Below are positions 1 through 64,000 of a stretch of 64,000 nt of DNA, in pieces. Numbering within the stretch: position 1 is the first letter of the stretch; every line of letters begins with the position of its first letter. The notes beneath the pieces are model-generated. The model searched no databases and was not told the DNA's origin. It saw nothing but the letters and a program-made list of their open reading frames with translations. The translations under genes and the position numbers were made by a program. Origin of the DNA: Bordetella genomosp. 1 (lineage in GTDB: Bacteria; Pseudomonadota; Gammaproteobacteria; Burkholderiales; Burkholderiaceae_B); the NCBI RefSeq assembly GCF_002261335.1, contig NZ_NEVL01000003.1, positions 1,736,001 through 1,800,000 of the forward strand, in the 5' to 3' direction.

Positions 1-437
1 AGGCGCTGCGCCAGCGCGCGGATGCCGACGCCGAACACGTTTTCGCCCACGGCCTGCGCCACCGCCGCGAGATCGGCGCCGTCGATCACGCCGAAGTCGG
101 CCCACCACGTCACCAGCGTCCCGCCCGTCAGCGTGACGGGGGCGAGATGGATGCCGGCCACGTAGTCGCGCATCGGCAGGCTGGTCTCGATGATGCTGTA
201 GCGCAGCGCATGGCCCGGATCGTCGAGCATCAGCAGGCGCTCGCGCACGAATCCGTCGGGCCTGAGGTCGAGGCGGCGCACGCTGCCCAGCGCATCGGCG
301 CGGCCGCCCTCCTCCACGCGCGATGCGGCGACGGCCGGATGCCACAGCGCCAGCGCGTTGAAGTCGCGCAGCAAAGGCCAGACCTGTTCGATGGGGGCGG
401 GCACCAGCCCGCTCACGAAAACCGTATGCTCCTGCAT
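1..437 (-). CDS. SRPBCC-family (polyketide cyclase/START-like) protein, 3' part cut by window edge
   Basis: The reading frame runs off the left edge of the window, so only about 145 N-terminal residues are visible. The translation begins MQEHTVFVSGLVPAPIEQVW, the usual first strand and helix of SRPBCC ligand-binding proteins, followed by a RDFNALALWHP segment typical of polyketide cyclase/dehydrase-like members. I chose the ATG at 437 because AGGAG lies 7 bases upstream; an in-frame ATG at 473 has no such site. It is the last visible gene of a minus-strand operon after the Tm-1-like and TIM-barrel genes. Family assignment is from motif resemblance; the substrate is unknown. Confidence 0.75.
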   Translation of the reverse strand, partial: MQEHTVFVSGLVPAPIEQVWPLLRDFNALALWHPAVAASRVEEGGRADALGSVRRLDLRPDGFVRERLLMLDDPGHALRYSIIETSLPMRDYVAGIHLAPVTLTGGTLVTWWADFGVIDGADLAAVAQAVGENVFGVGIRALAQR

Positions 438-520
438 GTCGTTCTCCTGGTCCTGCTCGGTGGGATCCGTCATTGTGCCGCCTTCGCGCGGCGGGCGGGC
501 GCAGCGCGCCCGCGCCGGCA

Positions 521-1351
521 TCAGAAGGTCAGCGCCTTGAACTCGCGCGTGGCCGCCGTGAGCGCGGTCTCCGTGGGCAGACGCTCCATCGAGCTGGCGC
601 CGTAGAAGCCATGGCAGTGGCGGCATTCGCGCAGCACGCGCGCGGCGTCGTCGGGCGAGGCGATCGGGCCGCCGTGGCACAGCACGATCACGTCGTCGCG
701 CACGGCCTGGGCTGCGGCGGCGATGCGATCGATGCGCGCGATGCAATCGTCGAGCGTGAGCGCCGTGGCCGCGCCGATGTTGCCGCCCGTGGTCAGTCCC
801 ATGTGCGCCACGATGATGTCGGCGCCGGCCTCGGTCATGGCGCGCGCGTCGTCTTCGTTGAACACGTAGGGCGTCGTCAAGAGGCCCTTCTGGTGCGCCA
901 GCCGGATCATGTCGACCTCGAGCGCGTAGCCCATGCCGGTTTCCTCGAGATTGGCGCGGAAATTGCCGTCGATCAGGCCCACGGTGGGAAAGTTCTGCAC
1001 GCCGGAGAAGCCGGTGCGGATCAGATCGTCGAGAAACAGGTCGAAGTTGCAGAACGGATCGGTGCCGTTCACGCCCGCCAGCACCGGCGTGCGGCGCACC
1101 ACGGGCAGCACCTCGCGCGCCATGTCCATCACGATCTCGTTGGCGTTGCCGTAGGCCAGCAGCCCGGCCAGCGAGCCGCGGCCCGCCATGCGATAGCGGC
1201 CGGAGTTGTAGATCACGATCAGGTCGATGCCCCCGGCCTCTTCGCACTTGGCCGACAGGCCGGTGCCCGCGCCGCCGCCGACGATGGGCCGGCGCTCGCG
1301 CACCATGGTCTGGAACTGCTGCAGCAGCGCGCTGCGCTCGAAACAGGGCAT
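521..1351 (-). CDS. Phosphoenolpyruvate hydrolase family TIM-barrel protein
   Basis: The product is 276 residues. It resembles the PEP-hydrolase/TIM-barrel family (Pfam PEP_hydrolase type), with an early [11 protein letters not shown] segment, [20 protein letters not shown], and later [22 protein letters not shown] and [12 protein letters not shown] loops. The ATG at 1351 is preceded by AGGAG, and the gene starts 14 bases after the Tm-1-like gene stops, so the two are co-transcribed. In plant and fungal Tm-1-like proteins a UPF0261 domain and a TIM-barrel domain of this type are fused in one chain, which makes the two bacterial proteins likely partners. The reaction is not established; I infer a small-molecule enzyme rather than a regulator. 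Confidence 0.85.
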
Positions 1352-1365
1352 GACGTGAAGACTCC

Positions 1366-2580
1366 TCAGGCAGGCGCGATGGCCTGGAATTGCGCGACCG
1401 CGATTCGGGCGAACTGCGGATCGTTGATATGGTGGGGCACGCGGATCAGGCGGCGCTTGGCGGTTTGCACCAGGTGCGACTCGATGGCCTCGAACAGCGC
1501 GGCATCGGCGGCGGGATCCCAGAAGGCCTGGCCCGGCGCATCGAGCGCCGAGACGCCGCCTTCGGGCAGCAGGAACCGCACCTCGCCCTCGCAGCGATTG
1601 AGCCGCTCGGCGATCCACGCGCCCTGGCGCGCGTTCTCCTCGGGCGTGGTGCGCATCAGCGTGACCTGCGGGTTGTGCGGGTAGAACAGGCGCTCGCGAT
1701 AGCGCTCGGGGACGCTGGCCGGCTCGCCGAAATTCACCATGTCGAGCGCGCCGCACGAGCCCACGTAGGGCGCGCCGGTGCGCGCGACCGCGCCGAACCG
1801 GTCGGGCGTGCAGGCCAGCACGCCGCCGAACAGCAGGTCGCACACCTCGGTGGTGGTGAGGTCGAGCACGCCGCCCAGCAGATGGCTGTCGAGCAGCTTC
1901 TCCATCGATTGCCCGCCGGTGCCGGTGGCATGGAAGACCAGCGTGTCGTAGCGCTCGTGCAGCAGGGCCGCCACCTCGCGCACGCACGGCGTGGTGACGC
2001 CGAACATCGTGATGCCGACCGCGTCGCGCTGGTCGCTCTCCTGCGGCTGGCGCGCCGCCTGCCAGGCGCCCGCGATGGCGCCGGCGGCGTTGGCCAGCAC
2101 GCGGCGCGAGATGCGGTTCAGCCCGGCCACGTCGGTGACCGGATACAGCATGGCGATGTCGGCGGGGCCGACGTAAGGCGCGACGTTGCCCGAGGCCATG
2201 GTCGAGACCATCAGCTTGGGCACGCCGACCGGCTGCGCCCGCATCGCGGGCGTGATCAGCGCGGTGCCGCCCGATCCGCCCAGGCCGAGCACGGCGCCCA
2301 CGTCGCCGCGCGCGGCGAGAAAGCGCTCGAAGGCCAGGGCCATGGCCGGGATGGCAGTGCCGCGGTCGCCGGTGAACACGGCGGCGGCGCCCTCCGGATG
2401 GTGGCGCGCGACCTCGGCGGCCGACACGTCGGCGCCGCCCGCGCCGTCGGCGCCGGTGGACACGTCCACCGAGACGACCGGCACGCCGGCGGCCACGAGC
2501 CGCGCGGCCAGGAAAGCCGCTTCGTCGGCCTTGGTGTCGAAAGTGGCGGCCACGTAGACGGGCCGTTGATCAAAACTCAT
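1366..2580 (-). CDS. Tm-1-like ATP-binding domain protein (UPF0261)
   Basis: A 404-residue protein beginning [20 protein letters not shown], the hallmark start of UPF0261/Tm-1-like proteins, with [17 protein letters not shown] (about residues 94-110) and [20 protein letters not shown] shortly after. The family has a two-lobed ATP-binding fold; tomato Tm-1 uses it to inhibit tobamovirus replication, but bacterial roles are unknown. Length is normal for the family. It is the first gene of a three-gene minus-strand operon and is divergent from a TetR gene across 183 bases that contain a clear operator-like palindrome, so TetR control is likely. Confidence 0.9.
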
Positions 2581-2687
2581 GACTCCTCCGCGAGCGCGCT
2601 ACACTGCTCCGTGCGCGCGCCTCTGTGTATATCCTGGGTCGCGACCGCCCGCAACATCACCGCCGCCGACGGCCAAGCGACCGCAAG

Positions 2688-2723
2688 AATGAGACGAACG
2701 AATCATAATGAGACACCTGTCTC
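2688..2723. promoter_or_regulatory. Candidate TetR operator: repeated AATGAGAC half-site with palindrome
   Basis: In the divergent region between the TetR and UPF0261 genes, AATGAGAC occurs at 2688-2695 and again at 2707-2714, 19 bases apart. The second copy is part of a perfect inverted repeat GAGACA-CC-TGTCTC at 2710-2723. Size and symmetry fit a TetR-family operator. Binding is inferred from position only. Confidence 0.6.
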
Positions 2724-2763
2724 TGGTCAACAGCAAGGCCCCCGCCCTGCTGCCGACGCTCCC

Positions 2764-3423
2764 ATGAAAGCCCACCAGATCGGCCCCGCGAGCCGTCAGG
2801 CCGTGCAAAGCGGCGAGCCGCCGCATGGCCCGCGCGCGCGCATGCGCCGCACCCTGCTCGACACGGCGCAGCGCATGATGGCCGCCGGCCTCACGCCCTC
2901 GGTCGCCGAGCTGGCCGAAGCGGCCGAAGTGTCGCGCGCCACCGCCTATCGTTATTTCCCGAGCCAGAGCGCGCTGATCGCCGCCGTGGTCGACCAGAGC
3001 CTCGGCCCCATTCTCGAATGGCAGGCCGGCGCCGGCAGCGCGAGCGAGCGCGTCGACGAGCTGTTCTCGTTCGCCTACCCGCGCCTCGAGGAACACGAGG
3101 CGTCGCTGCGGGCCGCGATCATGGTGTCGCTGCAGCAGCAGGCGGCCGCGCGTGCCGGCGACGACGCCACGCCGCGCCTGGTGCGCGGCCATCGCGTCGA
3201 CACGCTGCGCCACGTGCTGGCGCCGCTGGCCGACCGGCTCGAGCCAGCCGCGCTGCAGCGCGTGGCGCAGGCGCTGTCGCTGCTGTACGGCACCGAGGTG
3301 TTCCTGGTGCTCAAGGACATCTGGCACCTGGAGATCGACGAGATCACCGACGTGGTGCGCTGGACCGCGCGCGCCATCATTGCGCAGGCCGAACGCGACG
3401 CGCAGGACGCCGGGAAGGCCTGA
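2764..3423 (+). CDS. TetR/AcrR family transcriptional regulator
   Basis: A 219-residue protein with a TetR-type N-terminal helix-turn-helix at about residues 45-80 (TPSVAELAEAAEVSRATAYR followed by YFPSQSALI). The C-terminal half is helical with no recognisable ligand domain. The start at 2764 leaves a short basic N-terminal tail; an upstream in-frame ATG at 2689 lies inside the operator-like repeats and is unlikely. It is divergent from the UPF0261/TIM-barrel/SRPBCC operon and is its probable repressor. The effector is unknown. A bidirectional terminator separates it from clpB. Confidence 0.9.
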   Translation: MKAHQIGPASRQAVQSGEPPHGPRARMRRTLLDTAQRMMAAGLTPSVAELAEAAEVSRATAYRYFPSQSALIAAVVDQSLGPILEWQAGAGSASERVDELFSFAYPRLEEHEASLRAAIMVSLQQQAAARAGDDATPRLVRGHRVDTLRHVLAPLADRLEPAALQRVAQALSLLYGTEVFLVLKDIWHLEIDEITDVVRWTARAIIAQAERDAQDAGKA

Positions 3424-3440
3424 ACCTTCCCGCGACAGCA

Positions 3441-3471
3441 AAAAAAATGGCGTCCCGAGGGACGCCATTTT
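3441..3471. terminator. Bidirectional intrinsic terminator between tetR and clpB
   Basis: Perfect 13-base arms at 3444-3456 and 3459-3471 (AAAATGGCGTCCC and its complement) with a two-base loop, flanked by an A-tract at 3440-3447 that gives a U-tract for the minus strand. It lies 20 bases beyond the clpB stop and 17 beyond the tetR stop. Confidence 0.9.
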
Positions 3472-3490
3472 CATGCCCGGATCGGCGGGC

Positions 3491-6094
<2,604 letters not shown>

Positions 6095-6155
6095 AATGGT
6101 CGTAGGCTGTTGGGGAGCCACGCGAGACATTGCGTCAGCCGGCTCGATGACCTGA

Positions 6156-6183
6156 ATATGCGGACGCCGGCGGGGTTTTCAAG
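6156..6183 (-). promoter_or_regulatory. Sigma-32 (RpoH) heat-shock promoter of clpB
   Basis: On the minus strand CTTGAAA (6177-6183) is followed after 13 bases by CCGCATAT (6156-6163). This matches the RpoH consensus CTTGAAA / CCCCATNT at 7 of 7 and 6 of 7 defined positions, with an accepted spacer, upstream of a classic RpoH-regulated gene. Confidence 0.85.
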
Positions 6184-6295
6184 CCCCGCGCGCAGGCCTT
6201 GCGGCCCTGGGCGCCCGAGTCCGTAAAGCGACAAGCACCCGCATACACTACACGGCAACGCCAATTCCGCACAACCATCGCGCCGCGCGCCCGCC

Positions 6296-6718
6296 ATGCC
6301 CCTGCTCGTCTTCGTCTACGGTACCCTGCGCCAGGGGGAAAGCAATGACATCGCGCAAGCGGCGGCGCGCCATGGCCTGCCCGCGCCCGTGCGGGTCGGG
6401 CTGGCGCGCGCGCCCGGCGTGCTGGTCGACTACGGCGACTGGCCCGGCCTGCTGCCCGACGCGGGCCCGCCGCGCGTGCTGGGCGAGGTCTACCGCATCG
6501 ACGCGGCGCTCGCGCCGGTGCTCGACGCGATCGAGGAAATCGACGACCCCACGACCTCCCCCTTCGTCCGAGACGAGGTCGACGTGCGGCTCGAGGACGG
6601 CGGCGCCACCCTGCGCTGTCTGTACTATCCGATCCGCCCCGACGGCCCCGGCGCGCCCGTGGCCACGGGGGCGGACGACTGGTGCGCCTACCGACTCTCC
6701 CGTCGCAAAAGGCCCTGA
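6296..6718 (+). CDS. Gamma-glutamylcyclotransferase family (AIG2/GGCT-like) protein
   Basis: A 140-residue cytosolic protein starting MPLLVFVYGTLRQGESN; the YGTLR-x-G loop is the substrate-binding signature of the GGCT/AIG2 fold. Further support comes from LGEVYRID and a following DAIEEIDD segment carrying the acidic residue expected of the catalytic Glu. Members convert gamma-glutamyl groups to 5-oxoproline, though many bacterial ones are uncharacterised. The gene stands alone between clpB (divergent) and fnr, with 164 bases before fnr. Confidence 0.85.
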   Translation: MPLLVFVYGTLRQGESNDIAQAAARHGLPAPVRVGLARAPGVLVDYGDWPGLLPDAGPPRVLGEVYRIDAALAPVLDAIEEIDDPTTSPFVRDEVDVRLEDGGATLRCLYYPIRPDGPGAPVATGADDWCAYRLSRRKRP

Positions 6719-6882
6719 AACGTGGCGATCACGGCCCCGATATCGCGCCTCGGTATGTTTGCGCCGACGCGACTACAATGTAACCAGCTGATATACACAT
6801 CCGGCCGGTCGCTCGCGTGCCGCCGGACGTAACACCAACCGGCGGCGCAAGCCCAAGCCGGTGACTAAGCCTCGAGGTCTAT

Positions 6883-7611
6883 ATGCAAAAACGGGTTCCT
6901 ATTTCGCCGGATGCCGCGCACTGTTCGAGCTGCATGCTCGGGCATGTCTGCATCCCGGTCGGCATGGCCGCGGCGGAAGTGGAGAAGCTCGACGACCTGG
7001 TCAAGGAGCGCGTGCGCGTCGAAAAGGGCAAGCCGCTCTACGAGCTCGACGCGCCGCTCGACGCGGTCTATGGCGTGCGTTTCGGCTCGCTCAAGACCCA
7101 GCTCGAAGACGCCTCCGGCCAGCTGCAGATCACCGGCTTCCATCTGCCGGGTGAGATCGTCGGGTTCGACGGCATGATCGAAGGCCGCCACGTCTCCAAC
7201 GCGGTTGCGCTCGAAGACTCGGAGGTGTGCGTCATCCGCCTGCCCGAGATCGACCGCGTCGCCGCCCATCTGCCCACGCTGCAGCAGCAGTTCCGCCGCC
7301 TGATGAGCCGCGAGATCACGCGCTCGCACCAGATGCTGGCCACGCTGGGCTCGATGCGTTCGGAGCAGCGCGTCGCCGCGTTCCTGCTGAACCTGTCGCA
7401 GCGCTATGCGGCGCTGGGCTATTCGTCGAGCGAGTTCGTGCTGCGCATGAGCCGCGAGGAGATCGGCAACTTCCTCGGCCTGACGCTGGAGACGGTATCG
7501 CGCCTGCTCTCGCGCTTCGCGCGCGACGGCCTGATCCGGATCAACCAGCGCGAAGTGCGCATCCTGGACCATGCGGCGCTGATGCAGCTGCTCGGTTCGG
7601 AACATTGCTGA
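6883..7611 (+). CDS. fnr: FNR-type oxygen-sensing transcriptional regulator (Crp/Fnr family)
   Basis: A 242-residue Crp/Fnr protein. The N-terminal cysteines C14, C17 and C23 (HCSSCMLGHVC) plus C116 match the four ligands of the oxygen-labile 4Fe-4S cluster of E. coli FNR. The C-terminal winged helix has EEIGNFLGLTLETVSRLLSR, with the E-SR recognition residues that read TTGAT half-sites. Bordetella species call this protein Btr. Two FNR boxes in this window, upstream of ccoN and of the ccoI-like gene, are likely targets. It should activate anaerobic or microaerobic genes when oxygen is low. Confidence 0.96.
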   Translation: MQKRVPISPDAAHCSSCMLGHVCIPVGMAAAEVEKLDDLVKERVRVEKGKPLYELDAPLDAVYGVRFGSLKTQLEDASGQLQITGFHLPGEIVGFDGMIEGRHVSNAVALEDSEVCVIRLPEIDRVAAHLPTLQQQFRRLMSREITRSHQMLATLGSMRSEQRVAAFLLNLSQRYAALGYSSSEFVLRMSREEIGNFLGLTLETVSRLLSRFARDGLIRINQREVRILDHAALMQLLGSEHC

Positions 7612-7616
7612 TCCGC

Positions 7617-8747
7617 ATGCGCGCAGGACTGCTCGCAGTATTCGCCTGCGCGCTGGCCCTGCCCGCGCAGGCCCAGCTCGCGGGCCAGCCGCCCGCGGGT
7701 CACGACCCCTACACCGACCCCGTGGTGACGCCGCCCGTGACCACGCCGCCGTGGCGCCCCATCGAACTGGGCAAGCCCGGCCACCGCTACCCCTTCCCCG
7801 TCTACGCCAGCAAGCACTTGCAGGAAGACGATCTGCGCGGCATCCGCCGCGTGGTGATCGTGATCCACGGCGTCACGCGCGATGCCAACCGTGCCTATGA
7901 GGCCGTGGCCCAGCTCTATCACGCCAACGGCGAGCGCGCCGGCGACACGCTGATCGTGGCGCCGAAGTTCGCCAGCGCGATCGACGCGGGCTTCGGCAAG
8001 ATGCCGGCCTGGCGCCGCGCCAGCTGGGAAGACGGCGAGGCCAGCATGGCGGCCAAGGGCCGGCCGGCGCCGGTGACCTCGTTCCAGGTGCTCGACGACC
8101 TGGTGCGCGAGCTGAGCGCCTCCGACCGCCTGCCGGCGCTGCGCGAGCTCGTGATCGCGGGCCACTCGGCCGGCGGCCAGCTGGTGCACCGCTATGCCGT
8201 GCTCAACGACATCGACGAGCCGCTGCGCCGCGCCGGACTGAACCTGAGCTACGTGGTGGCCAATCCGTCTTCGTATCTGTATCTGTCGCCGCAGCGCCCG
8301 CGCGCCACCGGCGGCGGCTATGCCAACTACGAACGCGGCATCTGCCCCACCTACAACCAGTACAAGTACGGGCCCGACCAGATGCCGCGGATCTCGAGCG
8401 AGACCGACCCGCTCAAGCTCTCGGCCCGCTATCTGCAGCGCAACGTCACGTATCTGCTGGGCGGCGCCGACAACAATCCCGAGCACCACTACCTCGACAA
8501 GACCTGCGGCGCCGAGGCCCAGGGCGCGACCCGCTGGGCGCGCGGCGTCGGCTACTGGCGCTACGAGGCCTGGATGGCGCAGCGCCATCCGGCCTGGCCC
8601 GCCTCGCGCCACCAGGCGCAGCAGGTGGTGGGCGTGGGCCACAGCTCGACCGCGATGTTTGCCTCGACCTGCGGCGCGCGTGCGCTGCTGGGCGCGACCA
8701 GCGTGCCGCTGCCCAAGGGCGCGGCCTGCCTGCCCATCGAGCCCTGA
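7617..8747 (+). CDS. Secreted alpha/beta-hydrolase-like protein
   Basis: A 376-residue protein with a signal peptide (MRAGLLAVFACALALPAQAQ, cleavage after AQA). The mature part contains VVIVIHGVTRDANRAYE, an oxyanion-hole-like segment, and GHSAGGQLVHRYA, a G-x-S-x-G nucleophile elbow, so a serine hydrolase of the periplasm or outside the cell is likely. A late GVGHSS segment could carry the catalytic His. Other features are a SYVVANPSSYLYL segment and cysteines that could form disulfides. It begins 5 bases after the fnr stop and may be partly co-transcribed. The substrate is unknown. Confidence 0.8.
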   Translation: MRAGLLAVFACALALPAQAQLAGQPPAGHDPYTDPVVTPPVTTPPWRPIELGKPGHRYPFPVYASKHLQEDDLRGIRRVVIVIHGVTRDANRAYEAVAQLYHANGERAGDTLIVAPKFASAIDAGFGKMPAWRRASWEDGEASMAAKGRPAPVTSFQVLDDLVRELSASDRLPALRELVIAGHSAGGQLVHRYAVLNDIDEPLRRAGLNLSYVVANPSSYLYLSPQRPRATGGGYANYERGICPTYNQYKYGPDQMPRISSETDPLKLSARYLQRNVTYLLGGADNNPEHHYLDKTCGAEAQGATRWARGVGYWRYEAWMAQRHPAWPASRHQAQQVVGVGHSSTAMFASTCGARALLGATSVPLPKGAACLPIEP

Positions 8748-8828
8748 GCGTCAAACGCCGAACTTCAAACGCGGATCTTCGAAGGCCGGGCGTCGAACGC
8801 GCAGCGGCGCGCCCGGATCGCGCGCGGC

Positions 8829-9158
8829 TCAGCGCTGCGCGCCGGTCAGCATCGTGCGCGGCGCGGCCGGGGTATCGTCGCGCCGCTCGGCATCGGGCAC
8901 CTCGAGCACCACATCGCTCTCGGCATGCGCCACGCAGGGCAGCACCCAGCCTTCTTCGCGCTCCTCGCGCGTCACGCCGGGCCATTGCACCGCGTAGCGC
9001 ACCTCGCCGCTCACCAGCATGCACATGCAGGCGCGGCAGGTGCCGTTGCGACAGGAGCTGGGCAGCCGGATGCCGGCCTCGCGCGCCGCCCGCAGCAGGG
9101 GCGTGTCGGCGCGCGCCTCGAAGCGCCAGCCCGAAGGTCGCAGCTCCACCGCATGCAC
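8829..9158 (-). CDS. 2Fe-2S plant-type ferredoxin domain protein
   Basis: About 109 residues with the plant-type ferredoxin signature SSCRNGTCRACMCML followed by a fourth cysteine in WVLPCVAH, so all four cluster ligands are present. It is probably a small soluble electron carrier. No ATG is available in frame near the expected N-terminus; I use GTG at 9158 (MHAVELRPSGW), which lies 20 bases after the Nudix stop. A second GTG at 9149 is possible. It follows the Nudix hydrolase closely on the same strand and is likely co-transcribed. The redox partner is unknown. Confidence 0.82.
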   Translation of the reverse strand: MHAVELRPSGWRFEARADTPLLRAAREAGIRLPSSCRNGTCRACMCMLVSGEVRYAVQWPGVTREEREEGWVLPCVAHAESDVVLEVPDAERRDDTPAAPRTMLTGAQR

Positions 9159-9178
9159 GGCCGGGCCGGCGGCGTCGT

Positions 9179-9763
9179 TCAGGCCGGCTGCCACGGCAGC
9201 GTCCACGCGCCGCTGACGACGTTCTGCAGCCACAGGGTGCAGGTCAGCGTCTTGGCATCGGTGACCTCGCCGCGCTGGCAGGCCGCCAGCAGCTCGTCGA
9301 CCGTGGCCGTGCGCACGTCGAGGAACTCGTCTTCGTCGAGCTTGCGGTCGCCGGCGCGCAGGCCGCGCGCGAAGTAGATGTGGATGATCTCGGTGGAATA
9401 GGCGATGGCCAGGTGCAGCGCGCCGGCCTTGGCCCATTCGGCGGCGCTGTAGCCGGTTTCCTCGAACAGCTCGCGCTTGGCGCAGGCCAGCGGATCCTCG
9501 CCCGGGTCCAGCTTGCCGGCCGGGAACTCGGTCATGACCTGGCCGATGGGATAGCGGAACTGGCGTTCGAGCAGGATGCGGCCGTCGTCGAGCAGCGGAA
9601 TGATCACCACCGCGCCGGGATGCACCACGTATTCGCGCGAGACCACCTTGCCGTTGGGCAGGCGCACCATGTCGTTCTTGACGTGCAGGAAGCGGCCGCG
9701 AAAAACGGATTCGCTCGACTCGAGCGTTTCGGTGAGATGCGATTCGGGAGCGTGATCGGACAT
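9179..9763 (-). CDS. NUDIX hydrolase (ADP-ribose pyrophosphatase-like)
   Basis: A 194-residue Nudix protein. The Nudix box begins at GKLDPGEDP and continues with the diagnostic RELFEETGY, giving G-x5-E-x7-REL-x-EE-x-G intact. Upstream VVHPGAVVIIPL and LERQFRYPIG are typical of the ADP-ribose/NudF-like branch, which hydrolyses ADP-ribose to AMP and ribose phosphate with Mg2+. The protein is soluble with no signal sequence. It lies 20 bases upstream of the ferredoxin gene on the same strand. Confidence 0.93.
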   Translation of the reverse strand: MSDHAPESHLTETLESSESVFRGRFLHVKNDMVRLPNGKVVSREYVVHPGAVVIIPLLDDGRILLERQFRYPIGQVMTEFPAGKLDPGEDPLACAKRELFEETGYSAAEWAKAGALHLAIAYSTEIIHIYFARGLRAGDRKLDEDEFLDVRTATVDELLAACQRGEVTDAKTLTCTLWLQNVVSGAWTLPWQPA

Positions 9764-9795
9764 GGCGGAAGCGGTTCGGGGAAGGTTTCAACGAT

Positions 9796-9819
9796 GCGGG
9801 GCCGGGTGACCGGCCCCGC
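9796..9819 (-). terminator. GC-rich hairpin after the phytase-like gene
   Basis: Perfect 10-base arms GCGGGGCCGG (9796-9805) and CCGGCCCCGC (9810-9819) with a GTGA loop lie between two minus-strand genes, 33 bases past the stop of the upstream one. There is only a weak T-run, so termination efficiency is uncertain. Confidence 0.5.
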
Positions 9820-9851
9820 GTTCGGGCTAGCTTACCACCGGCCGTCCGCGC

Positions 9852-11222
9852 TCATCGCGCCGACAGCAGGCCGCCCGCTTCGAGCAGGATCAGCTCGTTG
9901 TCGTCGGCCTGGTTGGGATCGCGGCTGCTGGAGAACGGCAGGTTGTTGTCGTTGCCCACCACGATGTGGGTGGCGTCGACCACGTCCACGTTCTCGATGG
10001 TGAAGAACGGAAACTGGAACACGCCGTTGCTGGCCGGCTTGCGCGCCAGCCTGGCGGGATCCTGGATGTCGAGCAGGTCGACGTAGCCGATCTTGCGCAC
10101 CGCCCCGCCGGCGCCCGCGTCGTCGAGCGCGATCTTGTAGACGCGCTTGAACCTGGGCAGCTTGGCGAAGCACTGCTCGCCCGGCTGTCCCGGCGGGCAG
10201 GCGCGCTCTGGCACGCCTTCGCCGTTGTCGCGCTCGATGACGAGGCCGGTGGCCGCATCGATCATGTTGAAGTCGCCGATCGCGTGGTCGGCGCCCTCCA
10301 GCACGTACTTCCAGTGGCGGCCGGTCCAGCGCTGGCCGGCCACGTCGAACTCCAGCACGCGCAGATAGGGCTTGCCATCGACGGTCTCGAATGCGCCGGC
10401 GGCCTCGTCCCACAGCGGCCCCTCGAGCAGCGGATAGAGCTTCGCGCCGTCGGGCGAGCTCGCCATGCCCTCGAAGCCCTTCGAGCGCCGCACCTGGAAC
10501 TTGACGCGATCGGCGGGCGCGGCCGGCGTGGCCACGGCGGGATGGTCGGGCGAGCGCACCACCTTGCCATCGACCTCGGTCTCGAACACGGCCTGCACGC
10601 GACCCTGCAGGTCGGCCTTGATCAGGTAGGGGCCGAATTCCTCGCCGATCCACAGCGCGCCGCCGGCGAACTGGAAGCTCTCGGGATCGAAGTCCGAGCC
10701 GGTGAGATAGCGCGGGCCGGTGCTCTCGTGGACGATGCGGAACGGCACCTTGCGGTCGGGGTCGTGCAGGAACACGGTCTCGAGCCGCTCGAAGCCGCCC
10801 TGCGCGAAGTCGACCCGGTAGCGGCTCAGGTGCAGCATCGCGTCGGGCGAGTTGGCCTTGGCGCCGAAGCCATTGTCGGTGAGGATCCAGAAGCTGCCGT
10901 CCGGCATGCGCTTGATGCCGGAGTGGCCCTGCACGGGCTGGCCGGCGAACGGCAGCGCCACGCCGGTCGGGCGGCCATCGGAGCGGCCCATCACGCTGCC
11001 GGGCGCGTCCACGCGCTTGCCGGTGGTGTACTTGCCGCTGGTGCGCAGATCCTCGGGGGCGTCGCCCGGCGCGGTCAGGAAGGTCTGTGCCGGCAGGATC
11101 GCGTGGCCGGCGAGCGTGGCCGGGAAGGCGACGGGTGCGGCGGCCTGGGCCAGCACGGTCGCCGGCAAGGCGGTGGCAGCCAGCACGGACATCAACCGGG
11201 ACAGACAAAAAAAGCGGGGCAT
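9852..11222 (-). CDS. Secreted phytase-like / esterase-like beta-propeller domain protein
   Basis: A 456-residue exported protein; signal peptide MPRFFCLSRLMSVLAATALP ends near AQA. The mature region resembles the 'esterase-like activity of phytase' family (PF13449 type): a GHSGIKRMPDGSFWILTDNG strand, then YRVDFAQGGFERL, and LWIGEEFGPYLIKAD, a conserved glutamate-rich signature, with IENVDVVDATHIVVGNDNN near the end. These are periplasmic beta-propeller enzymes that probably act on phosphate esters; activity here is inferred. Start at 11222 is supported by AGGAG 8 bases upstream, and an upstream ATG at 11270 is rejected. Confidence 0.85.
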   Translation of the reverse strand: MPRFFCLSRLMSVLAATALPATVLAQAAAPVAFPATLAGHAILPAQTFLTAPGDAPEDLRTSGKYTTGKRVDAPGSVMGRSDGRPTGVALPFAGQPVQGHSGIKRMPDGSFWILTDNGFGAKANSPDAMLHLSRYRVDFAQGGFERLETVFLHDPDRKVPFRIVHESTGPRYLTGSDFDPESFQFAGGALWIGEEFGPYLIKADLQGRVQAVFETEVDGKVVRSPDHPAVATPAAPADRVKFQVRRSKGFEGMASSPDGAKLYPLLEGPLWDEAAGAFETVDGKPYLRVLEFDVAGQRWTGRHWKYVLEGADHAIGDFNMIDAATGLVIERDNGEGVPERACPPGQPGEQCFAKLPRFKRVYKIALDDAGAGGAVRKIGYVDLLDIQDPARLARKPASNGVFQFPFFTIENVDVVDATHIVVGNDNNLPFSSSRDPNQADDNELILLEAGGLLSAR

Positions 11223-11302
11223 CGCGGTCTCCTGTAAGAAGATCCGGACGATGCCCCATTGCCGTTGCACCTCAATGACAGCTCGCAGTCAGCCGGGAAC
11301 CG

Positions 11303-12067
11303 TCAGCCGGCGAGCAGCAGGTGCCCCCCCAGCAAAAACAGCGCGATGAAGAATCCGCGTTTGAACACTTTCTCGCTGACGCGCTGGCGCAGCCAGCCGC
11401 CCAGCGCCATGCCCACCAGCGCCGGCGCGACCGCCAGCACCGAGGCGCTCGCCTCGGCGCCGCCGAGCGCGCCGCTGTAGATCAGCCCGCCCGCCATCGC
11501 CAGCGTCGACACCATGAAGGCGATGCCCATGGCCTGCACCAGCGTGTTGCGCTCCAGCCCGAGCGCCTGCAGATAGGGCACCGAGGGGATCACGAACACG
11601 CCGGTCGCGGCGGTGATGAGGCCGGTGGCCGCGCCGGTGAGCGGCCCCAGCCACCATTCGGCCTGCGGCGGCACCTGCATGCGCACCGCGGCCAGACCCA
11701 GCACCGCGTACAGCAGCAGCGCACAGCCCAGAAGGCTGCCCGCGCCCGCGACCGCCGTGCCGGCCAGCCAGAGCACGCCCACCGCGTTGCCCACGCAGAT
11801 CGCCACCAGCATGGGCGCGAGCCGGCGCAGCAGCGCGGCGAAATGCCCGCCCACCACGCATTGCCACACATTGGTGACGATGGACGGCACCACCAGCAGC
11901 GCGGCAGCCTGCGGCGCAGGCATAGTCAGGCTGAGCAGCCCCACGGCCACGGTGGGCAGGCCCAGGCCGATGCAGCCCTTGACGGTGCCGGCCAGCAGAA
12001 AGGTGCCGAACACCATGGCGGAGAGGGCCAGGCCGGCGTCGAGATAGAAGTCGAGGTAAGCATGCAT
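11303..12067 (-). CDS. Sulfite exporter TauE/SafE (TSUP) family permease
   Basis: A 254-residue, 8-helix membrane protein of the TSUP family. The two homologous halves can be seen as FLLAGTVKGCIGLGLPTVAV near the N-terminus and a matching TGAATGLITAATGVFVIPSV after the middle. The family exports sulfite, sulfoacetate or other organosulfonates from the cytosol; the substrate is not evident. It is divergent from a LysR gene across a 99-base gap, the usual arrangement for a transporter controlled by that regulator. Confidence 0.92.
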   Translation of the reverse strand: MHAYLDFYLDAGLALSAMVFGTFLLAGTVKGCIGLGLPTVAVGLLSLTMPAPQAAALLVVPSIVTNVWQCVVGGHFAALLRRLAPMLVAICVGNAVGVLWLAGTAVAGAGSLLGCALLLYAVLGLAAVRMQVPPQAEWWLGPLTGAATGLITAATGVFVIPSVPYLQALGLERNTLVQAMGIAFMVSTLAMAGGLIYSGALGGAEASASVLAVAPALVGMALGGWLRQRVSEKVFKRGFFIALFLLGGHLLLAG

Positions 12068-12166
12068 GGACGCATCATCCGCCCCCGCGCGCCAAATGAA
12101 AATGCGCAATAAACTGAGCCTGCCTTCGGCTGTGCCGTAGGCTGACCGCCTCCGCCGGATGACGCC

Positions 12167-13054
12167 ATGCACTTCGACCTGACCGACCTGCGCCTGTTCC
12201 TGCACATCGTCGACGCCGGCAGCATCACTGCCGGTGCCGCGCTGTCCCACCTCGCACTGCCCTCGGCGAGCGCGCGGCTGCGCGCGCTCGAGGCCTCGGT
12301 GGGCACGGCGCTGGTCACGCGCGAGCGCCGCGGCGTCACGCCCACGCCCGCCGGCATCGCCCTGGCCCACCATGCCCGCGGCCTGCTGCAGCACGTGCTG
12401 CGCATGGAGGAAGACCTGGGCGAGTACGCGCTCGGCTTCAAGGGCCAGGTGCGGCTGTGGTGCAACACGGCGGTGATGTCGGAGTTCCTGCCCGACCCGC
12501 TGGCCGGCTTTCTGCGCGCCCATCCCAACGTGGACGTGGAGCTGCAGGAGCAGCCCAGCTACCGCATCGTGCCCGCCGTGGCCCAGGGCGTGGCCGACGT
12601 CGGCATCCTGTCGAACGCGGTCGACCTGGGCGACCTGGACGTGCTGCCGTTTCGCGACGACCGGCTGGTGCTGCTGGTGCCGCCTGACCATGCGCTCGCG
12701 GCGCGCGAGGGTCCGGTGCGCTTCGTCGAGACGCTGCGCCATGACTACGTCGGGCTGGAGACGGCCAGCGCGCTGTCGGCCCACCTCGACGACCAGGCCG
12801 CGCGCGCGGGCCAGCGGCTGCGCGCGCGGGTGCGGCTGCGCACGTTCTCGGCGGTGCTGCGGATGGTGGCGCGCGGCGTCGGCGTCGCGGTGCTGCCGCA
12901 CTCCTCGGCGCAGCGGCTGCGGCGCACGGCGCAGGTCAAGCGGCTGGAGCTGGCCGACGGCTGGGCCAACCGCAAGCTGGTGCTGTGCGTGCGCGGCCTG
13001 GCCCAGTCGCCTGCCTATGTGCAGGCCCTGGTGCAGGCGCTGCGCCAGCCTTAA
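12167..13054 (+). CDS. LysR family transcriptional regulator
   Basis: A 295-residue LysR protein with the N-terminal winged helix (LTDLRLFLHIVDAGSITAGA, then a recognition helix around SASARLRALE) and a periplasmic-binding-like effector domain. It is divergent from the TSUP permease and probably regulates it. Its stop codon overlaps the stop of the convergent DUF3820 gene by three bases (TTAA). The effector cannot be read from sequence. Confidence 0.93.
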   Translation: MHFDLTDLRLFLHIVDAGSITAGAALSHLALPSASARLRALEASVGTALVTRERRGVTPTPAGIALAHHARGLLQHVLRMEEDLGEYALGFKGQVRLWCNTAVMSEFLPDPLAGFLRAHPNVDVELQEQPSYRIVPAVAQGVADVGILSNAVDLGDLDVLPFRDDRLVLLVPPDHALAAREGPVRFVETLRHDYVGLETASALSAHLDDQAARAGQRLRARVRLRTFSAVLRMVARGVGVAVLPHSSAQRLRRTAQVKRLELADGWANRKLVLCVRGLAQSPAYVQALVQALRQP

Positions 13055-13290
13055 TCGGCGGGCGGACCGGCCGGCTTGCCGCCCTCGCGCAAGGGGTCGA
13101 GCAGCGCGCGCAGGTCGTTGTGGTCGAGCTCGTACATCAGCGCCAGCAGGCGGCCGATCTCGCCCTTGGGAAAGCCGTTGCGCGCGAACCAGCCCAGGTA
13201 GTGGCCGGGCAGGTCGGCGATGAGGCGGCCTTCGTATTTGCCATAGGGCATCTGGCGGCGCACCAGCAGGTTGAGCAGTTCGGGATCCAT
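13051..13290 (-). CDS. DUF3820 family protein
   Basis: A 79-residue protein with the family core MPYGKYEGRLIADLPGHYLG and WFARNGFPKGEIG. This small DUF3820 domain is found alone or next to exonuclease domains; its role is unknown. The start at 13290 gives MDPELLNLLVRRQ, the usual family N-terminus. It converges with the LysR gene (overlapping stops) and lies downstream of the GlxA-type regulator on the same strand. Confidence 0.88.
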   Translation of the reverse strand: MDPELLNLLVRRQMPYGKYEGRLIADLPGHYLGWFARNGFPKGEIGRLLALMYELDHNDLRALLDPLREGGKPAGPPAD

Positions 13291-13318
13291 GGGGCCTGGC
13301 CGGTGGGGAAGAACGCGA

Positions 13319-14311
13319 TTATGCCGCGAGCGCGGCGTCGGCGGGCTCGGCCGGCGCCGCTCGGGCCGCGCGGCGCAGGGCCTGCGGCGGCTGGCCATAG
13401 ACGCGCACGAAGGCGCGGCGCATGCGCTCCGCGTCGACAAAGCCCACCCGGCGCGCGATGGCCTCGATCGGCGCGTCGCCGTCCTCGACCTGCGCGCGCG
13501 CCGCCTGGGCGCGGATGCGCTCGACCGCCTTGGCCGGGGTCTGGCCGGTCTCGGCCTTGAACGCGCGGCAGAACTGGCGCGGGCTGATGCAGGCCACCTC
13601 GGCCAATTGTTCGATGCTCAACGATTGGGTCAGGTGTTCGCCGATGTAGTGCAGCACCTCGCGCATGCGGCCCGCGCCGGGCGTGAGGTCCTGCAGGGCC
13701 GAGAACTGCGACTGCCCGCCGCTGCGCCGGTGATACACCACCATGTCGCGCGCGGCCTGGCGCGCCACGGCCTCGCCGAGGTCGGCCTCGACCATGGCGA
13801 GCGCGAGATCGATGCCGGCCGTGATGCCGGCCGAGGTCCAGACGCCGCGATCGTGCAGGTGGATGCGATCGGCCTCGACGTCGAGCTGCGGATAGCGGCG
13901 CTGCAGCGCCGCCGCATGGCGCCAGTGCGTGGTGACGCGGCGGCCGTCCAGCACGCCGGCGGCCGCCAGCACATAGGCACCGGTGCAGACGCTGGCCAGC
14001 CGAGCCCCGCGCGCCTGGGCCCGCTGCAGCAGCGCGCACAGCGCGGGCGAGGCGGGCGCCGTGCGGGCGCCGGTGCCGCCCGGCACCAGCAGCGTGGCCG
14101 GCCGCAGCTCGCGCCAGGGCCGCGTCAGCACGGTGACGCCGCCCGAGCTGCGCACCGGCCCCCCCGCCTCCGACACCAGCTCGACCCGGTAGCCCGGCCC
14201 CGCGCCCCGCTCCGCCGCGATCTCGGCGGCGGTCTCGAACACCGACGCCGGCCCGGCCATGTCGAGCAACTGGAAATCGGGCACCAGGACCAGGGCAATG
14301 AGGTGTTTCAT
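13319..14311 (-). CDS. GlxA family transcriptional regulator (DJ-1/PfpI + AraC HTH)
   Basis: A 330-residue protein with two domains. Residues about 1-190 form a DJ-1/PfpI-like fold with LLVPGGTGARTAP and SVCTGAYVLAAAGVLDGRR (nucleophile-elbow Cys). Residues about 225-320 are a double AraC helix-turn-helix (SLSIEQLAEVACISPRQFCR, then PIEAIARRVGF). Such regulators sense small amines or amino acids through the DJ-1 domain. It is divergent from an MFS transporter 182 bases away, the likely target. Confidence 0.93.
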   Translation of the reverse strand: MKHLIALVLVPDFQLLDMAGPASVFETAAEIAAERGAGPGYRVELVSEAGGPVRSSGGVTVLTRPWRELRPATLLVPGGTGARTAPASPALCALLQRAQARGARLASVCTGAYVLAAAGVLDGRRVTTHWRHAAALQRRYPQLDVEADRIHLHDRGVWTSAGITAGIDLALAMVEADLGEAVARQAARDMVVYHRRSGGQSQFSALQDLTPGAGRMREVLHYIGEHLTQSLSIEQLAEVACISPRQFCRAFKAETGQTPAKAVERIRAQAARAQVEDGDAPIEAIARRVGFVDAERMRRAFVRVYGQPPQALRRAARAAPAEPADAALAA

Positions 14312-14492
14312 GGAAGACCGCCGCGCAATGAGGACAAAGACAAAGACCGGGCAAGGGCGAAAACAGCAGGCCGGCGGCGCGCCGGCACCCGATGACCAGA
14401 AACGAGGGAATTTGGTCATTCAAGCCATAGTGTCGCGGACTAGATTGGAGCCTGTCAACGGCGCGCCGCGCCGCCACCCACCGAGCCTTCCC

Positions 14493-15722
14493 ATGTCCGC
14501 CTCACACCCGCCCTCCGGGCAGCGCAATGCCCGCGTCCTGGCCGTCTGCCAGGGGCTGTTCATCGCCGCCATCTCCATCGACCTGACGCTGACCGCGCTG
14601 ACCGGCCACATGCTGGCGCCCGACAAGGCGCTCGCCACCCTGCCCTTCGCGCTCATCACGGTGGCGGGCGCGGTCGTGACCTGGTTCGCCGCGCAACTGA
14701 TGCAGCGCATCGGCCGGCGCGCCGGCTTCGCGCTCGGCGCCCTGGTCGGCGCGGCCGGCGGGCTGGTCTCGGTGTGGGCCGTCTTCATCTCGCACTTCTG
14801 GCTGTTCTGCGCCGGCACCGCCTGCGTCGGCGTGTTCCAGGCCTTCGCGCAGTACTACCGGCTGGCCGCCGCCGACGCGGTGCCGGCCGAGGCCAAGAGC
14901 CGCGCCATCTCGGTGGTGCTGACGGGCGGCGTGATCGCGGCGCTGGCCGGCCCGGCGCTGGCGGCCTGGGCCAAGGATCTGTTTCCGCTCGCGTTGTTCG
15001 CCGGCGCCTATCTGATGGTGGCGCTGCTGGCCGCGCTCAGCGTGGTGCTGCTGCTGGCGCTGTATCGCGACCAGGAGGCGCCGCTCGACAGCCCCGCGGC
15101 GGCCGAGGCGGCCGCGCTGCCGGCCCGGCCACTGGCCGAGATCGCGCGCCAGCCGATCTTCGTGGCGGCGCTGGCCAACAACGTGGTGGGTTCGGTCTCG
15201 ATGATGTTCATCATGACGGCCGCGCCGCTCGCCGCCGTGGCCTGCAGCCACAGCATCGCCGACGGCGCCGGCATCATGCAGTGGCATCTGATCGGCATGT
15301 ATGCGCCGGCCTTCTTCGCGGGCGCGCTGATCCGCCGCATCGGGCTGCCCAAGGTGCTGGGGCTGGGCATGCTGATGAACGTGGCCTGCAGCCTGGTCGC
15401 GATGCAGTCGCCCGCGCTGTGGGCGTTTCACGTGGCGCTGTTCTGCCTCGGCGTGGGCTGGAACTTCATGTTCGTGGGCGGCACCACGCTGCTGGCGCAA
15501 TCGTACCGGCCGGCGGAGCGGGCCCGCGCGCAGGGCGCGGCCGAGATGCTGCGCTATGTGGCCACCGCGCTGGCCACGCTCGCGGCCGGCCCGATGCTGG
15601 ACCGTTTCGGCTGGGAGGCGCTGAACGCGGCCATGCTGCCGGTGGTGCTGGCCGCGGCGCTGATGACGGGCTGGTGGGTGCGGGCGGCGCGCACCGATGC
15701 GCGCGCGCCGCAGCCCGCCTGA
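14493..15722 (+). CDS. MFS transporter
   Basis: A 409-residue, 12-helix major facilitator. A hydrophilic N-terminus of about 15 residues precedes TM1 (VCQGLFIAAISIDLTLTALT). The MFS loop 2-3 motif is replaced by QLMQRIGRRAGFALGALVGA. The central loop is short and rich in Ala/Pro. The gene is divergent from the GlxA-type regulator. The substrate is unknown; the family member nearest by eye is an efflux-type permease. The stop is followed by a GC hairpin shared with a convergent gene. Confidence 0.9.
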   Translation: MSASHPPSGQRNARVLAVCQGLFIAAISIDLTLTALTGHMLAPDKALATLPFALITVAGAVVTWFAAQLMQRIGRRAGFALGALVGAAGGLVSVWAVFISHFWLFCAGTACVGVFQAFAQYYRLAAADAVPAEAKSRAISVVLTGGVIAALAGPALAAWAKDLFPLALFAGAYLMVALLAALSVVLLLALYRDQEAPLDSPAAAEAAALPARPLAEIARQPIFVAALANNVVGSVSMMFIMTAAPLAAVACSHSIADGAGIMQWHLIGMYAPAFFAGALIRRIGLPKVLGLGMLMNVACSLVAMQSPALWAFHVALFCLGVGWNFMFVGGTTLLAQSYRPAERARAQGAAEMLRYVATALATLAAGPMLDRFGWEALNAAMLPVVLAAALMTGWWVRAARTDARAPQPA

Positions 15723-15745
15723 GCCGGGCCGGTGGGCGGCCCGGC
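15723..15745. terminator. GC-rich hairpin between convergent genes
   Basis: Arms GCCGGGCCG (15723-15731) and CGGCCCGGC (15737-15745) with a five-base loop directly after the MFS stop and before the convergent exported-protein gene. No T-run is present. Confidence 0.4.
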
Positions 15746-15782
15746 GCGTCCGGAGGCGGCCCGCGCCGGCAGCGGCGCCGGC

Positions 15783-16103
15783 TTACTGGCCCTGCTGGCG
15801 CCGCTCCTGCAGCTCGCGCAGGCAGGCCGCCACGCCGCCCTGGCGCTGGGCATTGGTGACCGCGGCGCGATCCGACACCGTACGGCAGCGCTGGTATTCG
15901 CGCACGCTTTCCGGCGTGTCGCGGATGGGCGGCGGGGGCGCGGCCACGCTGCCGCCGCTTTCCGTGATGCGCAGCGTCGACGGCGGCGAGAGGTTGCCCT
16001 GCTGCGTGTTGGGAAAGCTGAACTCCTGCACGCCCTGCGCGTGGGCGAGCGAGGTGGCGGCCAGCGCGGCCAGGGTGCAAAGCGTGAGCAACGGTCGTTT
16101 CAT
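15783..16103 (-). CDS. Small exported protein of unknown function
   Basis: A 106-residue protein with a clear signal peptide (MKRPLLTLCTLAALAATSLA, cleavage after AHA). The mature 83 residues include a proline run (APPPPIRDTPESVREYQRC) and a second cysteine in GGVAACLREL, which could form a disulfide in the periplasm. The C-terminus is charged and probably helical (LRELQERRQQGQ). I do not recognise a family. It is a single gene with 295 bases upstream to the divergent M14 peptidase; that gap holds an 18-base perfect GC palindrome at 16163-16180 and nothing else I can support. Confidence 0.75.
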   Translation of the reverse strand: MKRPLLTLCTLAALAATSLAHAQGVQEFSFPNTQQGNLSPPSTLRITESGGSVAAPPPPIRDTPESVREYQRCRTVSDRAAVTNAQRQGGVAACLRELQERRQQGQ

Positions 16104-16398
16104 CGAATTCTCCTGATCGGCGCACGGCCGGGACGCGGCGTGCGCTCGGGTTTATCGTAGACCGGCGGCCGCGGCCGCCGCAGGGCCGCGTGGCCTTAAT
16201 TGGTGCCAATCCGCTACATCGATGACATCGCGTGACGCGGACGCTGTCCCGGGCGTCGAGGCGCCGCGGCGGGCGCCTGCGGGGCGGGTGCGGCCGTGCC
16301 GGCCCCGCCCGCGCCGGCACGATCCGGCCGCGCACGCCCCCGCCGCACGCGACCCGGTGCAAAATACCGCGTCATCGCCGCCGCCTCCCAGGACCGTC

Positions 16399-18150
16399 AT
16401 GGAATTGCTCGACACCTCGTTCCCCCGCACCTTGACCGATTGGCTCGACACCTATGCCGCGCCGGCCTGGCGCGGCGCCACGCTGGAAGGCTGGCTGTTC
16501 GAGGGTCCCGAGGCGCGCCGCGCCGCAGAGACCCGCCTGGCCCGGGCCGGCGTCACGGCGCGCCTGCGCAGCGCCTACAAGCCGCTCCTGCACTTCTTTC
16601 TCGAAGAGGCCGAGCGCGAGGGCCTCGTCGCCGTCCACGTGACCTACCCCATCCATCCCGACGCGCAGCAGAAGCGCTTCACGCTCGAAGCCTATCCGCT
16701 CACCGCGCTGCTGGCGCCGGCCACGGTGCGCTTCGCGCCCGCCGCGCGGAGCGCCGGCGCGGTGCCCGAATACGAGCTGGTGCTGAGCTACGCCGACGGC
16801 GCGCAGCGGCGCGCCACCGTGGCCGCGCCGCAGTCGCTGTCGCAGGCCGTCGACGGCCTGCCGCAGCGCTCGCCCACCGGCTGGCTGCGGGTACGGGACG
16901 GCGCCGGCGCGGTGCGCGTCGACGGCCCGGTCTGCACCGAGTACGAAGCGCTGTTCCGCACCGCGATGGACACGCTGACGCGCCATCCGTGGGGCCACGA
17001 CGAGCCCTATTTCGAGCGCCTCTCGATCCGCGCCGACATTCCCGGCATCGAGTACGCGCTGCCGCACGACGAGGACATCGTCAGCACCTGCGAGGGGCTG
17101 CACGAGGATTTTTATTTTTCGCTGCTGGAATTCTTCCAGCGCCATTCGGGCAGGCCGATGGGCGACCGCGGCCTGCAGCCCGGCCAGATCGCGCCCGACG
17201 TGCGCCTGGTCGACGGCCCGGCGCGCCTGCGCATCGCCACCGAGGCGGTGGCGCCGGCCACGCCGCTGACGCCGCGCCTGCCGGCGGGCGCGCTCGCCGA
17301 ACGCACCGAGCCCCTGCTGGCCGACGAGATCGCCGGGCTGGTGGCCGCGCTGGGCGGCACGCCGTTCAGCGCCCCGACGCGCCAGCGGCGCGCCGTGCTG
17401 GGCACCTATGTGCGCGGCAGCGGCCCGGCGGTGCTGATCTCCGGCGCCCAGCACGCCAACGAGACCTCGGGCGTGGTGGGTGCGCTGCGCGCCGCGCGGG
17501 CACTGGTGGACCGGGGCGACGCGCACTTCGCGCTGATCGCCTGCGAGAACCCCGACGGCTACGCGATGTACGCGCAGTTGCGCGCGGTGCATCCGCGCCA
17601 CATGCATCACGCCTCGCGCTACAGCGCGATGGGCGACGACATCGCCTACCGCGAACGCGAGCCGCTGCTCGAGCTGGCCGCGCGGCGCGAGGCGGTGGCG
17701 CTGAGCGGGGCGCGGCTGCACATCAATCTGCACGGCTACCCCGCGCACGAATGGACGCGCCCGCTGTCCGGCTATCTGCCGCGCAACTTCGAAAGCTGGA
17801 CCCTGCCCAAGGGCTTTTTCCTGCTGCTGCGCCACCACCCCGGCCTGGAGGCCGAGGCCGAGCACCTGATCGAAGGCGTGACCGCGCAGCTCGCGCGCGC
17901 CGTGCCGGGCCTGGCCGAATTCAACGCGCGCCAGATCGCCTTGTTCGAGGCCCATGCGCTGGAACGCGGATTCGCGCTGCGGCATGGCATCCCGGTGCAA
18001 GTGACGGCCACCGAGCGCGAGGCCACGCCCCTGGCGCTCACCACCGAGTTTCCGGACGAGACCGTCTATGGCGAGCGCTACCGGTTCGCCCACACGGTGC
18101 AGATGGAGACGGTGCTCGCGGCCGTCGCGCGCTATCGCGCGGGACCCTAG
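16399..18150 (+). CDS. M14-family zinc metallopeptidase with long N-terminal region
   Basis: A 583-residue protein. The C-terminal half carries the M14 carboxypeptidase zinc site: H352-x2-E355 in GAQHANETSG, H445 in INLHGYP, and a candidate catalytic glutamate E550 in TTEFPDE. An ENPDGYAMY segment matches the substrate-binding loop of the family. The first ~330 residues have no domain I recognise. No signal peptide is visible, so it is probably cytosolic. Members hydrolyse C-terminal residues or amide bonds; the substrate is not clear. It is monocistronic and convergent with the dapA-like gene. Confidence 0.85.
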   Translation: MELLDTSFPRTLTDWLDTYAAPAWRGATLEGWLFEGPEARRAAETRLARAGVTARLRSAYKPLLHFFLEEAEREGLVAVHVTYPIHPDAQQKRFTLEAYPLTALLAPATVRFAPAARSAGAVPEYELVLSYADGAQRRATVAAPQSLSQAVDGLPQRSPTGWLRVRDGAGAVRVDGPVCTEYEALFRTAMDTLTRHPWGHDEPYFERLSIRADIPGIEYALPHDEDIVSTCEGLHEDFYFSLLEFFQRHSGRPMGDRGLQPGQIAPDVRLVDGPARLRIATEAVAPATPLTPRLPAGALAERTEPLLADEIAGLVAALGGTPFSAPTRQRRAVLGTYVRGSGPAVLISGAQHANETSGVVGALRAARALVDRGDAHFALIACENPDGYAMYAQLRAVHPRHMHHASRYSAMGDDIAYREREPLLELAARREAVALSGARLHINLHGYPAHEWTRPLSGYLPRNFESWTLPKGFFLLLRHHPGLEAEAEHLIEGVTAQLARAVPGLAEFNARQIALFEAHALERGFALRHGIPVQVTATEREATPLALTTEFPDETVYGERYRFAHTVQMETVLAAVARYRAGP

Positions 18151-18153
18151 GCA

Positions 18154-18187
18154 CCCGGGCTGCGCGCACTGCGTCGGGCAGCCCGGG
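18154..18187. terminator. Hairpin between convergent M14 and dapA-like genes
   Basis: Arms CCCGGGCTGC (18154-18163) and GCAGCCCGGG (18178-18187), perfect 10-base complement with a 14-base loop, 3 bases past the peptidase stop and 21 past the opposing stop. No U-tract. Confidence 0.45.
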
Positions 18188-18208
18188 CGCGGCAGGCCGC
18201 GCGCCGCC

Positions 18209-19153
18209 TCAGCGCCCCCAGCGCAACACCATCGGATCGAGGCGGCGCGCCGTGTCGAGCAGGCCGGCGCGCACCTCGGGCGTCATGGGCGGCCAGGGGT
18301 GACGGCCGGCGTCGCAGGCGATCACGCCGCCGGCCAGCATCAGCGCCTTGCACGCCAGGATGCCCGCCTGGCGATTCTCGTAGTTGATGAGCGGCAGCCA
18401 GTCGCGATAGCGCGCGTAGGCCTCGTCGTGGCGTCCGGCGCGGTGCGCCTCGATGATGGGGCGGATGCCGTCGGGATAGCCGCCGCCCGTCATGGCGCCG
18501 GTCGCGCCCGCATCCAGATCCGGCAGCAGCGTGATGGCCTCCTCGCCGTCCCAGGGGCCCTCGATCGCCTCGCCGCCCAGGCGGATCAGCTCGCGCAGCT
18601 TGCCGGCCGCGCCGGCGGTCTCGATCTTGAAATACGCAACCTGTTCGATCTCGCGCGCCAGCGTCGCCAGGAAGGCGGCCGACAGCGGCGTGCCGGCCAC
18701 CGGCGCGTCCTGGATCATGATCGGGATCGCGAGCGCATCGGAGAGCCGGGCATAGAACTCGCGGATCGCGCCCTCGCCCACGCGGAACGTGGCGCCGTGA
18801 TAGGGCGGCATCACCATCACCATGGCCGCGCCCTGCGCCTGCGCACGCCGGCTACGCGCGATGCACACGTCGGTGCTGAAGTGCGAGGTGGTCACGATCA
18901 CCGGCACCCGCCCCGCCACGTGCGCGAGGATCAGGGCGGTGAGCTGTTCGCGCTCGTCGTCGGAAAGCAGGAACTGCTCGGAGAAGTTCGCCAGGATGCA
19001 CAGCCCGTCCGAGCCGGCATCGATCATGAAATCGACGGCGCGCTTCTGGCTGTCGAGGTCGAGCCGGCCCTGGTCGTCGAACGTGGTGGGCACCACCGGG
19101 AAGATGCCGCGGTAGCGCGGCGCGCTGCGGGAAGGGTTGGCCATGGCGCTCAT
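18209..19153 (-). CDS. Dihydrodipicolinate synthase (DapA/NAL) family aldolase
   Basis: A 314-residue class I aldolase of the DapA/N-acetylneuraminate lyase superfamily. The Schiff-base lysine is K176 in [22 protein letters not shown] near the N-terminus is the family opening. The GTTGE-like pyruvate-carboxylate motif is replaced by [10 protein letters not shown], so the substrate differs from DapA. Its ATG overlaps the stop of the enolase-superfamily gene (ATGA), so the two are translationally coupled and probably consecutive steps: dehydration of a sugar acid to a 2-keto-3-deoxy acid, then aldol or dehydration chemistry here. Confidence 0.88.
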
Positions 19154-20322
19154 TCGATGATGTTGAACTGGTCGAGGAACTCGGTCTTGAGCGTGAGGCC
19201 CAGGCCCGGCGTGTCGTCGTCGAGTTGCAGGAAGCCGCGTTCGGCCACGGGCTCGCCGTCGAAGATGTAGTAGAACAGCTCGTTGCCGACCTCCACGTCG
19301 AACATCGGGAAGTACTCGCTCATGGGCGAGGCCAGCGTGCTCATGGTGAGATGGTAGTTGTGCATCTGGCCCGCGTGCGGAATCACCGGCACGCTGTAGG
19401 CCTCGCACAGCGCGTTGATCTTGTGCGCGGCGGTGATGCCGCCCACGCGATTGGTGTCGTACTGCACCACCGACACCGCGCGGCGGTCGAGCAGCTGCTT
19501 GAAGCCATAGAGCGAAAACTCGTGCTCGCCGCCCGAGATCGGAATGGGGCCGAGCCGGTTCAGCTCGGCATAGCCGTCGATGTCGTCGGCGATCACGGGC
19601 TCCTCCAGCCAGCGCGGCTGGAACCGCTCGAGCTTGGGCAGGATGCGGCGCGCGTACTCCACGTTCCAGCCCATGTAGCACTCCAGCATCAGGTCGTTTT
19701 CATAGCCGATCACCTCGCGCACGGCCTCCACCGATTTCAGGTTTTCGGTCACGCCTTGCTGGCCGTGCGCCGGGCCGTAGCCGAAGCGCATCTTGAAGGC
19801 GGTGAAGCCCTGCTCCAGATAGGTGCGGGCCTCTTCCTGCATGGCGCGCAGATCGGTGCGATAGAGCTTGGAGTAGTAGCACGGGATCTTCTCCTTGGTG
19901 CGTCCGCCGAGCAGCTTGAACACCGGCTTGCCCACCGACTTTCCGAGAATGTCCCAGATCGCGATGTCGACCGCCGAGATCGCCGCCATGCCCACCCCCT
20001 TGCGCCCCCAGGCCTGGGTGGCGCGGTACATGCGCTGCCACAGGTATTCATAGTCCCAGGGGTCGTGGCCCACGACCAGCGGCGCCAGGTACTGGTCGAT
20101 GATGGCCTTGGCGATGCGCGGCGCGAGCGCCACGTTGCCCAGCCCCACGATGCCGTCGTCGGTTTCGATCTCGACCACGGTCCAGCCATGGAAGCGGAAC
20201 GTGCTCATGGTCTCGGTCGGGGAGTACAGCAGGTCCATTGCGTTGGAGCAGAAGTTGCCCTGCGGCGGCACGGTCTTGCCGGTCCACTCGAACACGCGGG
20301 CGCGCACGGATTTGATTTTCAT
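19150..20322 (-). CDS. Mandelate racemase/enolase superfamily sugar-acid dehydratase
   Basis: A 390-residue enolase-superfamily protein. It has a catalytic-lysine region at K177 (AFKMRFGYG), metal-ligand loops [17 protein letters not shown] and [11 protein letters not shown], and a distal [14 protein letters not shown] histidine loop. These resemble the L-rhamnonate/L-fuconate dehydratase branch. Such enzymes remove water from an aldonic acid using Mg2+. It sits 39 bases after the PdxA-family gene and overlaps the aldolase-family gene, so it belongs to a catabolic operon. The exact sugar acid cannot be told from sequence. Confidence 0.88.
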
Positions 20323-20361
20323 GTAGCGGGTTTCCTGTCGTAGGGATGAGGGGGCGTGGGC

Positions 20362-21408
20362 TCAGGCGGCGGAGGCGGCCGCGCGGCGCTGGGCCGCGCC
20401 CATGCGGGCGGCGATGCGCAGGGCCTGCCAGGTGGCCTCGGGGTTGGCGCGGCCCTGGCCCGCGATGTCGTAGGCGGTGCCGTGCGCGGGCGTGGTGATC
20501 GGGATCGGCAGGCCGCCCTGCACGGTCACGCCGCGCGAGAAGCCCAGCAGCTTGATCGCGATCTGCCCCTGGTCGTGATACATGGTGACCACCGCGTCGA
20601 ACTCGCCGGCTTGCGCCTTGAGGAACACGGTGTCGGCCGGAAACGGGCCGGCGAACGGTGCGGCGCTGTCCCAGGCGCGGGCCTGCAGCGCCGCCACCGC
20701 CGGACCGATGATCTCGATCTCCTCGCGGCCGCAGGTGCCGCCGTCGCCGCCGTGCGGATTGAGCGCGGCGATGGCGATCCGCGGCGCGGCCACGCCATTG
20801 GCGCGCAGCGCGCGATAGATCAGCGTGGCGGCCTGCTCGATGCGCGGCTGCGTGAGGTGGCGCGTCACGTCGGCGAGCGGCACGTGCGAGGAGATGCGCG
20901 AGGTCCACAGATCGCCCAGCGTGTTGAACTCGCAGAAGTAGCCGGTCACGCCCAGGTATTCGGCGAAGTGGTGCAGCTCGTCCTCGAAGCGCAGCCCGCC
21001 CTGCTTCATGGCGAACTTGTTCAGCGGGGCGAAGCAGATGGCGTCGATGCTGCCGGCCAGCGCCGCGTCCATGCACAGGTCCAGCACCTGCAGCACGGAG
21101 CGCCCGCCCGCGGCCTCGGCGCGGCCTACGTGCACGTCGGCCTGCGCCACGGTGTCGAGCGCCACGAACGCGGGCCGGCCGGTGTCGCGCCGGCCGCGCG
21201 CCTGCGCCAGGTCGGCGATGGCCTCGGTGGCCACCGTCACGCCGGCGGAGCGCTGGCCGGCCTGCCAGAGCCAGGGGTCGCCCACCAGCACCAGGTTGGC
21301 CTGCGCGCAGGCGTCGGGCCGCGCCAGCACGCGGGCGATGAGCTCGGGGCCGATGCCGGCGGGGTCGCCGAGCGTGAGGGCCACGACGGGCAGGGATGCG
21401 TCAGTCAT
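20362..21408 (-). CDS. PdxA-family 4-hydroxythreonine-4-phosphate dehydrogenase-like protein
   Basis: A 348-residue PdxA-family oxidoreductase: VVALTLGDPAGIGPELIARV at the N-terminus, FAPLNKFAMKQGG (substrate phosphate and metal region), NPHGGDGGTCGREE and MYHDQGQIAIKLL. The context is catabolic, so this is more likely a PdxA2-type enzyme oxidising a phosphorylated four-carbon acid (threonate or erythronate phosphate) or a relative than the vitamin B6 enzyme; the kinase that usually pairs with PdxA2 is not next to it. It follows the Bug receptor by 30 bases. Confidence 0.88.
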   Translation of the reverse strand: MTDASLPVVALTLGDPAGIGPELIARVLARPDACAQANLVLVGDPWLWQAGQRSAGVTVATEAIADLAQARGRRDTGRPAFVALDTVAQADVHVGRAEAAGGRSVLQVLDLCMDAALAGSIDAICFAPLNKFAMKQGGLRFEDELHHFAEYLGVTGYFCEFNTLGDLWTSRISSHVPLADVTRHLTQPRIEQAATLIYRALRANGVAAPRIAIAALNPHGGDGGTCGREEIEIIGPAVAALQARAWDSAAPFAGPFPADTVFLKAQAGEFDAVVTMYHDQGQIAIKLLGFSRGVTVQGGLPIPITTPAHGTAYDIAGQGRANPEATWQALRIAARMGAAQRRAAASAA

Positions 21409-21438
21409 GAGAGTCCTGGGATAACGGAGGCGGTCGGG

Positions 21439-22401
21439 TCATTCGACCGAGATGTGGTTCTTGCGGATGATGGCGGCGTAGCGCGCGTTCTCGGCGCGAT
21501 GGAAATCGGCAAACGCCTGGCGCGACATCGGCGTGACGTCGGCGCCGATGGCGGCCAGCCGGGCACGCGTGTCGGGCTGCTCGAGAATGCGGTTGACCTC
21601 GTCGTGCACACGCTGCTGCACCGCCGGCGGGGTGCTGGACGGCATGTAGATGCCATACCAGGCGCCCATCTCGACGCCCGCCACACCGGCCTCGGCCATG
21701 GTGGGCACGTCCGGCAGTTGCGCGTTGCGCGCCGGGCTGAGCACGGCGAGCGCGCGCAGCTTGCCGCTCTTGACGTGGCCGATGGCCGACGAGGCGGTCT
21801 CGAACGCGAACTGCACCTGGCCGCTGATCAGGTCGACCATGGCCGGGCCGCTGCCGCGATAGGGCACGTGGGTGGCCTGCACGCCGGCCACGTCCATGAA
21901 GATCTCGGCCGCGATGTGCTGCGTGCTGCCGGCGCCGCTGCTGGCGAAGTTGAGCTGGCCGGGCTTCGCGCGCAGCAGCGCCACCAGCTCGGCCACCGAT
22001 TTCGCCGGCAGCGCGGGGTTCACCACCAGCACGTTCGGCACGGATCCCACGTAGACCACCGGCACCAGGTCGCGGTCGTTGTCGTAGTTGAGCTTGAGCA
22101 GGTGCGGCGCGATGGCATGCGCGGTCGACACGCCCATCACCATCGTGTGGCCGTCGCCCGACTTGGCGGTCTGGTCGGCGGCGAGCGTGTTGGAGGCGCC
22201 GGGCTTGTTCTCGACCACCACGGTCTGGCCCAGCGCCGGGCCCAGCTTGTCGGCCACGGCGCGCGCCATGGCGTCGGTGCCGCCGCCCGGGGCCGAGCCG
22301 ACCAGCATGCGCACCGGCCGGTTCGGCCAGTCGGCGGCGTGGACCGCCGTGTGGATGCCGCAGGCCAGCGCGAGCGCGGCCCCGAATGTCCAGACTTTCA
22401 T
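21439..22401 (-). CDS. Bug-family tripartite tricarboxylate transporter substrate-binding protein
   Basis: A 320-residue periplasmic receptor. The signal peptide (MKVWTFGAALALACGIHTAV) is cleaved after HAA or VHA. The mature part shows WPNRPVRMLVGSAPGGGTDA and VVVENKPGASNTLAA, the family signatures for carboxylate binding, and VPYRGSGPAMVDLISGQV. Such receptors are hugely expanded in Bordetella and relatives. No TctA/TctB membrane genes are adjacent, which is normal for orphan Bug proteins. It is first in the catabolic operon, divergent from its LysR regulator, and probably binds the acid degraded by the downstream enzymes. Confidence 0.95.
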   Translation of the reverse strand: MKVWTFGAALALACGIHTAVHAADWPNRPVRMLVGSAPGGGTDAMARAVADKLGPALGQTVVVENKPGASNTLAADQTAKSGDGHTMVMGVSTAHAIAPHLLKLNYDNDRDLVPVVYVGSVPNVLVVNPALPAKSVAELVALLRAKPGQLNFASSGAGSTQHIAAEIFMDVAGVQATHVPYRGSGPAMVDLISGQVQFAFETASSAIGHVKSGKLRALAVLSPARNAQLPDVPTMAEAGVAGVEMGAWYGIYMPSSTPPAVQQRVHDEVNRILEQPDTRARLAAIGADVTPMSRQAFADFHRAENARYAAIIRKNHISVE

Positions 22402-22478
22402 GGTTTGTCTCCGGTATTGGAATCGTTGTGGAGACGATCTTAGAGAGGTCGATTCTTTCCGTAAAATGAAAGCTTCGC

Positions 22479-22508
22479 ATCAATCGATATCCTGGGATTA
22501 TCAATCGA
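22479..22508. promoter_or_regulatory. Candidate LysR operator: 21-bp-spaced direct repeat
   Basis: ATCAATCGA occurs at 22479-22487 and 22500-22508, exactly 21 bases apart (two helical turns), in the divergent region between the Bug gene and the LysR gene, just upstream of the LysR start. Between them is a partial inverted repeat around TATCC-TGGGATTA. Binding by the adjacent regulator is inferred. Confidence 0.45.
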
Positions 22509-22516
22509 GGCGCACC

Positions 22517-23485
22517 ATGACCACCCGCTCTCCGGCTTCCTCGCTGCTCAATCGTTTGCGCATGCGCCAGGTCGCCCTGCTGCTCGCGATCGAGGAGCAC
22601 ACCACGATGCGCAGCGCCGCCGAGGCGCTGGGCATGACCCAGCCCGCGGCCAGCAAGATGCTGCAGGAGCTCGAGAGCGCGCTCGGCCAGCGCCTGTTCG
22701 ACCGGGTCGGCCGCGGGCTGGCGCTGACGCCGGCCGGTGCCTGCGTGCTCAACTATTTCCGCGGCCTGCGCGGCACCATGAATTCGCTGGCGCGCGAGCT
22801 CGACGACATCCGCCTGGGCGGCGCCGGCAAGCTGTCGATCGGCAGCATCATGGCCGCGTCGCCGGGCCCGCTCACCGATGCGCTGGTGCAGCTCAAGGCG
22901 GAGTTCCCGCTGCTGGCGGTGGAGATCCTCACCGGCACCAGCGACATGCTGATCGCGCGCCTGCACGAGGGCGAGCTCGACGTGGTGCTGGGCCGCATGC
23001 TGAGCCTGCCGGCGCGCGACTACGCGTTTCGCCCCATCGAGGACGAGGCGCTGTCGGTGATCGCCGCGGTCGATCATCCGCTGGCGGCACTCTCCGACGT
23101 GAGCTTCGACGCCATGCAGGACTATCGCTGGATCCTGCAGCCGCATGGCAGCCCGATGCGCGACGTGGTGGAGCAGGAGTTTCGCGCCAACCACAAGCCG
23201 GTGCCGCGCGGCCTGATCGAGACCGTCTCGATCCTGACCACCACCAATCTGGTGGCCAAGACCGACATGATCGGCGTGATCCCCGAATCGGTGGCGGGAC
23301 GTTACGAACGCCACGGCCTGCTGCGCATCCTGCCCTATCGCATCCGCCATTCGCTGTCGGCGTACGGCACCATCGTGCGGCGTGACCGGCCGCGCAGCGA
23401 CGAGGCCGCCCGCTTCCTCGACCTGTTGCATGGGGCGGCACGCGACTTCGCCAGCACGGGCCTGTCCACGGCAAACATCCCGTAA
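22517..23485 (+). CDS. LysR family transcriptional regulator of the adjacent catabolic operon
   Basis: A 322-residue LysR protein with the HTH at about residues 15-65 (LRMRQVALLLAIEEHTTMRS, then GMTQPAASKMLQELE). The effector domain follows with a hydrophobic core and no odd insertions. I use the ATG at 22517; an in-frame ATG at 22466 lies within the likely promoter/operator. It is divergent from the Bug-PdxA-enolase-DapA operon and probably activates it in response to the substrate or its first product. Confidence 0.92.
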   Translation: MTTRSPASSLLNRLRMRQVALLLAIEEHTTMRSAAEALGMTQPAASKMLQELESALGQRLFDRVGRGLALTPAGACVLNYFRGLRGTMNSLARELDDIRLGGAGKLSIGSIMAASPGPLTDALVQLKAEFPLLAVEILTGTSDMLIARLHEGELDVVLGRMLSLPARDYAFRPIEDEALSVIAAVDHPLAALSDVSFDAMQDYRWILQPHGSPMRDVVEQEFRANHKPVPRGLIETVSILTTTNLVAKTDMIGVIPESVAGRYERHGLLRILPYRIRHSLSAYGTIVRRDRPRSDEAARFLDLLHGAARDFASTGLSTANIP

Positions 23486-23555
23486 CAGCGTCGCCGTGCA
23501 AATCTCCGCCGTTCGGGTAGCTTGGAATCTCCCTTACGCGATCAAGGAGACTGTG

Positions 23556-24053
23556 ATGAAACCCGTGATTCCCGCGCTCGCTGTCGCATTGGTACTGGCC
23601 GGTTGCGGCGGCCCCGAAGAGATCCGGCGCAACCCGCCGCCCCCGCCGCCCGCCGCCGCGCCCGCGCCGCCTGCCGCACCGGGCGCAGCCGCCCCGGGCG
23701 CCGCCGTGGCGCCGCTGGGCTCGACCACCCGCACCGCCCTGAACTGGTGGGGCATGTACGAAGGGACGCTGCCCTGCGCCGATTGCCCGGGCATCCGCAC
23801 CCGCCTGACGCTGATGCAGGACAACACCTATCAGCTGCAGACCCAGTACCTGGACCGCCAGGCCGCGCCGCAGACGGTGCAGGGCCGCTTCATCTGGATG
23901 CAGGACGGCGTCACCATCCAGCTCGACGCGGCCGGTTCCAACCAGCGTTATCTGGTGGGCGAACAGCGCCTCACCCTGCTCTACCAGGACGGCTCGCTGC
24001 CCACCGGCACGATGGCCCAGCACTACGTCCTGACGCGCACCTCGCCGCGCTGA
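23556..24053 (+). CDS. NlpE-like copper/envelope-stress lipoprotein
   Basis: A 165-residue lipoprotein: lipobox LAGC at residues 14-17 (start supported by AAGGAGA), then a Pro/Ala-rich tether (about residues 27-53). The globular part has YEGTLPCADCPGIRTRLTLM, the C-x2-C core of the NlpE N-terminal domain, and VQGRFIWMQDGVTIQLD. NlpE senses copper or surface contact at the outer membrane in E. coli; only the N-terminal domain is present here, as in most betaproteobacterial homologues. No Cpx genes are adjacent. Confidence 0.9.
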   Translation: MKPVIPALAVALVLAGCGGPEEIRRNPPPPPPAAAPAPPAAPGAAAPGAAVAPLGSTTRTALNWWGMYEGTLPCADCPGIRTRLTLMQDNTYQLQTQYLDRQAAPQTVQGRFIWMQDGVTIQLDAAGSNQRYLVGEQRLTLLYQDGSLPTGTMAQHYVLTRTSPR

Positions 24054-24085
24054 GGGCCGCCAGCGGGCGGCGGCGCGGCGCGCCG

Positions 24086-24286
24086 TCAGCCCTGGCGCGC
24101 GCGCTGGCGCGCCTCCCAGGCGGCCAGCGCCTCGCGATACTGCTCGCGCGCCTCGTCGTACATGTCATACACACACGGAATGCAGCCGCTCTGGCAGCAC
24201 TCGCTGGGCGCGGGCGGCTCGGGCGGCAGCGGCCGGGGGTCGTCGGCCGGCCCGGCGTCGTCGGCATGCGGGGTAGCGATCATCAT
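24086..24286 (-). CDS. Oxidoreductase-like (PF09791-type) small cysteine-rich protein
   Basis: A 66-residue protein with a Pro-rich head (PRPLPPEPPAPSE) and the motif CCQSGCIPCVYDMYDEAREQ characteristic of the 'oxidoreductase-like' N-terminal domain family, in which four cysteines may bind metal. The remainder is a charged helix. Function is unknown. It is convergent with the NlpE-like gene and divergent from bphP. The paired ATGs at 24286 and 24283 leave the exact start open by one residue. Confidence 0.82.
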   Translation of the reverse strand: MMIATPHADDAGPADDPRPLPPEPPAPSECCQSGCIPCVYDMYDEAREQYREALAAWEARQRARQG

Positions 24287-24481
24287 GAAAACCTGTCTGC
24301 AGGGGTGGCACCGCTGACGCAAACACCCCGTCAAATGCGGCCCTTTTACTTTTCCGGAAGAAATATTCCGATACTTTGCACTCGTAGGCTGCAAGTTTAT
24401 TTGACATAATGCACCTAGCTTGAGCCCGCCGCACGGACGGGCCCGTCCCCAGCCGCCCGATCGCGCGGCATCACGAATTAG

Positions 24482-26719
24482 ATGAATCCGAATCCGCCCA
24501 ACGCGCCAGCCGTCACGCTGGCCAATTGCGATAGCGAGCCTATCCATATCCCCGGGGCCATCCAGCCCCAGGGAGCGCTCATCGCGATCGACCGGGGCGG
24601 TGTGCTGCGGCATGTCAGCACCAACGCATCGGCCGCGCTCGGCCAGACTCTGGTGCTCGGCCAGGCCCTGATGCTGAATGCGCTGCCGCGGCCGCTCGAC
24701 CGCCATGTGGCCGACTGGCTGCGCACGCCGGCGGACGAAGAGCCCACGTTCGATCCCTTCGACATGGTCGCCGGCGCCGAGCGCTACGACGTCGTCGCGC
24801 ACCAGAACGTCGACGGGCTGATCGTGATCGAGTTCGAGCGCTGCGCCCTCGAACAGAGCTTCCTCACCCAGTCGCTGCACCGCTCGTATCGCAGCATCGA
24901 GCAGCTGCGCCGCCAGCGTTCGGTCGAAGGCCTGCTCACGCTGGCCGTGCGCGAAGTGCGCCGCGTCACCGGCTTCGACCGCGTGATGGCCTATCGCTTC
25001 CATCCCGACGACAGCGGCGAGATCGTGCGCGAAGAGCGCCGCGCCGACCTCGACGACTGGGAAGGCCGGCGCTATCCGGCCGCCGACATCCCGGCGCAGG
25101 CGCGCCGGCTGTACACGGTCAACACGCTGCGGCTGATCGCCGACGCACACTACCAGCCCGTGCGCATCCTGGCCGACCGCGCCGACGCCACGCCGCTGGA
25201 CCTGAGCCACAGCGTGCTGCGCAGCGTGTCGCCGATCCACATCGAATACATGAACAACATGGGCGTGCGCGCCTCCATGAGCATCTCGCTGGTGATCGGC
25301 GGCAAGCTCTGGGGCATGATCGCCTGCCATCATCTGTCGCCGCGCCACGTGCCCTACAGCGTGCGCATGGCCTGCGAGGTGCTGGCGCAGGTGCTGTCGG
25401 CCTCGATCTCGACCTTCGAAAGCGCCGCGCGCGCCGAGCGCCGCCGCATCGACTCCGCGCTGATCAGCCGCCTCACCGAACGCGCCTCCGACCAGGACGA
25501 CATGCACCTGGCGCTCACGCGCGGCGACGAGACGCCGGCCCACCTGCTGCCCTGCGACGCGGCCCTGTGCCTGTGGGGCAATTCGGTCACCGTGTTCAGC
25601 GGCATCGCGCCGCGCGGCGAGCTCACCGGCATCCTGGCCGCGCTCGACAAGAGCGGCCAGCGCATGGTGATCTCCACCAGCATCCAGCGCGACTTCCCCG
25701 AACTCCAGACCGAGCTCGTGCCCTACGCCGGCCTGATGGCCTGCAAGTTCGACACGCTGGCCAACGGCTGGCTGGTGTGGCTGCGCAAGGAGCAGGTCGA
25801 GACGCTGGTGTGGGGCGGCAAGCCCGAGAAACAATACGCCTACGGCACCCAGGGCCCGCGCCTCACGCCGCGGGGCTCGTTCGAGGCCTGGCGCGAAACC
25901 GTGCGCCACACCAGCCTGCCGTGGCTGGCCCACGAGGTCGAGGCGGCCGACGATCTGCGCGACGAGCTCTCGCACATCTCCGCCTCGCGCGTGGCCGACA
26001 TCGACCGCGCCCGCACCGCGCTGCTGGCCATGCTGGGCCACGACCTGCGCGACCCGCTGCAATCGATCTCGATGGCCGCCACGCTGCTGTCGCGCACCGA
26101 CGCCGGCGCCAAGATGGGCGAGCGCATCCGCTACTCGAGCGGCCGCATGCAGCGCCTGATCTCGCAGGTGCTCGACCTGTCGCGCCTGCAGGGCGGCGTG
26201 GGCCTGGGCCTGCAACACGGGCTGTGCGACCTGAGCCAGCTGATCGCCAACCTGATCGACGAGAAGCGCCACGCCTTTCCCGGCGTGATGATCCTGCCCG
26301 AGGTCGAGCCCGAACTGATCCTGTGGGCCGATGCCGACCGCATCGTGCAGGTGCTCGCCAACCTGCTGAGCAACGCCCGCCAGCACGGCACGCAGCGCCA
26401 GCCGATCCGGGTGCACGCGCAGCGCGCGGGCGATGAGGTGGTGCTGCGCGTGACCAATCACGGCGCGCCCATTCCCGATGACGTGCGTTCCCATCTCTTT
26501 TCGGCATTCAAGCCCGAATCGGCGGGCCAGAGCCGCAACCGAAGTGGGTTAGGATTGGGCCTGTACATCGCCGACCAGATCGTGCGCGCCCACGAGGGCA
26601 CGCTGGTCCTGAGCTGCGGCGATGGCCTGGTGACCTTCACCGTCACCCTCCCGGCCGCCCAGGGCATGGACGCCGGCGACACCCCCGACCCGTCCCACAC
26701 TCCCGGAGGAACATCTTGA
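24482..26719 (+). CDS. bphP: Bacteriophytochrome histidine kinase
   Basis: A 745-residue red/far-red photoreceptor kinase in PAS-GAF-PHY-HisKA-HATPase order. C16 (LANCDSEPIHIPGAIQPQGA) is the biliverdin-attaching cysteine, D202 lies in PAADIP (PASDIP-type GAF motif), and PRGSFEAWRE (about residues 463-472) is the PHY tongue PRxSF. The kinase core has H520 in MLGHDLRDPL, an N-box NLLSNARQHG and a GLGLGLYIADQI G-box. It should autophosphorylate in a light-dependent way. The stop overlaps the TTG start of the receiver gene. A heme oxygenase two genes further supplies biliverdin. Confidence 0.97.
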   Translation: MNPNPPNAPAVTLANCDSEPIHIPGAIQPQGALIAIDRGGVLRHVSTNASAALGQTLVLGQALMLNALPRPLDRHVADWLRTPADEEPTFDPFDMVAGAERYDVVAHQNVDGLIVIEFERCALEQSFLTQSLHRSYRSIEQLRRQRSVEGLLTLAVREVRRVTGFDRVMAYRFHPDDSGEIVREERRADLDDWEGRRYPAADIPAQARRLYTVNTLRLIADAHYQPVRILADRADATPLDLSHSVLRSVSPIHIEYMNNMGVRASMSISLVIGGKLWGMIACHHLSPRHVPYSVRMACEVLAQVLSASISTFESAARAERRRIDSALISRLTERASDQDDMHLALTRGDETPAHLLPCDAALCLWGNSVTVFSGIAPRGELTGILAALDKSGQRMVISTSIQRDFPELQTELVPYAGLMACKFDTLANGWLVWLRKEQVETLVWGGKPEKQYAYGTQGPRLTPRGSFEAWRETVRHTSLPWLAHEVEAADDLRDELSHISASRVADIDRARTALLAMLGHDLRDPLQSISMAATLLSRTDAGAKMGERIRYSSGRMQRLISQVLDLSRLQGGVGLGLQHGLCDLSQLIANLIDEKRHAFPGVMILPEVEPELILWADADRIVQVLANLLSNARQHGTQRQPIRVHAQRAGDEVVLRVTNHGAPIPDDVRSHLFSAFKPESAGQSRNRSGLGLGLYIADQIVRAHEGTLVLSCGDGLVTFTVTLPAAQGMDAGDTPDPSHTPGGTS

Positions 26720-27078
26720 GCAACACGGCCGCCCCGCGCATCGTGCTGGTGGACGACAACGAGATGGCGGCGGAGCTGCTATCCGAATTTCTGACGCTGT
26801 CCGGACTGGACGTACGCGTGGCTTATGACGGCGCCCAGGCGCTGGCCGCGTGCGCCGAGTTCCAACCCCATACCGTCGTCCTCGATATCCTCTTGCCCGA
26901 TATCGATGGATATGAACTGGCGCGGCGCCTGCGCGAGCAGCACCGGCCTGCCCCCCGCCTCATCGCATTGAGCGGGCTCGCCCGCACGCGCGGCGACGGT
27001 CGCGGCGATCTTTTCGACGACTGGATCGAAAAGCCCGCCGACCCCGACGCCCTGCTGGCGCTGCTCAAGCAACCCTAA
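26716..27078 (+). CDS. Single-domain response regulator (CheY-like receiver)
   Basis: A 120-residue receiver with the acidic pair D13/D14, phospho-acceptor D57 (VVLDILLPDIDGYE), Ser in IALSG and a lysine in WIEKPAD. No output domain follows, so it must act by protein contact or pass phosphate on. The start is TTG at 26716, overlapping the bphP stop (TTGA) with GGAGGA upstream, so synthesis is coupled to bphP and it is the likely first phospho-acceptor from the phytochrome. Confidence 0.93.
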   Translation: MSNTAAPRIVLVDDNEMAAELLSEFLTLSGLDVRVAYDGAQALAACAEFQPHTVVLDILLPDIDGYELARRLREQHRPAPRLIALSGLARTRGDGRGDLFDDWIEKPADPDALLALLKQP

Positions 27079-27087
27079 GGTACTTCC

Positions 27088-27747
27088 ATGGTCACGCTCG
27101 ATTGGCAGAACGATTTGCAGGCCCAGGGGGTCAGGTTCAAGGTCCTGGCCCACGTGTTTCCCGTTCTGCGCCACGACGTCATCGGGCCCATCTCCAACGC
27201 GGCGCTGGCCGCGGCGATGCTGCACCAGGTGCCCGACGACACGCCCACGCTGGCCGCGCAGGCGCGCCACGAGCGGCTGGTGGGTGACATGGAAAGCCTG
27301 CTCGACGAAGGCGTCGCCTCGCTGCGCGGCCTCGACGACTGGCTGATCGACCGCCATCGCAGCGTCGCCAGCGCGACCCTGCTCAACGAATGCCGCCGGC
27401 TGGTGTTCACCCGCCTGATGGCCACCGGCAAGCAGATCCACCTGCCCGAGACGCTCGACGGCCCCGATCTCTCCGAATACAGCGCGCGCTACATCATGAT
27501 CGCGTGGCTGCTGTGCCTGGTCGACACGCTGGCCGAAGGCCAGGCGGTCACGATCGAATCGGTGGCGCCCGGCTTCTGGACCGCCCAGCCCGGCGGCGCA
27601 CGCGCGCCGCAGAGCGACGACGGCCAGGCCGCGCCGGTGCGCGCCGTCGAAATGCAGTGGCTCGCCAATGCCGGCGGCTGGATCGCCGAATGCGGCGACT
27701 CGCTCTGGACACTGCGCTGCCCGCCCCGCCCCACCACTTCCGCATGA
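27088..27747 (+). CDS. Predicted histidine phosphotransferase with degenerate histidine-kinase fold (ChpT-like)
   Basis: A 219-residue protein I cannot assign to a named family. The N-terminus reads VLAHVFPVLRHDVIGPISNA (around residues 19-38), resembling a DHp helix H-box with H29 in the phospho-acceptor position. A second helical stretch (about residues 85-115) and a later alpha/beta part ending FWTAQ...LWTLRCPP resemble a HATPase fold, but the Asn of the N-box is absent (VDTLAEGQAVTIES instead). That pattern fits ChpT-type dimeric phosphotransferases. It sits 9 bases after the receiver gene and overlaps bphO, so it is probably part of the light-signalling relay. Inference from pattern only. 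Confidence 0.6.
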   Translation: MVTLDWQNDLQAQGVRFKVLAHVFPVLRHDVIGPISNAALAAAMLHQVPDDTPTLAAQARHERLVGDMESLLDEGVASLRGLDDWLIDRHRSVASATLLNECRRLVFTRLMATGKQIHLPETLDGPDLSEYSARYIMIAWLLCLVDTLAEGQAVTIESVAPGFWTAQPGGARAPQSDDGQAAPVRAVEMQWLANAGGWIAECGDSLWTLRCPPRPTTSA

Positions 27748-28328
27748 TCACGCCCACTCACGAAATACTGCGCAACGGCACGCGCGAACGCCACGAACGC
27801 CTCGACCAGGGCCTGGCGCTGGCGCGCCCCGATGCCGACGGCCCCGTCTACGTCGCCTATCTGCAGGCCCTGCGCGGCTGGCTCGCGCCCCTCGAAGCCA
27901 ATCTATGGCGCCTGGGCTGGCCCGACGAGCTCGCCGCCGCGCGCCGCGCCGGCAAGGTGCGCTGGCTCGACCAGGATCTCGCCGCCGCCGGCGCCACGCC
28001 CACCGATGCGCTGTGCGCCACGCTGCCCGCGCTCGACGCGCCCGACGCCTACGCGCTCGGCGTGGCCTACGTCATCGAGGGCTCGCAGCTGGGCGGCCGC
28101 TTTCTCGCGCGCCAGCTCGCCGAGCGCATGCCCGGCCACCCGCTGCACTACCTGAACGGCTACGGCGCCGACCTCGGCCCGCTGTGGAAGGGCTTCCTGC
28201 AGTACCTCGACACGCAGGTGCAGAGCCCGACCGAGCGCGAGCAGGCCGTGGCCGGCGCGCGCGACGCGTTCGACACCCTCACCGACTGGATGCGGCGCAA
28301 CGGCGCCCTGCAGGCCGACGCCGCCTGA
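27744..28328 (+). CDS. bphO: Biliverdin-producing heme oxygenase
   Basis: A 194-residue, all-helical heme oxygenase. LRNGTRERHERLD places H17 as the proximal heme ligand, and YVIEGSQLGGRFL is the distal helix with the flexible Gly pair. It converts heme to biliverdin, iron and CO, supplying the BphP chromophore. The ATG overlaps the stop of the preceding gene (ATGA), so it is translated from the same mRNA. It is slightly shorter than the usual ~200-220 residues but shows no missing core element. Confidence 0.93.
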   Translation: MITPTHEILRNGTRERHERLDQGLALARPDADGPVYVAYLQALRGWLAPLEANLWRLGWPDELAAARRAGKVRWLDQDLAAAGATPTDALCATLPALDAPDAYALGVAYVIEGSQLGGRFLARQLAERMPGHPLHYLNGYGADLGPLWKGFLQYLDTQVQSPTEREQAVAGARDAFDTLTDWMRRNGALQADAA

Positions 28329-28339
28329 GGCCGCGCGCC

Positions 28340-29149
28340 ATGAGCCCGTCCCGCTTCTGGCGCGACCCCGCCCTGCCCTACGCCGAGTGCCGGCGCGCCG
28401 ACGACAGCCGCGCCTGTTATGTGGCGCATGCGCACGACACGCTGTCGGTGGGCATGGTCGAGCGCGGCGCCAGCCGCTACCGCTGCCCGACGGGCGAACA
28501 GGCGTTGCAAGCCGGCAGCGTCGTCATGGTGCCGGCGGGCGTGGTGCACGCCTGCAATCCCCTGCCCGGCCGCGCATGGAGCTATCGCATGCTCCACCTC
28601 GACGCGGCCTGGTGCGACGCGCTGTGGCGCGAAACCGGCCTGGACGCGCCGCTCGCGCCGGTGGTGTCGCACACCGGCGGCGCGGCACTCGCCGCGCTCA
28701 CCGACCTGTTGTTCTCCCCGGCCGCCGCGGCCGACAAGGAAGCGGCGCTGGTCGATTACGTCGGCGGCCAGGGCTGGCATGACGCGCCCGCCGCGCCGGC
28801 GCACGCCGACACGGCCGGGGCGGCGCCGCATCCCGGCATCGCGCGCGTGGTCGCGCTGCTGCGCGCCGACTGCGCCTGCGTCCACACCCTCGCGGCGCTG
28901 GCCGCGCACGCGGGCCTGAGCCGCTATCACTTCATCCGCGCCTTCCACGCGCGCACCGGCATGACGCCGCATGCCTACCAGACCGACCAGCGCATCCAGC
29001 AGGCGCGCCGCCTGCTGCGCGCCGGCGCGGCGCCGGCCCGCGTCGCCCACGACCTCGGCTTCGCCGACCAGAGCCACTTCCAGCGCGTGTTCAAGGCGCG
29101 CGTGGCCGTCACGCCCGGCCAATATCGCGCGCCCGCATCCGGTCGCTGA
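28340..29149 (+). CDS. AraC family transcriptional regulator
   Basis: A 269-residue AraC protein: cupin-like N-terminal sensing domain (HDTLSVGMVERGASRYRC, GSVVMVPAGVVHACNP) and a C-terminal double HTH (VHTLAALAAHAGLSRYHFIR; a second one at VAHDLGFADQSHFQRVFK). It lies 11 bases downstream of bphO, so it is probably the last gene of the phytochrome operon, although its usual partner would be the LysE exporter 72 bases further on. The target is uncertain: the exporter or the operon itself. Confidence 0.92.
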   Translation: MSPSRFWRDPALPYAECRRADDSRACYVAHAHDTLSVGMVERGASRYRCPTGEQALQAGSVVMVPAGVVHACNPLPGRAWSYRMLHLDAAWCDALWRETGLDAPLAPVVSHTGGAALAALTDLLFSPAAAADKEAALVDYVGGQGWHDAPAAPAHADTAGAAPHPGIARVVALLRADCACVHTLAALAAHAGLSRYHFIRAFHARTGMTPHAYQTDQRIQQARRLLRAGAAPARVAHDLGFADQSHFQRVFKARVAVTPGQYRAPASGR

Positions 29150-29221
29150 GGCGCGCCGCACTTTCGTTCTATCCCGCACCGCGCGCGCCGGCCACACTGC
29201 CGGCTTTGTGCAGAGGGTGGC

Positions 29222-29866
29222 ATGGACGTTTCCTGGCAGCAGTTCGGCGTGGTCGCGGGCGCACATTTCCTGGCCATGCTGAGCCCGGGCCCCGACTTCG
29301 TGCTGATCGCGCGCAGCAGCATGCTGCGCGGCTGGCGCCGCACCCTGCCGCTGTGCGCCGGCATCGCGGCGGCCAACGGCCTGTTCGTGGCGCTGGCCAT
29401 CGGCGGCCTGGCGGTGCTGCGCGAAGGCACGTGGGCGTTCCAGGCGCTGCAATGGACGGGCTGCGCCTATCTGGTCTATCTGGGCCAGCTGTTTCTGCGC
29501 CACGCCGGCCCGCTGCGGCTGGCCCCCGAGCACACGGCGCCGGCGGGCGCCGCGCCGCCCGTGCGCGATGCGGCGCGGGCCTTCGGCACCGGCCTGGCCA
29601 GCGGGCTGGTGAACCCGAAGAATGCGCTGTTCTATGCCAGCCTGTTTGCGCTGCTGGCCGAACGCACGCCCGCCGGCGTGCAGGCGCTGTACGGGGTCTG
29701 GATGACGGCGCTGGTGTTCGTGTGGGACGCGCTGGTCGCGGCCGCGCTGCGTCATCCCGCGATGGTGCGCCGCTACGCCGCCCGCAACGCCGCCATCGAA
29801 CGCGTCACCGGCGTGGTGCTGCTGCTGATCGGCGCGGCCGCGGCCTGGCTCCTGCTGCGCGGCTGA
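29222..29866 (+). CDS. LysE family amino-acid/homoserine-lactone-type exporter
   Basis: A 214-residue, six-helix membrane protein of the LysE/RhtB superfamily. The signature AMLSPGPDFVLIARSSMLRG lies in TM1, followed by a matching GLVNPKNALFYASLFALL in the middle, with both conserved Pro/Asn positions. It exports amino acids or related compounds from the cytosol. The AraC gene immediately upstream is the usual regulator for such exporters. It ends 14 bases before the convergent beta-helix gene. Confidence 0.93.
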   Translation: MDVSWQQFGVVAGAHFLAMLSPGPDFVLIARSSMLRGWRRTLPLCAGIAAANGLFVALAIGGLAVLREGTWAFQALQWTGCAYLVYLGQLFLRHAGPLRLAPEHTAPAGAAPPVRDAARAFGTGLASGLVNPKNALFYASLFALLAERTPAGVQALYGVWMTALVFVWDALVAAALRHPAMVRRYAARNAAIERVTGVVLLLIGAAAAWLLLRG

Positions 29867-29879
29867 CGCGCGCCCACGC

Positions 29880-30737
29880 TCAGGCCACCCAGCAGCCGCT
29901 GATCAGCGGGGCGCCGCAGCGGCGCGCACTCACGCGGGCCGCCACGGCCCAGGCATCCATGCGCACCCGCAGGCCGGCATACACGCCATGGCCATCGCCC
30001 GCCGCGATGTCGCCGCCCGCCTCGATGCCCTCGCCGGCGCGGATCGCCATCCCCGCGCGCACGTCGCCCGCGGCGCGCATGCCCCACCCGGTCTCGAGGT
30101 GATCGCCCGCGACGATGTCGCCCTCGGCCTCGATGCCACGTCCCGCCCACAGCTCGCGCCCCGCCTGCACGTCGCCGCCCGACTTGATGCCGTGGCTCAC
30201 GCGCAGACACCCTTCGGCATGCACGCCATCGCCGGCGCGCAGCATGCCGCCCACGCCGAGGTCCGCGCCCGCGCGCACCTCCCATTGCGCGCGCAGGTCG
30301 CCGGCGCAGGTGATCGCGCCGGCCGCCTCCACGCCCCACGCCGCCTTCAGGTCGGCGCCGCACTGGATGCCCGCCGCGCTGACGATGCTGGCGCCGGCCT
30401 CGATCCGGCCGCCCGCGACGAGATTGCCCGCGCGCAGGCCGCCCGCCGTGATGATGGCGCCGCCGGCGCGCAGCACGCCGTCGACGGTGGCGCCGCGCCG
30501 CAGCCGCAAGGTGCCCGCATAGACCAGCGCGTGCGCATCGAGCTCGTCGAGCTCGAGCACGGTCTCGGTGGGACCGAACTGGTCGAGCAGCCAGCAGGCG
30601 TCGTCCATGCGCTGGTCGGCGACCAGCGCATCGAGCACGGCCTGGTAGTCGCCGCTGCCGTGTTGATCGCGCAGGAACCAGCGATAGCCGGACGCGCAGG
30701 GATTCTTTGCCTTGACGAAATTCTTGGTGAGTTGCAT
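29880..30737 (-). CDS. Repetitive glycine-rich predicted beta-helix protein of unknown function
   Basis: A 285-residue protein. After MQLTKNFVKAKNPCASGYRW, a helical module (residues about 12-60, with CWLLDQFGPTETVLELDE) precedes some 190 residues of short repeats of the form AG-x2-I-x-AGG-x-I and A-G-x-G-I, for example LRAGGAIITAGGLRAGNLVA and GEGIEAGGDIAAGDG. Such alternation of Gly, Ala and hydrophobic residues predicts a right-handed beta-helix, like bactofilins and pentapeptide proteins. The N-terminal 'NPC-x-GYRWF' module is seen with repeat proteins elsewhere, in my recollection. No signal peptide. Function unknown. Confidence 0.7.
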   Translation of the reverse strand: MQLTKNFVKAKNPCASGYRWFLRDQHGSGDYQAVLDALVADQRMDDACWLLDQFGPTETVLELDELDAHALVYAGTLRLRRGATVDGVLRAGGAIITAGGLRAGNLVAGGRIEAGASIVSAAGIQCGADLKAAWGVEAAGAITCAGDLRAQWEVRAGADLGVGGMLRAGDGVHAEGCLRVSHGIKSGGDVQAGRELWAGRGIEAEGDIVAGDHLETGWGMRAAGDVRAGMAIRAGEGIEAGGDIAAGDGHGVYAGLRVRMDAWAVAARVSARRCGAPLISGCWVA

Positions 30738-30817
30738 GACGAACGTGAACGCAGGCCGCCGCCGGCCGCGTTCACGAAGAATGGCGGGCACGGCGATCGG
30801 CGGAATCAGGACGACGA

Positions 30818-30844
30818 CCGTCCGCGGCGACGGGCCGCGGACGG
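30818..30844. repeat. 10-base inverted repeat upstream of the beta-helix gene
   Basis: CCGTCCGCGG (30818-30827) and CCGCGGACGG (30835-30844), perfect arms with a 7-base loop, in the 136-base gap between the small ORF at 30874 and the beta-helix start at 30737. It could be a terminator for the small gene or an operator; no U-tract is present. Confidence 0.5.
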
Positions 30845-30873
30845 TCGGGATCGGAAGAGGAATACGGCGGCGT

Positions 30874-31074
30874 TCAGCCGGGTTTGGCGCGCGCGTAGGC
30901 GCGGCGGGCCGCGATGTCCTGCGCGCCGAGCAACACCGGCGCGGCGACCGGACGGCAGGCGCCGCGGCCGCTGATCCGCACCGGGCCCGCGTAGGGGCGC
31001 GCGCCATGATCGGCGCGCGCGTCGGCACGCGGCTGGCGCCGTGCGGGCAGACTGGGAAATGCGGCGGGATGCAT
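30874..31074 (-). CDS. Hypothetical 66-residue basic protein (weak call)
   Basis: An ATG-started frame of 66 residues beginning MHPAAFPSLPARRQPRADAR and containing VRISGRGACRPVAAPVLLGA, rich in Arg, Ala and Pro. I recognise no family, it has no clear ribosome-binding site, and GC-rich DNA produces such frames by chance. It is kept because it occupies otherwise unexplained sequence between the ABM-domain gene and the beta-helix gene on the same strand, and ends in an ordered-looking segment. Probably a hypothetical; a chance frame is the main alternative. Confidence 0.3.
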   Translation of the reverse strand: MHPAAFPSLPARRQPRADARADHGARPYAGPVRISGRGACRPVAAPVLLGAQDIAARRAYARAKPG

Positions 31075-31190
31075 GGTCGGTTCGGGTTTGGCGCGGGCGC
31101 CTGGCGGGCGCCCGGGAGGGGTATCAGGCCGCGATACTAGCAAATGGCGCATGCGCGTCAAGCGCGCCGGCCGCGCGGAGGCGGCCTGCC

Positions 31191-31499
31191 TCAGCCGCGC
31201 AGCGGCCTGGGCGTCCAGTGCACGGCGTGTTGCTCGACCTTCGCGCCCAGGCGCCCGATCGCGGCCACGCCCTCGACGAAGTGCGGCGTGCGCTGGTGTT
31301 CCTGCAGCGCCTGCGCCGAGGTCCACATCTCGACCAGGAAGAACACATCGGGATTGCCGTCCGAGCGTGCCAGGTCATAGGTCAGGCAGCCAGGCTCCTG
31401 CACGCTGCCGGCCTGCAGGGCCTGCAACACGGCAAACAGCGCATCGCCCTGGCCGGCGGCGGCTTCGAAGGACACGACCAGATCGACAGGTTCCTGCAT
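31191..31499 (-). CDS. Antibiotic biosynthesis monooxygenase (ABM) domain protein
   Basis: A 102-residue single-domain protein of the ABM ferredoxin-like fold: LVVSFEAAAGQGDALFAVLQ, then EPGCLTYDLARSDGNPDVFF and MWTSAQALQEHQRTPHF, the usual strand, loop and helix pattern of putative quinol monooxygenases such as YgiN. These small dimeric proteins oxidise quinols or related phenolics without a cofactor in some cases. It is a single gene. Start at MQEPVDLVV; ATG at 31499. The substrate is not evident. Confidence 0.88.
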   Translation of the reverse strand: MQEPVDLVVSFEAAAGQGDALFAVLQALQAGSVQEPGCLTYDLARSDGNPDVFFLVEMWTSAQALQEHQRTPHFVEGVAAIGRLGAKVEQHAVHWTPRPLRG

Positions 31500-31615
31500 G
31501 GTTGCAACTCCGGATTGACTCGGCGCAAGTGTACGAGAGCGCTGCCACGCCGGCCCGCACGGCCCTGCTTGCAGCAGGGGTTCCGGCGCGGCGCGGGGGG
31601 CGGGATGGCGCGGAA

Positions 31616-31852
31616 TCAGCGGGCCGGGTCGGCCGCGGCGGTCCGCTTGCGGGCGTGGTGGCGCTGCACCAGCATCAGCGTGGGCAGCAGCACGGGCGGC
31701 ACCGCCAGCCCCCACAGGCCCACCGCCTTGAGCAGCTCCATGCTCTGCGCCTCGGGCAGCTGCGCGACGGACACATAGATGCCGAAACCGGTGAACAGCA
31801 GCGCGACGGCGCCGATGGACAGCAGGATGGGCATCATCTTGTTTTCAAGCAT
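31616..31852 (-). CDS. Small two-helix membrane protein, unknown function
   Basis: A 78-residue protein with a first membrane helix at about residues 7-28 (PILLSIGAVALLFTGFGIYV) and a second at about 43-65 (KAVGLWGLAVPPVLLPTLML), ending in a basic tail RHHARKRTAAADPAR that should face the cytosol. I start at the ATG at 31852 with GGAG 6-7 bases upstream; the frame stays open further upstream, but that extension is a repetitive low-complexity sequence. No family recognised; single gene. Confidence 0.65.
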   Translation of the reverse strand: MLENKMMPILLSIGAVALLFTGFGIYVSVAQLPEAQSMELLKAVGLWGLAVPPVLLPTLMLVQRHHARKRTAAADPAR

Positions 31853-31990
31853 TTCGAACTCCGAGAGTGCATTGGCCGCCGGGATGACCCGGGGTCCGTT
31901 GCCATTGTAGCCATCCCGGCGGGACCGGCCGCGCCGGGGAGTGGAGGATCCGGGTCGTGGATCCGGGTTGCGAGCGCGCGTTGCAAGCGT

Positions 31991-32039
31991 GGGTTGCAGC
32001 AGCGGGTTGCAGCAGCGGGTTGCGGCAGCCGGTTGCAGG
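31991..32039. repeat. 13-base tandem repeat, about 3.5 copies
   Basis: The unit GGGTTGCAGCAGC occurs at 31991-32003 and 32004-32016, then GGGTTGCGGCAGC at 32017-32029 and a partial copy after. Related GGGTTGC words lie just upstream. It is in the 357-base region without a convincing gene upstream of the promoter at 32096. Confidence 0.85.
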
Positions 32040-32095
32040 CGCAACGGTTCCGCCGCGTCCGGCGCGGGACGGCGCGGGGCGCGCCTCGATCTGGC

Positions 32096-32124
32096 TTGAC
32101 CGGCCCGCGGCCGGACGGTATCTT
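32096..32124 (+). promoter_or_regulatory. Candidate sigma-70 promoter
   Basis: TTGACC (32096-32101) and TATCTT (32119-32124) with a 17-base spacer. It stands 86 bases upstream of the small repetitive frame at 32210 and may equally serve the EamA transporter gene at 32602. Confidence 0.5.
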
Positions 32125-32209
32125 GGTTGCGGACTCAACGGTTTGTGCCGTTGTCCCCTGTCGGCGCCGCACCCGCGGCTCCGGATCACCCCAGGATCGA
32201 CCCGCCGCC

Positions 32210-32485
32210 ATGCACGCCCGATTCACGCTCAGCCCGCCCGCCGCGCCCTCGCGCGGCGTGCCCGCACGCGTGGCCTCGCGCGTTGCCGTCGCAGGTCCGC
32301 CCGCCCGCGCCGGCACCCCGCCGCCCGCGCCGCGGCGCCAGGTCGGCGTCGTCTCGCCGCCGGTGGTCGTGTCGTGCGTCGTGTCGCCGCCCGCCGTGGT
32401 GCATGGCGTCGTCGCCCCGCCCGCCGTGGTGCGCGGTGTTTCGCCGCCCGCCGTGATGGCGGCCGTCGCGCCGCCGCGGCACTGA
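32210..32485 (+). CDS. Hypothetical 91-residue Pro/Val-repeat protein (weak call)
   Basis: Residues 1-46 are Pro/Arg/Ala-rich; residues 48-91 are four degenerate 9-10-residue repeats of V-[SA]-P-P-[AV]-V-V-x-G-V (VSPPAVVHGV, VAPPAVVRG, VSPPAVMAA). The DNA is correspondingly repetitive, about 30 bases per unit. A sigma-70-like promoter lies upstream, but no good ribosome-binding site is visible. No homologue recognised, and opposite-strand frames are open too. Could be a real low-complexity peptide or only a repeat with an open frame. Confidence 0.3.
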   Translation: MHARFTLSPPAAPSRGVPARVASRVAVAGPPARAGTPPPAPRRQVGVVSPPVVVSCVVSPPAVVHGVVAPPAVVRGVSPPAVMAAVAPPRH

Positions 32486-32601
32486 TCCCCGGGGCTCCGC
32501 CCCACCCAAGCCCTTTCCGTCGTTGCCGCCGCTTGTGGCGGGCCTGCGCGTGCGCGCGCCGGTCGCGGAAAGCCGTCTTGTCCCGACAGGATATGTACAA
32601 G

Positions 32602-33456
32602 ATGAATCGTCATCAGGCCTGGACCGCCTATGGGTCCACTTCATTGTTCGTGCTCGCCTGGAGCAGCGGCGCCATCGTCGCCAAGCTCAGCCTGGCCTAT
32701 GCCAGCCCGTTTGCCTTTCTGCTGCTGCGTTTCGTGGTGGCGCTGGCCGCGCTCGTGCTCATCGCGTGGCGGCGCAAGCGCTGGCTGCCGCCGCGCGGCG
32801 CGCGCCTGGCCGTGGCGCGCGCCGGGCTCTTCATGCTGGGCGGCTACACCGTCTGCTATCTGCTCGCGCTGGCGCACGGGCTCACGCCCGGCGTGCTGGC
32901 GACCGTGCTCGGCGTGCAGCCGCTCGTGACCCTGCTGGTCACGGAGCGCCGCATCGCGCCGCTGCGCGCGCTCGGCCTGGCGCTGGCGCTCGCCGGCCTG
33001 GTGCTGGTGGTGTGGCAAGGCATGCGTCTGGACGGCCTGGGCGTGGCCGGCATGCTGTACGCCCTGGGCGCGCTGTTCTGCATCAGCGCCGGTGCGATCC
33101 TGCAGAAGCGCAGCGGCCAGGATCCCCTCACCGGCCTGCCGCTGCAATACGCGCTCAGCCTGGGGCTGTGCCTGGCGCTCGCGCCGACGGAGCCGCTCTG
33201 GCTCGTGCCCGGCTTCGGGCTGGCGTGGACGCTGGCGTGGCTGGGGCTGGTCATCTCGGTCGGCGCCACCCTGCTGTTCTACCGCCTCATCGCGGCGGGC
33301 AATCTGGTGAACGTGACCAGCCTGTTCTACCTGGTGCCGCTGGGCACCGCGGCGCTGGACTGGCTGCTGCTCGGCAACGTGCCGGCGCCGCAGTCGGTGG
33401 CGGGCATGGCGGCCATCCTGGCCGGCCTCGCCCTCGCCCTGCGCGCCGCCCGCTAG
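32602..33456 (+). CDS. EamA/DMT-family transporter
   Basis: A 284-residue, ten-helix drug/metabolite transporter (EamA repeats, two halves). TM1 contains STSLFVLAWSSGAIVAKLSL and the second half starts near AGMLYALGALFCISAGAILQ; the C-terminus ends in a short Arg tail. The substrate is unknown. Two in-frame ATGs compete: 32593 is only 1 base from AGGA, 32602 is 10 bases from it, so I prefer 32602. A GC-rich terminator hairpin follows the stop. Confidence 0.88.
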   Translation: MNRHQAWTAYGSTSLFVLAWSSGAIVAKLSLAYASPFAFLLLRFVVALAALVLIAWRRKRWLPPRGARLAVARAGLFMLGGYTVCYLLALAHGLTPGVLATVLGVQPLVTLLVTERRIAPLRALGLALALAGLVLVVWQGMRLDGLGVAGMLYALGALFCISAGAILQKRSGQDPLTGLPLQYALSLGLCLALAPTEPLWLVPGFGLAWTLAWLGLVISVGATLLFYRLIAAGNLVNVTSLFYLVPLGTAALDWLLLGNVPAPQSVAGMAAILAGLALALRAAR

Positions 33457-33463
33457 CGCGCTG

Positions 33464-33493
33464 CGGCGGCCCCGCTCCCGGGCGGGGCCGCCG
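33464..33493 (+). terminator. Intrinsic terminator after the EamA transporter
   Basis: Perfect 12-base arms CGGCGGCCCCGC (33464-33475) and GCGGGGCCGCCG (33482-33493), loop TCCCGG, followed after 14 bases by CCCTTTTATT. The U-rich part is displaced, so it may be a moderate terminator. Confidence 0.6.
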
Positions 33494-33617
33494 TATCGCC
33501 GCGTCCCTTTTATTGTGCGAACGACCTTGGCCTATACTGGTCTGATTCAGAACACGGTCTCTATCCGGTCCGCGCGCTCGTCGCCGGGGCGCGGACGTTT
33601 CACCCCAGGAGGTCCTT

Positions 33618-33830
33618 ATGTTCCCTGAGTATCAAGACTTGATATCGAAGCTCAACGGCGCCAATCCGCATTTCTCGCGGATGTACAGCCGGCACGGCGA
33701 ACTCGACGAGCAGATCCAGAAAATGGAACGCGGACGCGAGCAGGCAACGCCGCTGGATATCGAGAAGCTCAAGAAGGAAAAGCTGCATCTCAAGGACCAG
33801 CTTTACGCCATGCTCAAGGACGCCGGCTGA
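33618..33830 (+). CDS. YdcH family (DUF465) small protein
   Basis: A 70-residue, highly charged helical protein of the YdcH/DUF465 family: MFPEYQDLISKLNGANPHFS followed by a coiled-coil-like helix (DEQIQKMERG, LKKEKLHLKDQLYAML). Length and the F-x-x-L-x-D/H start match the family. Function is unknown. It is preceded by CCAGGAGG, a strong ribosome-binding site, and a TATACT -10-like hexamer at 33533. It is a single-gene unit convergent with the GGDEF gene 6 bases away. Confidence 0.92.
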   Translation: MFPEYQDLISKLNGANPHFSRMYSRHGELDEQIQKMERGREQATPLDIEKLKKEKLHLKDQLYAMLKDAG

Positions 33831-33836
33831 GGCGCC

Positions 33837-35039
33837 TCAGGCGAGCGCTTCAGCGAGTTCCGGCGAGCCTTCGGCGAAGGCGCAGCGCATCCCGCCCTGC
33901 GCCTTGGCCCGGTAAAGCGCGGTATCGGCGGCCACCAGCACGCCTTGCGCGTCCGCATGGCTGGCGTCGATCATCGCGACGCCCACCGACACCCCCACCT
34001 CGACCCGTGTGCCGTCATCCAGCGTGATCGGCTGCGCGAGGTCGTGCATCAGGTGGTCGGCCAGGCGCTGCGCGGCATCGGGCATCACGCCCGTCGCCAG
34101 CAGCACGAACTCGTCGCCGCCCATCCGGGCAGCCACATCTCCCACCCGCAACATGGATCGCATGCGGGCAGCCAGCGTGCGCAGCACCTGGTCGCCCGCG
34201 GCATGACCGTGGCTGTCGTTGATGATCTTGAAGTCGTCGAGGTCGAGATACAGCAGCGCGCCGCACTGCTCGCGCTTGCGCGCCCCGGCGCAGACGCGGT
34301 CGAGGGCGGTCAGCAGACCGGTGCGATTGGCCAGGCCGGTGAGCGGATCCTCGCTCGCGCGCCGGTCGTTCTCGCGTTCGGCCAGCATCGTGGCCACGAG
34401 GATGCGATTGAGCCGATGCGACGCGATGGTCATGCTGATCAGATAGAACGGCACCTGGATGAACACGATCACCATCACCCACTCGCCCGTGAACAGCGCC
34501 CCCAGGCACATGGGCCCGAGGCTCAGCAGGATCATCGCGCCGACCAGGCGCGGCGCGCCATAGTTGCGAAAGCAGATACCGCCCGCCATCGCGCCGCAAG
34601 ACACGCCGGCCAGCGTTGCCGCGAGCCAGTCGCCGTTCAGGAAGGTGATGAGCACGCCGTAGCCCACGCTGAAGGCCCACAGCAATGCGAGGGTGAGGTA
34701 GAGGTCGGTCTGGGTGGGCTCGCCGCGGCGCGCGGCGCGCAAGGAGTTGCGCAACACCGCCACGCGCACCACGGCCAGCAGGATCTCGAGCACCAGCCAC
34801 GAGACGTAGAGGGGCACGGGATTGCGCCACACCACCACCGCCGAGATCATCACGGTGTTGATGACGCCGCCGGCAAAGATCGGCAATGTACCGAAAAGAC
34901 TTGCGATCAGGGCGACACGGATCTCAGCCGGGGTATCGGCACCCCCATCGGTCAGCCATCGGGTCAATCGCCACGACGGCAGGCTGAAAATCATTCCCTT
35001 GTCCACGCCCTTGCTTCCATGCCAATGAATTGGCTCCAT
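33837..35039 (-). CDS. Membrane-anchored GGDEF diguanylate cyclase
   Basis: A 400-residue protein: about five to six N-terminal membrane helices (VALIASLFGTLPIFAGGVIN; LYVSWLVLEILLAVVRVAVL; YLTLALLWAFSVGYGVLITF) without a known sensor signature, then a GGDEF domain (EDPLTGLANRTGLLTALDR, LDLDDFKIINDSHGHAAGDQ). The active-site GGDEF is intact and RVGD five residues before it is an allosteric I-site, so it should make c-di-GMP with product inhibition. Start at 35039 is uncertain (alternative ATG at 34994); no strong ribosome-binding site for either. Confidence 0.88.
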   Translation of the reverse strand: MEPIHWHGSKGVDKGMIFSLPSWRLTRWLTDGGADTPAEIRVALIASLFGTLPIFAGGVINTVMISAVVVWRNPVPLYVSWLVLEILLAVVRVAVLRNSLRAARRGEPTQTDLYLTLALLWAFSVGYGVLITFLNGDWLAATLAGVSCGAMAGGICFRNYGAPRLVGAMILLSLGPMCLGALFTGEWVMVIVFIQVPFYLISMTIASHRLNRILVATMLAERENDRRASEDPLTGLANRTGLLTALDRVCAGARKREQCGALLYLDLDDFKIINDSHGHAAGDQVLRTLAARMRSMLRVGDVAARMGGDEFVLLATGVMPDAAQRLADHLMHDLAQPITLDDGTRVEVGVSVGVAMIDASHADAQGVLVAADTALYRAKAQGGMRCAFAEGSPELAEALA

Positions 35040-35133
35040 CAAGCCGCGTTTTATAACAGGTCTGTTCGCACATTCGATGAAGTTCCTGCTTTTCCAAGGG
35101 AAATTCGCCGCATATGAATCGTTTGCTGCCTGC

Positions 35134-36432
35134 TCACGCAACATTGCGCCGCAGCGCAACCCGCGCACGCCGGCGCGTGTCCCAGCGGGCCGCCATCACC
35201 GCGCCCGCCACGGCGACGCCGAGCGGCGCCAGCATCGTGTGCGGTGCGCCGGTGAACTCCAGCATCAGCACCAGCGCCGTGAGCGGCATGTCCATCGAGA
35301 CCGCCAGGAATGCGGTGGCGCCGATCAGCGCGAAGGCGGACGGGCTGAGCGACCACGCGCCGCCCGCCGCGAGATTGACGGCCTGCGCCAGCACCAGTGC
35401 CAGCAGGGCGCCGACCGCGAGCCCCGGTGTGAGCAGCCCACCCTCGGCGCCCGCGCGCAGCGTGCTCACGGTGATCAGCACGCGCAGCACCAGCAACAGC
35501 AGCGCGCCCGCCAGCGGCAGGCCGGCATCGAGGCTGAGCTGCACCGGGCCCTTGCCATTGCCCAGCAGCGCCGGCAACACCACGGCGAGACAGGCGATGC
35601 CCGCGAAATTCAGCAGCACCAGCGCGGGCAGCCGCGCGTCGCGCGGGGCCGCGCGCCGCGCCGCACTGGTTGCGCGCGCAAATGCCTGGCCGGCCAGGCC
35701 GAACAGCGGGCCGCCGATCAATGCCGCGATGGCGATCGGCCAGTCCAGCGCGAGCGGCGGCAGCGCATATTGAATCTGATTGCCCAGGCCGATCCACGCC
35801 ACGGCGGCCGCGATGGCCGAGGTCGCCAGCGCCATCAGCGCCGCACCGCGATCGAAGGTGCCGAGCAGGACTTCGAGCACGAACAGGGCGCCGGCCAGCG
35901 GCACGTTGTAGACCGCGGCCAGGCCCGCGCCCGCGCCGCACGCCACCAGGATACGCCGCTGCGCCTGCGGCAGCGCCAGGCGGCGCGCCACCCGCCCGGC
36001 CCACAGCGCGCCGGCCTCGCGCGGCGCCACCTCGCGTCCCAGGGGCGAGCCCAGGCCGACGGTCACGATCTGCAGCAGCACGTGCGCGAGGGTACTGCGC
36101 ACCGGCATGTCGGGCGCGTCGGCGCCGGCCGCGGCCCGCACGCTCACCAGCTGGCGGCCATAGCGGTAGAGCGCCCACCAGCCGAGCCCGGCGACGAGGC
36201 CCGCGGCCATCAGCGCGGCCACGCGGCGCCACGGCGGCGCGGCGCTGGCGCCCTGCAGAAAGGTCTCGTGGCCCAGCGCGCCGTAGCCGTAGGCCAGGTG
36301 CTGCACGGCGTGCAGCAGCATGCCCAGCGCCATCCCGGCCAGGCCCGCGCCCACGCCGGTGGCCAGCACGGCCAGGCACAGCGCCCAGGGACGCGGGGAA
36401 ATCTCGACAGAAAGCGTGGCGTCGCGCGACAT
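35134..36432 (-). CDS. ClC-family chloride channel/transporter
   Basis: A 432-residue membrane protein of the ClC family. The selectivity elements appear as GLGSPLGREVAPREAGA (GSGIP-like and the gating-glutamate GREGP-like loops, though with VAP for GP) and GGLLTPGLAVGA (GxFxP-like), and a long, hydrophobic helix-rich sequence fits the 18-helix fold. It moves chloride or similar anions across the inner membrane, as channel or proton antiporter. I start at 36432; the frame remains open to an ATG at 36510. Confidence 0.88.
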   Translation of the reverse strand: MSRDATLSVEISPRPWALCLAVLATGVGAGLAGMALGMLLHAVQHLAYGYGALGHETFLQGASAAPPWRRVAALMAAGLVAGLGWWALYRYGRQLVSVRAAAGADAPDMPVRSTLAHVLLQIVTVGLGSPLGREVAPREAGALWAGRVARRLALPQAQRRILVACGAGAGLAAVYNVPLAGALFVLEVLLGTFDRGAALMALATSAIAAAVAWIGLGNQIQYALPPLALDWPIAIAALIGGPLFGLAGQAFARATSAARRAAPRDARLPALVLLNFAGIACLAVVLPALLGNGKGPVQLSLDAGLPLAGALLLLVLRVLITVSTLRAGAEGGLLTPGLAVGALLALVLAQAVNLAAGGAWSLSPSAFALIGATAFLAVSMDMPLTALVLMLEFTGAPHTMLAPLGVAVAGAVMAARWDTRRRARVALRRNVA

Positions 36433-36560
36433 GAGCAAGGCACCCGGACAGGTGCGCCGGACCTGCATGGCCGGCGCGAACATGGCCGCCCTTGCGGACG
36501 GCCAGGTCATTATGCGGGCGCGGCCGTCAAGCGAGCGTTAACGCGGCATTCAGGCCGGGT

Positions 36561-37532
36561 TCAGGGCTGCGGCAACGTACCGCGCCACAGCGCCAGCGTG
36601 ATCAGCACGCCGGCCACGCCCTCGTCCTCGAGCTTCAGCATGTAGCTGTAGCCGTCGCGCTCGCCGCTCATCACGGCGGCGTGAAAACCGCGCTGCAGCC
36701 GCGCGCCGCCGGCCCGGCTCAGGCTTTGTGCATAGACCGCGGCATACGGGGTGTAGCTGCGCCAGCTCAACTCGAACTCGCGCATGGGCCGCCCCTCCTG
36801 CTCGTCCCAGTCGTTGACGAGGGGCAGCCCCGCCAGCGCCGGCGGAAAGGTGTAGGCGCCCCTGCCCGCCGCGGTCTCGAGCGCCACGTGGCCGGGCGCC
36901 AGCGCCACGAACGCCAGCGGAAAGCCGGGCGGCAGCTGGGCCGTGCCCCAGGTCTGGGCCGCACCGTCCACCGGCACCACCTCGACGTTCGAGATGCGTT
37001 GCGCGGCCGGCGCCTCGCCGGTGCGCGCGCTGGTCGGCGCCTGCGCGGCCCAGCGGCCGAGCGCCGCCACGATGCCGGCGTCGCGGTCGCGCGGGGCGCG
37101 CGCCGGCACGAACACCGACAGCCAGGCATGATCCTCGGCGCGGCAGTCGAGCAGGCCTTCCTCGCCGAGGTGGCACTGGCCGTTGACCAGGCCCACGCCC
37201 TGCAGCCGGTCCTGCGCGTCGAACAGCAGGGCCGCGCGGTCGCGGCCCAGGGTGGTCTCGTCGAGCGAGGCGAGCAGATAGGCGCCGCCCTCGAGCGCGA
37301 TGCGCTTGCGGTCGGCCTCGGAATGCACCGCCTGCAGCACCTGGGTCAGCACGAGTGCCTGCGGCATGGTGTAGCTGCCGCGCGCATAGCCGAGCAGGTC
37401 GAGCAGGCCGGCGCGCACCTGCGGCTCCTCGCCCAGCCCGCGCGGCTGCGGCTGCGCGCCCGCCGGGCCGGTCATGCCCCAAAGCAGCGCCGTCATCAGC
37501 AGCGCGGCGCGCAGGCGCCGGCCCACGCGCAT
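36561..37532 (-). CDS. Exported protein of unknown function
   Basis: A 323-residue protein with a signal peptide (MRVGRRLRAALLMTALLWGM, cleaved after AGA). The mature sequence has two cysteines near the centre (GQCHLGEEGLLDC), possibly disulfide-linked, followed by AEDHAWLSVFVPARAP, and the C-terminal half is mixed alpha/beta (FELSWRSYTPYAAVYAQSLS). No family recognised. Start is set by GGAG 6 bases upstream of ATG 37532; an earlier TTG is in frame. It is a single gene, on the same strand as the ClC gene, 128 bases away from it. Confidence 0.72.
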   Translation of the reverse strand: MRVGRRLRAALLMTALLWGMTGPAGAQPQPRGLGEEPQVRAGLLDLLGYARGSYTMPQALVLTQVLQAVHSEADRKRIALEGGAYLLASLDETTLGRDRAALLFDAQDRLQGVGLVNGQCHLGEEGLLDCRAEDHAWLSVFVPARAPRDRDAGIVAALGRWAAQAPTSARTGEAPAAQRISNVEVVPVDGAAQTWGTAQLPPGFPLAFVALAPGHVALETAAGRGAYTFPPALAGLPLVNDWDEQEGRPMREFELSWRSYTPYAAVYAQSLSRAGGARLQRGFHAAVMSGERDGYSYMLKLEDEGVAGVLITLALWRGTLPQP

Positions 37533-37651
37533 ACAGGTCTCCACCCTCAACACCTACAACCTCGCTTCTCTCGTCCATCCGGATGCCGGGCGGCCCGAAG
37601 GGCGCGCGGCGGGCCGCACTCTACCACGAGTCATTCGGCGCGGCGGGACGC

Positions 37652-37680
37652 AAAAAAAGGGCTGCCCATGGGGCAGCCCT
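37652..37680 (-). terminator. Intrinsic terminator of the MFS gene
   Basis: Perfect arms AGGGCTGCCC (37658-37667) and GGGCAGCCCT (37671-37680) with a 3-base loop; the A-tract at 37652-37658 gives seven U residues on the minus strand, 24 bases beyond the MFS stop. Confidence 0.9.
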
Positions 37681-37703
37681 GCAGCATCGGCCAGCGCCGG
37701 ACC

Positions 37704-38990
37704 TCAGGAGCCAACCCGGTCCATGGCGACGGCCTCATTGATGCGTGCCTGGCGCACGCTGCGCCAGCACAGGGTGGCGGCCACGGCCAGCGCCACCACC
37801 AGGAAGGCGCCCGTGAGCTCGGCCACGCCGGTCCAGCCCGCATGGGCCCAGCTCTTGCCCCCCACCGCGCCGAGCACGCTGGAGCCGAGGTAATACACCA
37901 GCAGGTAAAGCGAGGCGGCCTGGGCCTTGTAGCCGCGCGCCATCTGCCCGACCCAGCCGCTGGCCACGGCATGCGAGGCGAAGAAACCGAAGGTGAAGAC
38001 GATGATGCCGGCGACCAGCACCGCCAGATTGTTCGACAGCGTGAGCAGCAGGCCCGCCATGGTCAGCGTGGCGCCCGCCACCAGCATGGGCCCGCGGCCG
38101 TGGCGGTCGGCCAGGCGGCCGAAGCAGGTCGAGGCGAAGATGCCGACCAGATAGACCACGAAGATCGCGCCGATGAAGGACTGCGACAGCGAGAACGGCG
38201 GCGCCAGCAGGCGGAAGCCCACGTAGTTGTAGACCGTGACGAAGGCGCCCATCAGCAGCCCGCCCAGCAGGAACAGGCACACCAGCGGGCCGTTCTTCAG
38301 ATGCGCCATCAGCCCCGTGCGCGCCTCCTGCCAGCCATTGCCCCGGCGCGGCACGAAGCGGCGCGACGCGGGCAGCAGCCACAGGAACAGCGCGGCCGCC
38401 ACCAGGCCGAGCACGCCCAGCGTGCCGAGCGCCATGCGCCAGCCCAGGTGATCGGACACCACGCCCGTCACGATGCGGCCCGTCAGGCCGCCGAACGCGC
38501 TGCCGCTGATATAGAGGCCCATGGCGAAACCGAGCGTCTCGGGTTCCACTTCCTCGGCCAGGTAGGCCATGGCCACGGCCGGCACGCCGCCCATCGCGAT
38601 GCCCTGCAGCGCGCGCAACACCAGCAGCGAATGCCAGTCGGGCGCGAAGGCCGCCAGCGTCGACAGCAGCGCCGAGGCGAACAGCGACACCGCCATCACG
38701 CCCTTGCGCGGCAAGGCCTGCGACCAGAGGCCCACCACGAAGATGGCGAACGCGAGCAGGCCCGTGGCGAGCGACAGCGACAGGCTGCTCTGCGCCGGCG
38801 ACACGTTGAAGGCATGCGTGAACAGCGGCATCAGCGGCTGCACGCAGTACAGCAGGGAAAAGGTGGCAAAGCCGGCGGCGAACAATGCCCATTGGGCCCG
38901 ATGCAGCTCGGGCGTGCCGCGGCGCAGATAACCCTGGCCGGCCTCGGTGCCCGGGGCGGACTGGCTGGCAGGGGAAGACTGGGGTGACAT
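37704..38990 (-). CDS. MFS transporter (YnfM/AraJ-like)
   Basis: A 428-residue major facilitator with 12 predicted helices. FAAGFATFSLLYCVQPLMPL in TM1 and a FAIFVVGLWSQALPRKGVM loop are typical of the YnfM-like/arabinose-efflux group; the MFS motif continues as GFAMGLYISGSAFGGLTGR in TM5 and FGRLADRHGRGPMLV between TM8 and TM9. The polar N-terminal tail is about 20 residues. It is divergent from a LysR gene, a common pair for this transporter group, and its terminator is strong. The substrate is not evident. Confidence 0.92.
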   Translation of the reverse strand: MSPQSSPASQSAPGTEAGQGYLRRGTPELHRAQWALFAAGFATFSLLYCVQPLMPLFTHAFNVSPAQSSLSLSLATGLLAFAIFVVGLWSQALPRKGVMAVSLFASALLSTLAAFAPDWHSLLVLRALQGIAMGGVPAVAMAYLAEEVEPETLGFAMGLYISGSAFGGLTGRIVTGVVSDHLGWRMALGTLGVLGLVAAALFLWLLPASRRFVPRRGNGWQEARTGLMAHLKNGPLVCLFLLGGLLMGAFVTVYNYVGFRLLAPPFSLSQSFIGAIFVVYLVGIFASTCFGRLADRHGRGPMLVAGATLTMAGLLLTLSNNLAVLVAGIIVFTFGFFASHAVASGWVGQMARGYKAQAASLYLLVYYLGSSVLGAVGGKSWAHAGWTGVAELTGAFLVVALAVAATLCWRSVRQARINEAVAMDRVGS

Positions 38991-39053
38991 GACGATCTCG
39001 ACGTGCGCGGGCCACATGCCCGCCCCGTCAAAGTAGACTTCTCCCCTGCATTT

Positions 39054-39074
39054 GTCCAATATATAGAACTGGAC
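39054..39074. promoter_or_regulatory. Candidate LysR box in the MFS/LysR divergent region
   Basis: GTCCA (39054-39058) and TGGAC (39070-39074) form a perfect inverted repeat with an 11-base AT-rich spacer (ATATATAGAAC), the T-N11-A geometry of LysR sites, between the divergent MFS start (38990) and LysR start (39094). Confidence 0.55.
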
Positions 39075-39093
39075 CTATTCATTCATTTAAAAA

Positions 39094-40029
39094 ATGGAAC
39101 TGCGTCACCTGCGCTATTTCGTGGCGGTCGCGGAGGAGCTGCACTTCACCCGCGCCGCGGCGCGGCTCGGCATCGGCCAGCCGCCGCTGTCGCTGCAGAT
39201 CCAGCAGCTCGAACGCGAGCTCGGCACGCCGCTGCTGCTGCGCCTGCCGCGCGGCGTCGCCCTGACCGAGGCCGGCGGCCAATTCCTGGAAGATGCGCGC
39301 GCGATCCTGTCGGCCGCCGACCGCGCCGTCGACACCGCGCGCCGCCTGGGCCAGGGCGAGCGCGGTTCGGTGGCGGTCGGCTTCACCGCCTCCGCCGTGT
39401 TCCATCCGTATCTGCCGCAGGGCATCCGCGCCTATCGCGATCGCTACCCCGGCGTGCACATCTCGCTGTCGGAGAGCAACACGCAGGCCCTGCTGCAGAA
39501 CCTGCGCAAGGGCGAGGTCGACGTGGCCTTCGTGCGCCCGCCCTATCAGCTCGAGCCGGACTACGCCAGCGAACGGGTGCTGGACGAACCGATGCTGGTG
39601 GCGCTGCCGCCCGGCCACGCCCTGTGCCGCCGCCGCGCGGTGCCGATGCAGGCGCTGGCCGAAGAAGCCTTCGTGCTCTATCCGCGCCCGATCGGCGCGG
39701 GCCTGTACGACGCGATCCTGGGCGCCTGCCAGCGCGCGGGATTCACCCCGCGCGTGATCCAGGAGGCGCCGCAGATGGCGTCCATCATCAGCCTGGTGGC
39801 AGCCGGCGTCGGCATCTCGGTGGTGCCCTCGGCGATGCGGCACATGGGCGCCGAGGGGATCGAGTACCGCCCGATCCGCGGCGACGCGCCGCGCGCGCTG
39901 CTCGACATGGCCTACCGCCGCCACGAACGCTCGACCGCGGCGCGCAACGCGGTGCGGCTGCTGCGCGAGCTGGCGCAACGCGCGCCGGCCGGCACCGGCC
40001 CTGCCGATCAGGCCGGCGGGAGCGCGTAG
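39094..40029 (+). CDS. LysR family transcriptional regulator
   Basis: A 311-residue LysR protein beginning MELRHLRYFVAVAEELHFTR, with the HTH (ARLGIGQPPLSLQIQQLERE) and a complete effector domain ending in a low-complexity GTGPADQAGGSA tail. It belongs to the group that is commonly divergent from YnfM-like transporters, so regulation of the MFS gene is likely. The last 22 bases overlap the end of the frameshifted PIN-like gene on the other strand. Confidence 0.94.
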   Translation: MELRHLRYFVAVAEELHFTRAAARLGIGQPPLSLQIQQLERELGTPLLLRLPRGVALTEAGGQFLEDARAILSAADRAVDTARRLGQGERGSVAVGFTASAVFHPYLPQGIRAYRDRYPGVHISLSESNTQALLQNLRKGEVDVAFVRPPYQLEPDYASERVLDEPMLVALPPGHALCRRRAVPMQALAEEAFVLYPRPIGAGLYDAILGACQRAGFTPRVIQEAPQMASIISLVAAGVGISVVPSAMRHMGAEGIEYRPIRGDAPRALLDMAYRRHERSTAARNAVRLLRELAQRAPAGTGPADQAGGSA

Positions 40030-40429
40030 ACCTCGACAGCGATGGAGCCATCGCGCCGCTGGTGCACCTCGAGTGCGCGATTGATCCAGTCCGTGCCGGC
40101 CGCAGCCAGGTAATCCAGGGCATGCGAAAACAGCGCCGTCTGCCGATCGAGGTTCAGGCCGTCGGACGCGCTGAGGCAGACGAGGCCGGCATGGAGCGGC
40201 TGTGCGCCATGCAGCCCCCCGGCCGCCGAGCGCCGTGGCCCCGGAAGTCGAAGGCATTGAGCGTGACGAGCGTGAAATCATGCGCGACGATCAGCCGCAT
40301 CAACTGGGCATCGGTCTTGCCCGTCCAGCCTCGGTCGCGCACGCAGGTCGAATCGTAGTGACCTGCCCGAATCGCCTGATGCACCAGCGAGGGCGACAAG
40401 CACTCGTCGATCAGGAAGCGCAGGATCAC
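40008..40429 (-). pseudogene. PIN-like (DUF5615) toxin-type gene, frameshifted at a C6 run
   Basis: From GTG 40429 the frame reads VILRFLIDECLSPSLVHQAI, RDRGWTGKTDAQLM and VTLNAFDFRGHGARRPGG, a DUF5615 PIN-like fold with the conserved acidic residues. The visible frame then ends at 40154 with an unrelated tail. One base shift at the run of six C at 40215-40220 restores LHGAQPLHAGLVCLSASDGL and a convincing end, LEVHQRRDGSIAVEVYALPP, stopping at 40008. Total would be about 140 residues. Either an inactivated toxin, a read error, or a slippage site. Start overlaps the stop of the DUF433 gene (GTGA). Confidence 0.8.
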
Positions 40430-41091
40430 GGCGCGTCGGCGGTCTCGATGCGAGGGGCGACCGGCTCGGTCGCGAAGTGATCTTTCAGGCGGCGGGGCCG
40501 GCCCCGTGCCGGTGCGATCCGGCCCAGCAGCCGTGCCGCCTCGAGATGCGCGGGCGTGAGCGCGGGATAGGCCGCCAGCAGACGCTCGCTGGAGATGGCC
40601 TGCGCCAGCGAATCCTGGACCACCTGCAGGGGGATCCGCGTTCCGGCAAAACACGGCGCGCCGCCCAGCGTGTCGGGCCGGGCCACGATCAGGGCGCGGG
40701 CCCGGTCCACCTGCCCGGCGCGCGCCACCGCCCGGGCCACGACAAGCGACAGATCGACGACGATCTGAGCGGCGCCGGGCAGCGCCACGCGCCAGTCGAT
40801 CGTCTGTGTGTCGCAGAGCGCCAGCACGGCCTCCGGCCGCGGCGCGGCGGCGATACGCCGCATCAGCGTGGCGAGGACCTGGGTGCGCGCGGCCTGCGTG
40901 AGCACGGCTTCGGATTCGAAGAAGAAGCCCGCCAGCGCGGCCAGCAAGCGGGCATGGCGGCGCCTGCCTTGCTCCCGGAGCAACAACGGCTCGGGCACCA
41001 GGTTTTCGTCGACCAGCCGGTTGAGCTGGGACGCGGTCACGTTGCCGATGAAGGCGGCTTCGGCGACAGGAACAAAGGCGGACAGGATCAT
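40426..41091 (-). CDS. DUF433-domain antitoxin-like protein with N-terminal HTH
   Basis: A 221-residue protein. The C-terminal DUF433 domain is clear: PDTLGGAPCFAGTRIPLQVV, then AISSERLLAAYPALTPAHLE. The N-terminus (AAFIGNVTASQLNRLVDENL) looks like a MerR/VapB-type winged helix, so it is a likely DNA-binding antitoxin. Its stop overlaps the start of the PIN-like gene, the standard order for DUF433/DUF5615 pairs. GGAAG 7 bases before ATG 41091 supports the start. An upstream TATAAT promoter could be its own operator region. Antitoxin role is by family and context. Confidence 0.85.
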   Translation of the reverse strand: MILSAFVPVAEAAFIGNVTASQLNRLVDENLVPEPLLLREQGRRRHARLLAALAGFFFESEAVLTQAARTQVLATLMRRIAAAPRPEAVLALCDTQTIDWRVALPGAAQIVVDLSLVVARAVARAGQVDRARALIVARPDTLGGAPCFAGTRIPLQVVQDSLAQAISSERLLAAYPALTPAHLEAARLLGRIAPARGRPRRLKDHFATEPVAPRIETADAP

Positions 41092-41115
41092 AAATACTTC
41101 CGACAAGTTTGAATA

Positions 41116-41143
41116 ATTATATTCCGGGCTTATCAGGAGGAAA
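41116..41143 (-). promoter_or_regulatory. Candidate promoter of the DUF433/PIN-like pair
   Basis: A perfect -10 TATAAT at 41116-41121 (minus strand) and a weak -35 TTTCCT at 41138-41143 with a 16-base spacer, ending 25 bases upstream of the ATG. The surroundings are unusually AT-rich for this window. Confidence 0.5.
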
Positions 41144-41387
41144 CACGCCTTTGTTCCGAGTCTTGCGCCGCCGCGATACCGGGGCGCCGGCGGGCGTTCG
41201 CCGTACCTCGTCATCGTCTCAGGCCGGCCGCCCTCCTGTCCTGCCGACTGCACGCTTTTGCCCTACGGGGATCGCCGCAACAGCCGCGCGCCGACGCTGC
41301 GGCCATCGCGCCATCCGGCAGGGTTTCACGCATCGCGGAATATTTTGAAATAGGCTACCCTTGCCGTCCTGTCCGGCGCCCTGGCGA

Positions 41388-41461
41388 CTCGTGAGTCAGC
41401 AGGCTCGTGCGTCAGCAGGCGCGTGAGTCGATAGGCCCGTTAGCCAATGGGCTCGCAAGCC
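41388..41461. repeat. Degenerate 16-base tandem repeat, about 4.6 copies
   Basis: Units CTCGTGAGTCAGCAGG (41388), CTCGTGCGTCAGCAGG (41404), CGCGTGAGTCGATAGG (41420), CCCGTTAGCCAATGGG (41436) and a partial CTCGCAAGCC (41452). It lies in the 443-base gap between the antitoxin start and the MHYT gene. The rest of that gap (41144-41387) holds no gene I can support. Confidence 0.85.
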
Positions 41462-41534
41462 TGCCCCGGACACCCCGACTCTTCCCTCCCCCCTTGTGCC
41501 CGGCCCGTTGCGCCGCACACCGCTGAGGCTTTCA

Positions 41535-43613
41535 ATGCTTGTTGGTAACTACGACGCCACGTTGGTGCTGGTGTCGCTGATGGTGGCAATCCTGGCGTCC
41601 TACACCGCCCTGGGCATGGCAAGCCGCGTGGCGGCCGCCCAGGGATGGGCATCGCGCTGCTGGCTGGTGGGCGGCGCCTGCGCCATGGGCCTGGGGGTGT
41701 GGTCGATGCACTTCGTCGGCATGCTCGCGTTCAGCCTGCCGGTGCCGCTGGGCTACGACCTCGACCTCACCCTGCTCTCGCTCGGCATCGCGATCGTCTG
41801 CTCGATCTTCGCGCTGTGGGTCGTGACCCAGCCCGAGCTTCCCACCGGCCGCCTGATGGGCGCCGCGCTGCTGATGGGCGCGGGCATCGCCGCCATGCAC
41901 TACGTCGGCATGGCCGCCATGCGCATGTATCCGGCCATCGAGTACTCGCCGCTGCTGTTCGCGCTGTCGGTGGTGGTGGCCGTGCTGGCCTCGGGCGCCG
42001 CCCTCTGGATCACGCACGTGCTGCGCCACAACCGTCCGGGCGCCCCCGCCTACCGGCTCTGCGCCGCGGTCGTGATGGGCGTGGCCATCGTCGGCATGCA
42101 CTACACCGGCATGGCGGCCGCGCGCTTCGCGCCCGACAGCATCTGCCTGGCCGCCAACAGCGGAATAAGCGCCGGCTGGCTGGCCGTGTCGGTCACGGCG
42201 GTCACGCTCAGCGTGCTGGCGATCGCGCTGGTCGTGGCCGTGCTCGACACCCGCCTCGAAGCCCGCACCTCGGCGCTGGCCTCCTCGCTGGCAGAGGCCA
42301 ACCAGGAGCTGGTGCACATGGCGCTGCACGACGCGCTCACCCAGCTGCCCAACCGGGCCCTGCTCGAAGAACGCCTCAAGCAGGCGATCGGACGCGCGCG
42401 CGACAACCGCGGCCATTTCGCCGTGCTGTTTCTCGACCTCGACGGCTTCAAGGCCGTGAACGACGCCTACGGCCACCAGGCCGGCGACCTGCTGCTGCAG
42501 GTCCTGGCCGAGCGCATCAAGGAGGGTCTGCGGGCGCAGGACTGCGTGGCGCGCCTGGGCGGCGACGAATTCGTGGTGGTGGCCGACGTGGTCGAACCCA
42601 CCGACGCGGCCAACCTCGCCGAACGCCTGATCGACCTGCTGGGCCGGCCCGCCGAAGTGCTGGGCCAGGAGGTCACGGTGGCGGCCAGCGTGGGCATCGC
42701 GATCTATCCCAACGACGCCAGCGAGCACCACACCCTGCTCACGCAGGCCGACGCGGCGATGTACCACGCCAAGCGCCTGGGCAGCGGCCGCCGCTACAGC
42801 TTCTTCGAGCCCTCGATGAACGAAGACGCGCGCGAGCAGCTGCAACTGCTGCAGGACCTGCGGCAGGCGCGCGCGCGTGGCGAGTTCGAGCTCTATTACC
42901 AGCCCAAGTTCGTGGCGCCGGCAGGCCCCATCGTGGGCGCCGAAGCCCTGCTGCGCTGGAACCACCCTCAGCGCGGCCTGATCGCGCCGGGCGTGTTCAT
43001 TCCCATCGCCGAGCGCACCGGCCTGATCTTCTCGATCGGCGAATGGGTGCTGGACGAAGCCTGCCGCCAGATGCGCGAATGGCGCACCGCGGGCCACACC
43101 GACTGGACCGTGGCGGTCAATCTGTCGGCGCTGCAGTTCTCGCAGGTCGACCTGGTGGACAGCATCCGCGGCACGCTCGAGCGCTACGACCTGCCGCCGG
43201 CCTGCCTGGCCATCGAAATCACCGAGACCACGGCCATGCGCGATGCCGAGGCCAGCCTGGCGGTGCTGCGCGAGCTCTCCGACCTGGGCGTGTCGATTTC
43301 CATCGACGACTTCGGCACCGGCTATTCGAGCCTGCTCTACCTCAAGCGCCTGCCCGCCTCCGAGCTCAAGATCGATCGCGGCTTCATCAGCCAGCTCGAA
43401 CACGACCAGGAAGACGCGGCCATCGTCTCGGCCATCATCGCGCTGGGCCAGAAACTCAATCTGAAGATCGTGGCCGAAGGCGTGGAGACGGCGGCCCAGC
43501 AGCACTTCCTGACCGAACTCGGCTGCGACTCGCTGCAGGGCTTTCTGCTCGGCAAGCCGATGCCGGCGCGGCAGTTCCACGACGCCGCCCTCCAGATCCC
43601 GGCCACCGCCTGA
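41535..43613 (+). CDS. MHYT-GGDEF-EAL c-di-GMP signalling protein
   Basis: A 692-residue inner-membrane protein. The N-terminal MHYT sensor has three copies of the M-H-x-x-G-M motif in membrane helices (SMHFVGM, AMHYVGM, GMHYTGM), thought to bind Cu, O2, CO or NO. A GGDEF domain with intact GGDEF and I-site (RAQD five residues before) is followed by an EAL domain with EALLRW, NLSALQF, EITETT, DDFGTGYSSLLYLKR and AEGVET all intact, so both making and breaking c-di-GMP are possible. Start at 41535 has GAGG 6-7 bases upstream. Monocistronic. Confidence 0.95.
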   Translation: MLVGNYDATLVLVSLMVAILASYTALGMASRVAAAQGWASRCWLVGGACAMGLGVWSMHFVGMLAFSLPVPLGYDLDLTLLSLGIAIVCSIFALWVVTQPELPTGRLMGAALLMGAGIAAMHYVGMAAMRMYPAIEYSPLLFALSVVVAVLASGAALWITHVLRHNRPGAPAYRLCAAVVMGVAIVGMHYTGMAAARFAPDSICLAANSGISAGWLAVSVTAVTLSVLAIALVVAVLDTRLEARTSALASSLAEANQELVHMALHDALTQLPNRALLEERLKQAIGRARDNRGHFAVLFLDLDGFKAVNDAYGHQAGDLLLQVLAERIKEGLRAQDCVARLGGDEFVVVADVVEPTDAANLAERLIDLLGRPAEVLGQEVTVAASVGIAIYPNDASEHHTLLTQADAAMYHAKRLGSGRRYSFFEPSMNEDAREQLQLLQDLRQARARGEFELYYQPKFVAPAGPIVGAEALLRWNHPQRGLIAPGVFIPIAERTGLIFSIGEWVLDEACRQMREWRTAGHTDWTVAVNLSALQFSQVDLVDSIRGTLERYDLPPACLAIEITETTAMRDAEASLAVLRELSDLGVSISIDDFGTGYSSLLYLKRLPASELKIDRGFISQLEHDQEDAAIVSAIIALGQKLNLKIVAEGVETAAQQHFLTELGCDSLQGFLLGKPMPARQFHDAALQIPATA

Positions 43614-43630
43614 GCCGGTGCCCGATCGCG

Positions 43631-43650
43631 GCGGGGCCGGCCGGCCCCGC
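43631..43650. terminator. 20-base perfect palindrome between convergent genes
   Basis: GCGGGGCCGG-CCGGCCCCGC at 43631-43650, immediately after the MHYT-GGDEF-EAL gene and 8 bases from the end of the ABC permease gene. No loop as written and no U-tract, so a termination role is only plausible. Confidence 0.4.
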
Positions 43651-43658
43651 CCGCGCGC

Positions 43659-44416
43659 TCAGCTCTTGAGCCGGTAGCCCGTCTTGAAGATCCAGCGCAC
43701 CGTGAGCACGCAGACGGTCAGGAACAGCAGCGTCATGCCGATGCTCACGCCCACGTTCACATCCGACACGCCGTAGAAGCTCCAGCGGAAGCCGCTCACC
43801 AGGTAGACCACCGGGTTGGCCAGCGTGACCTTCTGCCAGAACGGCGGCAGCATCTGGATCGAGTAGAAGGTGCCGCCCAGGAAGGTCAGCGGCGTGATGA
43901 TCATCAGCGGAATGATCTGCAGCTTCTCGAAGTTGTCGGCCCAGACGCCGATGATGAAGCCGAACAGGCTGAACGTGATCGCGGTCAGCACCAGGAACGC
44001 CAGCATGAAGATCGGGTGCGCGATGCTGAAGTCGACGAACAGCCGCGCGGTGGCCAGCATGATGAGGCCCAGCATGATGCTCTTGGTCGCGGCCGCCCCC
44101 ACGTAGCCGGCCACCACCTCCACGTAGGAGATCGGCGCCGAGTGGATCTCGTAGATGGTGCCCGAGAAGCGTGGCATGTAGATGCCGAACGAGGCGTTCG
44201 CCACGCTCTGCGTCAGCAGCGACAGCATGATCATGCCGGGCACGATGAAGGCGCCGTAGCTCACGCCCCCGATCTGCACCATGTGCGAACCGATGGCCGA
44301 ACCGAACACCACGAAATAGAGCGAGGTGGAGATCACCGGCGAGGCGACGCTCTGCATGAGCGTGCGCCAGGCGCGGGCCATTTCAAAGCTGTAGATGGCG
44401 CGGATGCCGTACCAGT

Positions 44417-44420
<4 letters not shown>
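43659..44420 (-). CDS. yadH: ABC-2 type transporter permease (YadH-like)
   Basis: A 253-residue, six-helix ABC-2 permease resembling E. coli Yad[21 protein letters not shown] at the N-terminus, [20 protein letters not shown], then [20 protein letters not shown] and [14 protein letters not shown], the ABC-2 family core. Its ATG overlaps the ATPase stop (ATGA), so the two are one transcript and form one exporter, two copies each. The exported compound is unknown; by family, lipids, polysaccharides or drugs are possible. Confidence 0.92.
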
Positions 44421-45349
<929 letters not shown>

Positions 45350-45517
45350 GCAGACCCCTTTTGGAGAGTTCAACCAGGGATTCTAACGAAACGTCGCAGC
45401 GCAATTGTTCACTCACGTCGAACTATCCGTTGCAATTAGCCCGGCCAATCCGCGCGTCACACGGACCCGTTAGAATGCCGGGGCGGCCGACTCTGGCGCC
45501 GCCCCCTCTTCTATCCC

Positions 45518-46405
45518 ATGACACAATTTCGCTTCGAGGAACTGAGCGCGGCCGACACCGACGCGCTGGTGGCATTGAGCCGCGCGGTCGACTGGCGCTT
45601 CTCCGCCGCCGACTTCGCCAGCCAGCTTGCCGCCGGCAGACTGTTCGGCGTGCGCGGCCAATCCGGCGAGCCGGCCCTGATCGCCGCCGGCGGCGCCTTC
45701 GATTTCGGCAGCTATGCCGCCATCGGCGCCATCATGATCCTGCCCGACTGGCAGCGTCGCGGCATCGGCCGCGCGCTGATGGAGATGCTGCACCAGACGC
45801 TGCCCGAGGGCCGCCCGGTCAGCCTGATCGCCACCGAGGCCGGCGAACCGCTCTATGCCGCGCTGGGCTACCAGGCCACCGGCCGCATCGAGAAAATGAG
45901 TGCCCCGCTCGACGGCCTCGACTGGTATGCCGGCGCGCCGGCCGCACCGGCCGACCGCATCCTGCCCGCCCGCCCCGACGACAACGCCACGCTCGAGGCG
46001 CTCGACGCGGCCGCCACCGGCGCGCGCCGTGCCGCGCTGGTGCTGGCGCGCCGCGCCCAGGCCCACAGCGCCTTCCTGGCGCTCGACTCCGGCGGCGCGC
46101 CCAGCGGCTACGCGCTCGGCGTGCCGCAGGGCCCGCTCACCGTCATCGGCCCGGTGATCGCCCGCAACGACGAAGACGCGCTGGCGCTGATCGAGTCGGT
46201 CGCGCGCTCCGCGGCCCGTCAGCCGGGCTGCACCGCGCTGCGCATCGACCTGGCGCCGGCCCAGACCACGCTGGCCGACGCGCTGCGCGCGCGCGGCTTC
46301 GCCACCGACGAGACGCCCGTCATCATGACGCGCGGCGCCGCGCCGGACACCCAGCCGGGCTATGGCCCGTTCGTGCGCGCGGTGCCGGCCCAGACCTACG
46401 GCTGA
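45518..46405 (+). CDS. Tandem GNAT family N-acetyltransferase
   Basis: A 295-residue protein of two GNAT domains. The first has the acetyl-CoA pyrophosphate loop as LPDWQRRGIGRALMEML (R/Q-x-x-G-x-G/A) and IATEAGEPLYAALGYQATGR. The second half (from about residue 150, ILPARPDDNATLEALDAAA) keeps the fold but without a clear CoA loop, as in many double-GNAT proteins. It acetylates an unidentified amine. It is a single gene ending at a strong hairpin terminator shared with ohr. Confidence 0.88.
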   Translation: MTQFRFEELSAADTDALVALSRAVDWRFSAADFASQLAAGRLFGVRGQSGEPALIAAGGAFDFGSYAAIGAIMILPDWQRRGIGRALMEMLHQTLPEGRPVSLIATEAGEPLYAALGYQATGRIEKMSAPLDGLDWYAGAPAAPADRILPARPDDNATLEALDAAATGARRAALVLARRAQAHSAFLALDSGGAPSGYALGVPQGPLTVIGPVIARNDEDALALIESVARSAARQPGCTALRIDLAPAQTTLADALRARGFATDETPVIMTRGAAPDTQPGYGPFVRAVPAQTYG

Positions 46406-46422
46406 GCCCCACCGCCTGCCGC

Positions 46423-46458
46423 AATGACAACGGGCCGCTTGCGCGGCCCGTTGTCATT
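46423..46458. terminator. Bidirectional hairpin between GNAT and ohr genes
   Basis: Perfect 16-base arms (AATGACAACGGGCCGC at 46423-46438; its complement at 46443-46458) with a TTGC loop between convergent stops. A short T/A stretch follows on either side. Confidence 0.8.
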
Positions 46459-46474
46459 CATGCGCGCGGCGCGA

Positions 46475-46900
46475 TTACACCAGCGTCAGCGTGACGTCGA
46501 TGTTGCCACGGGTGGCGTTCGAGTACGGGCACACGATGTGGGCCTTCTCGACCAGCGACTCGGCCACGGCGCGATCCAGGCCCGGCAGCGAGATCTTCAG
46601 TTCGACTTCGATGCCGAAGCCGGTGGGGATGGCGCCGATGCCGACCGCGCCTTCGATCGACACGTCATTGCCCAGCGCGATCTTTTCCTTGCCGGCCACG
46701 AACTTCAGCGCGCCCAGGAAGCAGGCCGAGTAGCCGGCCGCGAACAGCTGCTCGGGGTTGGTGCCATCGCCGCCGGCGCCACCCAGTTCGCGCGGGGTGG
46801 TCAGGCGCACGTCCAGCACGTTGTCGGAGGACACGGCGCGGCCGTCACGGCCACCGGTGGCTTTGGCGTGGGCGGTGTAGAGGACTTTTTCGATCGACAT
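46475..46900 (-). CDS. ohr: Organic hydroperoxide resistance protein Ohr
   Basis: A 141-residue OsmC/Ohr peroxidase with the reactive Cys C60 ([11 protein letters not shown]) and resolving Cys C124 (HIVCPYSN), the family's catalytic pair, reduced by lipoylated proteins. It detoxifies fatty-acid and other organic hydroperoxides in the cytosol. An OhrR-type palindrome lies 85-105 bases upstream, and ohrR is directly upstream on the same strand, so induction by organic peroxides is expected. Confidence 0.97.
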
Positions 46901-46984
46901 GGTGAAACTCCTGAAAGATTGGGTACGACGCTATGAAGGTTGAGTAACGCGGAACGGCTGTGGAACAAATACTATCGCAAACGA

Positions 46985-47005
46985 TTAAATAGCGCACTAT
47001 ATATT
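46985..47005. promoter_or_regulatory. OhrR operator upstream of ohr
   Basis: TTAAATAGCGCACTATATATT at 46985-47005 is an imperfect inverted repeat (ATAGCGCACTAT core) and nearly matches the site at 47541-47560 in front of ohrR. Two such matched sites flanking ohrR are strong evidence for OhrR autoregulation and ohr control. Confidence 0.75.
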
Positions 47006-47028
47006 TGGGCCACGAAAAAACACGAACA

Positions 47029-47526
47029 TCACTCCACATACCCGGCCATCCGGTCGCGCAGGGACTCGAGCTGCTGCTTGAGCTGCGCGAGTTCCTCCAC
47101 GGGGCAGGCCAGCGCGCAGCCCACCTCGGTCGGAACCTGGGTGGCCTTGGCGCGCAATGCCCTGCCCGCCGGCGTGAGCGTGATGACGATGTGGCGCTCG
47201 TCGTCTTCGGCCCGCACCCGCTTGAGCAGCCCGGCGGATTCCATCCGCTTGAGCAGGGGCGTGAGCGTGGCCGAATCCAGGAACAGGCGCTTGCCGATAT
47301 CGGAAAGGCTCACGCCATCGCGCTCCCAGAGCACCATCATCACCAGGTATTGCGGATAGGTCAGCTCCAGACGGGCCAGCAGCTTGCGATACAGCTTGTT
47401 CATCGCCAGCACGGTGGAGTGCAGGGCAAAGCACAGCTGGTCGTCGAGCAACAGCGTATCGGGCCCGCTCTGGGCCTGGCTGCCGCGCGTACGGCTGGCG
47501 GGTTTGGGATCGACCTTGGTGTTCAT
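47029..47526 (-). CDS. ohrR: MarR-family organic peroxide sensor OhrR
   Basis: A 165-residue MarR/OhrR protein. The peroxide-reactive Cys is C32 in [12 protein letters not shown], and a Cys pair in [13 protein letters not shown] near the C-terminus matches the 2-Cys OhrR type. Winged-helix region: [20 protein letters not shown] and a wing with [16 protein letters not shown]. Oxidation releases it from DNA and induces ohr. The start is unsure: ATG 47526 or 47538, neither with a clear ribosome-binding site; the operator abuts the start, so a short or leaderless mRNA is possible. Confidence 0.95.
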
Positions 47527-47540
47527 GATGGAAGCCATTT

Positions 47541-47560
47541 TATATAGCGCGCTATTTAAT
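47541..47560. promoter_or_regulatory. OhrR operator upstream of ohrR
   Basis: TATATAGCGCGCTATTTAAT at 47541-47560 contains a perfect 12-base palindrome ATAGCGCGCTAT and immediately precedes the ohrR start. It pairs with the similar site at 46985. Confidence 0.75.
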
Positions 47561-47600
47561 CGCAAGTGATTTTTGTGGCGCGAGCGCCACGCGCGCCGCC

Positions 47601-47849
47601 CTAGTCTTCGTACTCCTCGTCGGGCTCGCGCGCCGGCAGCAACCAGGCCGTGAGCGCGCACGCGCCCGTCGTGATCGCCCACGACACCAGGAAGAACACC
47701 GAGTAAAAGCCCATGCGGCCGGTGACGGCCCGGCCCAGCACGGCGACGTCGAGCGGGTCCACCAGCGCGAAGACCAGCGCGCTGCCCGCCGCCGCGGCCA
47801 TGAAGGCCGGCCACAGAATCCACATCAGGGTACGTGCCCGCAGGCGCAT
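47601..47849 (-). CDS. Small membrane protein at the end of the cco operon
   Basis: An 82-residue protein with two membrane helices (about residues 9-30, LMWILWPAFMAAAAGSALVF; about 46-69, GFYSVFFLVSWAITTGACAL) and an acidic cytosolic tail EPDEEYED. AAGGAG 6 bases upstream and a 13-base gap after the FixH-like gene place it in the cco operon. No named family recognised; a role in cbb3 assembly is only suggested by position. Confidence 0.8.
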   Translation of the reverse strand: MRLRARTLMWILWPAFMAAAAGSALVFALVDPLDVAVLGRAVTGRMGFYSVFFLVSWAITTGACALTAWLLPAREPDEEYED

Positions 47850-47862
47850 GCGCGTCTCTCCT

Positions 47863-48093
47863 TCAGGGCCGGCGCGGCGCCGGCACGGCCGCGGCCGGAT
47901 GCGCCGCGTCGGGCGCCTTCTCCACCACCAGCCCGCGCCGCACGGCGCCTTCGGTGATGGGCGTGTCGGGGTGCCAGGTGTAGGCCAGGACGATGGTGAC
48001 GATGCAGCCCACCAGCGCGGCCGCGGGGCCCGCCATCAGGATCCAGGGCCAGGGTTCGCGCCACCAGGGGCGCACGTCTTGAGGCGTCGTCAT
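47863..48093 (-). CDS. ccoH: Short FixH/CcoH-like membrane protein
   Basis: A 76-residue protein starting MTTPQDVRPWWREPWPWILM, with one membrane helix and the FixH-type PITEGAVRRGLVVEKAP segment directly after it. It lacks the long C-terminal periplasmic domain of most FixH proteins (about 150+ residues), as in some Betaproteobacteria. CcoH acts in cbb3 assembly. Start at 48093 is supported by AGGAG; an ATG at 48117 would overlap the ccoG stop (ATGA) and is a possible alternative. Confidence 0.75.
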   Translation of the reverse strand: MTTPQDVRPWWREPWPWILMAGPAAALVGCIVTIVLAYTWHPDTPITEGAVRRGLVVEKAPDAAHPAAAVPAPRRP

Positions 48094-48113
48094 GGAGGGG
48101 TTCTCCTCGGGGT

Positions 48114-49670
48114 TCATTGCGGCAGGTAGAAGCTGGCCGCTTCGTTCAGGTCGAGCTGCGGTCCCGCGCTGCCCTCGACGCTGCGCATCTCGAAGCGGAT
48201 GGGATGCGAGCCGGGCGCGGCGGCGTCCAGCGGCGCCCGCACCACGACCGGCACCAGCAGATTGCTCGCGGCAGGCACCCGCACGTCGGCGCTCTCGGAC
48301 GGCATGGTGCGCACGCTCAGGCCCGGCAGGCCGCTGGCAGACAGTTGCAGGCGCAACGCTTCGTCGGAAGTGTTGATGAACTGCAGCCGGTAGATGTTTT
48401 CGATCTGGCCGCCGGGCACCTCGCGCGCCAGCACGCCGCGGTCGCGGATGACGTCTACCCGCAAGGGGCTGCGCACGGCCAGGCTGCTCAGCAGGCCGAA
48501 CACCAACAGCAGCACCAGGCCGCCATAGATCAGGATGCGCGGACGCCACAGGCGCCGCCGCGCGGCGCGCGCGTCGAGCCCGTCGTCGATGGCACGCTCG
48601 GAGGTGTAGCGAATCAGGCCGGCGGGATACTGCATCTTGGCCATGACCTGGTTGCACGCGTCGATGCACGCGCCGCAACCGATGCACATGTATTGCAGGC
48701 CGTCGCGGATGTCGATGCCGGTCGGGCAGACCTGCACGCAGAGGCTGCAATCCACGCAGTCGCCCATGCCGGCGCCGCGATGGTCGATCTTGCGCGAGCG
48801 GCCGCCGCGCGGCTCGCCCCGCACGCGGTCGTACGTGACCACGAAGGTGTCGCGGTCGACCATCACGCTCTGGAAGCGGGCGTAGGGGCACATGTACTTG
48901 CACACCTGCTCGCGCATGAAGCCCGCGTTGCCCCAGGTGGCAAAGCCGTAGAACAGCATCCAGAACCACTGCCATGCGCCGAGCTGCAGCGTGAACAGCT
49001 GGTGGCCCAGGTCGCGGATCGGCGCGAAGTAGCCGATGAAGGTCGAGCCGGTCCACCAGGCGAGCAGGATCCAGAGCGCGTGCTTGCCGACCTTGAGCCG
49101 GATCTTGCGCGCCGTCCAGGGCGATTCGTCGAGCCGGATGCGGGCGATGCGATCGCCCTCGATGCGGCGCTCGATCCACATGAAGATCTCGGTATAGACC
49201 GTCTGCGGACAGGCATAGCCGCAGAACAGCCGGCCGGCCACCGCCGTGAACAGAAACAGCGCCAGCGCGCTGATCACCAGCAGCACCGCCAGGTACACCA
49301 CGTCCTGCGGCCACAGCACCAGGCCGAACAGATAGAACTTGCGCGCGCCGAGGTCGAACAGCACGGCCTGGCGCCCCTCCCACTGCACCCACGGCAGGCC
49401 GTAGAAGATCAGCTGGGTCAGGACCACGAACACGATGCGCCAGTGCGCGAACGTGCCGCTCACCGAGCGGGGGTAGACCTTGATGCGCACCTCCGCCAGC
49501 CGGCTCTCGACCGAGTTGGCGGGTGGCGGCGCCGGACGCCACAGCCCGGGGGGCGGCTCGGCCGGGGCACCGGCGGGCGGCAGCCCCGGTGCGGCCGCAC
49601 TTGCCGCCGCACTTGCCGCCGCACTTGCCGTGGCGGCGTCGGGCGGGGGGGAAACGGCGCGCTGCGTCAT
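48114..49670 (-). CDS. ccoG: Cytochrome c oxidase accessory protein CcoG (4Fe-4S, copper-related)
   Basis: A 518-residue membrane protein with five to six helices. An unusual Ala/Ser/Pro-rich N-terminal ~60 residues precedes helix one. CGYACPQTVYTE and CKYMCPYARFQ lie around the third-fourth helices; two 4Fe-4S motifs follow, DCVDCSLCVQVCPTGI and CIGCGACIDACNQVM. A periplasmic Ig-like C-terminal domain ends the protein. CcoG reduces Cu(II) for delivery to cbb3. Start ATG 49670 overlaps the stop of the 67-residue ORF (ATGA), so it is translationally coupled. Confidence 0.96.
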   Translation of the reverse strand: MTQRAVSPPPDAATASAAASAAASAAAPGLPPAGAPAEPPPGLWRPAPPPANSVESRLAEVRIKVYPRSVSGTFAHWRIVFVVLTQLIFYGLPWVQWEGRQAVLFDLGARKFYLFGLVLWPQDVVYLAVLLVISALALFLFTAVAGRLFCGYACPQTVYTEIFMWIERRIEGDRIARIRLDESPWTARKIRLKVGKHALWILLAWWTGSTFIGYFAPIRDLGHQLFTLQLGAWQWFWMLFYGFATWGNAGFMREQVCKYMCPYARFQSVMVDRDTFVVTYDRVRGEPRGGRSRKIDHRGAGMGDCVDCSLCVQVCPTGIDIRDGLQYMCIGCGACIDACNQVMAKMQYPAGLIRYTSERAIDDGLDARAARRRLWRPRILIYGGLVLLLVFGLLSSLAVRSPLRVDVIRDRGVLAREVPGGQIENIYRLQFINTSDEALRLQLSASGLPGLSVRTMPSESADVRVPAASNLLVPVVVRAPLDAAAPGSHPIRFEMRSVEGSAGPQLDLNEAASFYLPQ

Positions 49671-49870
49671 GACAGCGCCAGGGCCACGGCGGACGCGGCC
49701 GGCATCAGACCCCACGCGCACGCGGTGCGTGCCAGCAGCAGCCGGCACACCGGCCCCTCGGCCACGACGGCGTCGGCCGCGGCATCGCCGCGCGGGCGCA
49801 GGCCCGTGCGGACGGCGTCGCCCGCGATTGCAGCCACGTCGGCAGGCATCATCAGAGGAGAGTCGCTCAT
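49667..49870 (-). CDS. Predicted 67-residue small protein between ccoP and ccoG
   Basis: A 67-residue frame beginning MSDSPLMMPADVAAIAGDAV and ending in AACAWGLMPAASAVALALS-like hydrophobic sequence (LLLARTACAWGLMPAASAVA), so one C-terminal membrane helix is plausible. It starts with ATGA overlapping the ccoP stop and ends with ATGA overlapping the ccoG start; junction at both ends is the arrangement used throughout this operon (ccoQ/P). That makes translation likely, although no family is recognised. It would be a new small component linked to cbb3. Confidence 0.6.
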   Translation of the reverse strand: MSDSPLMMPADVAAIAGDAVRTGLRPRGDAAADAVVAEGPVCRLLLARTACAWGLMPAASAVALALS

Positions 49871-50817
49871 TGGCGAGCCTCCGCGGAAGCGACGCCGGCC
49901 TGGGCGCCGGGCTGGTTCGACAGCCCCCACACCCAGGCGGTCAGCAGCCGGATCTGCTCGGGCGTGAGCACGTCCTTGTGGGCCGGCATCTGGTTGTTGC
50001 GGCCTTCGCGGATGGTGCGCACGATGGCGGCCTCCGAGCTGCCGTACAGCCACACCGCGTCGGTCAGGTTGGGCGCGCCCAGCGCCTGGTTGCCCTTGCC
50101 ATCCACGCCATGACAGGCGACGCAGTAGTTGCCGAACTCGCGCTTGCCGCGGAACACCCTCACCGGGTCGGACGCCAGGCCCGACAGCGAGCGCACGTAA
50201 TGCGCGATGTCGGTAGCCATGCGCACGTCGACCACGCTGCCCCAGGGCGGCATGATGCCGTGACGGCCGTCGCGGATGGTGGTCTCGATCGCCTCGGGCG
50301 TGCCGCCATGCAGCCAGTCGCCGTCGGTGAGATTGGGGAAGCCGGGCGCGCCGCGCGCATCCGAGCCGTGGCACTGCGAGCAGGTGCTGAGGAAGAGCCG
50401 CTGGCCCACCTCGCGCGCCGGGATGTCGCCGGCCAGCTCGGGCACGCTCATGCCTTCGAAGCGCGCATACAGCGGCCGCACCGCCTCGCGCTGCGCCTCC
50501 TGCTGCTGCGCCACCTCGCCGGCGGTGGTGTAGCCCAGCACGCCCTTGTACTCGCCCAGGCCCGGAAACAGCACCAGGTAGGCGAGCGCGAAGACACAGA
50601 GCAGCAGGTACATCCAGGTCCACCAGCGCGGCACCGGATTGTTGAGCTCGGTCAGGTCGCCGTCCCACACATGGCCGGTGTCCTCGACCTGGCCCGCGGC
50701 CGGGCGTTCGCCCAGCCAGCGGCGCTGCGTGTACAGCAGCCACAGGCACCACACGATGCCACCCACGGCGATGATGCCGATGAAGTAGCTCCAGAAACCG
50801 TTGACGAAATCGCTCAT
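49867..50817 (-). CDS. ccoP: cbb3-type cytochrome c oxidase subunit CcoP (diheme)
   Basis: A 316-residue diheme c-type subunit: one N-terminal anchor helix (FWSYFIGIIAVGGIVWCLWL), CcoP N-terminal domain, then heme motifs C146-SQ-C149-H150 and C232-VA-C235-H236. It passes electrons from the cytochrome bc1/c pool to CcoO/CcoN at the periplasmic face. The ATG overlaps the ccoQ stop (ATGA). Length and motifs are typical. Confidence 0.98.
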   Translation of the reverse strand: MSDFVNGFWSYFIGIIAVGGIVWCLWLLYTQRRWLGERPAAGQVEDTGHVWDGDLTELNNPVPRWWTWMYLLLCVFALAYLVLFPGLGEYKGVLGYTTAGEVAQQQEAQREAVRPLYARFEGMSVPELAGDIPAREVGQRLFLSTCSQCHGSDARGAPGFPNLTDGDWLHGGTPEAIETTIRDGRHGIMPPWGSVVDVRMATDIAHYVRSLSGLASDPVRVFRGKREFGNYCVACHGVDGKGNQALGAPNLTDAVWLYGSSEAAIVRTIREGRNNQMPAHKDVLTPEQIRLLTAWVWGLSNQPGAQAGVASAEARQ

Positions 50818-50996
50818 GGCGTCCCCGACACATTGGGTTGGGCCGGCGCGGCTTCAGCGCCCTCGTCCGGCAAGGCAAACGGCAGCAGGGCCGACGCGGC
50901 GTTGGCGGGCTGGCGGTGACGCGACCACGCCCACCACACGATGCCCAGGAACGTCGCCATCGACAGGGCCGTGATCACACTCGAAAGCATCAGCAT
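50814..50996 (-). CDS. ccoQ: cbb3-type cytochrome oxidase subunit CcoQ
   Basis: A 60-residue single-helix protein (MLMLSSVITALSMATFLGIV followed by WWAWSRHRQPAN) with a short cytosolic tail. It is the small stabilising subunit of cbb3. It lies 4 bases after ccoO and overlaps ccoP (ATGA), the standard NOQP order. Confidence 0.95.
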   Translation of the reverse strand: MLMLSSVITALSMATFLGIVWWAWSRHRQPANAASALLPFALPDEGAEAAPAQPNVSGTP

Positions 50997-51000
50997 CGCG

Positions 51001-51738
51001 TCACTCCTTGGCAGCAGTACCGGCAGCGGGCGTACCGGCAGCGGGCGTACCGGCTGCGGGCGTACCGGCTGCGGGCGTGGCCGCTGCGGCCGCCGCCGCG
51101 GCCGCCTGCCGGCGCGCGGCCACGCCGAGCCCCTGCAGGTATGCGATCAGCGCGTCTTCCTCGGTCTTGCCGGCCAGCGCCGCGGGCGCGGCCTCGATGG
51201 TGGCGTCGTCGTAGGGCACGCCCAGACGGCGCAGCGCACGCATGCGGTCCTGCACGTCGGCCTGCGCCACGCTCGCATGCTGCAGCCAGGGATAGGCGGG
51301 CATGTTGGACTCGGGCACCGCGGCGCGCGGATCGCGCAGATGGATGCGGTGCCATTCGTCCGTGTAGCGCTCGCCCACGCGTGCGAGATCGGGGCCGGTG
51401 CGCTTGGAGCCCCACAGGAACGGATGGTCGAACACCGACTCCGACGACAGCGAGTAGGCGCCGTAGCGCTGCACCTCCGATTGCAGCATGCGCACCTGCT
51501 GCGAGTGACAGCCCACACAGCCTTCGCGGATGTAGATGTCGCGGCCGATCAGGGTCAGCGCCTCGTACGGCTTCACGCCGGGCGCCGCATTGGTGGTCGA
51601 GTGCTGGAAGAACAGCGGCACGATCTGCACCAGGCCGGCGAACGACACCACCAGGATGCTGGCGATGATCATCAGGCCGATGTTGCGTTCGAGGGTCTGG
51701 TGCGAGAAGAAACGCGGCTTGGATTGTGGTTGGCTCAT
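51001..51738 (-). CDS. ccoO: cbb3-type cytochrome c oxidase subunit CcoO (monoheme), with repeat tail
   Basis: A 245-residue subunit with one N-terminal anchor helix and a heme motif C74-VG-C77-H78 in [15 protein letters not shown]. The C-terminus differs from most homologues: after [11 protein letters not shown] an Ala-run and four to five copies of TPAAG extend it by about 35 residues, encoded by a 15-base tandem repeat. This tail is probably dispensable or a flexible linker. AAGGAG precedes the ATG, 13 bases after the ccoN stop. Confidence 0.97.
51016..51080. repeat. 15-base tandem repeat in the 3' end of ccoO
   Basis: On the plus strand, CGTACCGGCAGCGGG-type units lie at 51016, 51031, 51046 and 51061, with a diverged fifth copy. 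They encode the TPAAG repeats of the CcoO tail on the minus strand. Copy number changes would keep the frame. Confidence 0.9.
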
Positions 51739-51751
51739 GTCGGCGTCTCCT

Positions 51752-53245
51752 TCAGGCCGTCGCGGGCGCGGGGGCCGCCACCGGGCTCGGCGCGGTGAGC
51801 GGAACGGGCGGCACCACCGGATTGACCGGGCGCTCGCCGCGCACGGTGCGCCAGACGTTCCAGGCCATCACCCACATGCCGGCGAGATACAGCGCGCCGC
51901 CCATGACACGGATCAGGTAATACGGCACGCGCGTCTTGAGCTCCTCGACGAAGCTGTAGACCGGCAGGCCGTCGGCCCCCATGTCGCGCCACATCAGGCC
52001 CTGCTGCACGCCGGCCGTCCACATCGCGGCGATGTAGAGCACCACGCCGACGGTGGCGAGCCAGAAGTGCAGCTCGATGGCGCGCACGCTGTACATGCGC
52101 TCGCGGCCGTAGAGACGCGGGATCAGGTAATAGAGCGAACCGAAGGTGATCATCGCGACCCAGCCGAGCGAGCCCGAATGCACGTGGCCGATGGTCCAGT
52201 CGGTGTAGTGCGACAGCGAGTTGACGGTGCGGATCGACATCATCGAACCCTCGAAGGTCGACATGCCGTAGAACGACAGCGCGGTGACCAGGAACTTCAG
52301 GATCGGGTCGGTGCGCAGCTTGTGCCAGGCGCCCTGCAGCGTCATGATGCCGTTGATCATGCCGCCCCACGACGGCGCCAGCAGGATCAGCGAGAAGGTC
52401 ATGCCGAGCGACTGGGTCCAGTCGGGCAGCGAGGTGTAGAGCAGGTGATGCGGGCCGGCCCACATGTAGGTGAACGCCAGCGCCCAGAAGTGCACGATCG
52501 ACAGGCGGTACGAGTAGATCGGGCGGCCGGCCTGCTTGGGCACGAAGTAATACATCATGCCCAGGAAGCTCGTGGTCAGGAAGAAGCCCACGGCGTTGTG
52601 GCCATACCACCACTGCACCATTGCGTCCTGCACGCCCGCGTAGGCCGAATACGACTTCCACAGCGACACCGGCATTTCGATGTTGTTGAAGATGTGCAGG
52701 ACGGCGATCGTCAGGATGTAGGAGCCGAAGAACCAGTTGGCCACGTAGATGTGGCGCACCCGGCGCTTGACGATGGTGCCGAAGAACACCACCGCGTAGG
52801 CCACCCACACCGCGGTGATCAGGATGTCGATGGGCCACTCGAGCTCGGCGTATTCCTTGCTGCTCGTGATGCCCAGCGGCAGCGTGATGGCCGCGGCCAC
52901 GATCACGAGTTGCCAGCCCCAGAAGGTGAAGGCGGCCAGCGGCGCACAGAACAGGCGCACCTGACAGGTCCGCTGCACCACGTAGTACGAGGTGGCGAAC
53001 AGGGCGCTGCCGCCGAACGCGAAGATCACCGCGTTGGTATGCAGCGGGCGCAGGCGGCCGTAGCTCAGCCATGCGGTGTCGAAATTCAATTGCGGCCAGA
53101 TCAGTTGCGCCGCGATCAATACACCGACGGACATGCCGACGATGCCCCACACGATGGTCATCAGCGCGAACTGGCGCACCACCGTGTAGTTGAATTGTTC
53201 ATGCGGCGCCGCTTCGTCCTGCGCGCGGACAGTGCCATCGCTCAT
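51752..53245 (-). CDS. ccoN: cbb3-type cytochrome c oxidase subunit CcoN (catalytic)
   Basis: A 497-residue, 12-helix heme-copper oxidase subunit. The redox-centre ligands are visible: [14 protein letters not shown] (heme b), [13 protein letters not shown] (CuB His) with GPHHLLYTS (further CuB His pair), and [10 protein letters not shown] (heme ligands). It reduces O2 with high affinity and pumps protons. The ATG at 53245 lies 80 bases below a perfect FNR box. A ~25-residue Pro/Val/Ala-rich tail ends the protein. Confidence 0.98.
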
Positions 53246-53324
53246 CAGACTTCCCCTCAAGAAACCGGAACATCGAAACGTTCATTTACGAATCGGATGA
53301 TGCGCGCGGGCCGGTCGAGGGGGC

Positions 53325-53338
53325 TTGATGCAAATCAA
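53325..53338. promoter_or_regulatory. FNR box upstream of ccoN
   Basis: TTGAT-GCAA-ATCAA, a perfect FNR dyad, centred at 53331.5. A -10-like CATCAT at 53297-53302 is placed for a class II promoter with start near 53290 (45 bases upstream of ccoN). The FNR protein of this window is the likely activator. Confidence 0.9.
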
Positions 53339-53363
53339 GCGGCACGGAAGCGATGCGGAACTT

Positions 53364-53507
53364 TCAGACGTCCTTGTCGCGCAGGATCGACAAGCCTTCG
53401 TTTTCGCTGTCGTCGAACTGCCCGTTGAACACCGCCCACCACAGCGCGACGCCGATCGCCAGCACGAAGATCAGCGACACCGGCAGGAGCAGATAGAGAA
53501 TGTCCAT
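53364..53507 (-). CDS. ccoS: cbb3 oxidase assembly protein CcoS
   Basis: A 47-residue, single-helix protein (MDILYLLLPVSLIFVLAIGV then ALWWAVFNGQFDD), the standard CcoS signature, followed by an acidic tail. CcoS helps insert heme or copper into CcoN. It lies 8 bases after the ccoI-like gene and 119 bases upstream of ccoN. Normal length for the family. Confidence 0.95.
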   Translation of the reverse strand: MDILYLLLPVSLIFVLAIGVALWWAVFNGQFDDSENEGLSILRDKDV

Positions 53508-53515
53508 GGCGCGCC

Positions 53516-54565
53516 TCAGGAGGCCTGCGCCAAAGGGGCCGCCGCCCGCGGCGCGCGGCGGCGCGCCAGGCGCCAGGCGTTGAGCGCCACCGCGACGGTG
53601 GACAGCAGCATGGCGAGCGCCGCCAGCCAGGGCGTGACCCAGCCCACCAGCGCGGGCGGCACCATCAGGAGGTGCCAGATCAACGAGCCATACAGATTCT
53701 GCAGGGCGATGCGCCGCGCCCGCAGGGGAATGGCGTGCAGCGCGGCGGCATCGCCGTCGCGTTCGGCCTGCAACAGCGCGGCCCGTGCCGCGGCCAGCGT
53801 GGCCGGCACCGCCATGGCCATGGCACACGGACAGCTCATCACCAGCAAAGCCACCATCACGGGCACCGCGTGCGCGGGTTCGACCCAGGCCCAGCCCGCG
53901 CCGGCCAGCAACGCCAGCAGCACCTGCAGGGTGACGAAGCGCGCGGCCACGCGGTCGGCCCGTTGCGCCAGGGCGGCGCTGTCCAGCGCGGCGCTGTCCA
54001 GCGCGGCGCTATCCAGCGCGGCACCATCCCGCGCGGCGCCGAGGGCCGCGGCATCCGCGCCCCCCACGCGCTGGCGCGCGCACAGCTCCAGGTAGCGCGC
54101 CGCCAGCAGAAAGGCGACGAACATGGTGACCGAATCGAAATAGACCTCGCCGGCCTGGCGCCACGTGGCCCAGGCGCTCGGCAGGAAGGCGCCGACGATG
54201 CCGAGCGCCACCGGCACGTCCATGCCGGCGCGCGCCTGCCGCAGGCTGGCCCACGCGCCGCGCCACAGGGGCCAGGCGCAATACAGCACCACCGGCACGG
54301 TCAGCACCAGGCTGGCCCAGTTCATCAGCACGATGGCGCGATCGAGCGTGAAGGCGGCGTCGTCGGGCATGGCCTGGCCGCGCAGGTAGCCGGGCCAGGC
54401 CAGCATCATCACCTGCATCATCACCAGCCAGGACACGCCCAGGCGCGCCAGCGCGTGACGCCGCACCTGACGCTCGGCGGGCGCGAGCGCAGCCGGCTGC
54501 GCGAAGATGGAGGCGGCGGGCCGGCGCGCGGCCGCCATGCCGTCGGCGGACGGAGTCGTGGTCAT
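53516..54565 (-). CDS. CcoI-position P1B-ATPase-derived membrane protein lacking both catalytic domains
   Basis: A 349-residue protein in the place of ccoI. It keeps the P1B transmembrane core, including helices before and after the CPC site (C245-P-C247 in VMSCPCAMAMAVPATLAAAR) and the last helix pair (GSLIWHLLMVPPALVGWVTP...). But the actuator loop is replaced by a short linker with AALDSAALDSAALDSAAL, and the phosphorylation/ATP domain (DKTGT) after the CPC helix is absent; no metal-binding N-domain either. The frame is open, with normal codon use. It may bind or pass copper without pumping, or act in assembly. An FNR box precedes it. Confidence 0.75.
   Translation of the reverse strand: MTTTPSADGMAAARRPAASIFAQPAALAPAERQVRRHALARLGVSWLVMMQVMMLAWPGYLRGQAMPDDAAFTLDRAIVLMNWASLVLTVPVVLYCAWPLWRGAWASLRQARAGMDVPVALGIVGAFLPSAWATWRQAGEVYFDSVTMFVAFLLAARYLELCARQRVGGADAAALGAARDGAALDSAALDSAALDSAALAQRADRVAARFVTLQVLLALLAGAGWAWVEPAHAVPVMVALLVMSCPCAMAMAVPATLAAARAALLQAERDGDAAALHAIPLRARRIALQNLYGSLIWHLLMVPPALVGWVTPWLAALAMLLSTVAVALNAWRLARRRAPRAAAPLAQAS
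53973..54032. repeat. 15-base tandem repeat in the ccoI-like gene
   Basis: Four in-frame copies of GCGGCGCTGTCCAGC (plus strand) at 53973, 53988, 54003 and 54018, the last diverged. They encode the AALDS linker that replaces the actuator domain. Confidence 0.88.
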
Positions 54566-54600
54566 GGGGGCGAGCGTAGCGCCCCCGCCCGCCGCCCGGC

Positions 54601-54614
54601 TTGATCTGCGTCAA
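54601..54614. promoter_or_regulatory. FNR box upstream of the ccoI-like gene
   Basis: TTGAT-CTGC-GTCAA at 54601-54614, one mismatch to the dyad, centred 42.5 bases upstream of the ATG at 54565. A TACGCT -10-like hexamer at 54573-54578 is correctly placed for class II activation, which would put the transcript start about at the ATG. Confidence 0.8.
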
Positions 54615-54627
54615 GCCCGCCGGCCGC

Positions 54628-55905
54628 TCAGGGCCGCTGCGCGCCCAGCACCTCGCCCACCGCCGCCAGCAGCGTCTGCAGGGCCTGCGGCGCGATGGTG
54701 AAGGCGGGCGTCAGGTAGACGATGTTGCCGAATGGCCGCACCCACACGCCGGCCTCGACCAGGCGGCGCCGCAGGCCGTCCCGGTCGGCGATGCCATCGA
54801 GCTCGACCGCGCCGATGGCGCCCAGCACCCGCACCGCGCGCACCCACGGCAGCGCGGCGAGCGGCGCCAGGCCCGCGCGCAGCGCCGCTTCGATGGCGGC
54901 CACCTGGGCCAGCCGCGGCTCCTGCTCGAACAAATCGAGCGAGGCATTCGCGGCCGCGCACGCCAGCGCGTTGCCCATGAAGGTCGGCCCATGCATCAGC
55001 GCATGCGTCGGGTCGTCGGACCAGAAGGCGTCGAACACCCGCGCGCTCGCCACGGTGGCGGCGAGCGGCAGCGTGCCGCCGGTCAGGGCCTTCGAAAGGG
55101 TGATGATGTCGGGCTTCACGCCCGCCTGCTCGAACGCGAACATCGTGCCGGTGCGGCCGAAGCCGGTGAAGATCTCGTCGAAGATCAGCAGCAGCCCATG
55201 CCGGTCGGCCAGCTCGCGCAGGCGGGCCAGCACGCGCGGCGGATGCAGCAGCATGCCGCCCGCGCCCTGCACCAGCGGCTCCACGATGATGCCGGCCAGC
55301 GCATGCGCGTGCGTGCGCAGGTGCGCCTCGAGCGCGGCGTCGTCGGCCTCGTCCAGCGGCAGCGCCAGGATGTCGTGCTGCGCCAGCATGCCGCCGAACA
55401 TGCGATGCATGCCCTCGTCCGGATCGCAGACCGCCATCGTGCCGAACGTGTCGCCGTGATAGCCGCCGCGAAACGCGACGAAGCGGCTGCGCTGGCGCTC
55501 GCCCTGGTTGAGCCAGTATTGCAGCGCCATCTTCATCGCCACCTCGACCGCCACGGAGCCCGAATCGGTGTAGAACACCCGGTCCAGCCCCGGGCCGAGC
55601 CGCTCGCACAGGCGGCGCGCCAGGCGCAGCGCGGGCTCGTGCGTCAGGCCGCCGAACATCACGTGCGGCATGGCCTCGAGCTGCGCGTGCACCGCTGCCG
55701 CGATGTGCGGATGGTTATAGCCATGGCAGGCGGTCCACCACGACGACACGCCGTCGATCAGGGTGCGGCCATCGGCCAGGGTCAGCGTGCTGCCCGCGCT
55801 GCCGACCACCGGCAGCGGCTCGGCCGCCGTCTTCATCTGGGCATAGGGCAGCCAGATGTGGGGCATGCCCGATTTCATCCACTCCGGTCGCTCGTCGGTC
55901 GACAT
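54628..55905 (-). CDS. bioA: Adenosylmethionine-8-amino-7-oxononanoate aminotransferase
   Basis: A 425-residue class III PLP aminotransferase. The PLP lysine is K272 (TLSKALTGGTLPLA); SSWWTACHGYNHPHI and FDEIFTGFGRTGTMFAFEQA are the BioA signature. It converts 8-amino-7-oxononanoate to 7,8-diaminononanoate in biotin synthesis with S-adenosylmethionine as amino donor. GGAGG upstream supports ATG 55905. It is divergent from bioF across a 122-base promoter region with a near-perfect inverted repeat. Confidence 0.97.
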   Translation of the reverse strand: MSTDERPEWMKSGMPHIWLPYAQMKTAAEPLPVVGSAGSTLTLADGRTLIDGVSSWWTACHGYNHPHIAAAVHAQLEAMPHVMFGGLTHEPALRLARRLCERLGPGLDRVFYTDSGSVAVEVAMKMALQYWLNQGERQRSRFVAFRGGYHGDTFGTMAVCDPDEGMHRMFGGMLAQHDILALPLDEADDAALEAHLRTHAHALAGIIVEPLVQGAGGMLLHPPRVLARLRELADRHGLLLIFDEIFTGFGRTGTMFAFEQAGVKPDIITLSKALTGGTLPLAATVASARVFDAFWSDDPTHALMHGPTFMGNALACAAANASLDLFEQEPRLAQVAAIEAALRAGLAPLAALPWVRAVRVLGAIGAVELDGIADRDGLRRRLVEAGVWVRPFGNIVYLTPAFTIAPQALQTLLAAVGEVLGAQRP

Positions 55906-55970
55906 GGACCCTCCTTTCTCGCAGTTCGGACGGGACCCACGACGCGTCATGGACGACGCGCCGGGCTCCT

Positions 55971-55991
55971 CTACAATGGCCCGCATTCTAG
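55971..55991. promoter_or_regulatory. Inverted repeat in the bioA/bioF divergent promoter
   Basis: CTACAATG (55971-55978) and CATTCTAG (55984-55991) with a five-base spacer, 7 of 8 complementary. It includes the TACAAT -10-like hexamer of bioF. A BirA or other biotin-responsive operator is possible, but it does not match the usual BioR dyad. Confidence 0.5.
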
Positions 55992-56027
55992 CGGTCCGCA
56001 CGACGGGCCGCCCCGCTGCGTCTGTTC

Positions 56028-57224
56028 ATGTCCAAGCTCGACTCCGTCTTCCAGGATCATCTGGCCCGCGCCGACGCGCGCCAGATGCGCCGCGTACTGC
56101 GGCCTGCCGCCCCCGCTGCCGCGGGCCGGGCCCGCTACGGCTCGGCCACGCTGCTGAATTTCTCCAGCAACGACTATCTCGGGCTGGCACACCATCCGCT
56201 GCTGATCGAGCGCGCGCGCGAATTCACGTCGCGCTGGGGCACCGGCGCGCGCGCCTCGCGCCTGGTGTGCGGCTCGCTCGAGGCGCACCACCGGATCGAG
56301 GCCAGACTGGCCGCGCTCAAGGGCACCGAGGCCGCGCTGTTGTTCGCCTCGGGCTGGCAGGCCAACGCCGCCGTGCTGCCCGCGTTGATGCAGGCCGTGG
56401 CGGGCCAGGGCGCGCCGCAGGTGCACACCGACCGCCTCAATCATGCCAGCCTGCATCACGGCTGCCAGGCGGCCGGCGTGCGCCAGCTGCGCTACCGCCA
56501 CAACGACCTGGCGCATCTCGAGGCGCAGCTGGCGGCGCGCGCGGGCGAACCCGGTGCCCGCTTCATCGTGACCGAAAGCGTGTTCAGCATGGACGGCGAC
56601 CAGGCCGACGTGCCGCGCCTGGCCGCGCTGGCGCGCGAGCACGACGCCTTCCTGATGCTCGACGAGGCGCACGCCACCGGCGTGCTGGGACCGCGCGGCA
56701 TGGGCCTGGCCGGCACGGCGTCCGGCGGCGTGGATCTCATCATGGGCACCTTCAGCAAGGCGCTCGGCGGCTTCGGCGCCTACGTCGCGGGATCGCGCGC
56801 GCTGTGCGACTACCTGGTGAACACGTGCTCGGGCCTGATCTACACCACCGCGTTGCCGCCCGCCGTGCTCGGGGCGATCGATGCGGCGCTGGACCTGGTG
56901 CCCGGGATGGACGCCGAGCGTGCCCACCTGCAGGCCAGCGCGCGGCGCGTGCGCGACGCATTGGCGCGCATGGGCATCGATTGCGCGGGTTCGACCACGC
57001 AGATCGTGCCCGCGTTGCTGGGCGACGCCGAGGCCGCGCTGCGCGCCAGCCGCGCGCTGCAGGAACACGGCTGCCTGGCGATCGCGATCCGCCCGCCCAC
57101 GGTGCCGGCCGGCACCAGCCGGCTGCGGCTGGCGCTCTCGGCCGCGCACACGTCCGCCGACATCGACACGCTGATCGCGGCGCTCGAGCAGGTGCTGCCC
57201 GCGCTGCGCGGAGCCCGCGCATGA
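56028..57224 (+). CDS. bioF: 8-amino-7-oxononanoate synthase
   Basis: A 398-residue PLP-dependent alpha-oxoamine synthase: PLP lysine K244 in MGTFSKALGGFGAY, DEAHATGVLG, and SNDYLGLAHHP near the N-terminus. It joins pimeloyl-ACP and L-alanine. Its stop overlaps the ATG of the BioH-like gene (ATGA), first of a tightly packed plus-strand operon bioF-bioH-bioCD. Confidence 0.97.
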   Translation: MSKLDSVFQDHLARADARQMRRVLRPAAPAAAGRARYGSATLLNFSSNDYLGLAHHPLLIERAREFTSRWGTGARASRLVCGSLEAHHRIEARLAALKGTEAALLFASGWQANAAVLPALMQAVAGQGAPQVHTDRLNHASLHHGCQAAGVRQLRYRHNDLAHLEAQLAARAGEPGARFIVTESVFSMDGDQADVPRLAALAREHDAFLMLDEAHATGVLGPRGMGLAGTASGGVDLIMGTFSKALGGFGAYVAGSRALCDYLVNTCSGLIYTTALPPAVLGAIDAALDLVPGMDAERAHLQASARRVRDALARMGIDCAGSTTQIVPALLGDAEAALRASRALQEHGCLAIAIRPPTVPAGTSRLRLALSAAHTSADIDTLIAALEQVLPALRGARA

Positions 57225-57925
57225 AGGCCACGCTGATCCTGGCGCATGGCTGGGGCTTCGATGCCAGCGTGTGGGACGCGCTCTGCGCCCGCCTGCCCGG
57301 CGCGCGCGCGCATCGCGGCGAGGCCGGCTACTTCGGCGCGCCGGTCGGCGCCCTGCCCGCCCTCGCGCCGCCCGGCGCCGCGCGGGCAGACCCGGCCGGC
57401 CCGGTCCGCGCTCCGGCACCCGAAGAACCGGCCGGCGCTGCCGTCATCGCCATCGGCCATTCGCAGGGCGGGCTGGATCTGCTGACCGCCCTGCCCGCCG
57501 GCTGCACTCACCTCGTGCTGATCAATGGCTTCGGCCGCTTTTGCGCCGCCCCCGACCACCCCGACGGCGTGCCGGCGCGCATGCTCGAGCGCATGCTGAG
57601 CCGGCTGGCGCGCGAGCCGCAGGCCGTGGTCGACGACTTCCGCGCGCGCTGCGGCGCGGCCCCGGCCGCCGGCCCGCCCGAGCCGCAGCGGCTGGCACAC
57701 GGGCTGCAACGCCTGCGCGACGCCGACCTGCGCGCCACGCTGGCGGCGCTGCCGCTGCCCACGCTGCTGCTCGCGGGCGAAACCGATCCGATCGCGCCGC
57801 CGGCCCTGTCGCGCGCGACGGCCGTGCGCGACACGCGCTGGCATCCGGGCGGCCACCTGCTGCCGCTGGCCGACCCGGCGTGGTGCGCGCAACAGATCCG
57901 CGACTTCGTCGCCGCAACGCCCTGA
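57221..57925 (+). CDS. bioH: BioH-like pimeloyl-ACP methyl ester carboxylesterase
   Basis: A 234-residue alpha/beta hydrolase: LILAHGWGFDASVWDAL (HGWG oxyanion region), nucleophile S81 in GHSQGGLDLL, ETDPIAPPAL (Asp) and HPGGHLLPLADP (His). The lid is short and Pro/Ala-rich. In BioC/BioH pathways it removes the methyl from pimeloyl-ACP methyl ester. It overlaps bioF at its start and bioCD at its stop (TGATG). Position gives the assignment; sequence alone supports only an esterase. Confidence 0.85.
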   Translation: MKATLILAHGWGFDASVWDALCARLPGARAHRGEAGYFGAPVGALPALAPPGAARADPAGPVRAPAPEEPAGAAVIAIGHSQGGLDLLTALPAGCTHLVLINGFGRFCAAPDHPDGVPARMLERMLSRLAREPQAVVDDFRARCGAAPAAGPPEPQRLAHGLQRLRDADLRATLAALPLPTLLLAGETDPIAPPALSRATAVRDTRWHPGGHLLPLADPAWCAQQIRDFVAATP

Positions 57926-59325
57926 TGGCGCGGCCGCAAGACGTCGCGGGCCGCTTCGGCGCCGCCGCCCCCGACTACGAAAGCCACGCCCTGGCGCAGC
58001 GCCACGCGGCCGCCGCGCTGGCGCAGCGCATCGCGGCGCGGCCCCTGCCCGCGCGGCCGCGCATCCTGGAGATCGGCTGCGGCACCGGCCTGTTCACGCG
58101 CGCCCTCGCCGCGCGGATCGGCCCCGCCGACTGGACCCTGACCGACATCGCGCCGGCCATGCTGGCGCAGGCGCGCCGCGCGCCCCCGCCCGGCACGGTG
58201 CGCTACGCGCAACTCGACGGCGAGCACCCCAACGCGCTGCGCGACGCGCGCGGCTACGACCTGGTGTGCAGCAGCCTGGCGGTGCAATGGTTCGAGGATC
58301 TCGACGCCGGGCTGGCGCGATTGAGCCGACTGCTCGCGCCCGGCGGCTGGCTGGCGATCGCCACGCTGGCGCAGGACACGTTTCTCGAATGGCGCGCCGC
58401 GCACCAGGCGCTGGGCCTGCGCGCCGCGACGCCCGCCTACCCTCGCGCCGAACACATCGGCACCGCGCTGCGCCATCTGCGCGGCGGCGTGCAACGCGCG
58501 CTCCACCGCCAGCACCACCCCGACGCGCTGGCGTTCGTGCGCGGTCTGAAGGGGATCGGCGCCTGCCTGCCGGCCGCCGGCCGCGCGCCGCTGTCGACCG
58601 CGCAGATGCGCGCCGTGCTGGCGCGCTTCAACCAACAAGGAAATCACGTGAGCTATGACCTCGCCTACGGCCTGTGGCAGAACCGCCCGGCCGGTGTGTT
58701 CGTGACCGGCACCGACACCGGCGTGGGCAAGACCCTGGTGTCGGCCGTGCTGACCCGCGCCTGGGAGGCCAGCTACTGGAAGCCGCTGCAGACCGGGCTG
58801 GCCGACGAGCCCGGCGACACGGCCACGGTGCGTGCGCTGGCCTGCCTCGACGACAGCCGCGTGCTCGCGCCGGCGTACGCGCTGCAGGCGCCACTGGCGC
58901 CCTGGGCGGCCGCGCCGCTGGAGGGCGTGACGATCGACATGGCGCGCCTGACGCTGCCGCAGACCGGGCGGGCGCTGGTGGTCGAAGGCGCGGGCGGGCT
59001 ATTGGTGCCGATCGACGACACGAGCACCATGCTGGACCTGATCGCGCGGCTGGGCCTGCCGGTGGTGCTGGCCGCGCGCAGCGGCCTGGGCACCATCAAC
59101 CACACGCTGCTGAGCCTGGCGGCGCTGCGCGCGCGCGGCATCCCGGTGGCCGGCGTGGTGATGAGCGGTCCGCGCAACGCGTCCAATCGCGAGGCCATCG
59201 AGCGCTTCGGCAAGGTGCGCGTGCTGGCCGAGATCGATCAGCTGGACCCCGTCACGCCCGAGGCCGTGGCGCAGGCGGCGCAGACGATCCCGCCGCTGGC
59301 CGAGTGCCTGGACGCGGCGGTCTAG
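57925..59325 (+). CDS. bioCD: BioC-BioD fusion: malonyl-ACP O-methyltransferase / dethiobiotin synthetase
   Basis: One 466-residue frame. Residues 1-~245 are BioC (SAM motif RILEIGCGTGLFTRAL; LVCSSLAVQWFEDL; end QQGNHVSYDLAYGL), and the rest is BioD with Walker A GTDTGVGKT (262-270), KPLQTG and VEGAGGLLVPI. No stop separates them. An internal GTG at 58648, preceded by AAGGA at 6 bases, could start a stand-alone 225-residue BioD, exactly E. coli BioD length, within the same frame. So either a bifunctional enzyme, or BioD made from an internal start too. Terminal pathway: pimeloyl start and dethiobiotin ring closure. Confidence 0.9.
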   Translation: MARPQDVAGRFGAAAPDYESHALAQRHAAAALAQRIAARPLPARPRILEIGCGTGLFTRALAARIGPADWTLTDIAPAMLAQARRAPPPGTVRYAQLDGEHPNALRDARGYDLVCSSLAVQWFEDLDAGLARLSRLLAPGGWLAIATLAQDTFLEWRAAHQALGLRAATPAYPRAEHIGTALRHLRGGVQRALHRQHHPDALAFVRGLKGIGACLPAAGRAPLSTAQMRAVLARFNQQGNHVSYDLAYGLWQNRPAGVFVTGTDTGVGKTLVSAVLTRAWEASYWKPLQTGLADEPGDTATVRALACLDDSRVLAPAYALQAPLAPWAAAPLEGVTIDMARLTLPQTGRALVVEGAGGLLVPIDDTSTMLDLIARLGLPVVLAARSGLGTINHTLLSLAALRARGIPVAGVVMSGPRNASNREAIERFGKVRVLAEIDQLDPVTPEAVAQAAQTIPPLAECLDAAV

Positions 59326-59360
59326 AAAAAAGCGGGGTGCCCCTCCGACAAGGCACCCCC
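59326..59360 (-). terminator. Intrinsic terminator of aceA
   Basis: GGGGTGCC (59334-59341) and GGCACCCC (59352-59359) with a 10-base loop; an A6 tract at 59326-59331 gives six U on the minus strand. It lies just past the bioCD stop and 87 bases past the aceA stop. Confidence 0.85.
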
Positions 59361-59446
59361 AACCCACCCTACTACTCGGAAAAACGCTCGTATTGCTGCG
59401 CGGCGCCGGGCGCCCGCATGGGCGTCCGGCGCCGCGCCTGCCCTGC

Positions 59447-60775
<1,329 letters not shown>

Positions 60776-60994
60776 GATGTGCTCCAGAAGGAAAAAAGAC
60801 TGCAAGAACAGGAAACTTGGTGGGCTGCCCTGTGTGGTGCCGGGCGGCCTGCCCGATCACCGGATCGCGGCTGCGGGGTGTTGCTCGTTGGAAAACAGTC
60901 TATGCCTATGCTGCAGAGCAAGGTGATGCCGGGTCTTGTACAAGATGAATTTTTTATTCGTTTAAAATCATCAGCTTGCACAACCCATTTCGCA

Positions 60995-61006
60995 TTGCAA
61001 AAGCAA
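60995..61006. promoter_or_regulatory. Inverted repeat TTGC-AAAA-GCAA upstream of aceA
   Basis: A perfect 12-base dyad at 60995-61006, resembling TTTGCAAA-type sites of short-chain-acid regulators (RamB-like). It lies 220 bases upstream of aceA and 140 upstream of queF. The rest of the 371-base gap holds AT-rich DNA around 60940-60970 and no gene. Confidence 0.4.
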
Positions 61007-61043
61007 ATTATCTGCCGTGAAATGCGTGATCGCTGCCGCGCAA

Positions 61044-61059
61044 CATGCGTTTTCGCATG
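61044..61059. promoter_or_regulatory. Inverted repeat CATGCG-TTTT-CGCATG
   Basis: A perfect 16-base dyad at 61044-61059 in the aceA/queF divergent region, 88 bases upstream of queF. Regulator unknown. Confidence 0.4.
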
Positions 61060-61146
61060 CCGCCACGAGCGTTTCATGATGCGGAAAATGGGCCCCGCTG
61101 GCAGGCCCTACAATGCCGTCTGACTCACCCTGACGTACGCCGATTC

Positions 61147-61971
61147 ATGTCGCTTTCGAACGCCCCGCTGGGCCACTCGGTGGCCTACCCCACCGCCTAC
61201 GATCCCTCGCTGCTGTTCCCGATCCCGCGCGCGGGCAACCGCGCCACGCTCGCGCTGGGCGTGGCGCTGCCGTTTCGCGGCGCGGACATCTGGAATGCCT
61301 ATGAGCTGTCGTGGCTGGATGCCAAGGGCAAGCCGCGCGTGGCCATGGCCACCTTCGTGATTCCGGCCGACAGCCCCAACATCATCGAATCGAAGTCGTT
61401 CAAGCTCTACCTGAACTCCTTCAACCAGGCCCGGCTGCCCAACGCGCAGGCCCTGCGCGACCACCTGGAGCGCGACCTGAGCCAGGCGGCCGGCGCGCCG
61501 GTCGCGCTCGACTTCATCCTGCCGCAGCGCTTCGGCGAGCTCGCCATCGGCGAACTCGAGGGCGACTACCTCGACAAGCTCGACGTGGAGATCGACACCT
61601 ACGAGCCGGCGCCGCAGCTGCTGGCCGTGGCGGGCGACACGGTGGTCGAGGAAACGCTGGCCTCGCGCCTGCTGAAGTCCAATTGCCCGGTCACCGGCCA
61701 GCCCGACTGGGCCAGCGTGCAGATCCGCTACCGCGGCCGGCCGCTGGACCGTGCCGCGCTGCTCAAGTACATCGTGTCGTTCCGCCAGCACGCCGAGTTC
61801 CACGAGCATTGCGTGGAACGCATCTTCACCGACATCCAGCGCGCCTGCGCGCCCGAATGGCTGACCGTGTATGCGCGCTACACGCGCCGCGGCGGCCTGG
61901 ACATCAACCCCTGGCGCAGCAACGCGCCGGGCGCGAGCCTGCCGGCGGATCTGCGCATCGCCCGCCAATAA
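61147..61971 (+). CDS. queF: NADPH-dependent 7-cyano-7-deazaguanine reductase QueF
   Basis: A 274-residue bimodular (YqcD-type) QueF. The NADPH-binding motif [13 protein letters not shown] and the catalytic C180 ([12 protein letters not shown]) are intact. It reduces preQ0 to preQ1 in queuosine tRNA modification in the cytosol. I start at [11 protein letters not shown]; the frame runs further upstream without a plausible start. Single gene with strong terminator; no preQ1 riboswitch visible. Confidence 0.96.
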
Positions 61972-61976
61972 AGACA

Positions 61977-62004
61977 AACGGCCCCGAAGCGATTCGGGGC
62001 CGTT
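61977..62004. terminator. Bidirectional terminator after queF
   Basis: Perfect 12-base arms AACGGCCCCGAA (61977-61988) and TTCGGGGCCGTT (61993-62004), GCGA loop, with a T-rich flank for the minus strand (AATAAAGACAAA on plus). It serves queF and the convergent MFS gene. Confidence 0.85.
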
Positions 62005-62037
62005 GCACATGCGGGCCGGCCCGCGGCCGGTGCGGCG

Positions 62038-63303
62038 TCAGGGCGCCGCGCGACGCGCCTGAATGGCGATCCACTGGGCCAGGATGGCGGCCAGCGCGAA
62101 GGCGATGCCCGCGCCCACCCACGGGCCGTGGGCCAGGCCGGCGTCGAGCAGCAGGCCGAAGCCCAGCGGGCCCAGGGCCGAGCCCACGTCCATGCCCGAA
62201 TACACCAGGCCGTAGACCGAGCCGGTGGCGCCCTTGGGCGTCACGCGGCGGATCAGCATGTCACGCGAGGGCGCGGCCACGCCGGAGCAGAACCCCGCCA
62301 GCGCCACCACCGCCGGCGCGAACGTGGACGGCACCCAGCCCAGCGCCAGCACCACCAGCGTGAGGCCCGCGAGGATCAGCGCCGCGGTCACGGTGCGCTC
62401 GGTGCGCGGCGTGGCCGACACCAGGAAACCGCCCGCGGCCATGCCGACCGCCGAGGCCACCATGTAGCCGGACAGCGCGGAGCTCGCCACCACCTTGGAC
62501 ACGTCGTAGAGCTGCTGCAGCAGCGGGATGGTGTAGTTCTGCACCGAGGACAGCGCCACCGAGGTGCAGGCGAAGAACAGGAACGCGCCCCACAGCGCCG
62601 GGCGCGCCAGCAGGTCGCGCAGCGTCTGCAGCGCCGAGCCCGAGGGCGCCGCGGGCCGGGCCTGCGGCGCATCCGCGCGCGCGCCGGCCGGGGCCTCGTC
62701 GCCGCCGAGCAGATGCCGGCCCAGCACGGTCAGGAGCAGCACCAGCGCCACCAGCGCGGCCGCGGAGAAGGCCGCCACGCGCCAGTTCGACAGCAGCGTG
62801 ATGCTGGTGATGAACACTGGCGTGAGCGCCCAGCCCAGGTTGCCGGTCAGGCCATGCAGCGAAAACGCGTGGCCCAGCCGCGCGGGCGAGACGCGATGAT
62901 TGATGAGCGAATAGTCGGCCGGATGGAAAATCGAGTTGCCCACGCCGCCGATCACGGCGGCCAGCATCAGCATCGCGTAGCCGTTGGCCGAGCCGATCAG
63001 GCAGGCCGACAGCACGAAGCAGGCCAGCCCGAACCACAGCACCGGACGCGCGCCGATGCGGTCGACCACGAAGCCCGACGAGGCCTGGCCCACGCCCGAC
63101 ACGACGTAGAACATCGACACGAGCAGGCCCAGGCGGGCGAAGTCCAGGCCGAACTCCTGGCCCAGCGACACGTAGAGGGAAGGCAGCAGCAGCTGGAAGA
63201 AATGCGAGCTGGCGTGCGCCACGCCGATGAGCAGGATGGTCTGCCAATCGCGCCGGCGCAGGTCCGGCGAGTCCAGGGGGGCGGTATCGACTGCGGTGTT
63301 CAT
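62038..63303 (-). CDS. MFS transporter (fosmidomycin-resistance Fsr-like)
   Basis: A 421-residue major facilitator. GVAHASSHFFQLLLPSLYVS in TM1 and VVSGVGQASSGFVVDRIGAR with NSIFHPADYSLINHRV resemble the Fsr-like branch of MFS efflux pumps. Twelve helices and a central polar loop rich in Ala/Pro. Export of fosmidomycin-like or other small compounds is a family-level inference. The start ATG 63303 is conserved-looking (MNTAVDTAPL). Single gene with a strong downstream terminator. Confidence 0.88.
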   Translation of the reverse strand: MNTAVDTAPLDSPDLRRRDWQTILLIGVAHASSHFFQLLLPSLYVSLGQEFGLDFARLGLLVSMFYVVSGVGQASSGFVVDRIGARPVLWFGLACFVLSACLIGSANGYAMLMLAAVIGGVGNSIFHPADYSLINHRVSPARLGHAFSLHGLTGNLGWALTPVFITSITLLSNWRVAAFSAAALVALVLLLTVLGRHLLGGDEAPAGARADAPQARPAAPSGSALQTLRDLLARPALWGAFLFFACTSVALSSVQNYTIPLLQQLYDVSKVVASSALSGYMVASAVGMAAGGFLVSATPRTERTVTAALILAGLTLVVLALGWVPSTFAPAVVALAGFCSGVAAPSRDMLIRRVTPKGATGSVYGLVYSGMDVGSALGPLGFGLLLDAGLAHGPWVGAGIAFALAAILAQWIAIQARRAAP

Positions 63304-63489
63304 GAAACGGCCTTGCCCCGATGGCCGGGGCGTCTTGGGTGCGGCGCCGTGGGCGCGCGCGGGTTGTCTCCGGAAACCGGCCTGGATGCGGGCGCCGCCC
63401 GGGCCGGCCCGCCGGCACGCGCCGGCGGAGGGTGGAGCCGGGTCGGGCCGCGGGCCCGCCTGCTCTCGTATCGGAATGGCTAAAGCGAA

Positions 63490-63510
63490 GGGGCTGCCCC
63501 ACGCAGCCCC
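63490..63510 (-). terminator. Hairpin after pgsA
   Basis: GGGGCTGC (63490-63497) and GCAGCCCC (63503-63510), five-base loop, 22 bases beyond the pgsA stop, followed on the minus strand by TTCGCTTTA. Weak U-run. Confidence 0.55.
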
Positions 63511-63531
63511 CGGTTCATGCAATGCGCCGCG

Positions 63532-64000
63532 TCAGCCCGCTTTTTCGCGGATCGCCGGCCAGGCGCGTTGCAGGTAATACAGCATGGACCAGACGGTGAG
63601 CACCGCCGCCACGAGGATCAACCAGTTGCCCACCAGGCGCAGGTCCACCCCGAGCAGCTGCTTGTCGTACAGCAGGCACGGGATCGCGACCATCTGCGCG
63701 GCGGTCTTGAACTTGCCGAGGCGGTGCACGGCCACGCTGGCGCTCGCGCCGATCTTGGCCATCCACTCGCGCAGCGCCGAGATGGTGATTTCGCGGCCGA
63801 TGATGATGAGCGAGATGAACGCATCGACGCGGCTCAGGTCGAGCAGCACGATGAGCGCGGCGCACACCATGAGCTTGTCGGCCACCGGGTCCAGGAAGGC
63901 GCCGAACGCCGAGGTCTGGTTCCAGCGGCGGGCCAGCCAGCCGTCGAACCAGTCGGTGAGCGCGGCCACGATGAAGGCCAGCGCCGCCAGGGTGTCGCGC
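63532..64000 (-). CDS. pgsA: CDP-diacylglycerol-glycerol-3-phosphate 3-phosphatidyltransferase (5' end cut by window)
   Basis: The frame runs off the right edge, so only about 155 C-terminal residues are visible. The CDP-alcohol phosphotransferase motif is intact: DGWLARRWNQTSAFGAFLD then PVAD, i.e. DG-x2-AR-x8-G-x3-D-x3-D. Four membrane helices follow, including ISLIIIGREITISALREWMA and NWLILVAAVLTVWSML. It makes phosphatidylglycerophosphate in the inner membrane. The missing N-terminal part should lie beyond 64000. Confidence 0.95.
   Translation of the reverse strand, partial: RDTLAALAFIVAALTDWFDGWLARRWNQTSAFGAFLDPVADKLMVCAALIVLLDLSRVDAFISLIIIGREITISALREWMAKIGASASVAVHRLGKFKTAAQMVAIPCLLYDKQLLGVDLRLVGNWLILVAAVLTVWSMLYYLQRAWPAIREKAG

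Follow-up and report, generated by a model that had tools for sequence, protein, structure and literature searches.

A domain-stripped CcoI at the cbb3 oxidase locus of Bordetella as a candidate ATP-independent copper-handling assembly factor

The DNA analysed here (the window, a stretch of 64,000 nucleotides from Bordetella genomosp. 1) carries a cbb3 oxidase operon in which all genes lie on the minus strand, in the order short ccoI, ccoS, ccoN, ccoO, a ccoQ-like gene, ccoP, ccoG and a fixH-like gene (Table 1). Short ccoI, the subject of this work, encodes a CcoI stripped of its soluble domains and ends 8 bases before the ATG of ccoS. Most of the relatives shown begin at or just before the methionine that precedes a SIF motif, so the true start of the window protein may be its residue 10. 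In the same operon, the C-terminus of CcoO (window 51001-51100) ends in a repeated PAAGT tail, a simple coding repeat like the AALDS array within short ccoI, in a GC-rich genome.

Table 1. Features of the cbb3 locus and of short ccoI (window coordinates; conservation counted over 70 short proteins)
Feature	Positions	Strand	Basis or remark
FNR/ANR-type box upstream of short ccoI	54601..54614	plus	one mismatch
Short ccoI (domain-stripped)	53516..54565	minus	open coding frame, 349 aa from first ATG
Probable true start (residue 10)	near 54538		start positions in relatives
TM1 motif MMQVMM, residues 49-54	54404..54421	minus	common with full-length CcoI; absent from the three CopA compared
Asp144, equivalent of LpCopA E189 (exit acid)	54134..54136	minus	Asp 57 or Glu 13; acidic 70/70
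Linker in place of the actuator domain	53948..54070	minus	between Q165 and A207, 41 residues
15-bp tandem array, source of the AALDS repeats	53968..54039		4.8 copies
CPC in TM6 (C245, P246, C247), predicted intramembrane metal site	53825..53833	minus	70/70
Linker in place of the P and N domains	53702..53803	minus	between P254 and Q289, 34 residues
W297-H298 in TM7, replacing the Tyr-Asn of the pumps	53672..53677	minus	His 70/70; Trp 67, Phe 3
M319 and S322 in TM8 (M-x-x-S)	53600..53611	minus	both 70/70
ccoS	53364..53507	minus	8 bases downstream of the short ccoI stop codon
Perfect FNR-type box upstream of ccoN	53325-53338		
ccoN, cbb3 catalytic subunit	51752..53260	minus	TIGR00780, 755 bits
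ccoO	51001..51738	minus	named from position and homologues in relatives
ccoQ-like	50814..50996	minus	weak FixQ match, PF05545, E 0.01, under cut-off
ccoP	49867..50817	minus	named from position and homologues in relatives
ccoG	48114..49748	minus	TIGR02745, 493 bits
Very short FixH/ccoH-like gene, 76 aa	47863..48093	minus	PF05751 positions 1-36 of 150, under cut-off

A sequence-only reading of this stretch had described the gene as the membrane core of a P1B-type ATPase without its two catalytic domains. Pfam and NCBIfam searches together with alignment confirm that description, with the correction that four soluble modules are gone: the N-terminal metal-binding site N-MBS1 (PF12156), the HMA domain, the A (actuator) domain and the P/N domain. 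The only Pfam match in the window protein covers positions 101-178 of the 181 in PF00122, the end of that profile with the CPC region; the same search returned no HAD/P domain, HMA or PF12156. An alignment of 50 short proteins (the window protein and 49 relatives, out of 64) extends this result, with PF12156, HMA and the HAD domain (PF00702) absent from all 50. The full CcoI from Cupriavidus, taken as reference for comparison, has PF12156, HMA, the A domain and the HAD/P-N domain. NCBIfam copper-ATPase models match the window protein only piecewise and far under their cut-offs (TIGR01511, 73.8 bits against 397). In a motif search of the 64 short proteins, DKTG, GDGxND and C..C were found in none and the TGE string, the actuator loop motif, in four.

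What remains between the helices is short. The linker that replaces the actuator domain measures 19-41 residues in the 64 short proteins, against 130-138 in 15 full-length CcoI, and the one that replaces the P and N domains measures 31-48 residues, against 281-295 in 14 of these 15 (the fifteenth, L097, reaches its contig end and gives 209 residues for this second linker). Eight helices were assigned to short CcoI from its alignment to CcoI; a crude hydropathy scan gives fewer separate stretches, with the last helix pair merged. The sequence-only reading had also pointed to an AALDS linker in the place of the actuator domain. A repetitive linker is indeed there, but it is no family trait: among the sequences aligned AALDS occurs in this genome only, the nearest relative (L032) being without it, and it is a local peculiarity with no part in the family-wide form.

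Measured against the features that define a P1B-type ATPase, short CcoI lacks the catalytic P domain, the actuator domain and the N-terminal metal-binding modules; it has the transmembrane CPC and, of the set formed by Tyr-Asn in TM7 and Met-Ser in TM8, only the TM8 half. By descent it is a CcoI, while by definition it is no P-type ATPase, and a name given by family match ("copper-translocating P-type ATPase") would mislead.

The same form is widespread in the window's family. Some match to short CcoI was obtained in 140 of 151 family genomes, and in 102 of the 151 the gene is an open frame of 312-370 codons. In six of the 102 (G002, G032, G111, G132, G138, G148) the aligned stretch crosses one stop codon; for G002, G132 and G148 the frames themselves (L031, L010, L013) place that stop at an end of the match. 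The same deletion thus recurs across related genera, a point that the sequence-only reading had wanted checked, and such recurrence excludes both chance and the assembly error which that reading had named as a possible refutation.

Short ccoI also travels with its oxidase, and this co-occurrence lends indirect support to a role in cbb3 assembly. A ccoN above the cut-off is present in 113 of the 151 genomes, 99 of which carry short CcoI. Ten of the 14 others (G011, G012, G026, G030, G063, G065, G073, G131, G135, G147) have, in the ccoN cluster, a CcoI with catalytic domains in frames of 619-846 aa; among the remaining four, G079 is fragmented, and G069, G106 and G142 are drafts in which neither form was found. 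Conversely, three genomes with the short form have no ccoN above the cut-off (G093, G098, G102), their ccoN matches being partial or broken and, in G098, weak only. Within the window's own genus, G036 gives only weak matches to both queries. In G092, a genome of 4.0 Mb from that genus, the search tables show short ccoI in two pieces about 1 kb apart (G092:C1:2212589-2214591) and ccoN broken as well; there the two genes are decaying together. A broken ccoN is likewise described for B. pertussis in the accessible parts of two studies (PMC13038864; PMC11257404). In one genus (g27), four of the searched genomes carry short CcoI (G086, G108, G127, G144) and a fifth, G026, carries a full-length, long-branched CcoI (L152, G026:C9), perhaps a replacement by transfer.

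Outside the family the picture is different. Scans of 369 genomes of the class and 399 of the order, with five or six first-look candidates scored per genome, gave no near-complete match beyond the family among the matches listed: in the class scan the only one was the window's own, and the nine listed for the order all belong to the window's family. The other matches listed cover the first part of the profile only and lie in longer frames. Two short frames outside the family (G212 and G440) both lie at contig ends, and other truncated frames, for example of 404-476 aa in the order scan, are known from the listings alone.

A quick tree of the shared core, in which 100 rows had been thinned to 81 by removal of near-identical ones, groups the 51 short rows together, set apart by a branch with SH-aLRT 100, inside betaproteobacterial CcoI. 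Left out of the alignments were L049 (intact), L090 (cut by a contig end) and three CopA rows that were out of frame. On this tree the short form belongs to the CcoI lineage by descent, and since it makes a single clade, the domains would most simply have been lost once, in a common ancestor. The stem of the clade is long (0.86 changes per column), which suggests fast change at the time of the domain loss.

Two further lines of evidence speak against a decaying gene. Ratios of dN/dS lie between 0.03 and 0.21 in 12 of 13 pairs, several of the 12 having dS above 1 and the thirteenth being saturated, and by this measure short ccoI is under purifying selection. Within 170 bases upstream of the gene, 55 of 65 relatives have an FNR-type box carrying no more than one mismatch; among random stretches taken from these loci, 33 of 1300 contain such a box. 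The sequence-only reading had noted such a box in the window; it is there, with one mismatch, and the perfect box instead precedes ccoN.

The neighbourhood is equally constant. Short ccoI, ccoS and ccoN stand together at 64 of 65 loci, the sixty-fifth (L090) ending at a contig edge, and ccoG is still in the operon at 54 of the 65, the other 11 loci ending early. At locus L163 (G077:C15) the ccoI-ccoS pair is intact, while ccoN-O-P-G lie on the other strand; that ccoI and ccoS have stayed together through this rearrangement suggests that they work as a pair. The very short FixH raised the idea that FixH/CcoH had shrunk jointly with CcoI. We rejected it, because a tiny FixH also occurs in relatives with a full CcoI (for example L152 and L160) and is therefore not tied to the change in CcoI.

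For the residues of the copper path, equivalences were fixed by an alignment between the family profile and Legionella CopA (3rfu), and the geometry of the site is read from alignment to solved pumps. In LpCopA, E189 is the exit-path acid, M148, E205 and D337 are entry residues, and N689 belongs to the metal site. Conservation was counted over 70 short proteins and compared with 27 full CcoI and three CopA. In TM1, M49, M50 and Q51 are found in all 70, M53 in 68 and M54 in 66. As the sequence-only reading had proposed, residues of the copper path are kept although the pump is gone: CPC, M319 and S322 are invariant in the 70, and the exit position is always acidic. The entry methionine (equivalent to M148) is likewise kept in every one. 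The entry acids vary more. The E205 equivalent is acidic in 62 and Ala in 8, with full CcoI no stricter (24 of 27), while the D337 equivalent is Asp in 55 and Asn in 15, compared with Asp or Glu in 26 of 27 full CcoI.

One position of the metal site has been remodelled. In TM7 of full CcoI the Asn is present in 26 of 27 and the Tyr in 25 of 27 (one row is gapped and one has Trp), and all three CopA have Tyr-Asn; in the short proteins the equivalent of N689 is fixed as His and its neighbour is Trp or Phe. A histidine newly fixed where the pumps have a copper ligand, in the company of invariant Cys, Cys and Met, is difficult to account for in a relic or in a pure scaffold. CPC is also a helix-shaping motif, and its conservation alone is thus no proof of metal binding; it is from the conserved ligands that we infer copper handling by short CcoI. 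Five other residues, outside the metal motifs (W46, N82, W101, P129, Q214), are invariant and specific to the family.

Among known systems the nearest is CcoI/FixI itself, the CopA2-type P1B-ATPase of cbb3 oxidases, which shares with the short form its slot in the locus, the membrane core, the MMQVMM of TM1, the CPC and the Met-Ser of TM8; identity to 15 full-length CcoI is 55-63% over the first matched stretch (within TM1-TM4). Unlike CcoI/FixI, the short form lacks the N-terminal metal sites, the A, P and N domains and DKTG, it carries Trp/Phe-His for the Tyr-Asn of TM7, and it can have no ATP drive. CopA, the P1B-1 Cu(I) exporter (3rfu, 7r0g, 3j08), is matched by profile in separate pieces covering the helices and the metal-site motifs (E about 1e-24). 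Against this, CopA has the complete ATPase machinery, the TM1 Met motif is absent from all three CopA compared, and the window's genome keeps a CopA of its own. The assembly factors CcoS, CcoG and CcoH, none of them an ATPase, share the operon with short ccoI; they are membrane assembly factors and are not known to derive from P-type ATPases. A further comparison is PINA, the pineal night-specific splice form of ATP7B, which is without much of the pump and is spliced from a gene whose other product is the complete pump. In PINA it is helices that are lost and the catalytic domains that stay, so that short CcoI is the opposite case. In open-licence papers of PubMed Central we found no published description of a domain-stripped CcoI, and the accessible text of a survey of betaproteobacterial copper proteomes counts P1B ATPases with no mention there of a short form (PMC6769254).

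Whether the oxidase works in the hosts was approached through their other oxidases. COX1-family proteins were checked in 11 short-form genomes and bd oxidase in six of these. In G014, G023 and G058 (each rated 100% complete, G058 in 50 contigs) ccoN is the only COX1-family O2 reductase and there is no bd oxidase, the second COX1-family match of G014 being a nitric oxide reductase; cbb3 presumably works in these hosts with a CcoI that has no engine. The short-form genomes G004, G076 and G107 have a bd oxidase, so dependence on cbb3 is suggested for the first three only. SenC/Sco is present in each of G014, G023 and G058. The single other Cu-ATPase match in G023 and in G014 is a complete CopA with CPC, Tyr-Asn and the catalytic motifs, and G058 has a 726-aa frame with an HMA domain. 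No separate CopZ-like frame was found in G023 or G058 (seven genomes tested).

A P1B-type ATPase passes the TIGR01511 cut-off in the window's genome and in 13 of 16 genomes checked. G032 and G146 had suggested that some short-form genomes are without any copper ATPase. This is rejected for G032, where an 887-aa frame passes the cut-off once its pieces are combined; in G146 (84% complete) the best copper-ATPase match is a 717-aa frame under the cut-off. The search for a full-length CcoI elsewhere in the window's genome, which the sequence-only reading had called for, found none by TIGR01511: the matches are short ccoI and four frames of 731-982 aa, namely a CopA-like P1B, a ZntA/CadA-like P1B, another P-type ATPase (C7) and a weak 731-aa frame (C2, known by its match alone). 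Among the matches listed, with at most six candidates scored per genome, the best ones to full-length CcoI fall in genomes without the short form; divergent CcoI (as in G131 and G147) score like CopA, so that a divergent second CcoI copy could escape scoring at this depth.

In model bacteria the copper supply of cbb3 needs ATP-driven export by CcoI, and this family has only the membrane core of that pump at the locus. We favour, by a little, the hypothesis of a family-wide conversion of pump into chaperone: every soluble domain would have been shed, leaving an intramembrane Cu(I)-handling factor that is independent of ATP, has a rebuilt Cys-Cys-His-Met site and is needed for what in some hosts is the only recognised terminal oxidase. 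As for the proposal that short CcoI is an ATP-independent, copper-binding cbb3 assembly factor with a single evolutionary origin in the pump CcoI, we rate it an even call. Mechanistically, short CcoI would be a membrane neighbour of CcoS and CcoN, binding Cu(I) at Cys245, Cys247, His298 and Met319. From there it would hand the copper on to the CuB site of CcoN, by way of SenC-type chaperones or jointly with them. With its ATP-binding domain missing, short CcoI would leave the energy-consuming step, Cu(I) export out of the cytosol, to the ordinary CopA pump, and it would serve assembly as a docking and relay site and no longer as a transporter with its own engine.

Work on the full CcoI of Rhodobacter capsulatus offers a parallel: in the accessible part of that study, extra copper does not bypass the CPC site, while mutants of the N-terminal sites are rescued fully or in part (PMC8475189). 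With CPC indispensable and the N-terminal sites rescuable, this suggests that the intramembrane site is irreplaceable and that ATP-driven export could be delegated to CopA. A result from Bordetella bronchiseptica could, on the other hand, mean that cbb3 is poorly assembled in this lineage, which counts against reading short CcoI as an assembly factor: as far as the accessible text goes, no strain living on cbb3 alone was obtained, though the ccoN transcript was the highest among the oxidase loci, and in the authors' suggestion translation, assembly or cofactors may have fallen short (PMC11257404). That this family has only the membrane core at the locus makes two questions testable: at which step CuB insertion depends on ATP, and whether a P-type ATPase reduced to its membrane half can do useful work by itself.

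The product of ccoG is the cytosolic cupric reductase of the CcoI pathway, and its gene, kept in the operon at 54 of 65 loci, is compatible with copper travelling either through the cytosol or by a periplasmic route. This retention, along with an entry Met, CPC and exit acid that hold in 70 of 70, speaks for a passive conduit: with its Cu(I) path complete, short CcoI would let cytosolic Cu(I) follow its gradient to the periplasmic side and so supply CcoN, no ATP being spent. We regard such a conduit as unlikely. The entry acids are looser, with Asn at the D337 equivalent and Ala at the E205 equivalent in part of the short proteins (at the latter full CcoI is no stricter); a leak of Cu(I) would be costly, and the histidine of the site would tend to hold copper and not to pass it.

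Another alternative, which we consider quite unlikely, keeps the helices only as a membrane scaffold for CcoN, CcoS and CcoH that no longer touches copper. The tight link with ccoS and ccoN, which for ccoS outlasts rearrangement, agrees with a structural role, as do the five invariant, family-specific residues away from the metal motifs. A scaffold, however, need not keep a metal-site set, and here CPC, M319 and S322 are invariant and the N689 equivalent is fixed as His throughout.

It is highly improbable that short CcoI forms a split ATPase, paired in trans with catalytic domains from another gene: most of the genomes checked do encode a P1B-type ATPase above the TIGR01511 cut-off, but no orphan A or P/N domain appears among the TIGR01511 matches of the window's genome, G023 or G014, and both linkers are short. 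Finally, a decaying remnant or an assembly artefact, to which the loss of both catalytic modules and the broken gene and ccoN of G092 might point, is on present sequence evidence refuted by recurrence as an open frame and by purifying selection, to which the FNR-type box and the metal site constant in 70 of 70 may be added; the "retained remnant" allowed for by the sequence-only reading falls likewise, given a gene conserved family-wide with a metal site at once invariant and remodelled.

At three Achromobacter loci (L039, L040, L045), open frames of 469-747 aa run from upstream through short ccoI; these are probably GC-rich read-through of the neighbouring region and no fusions.
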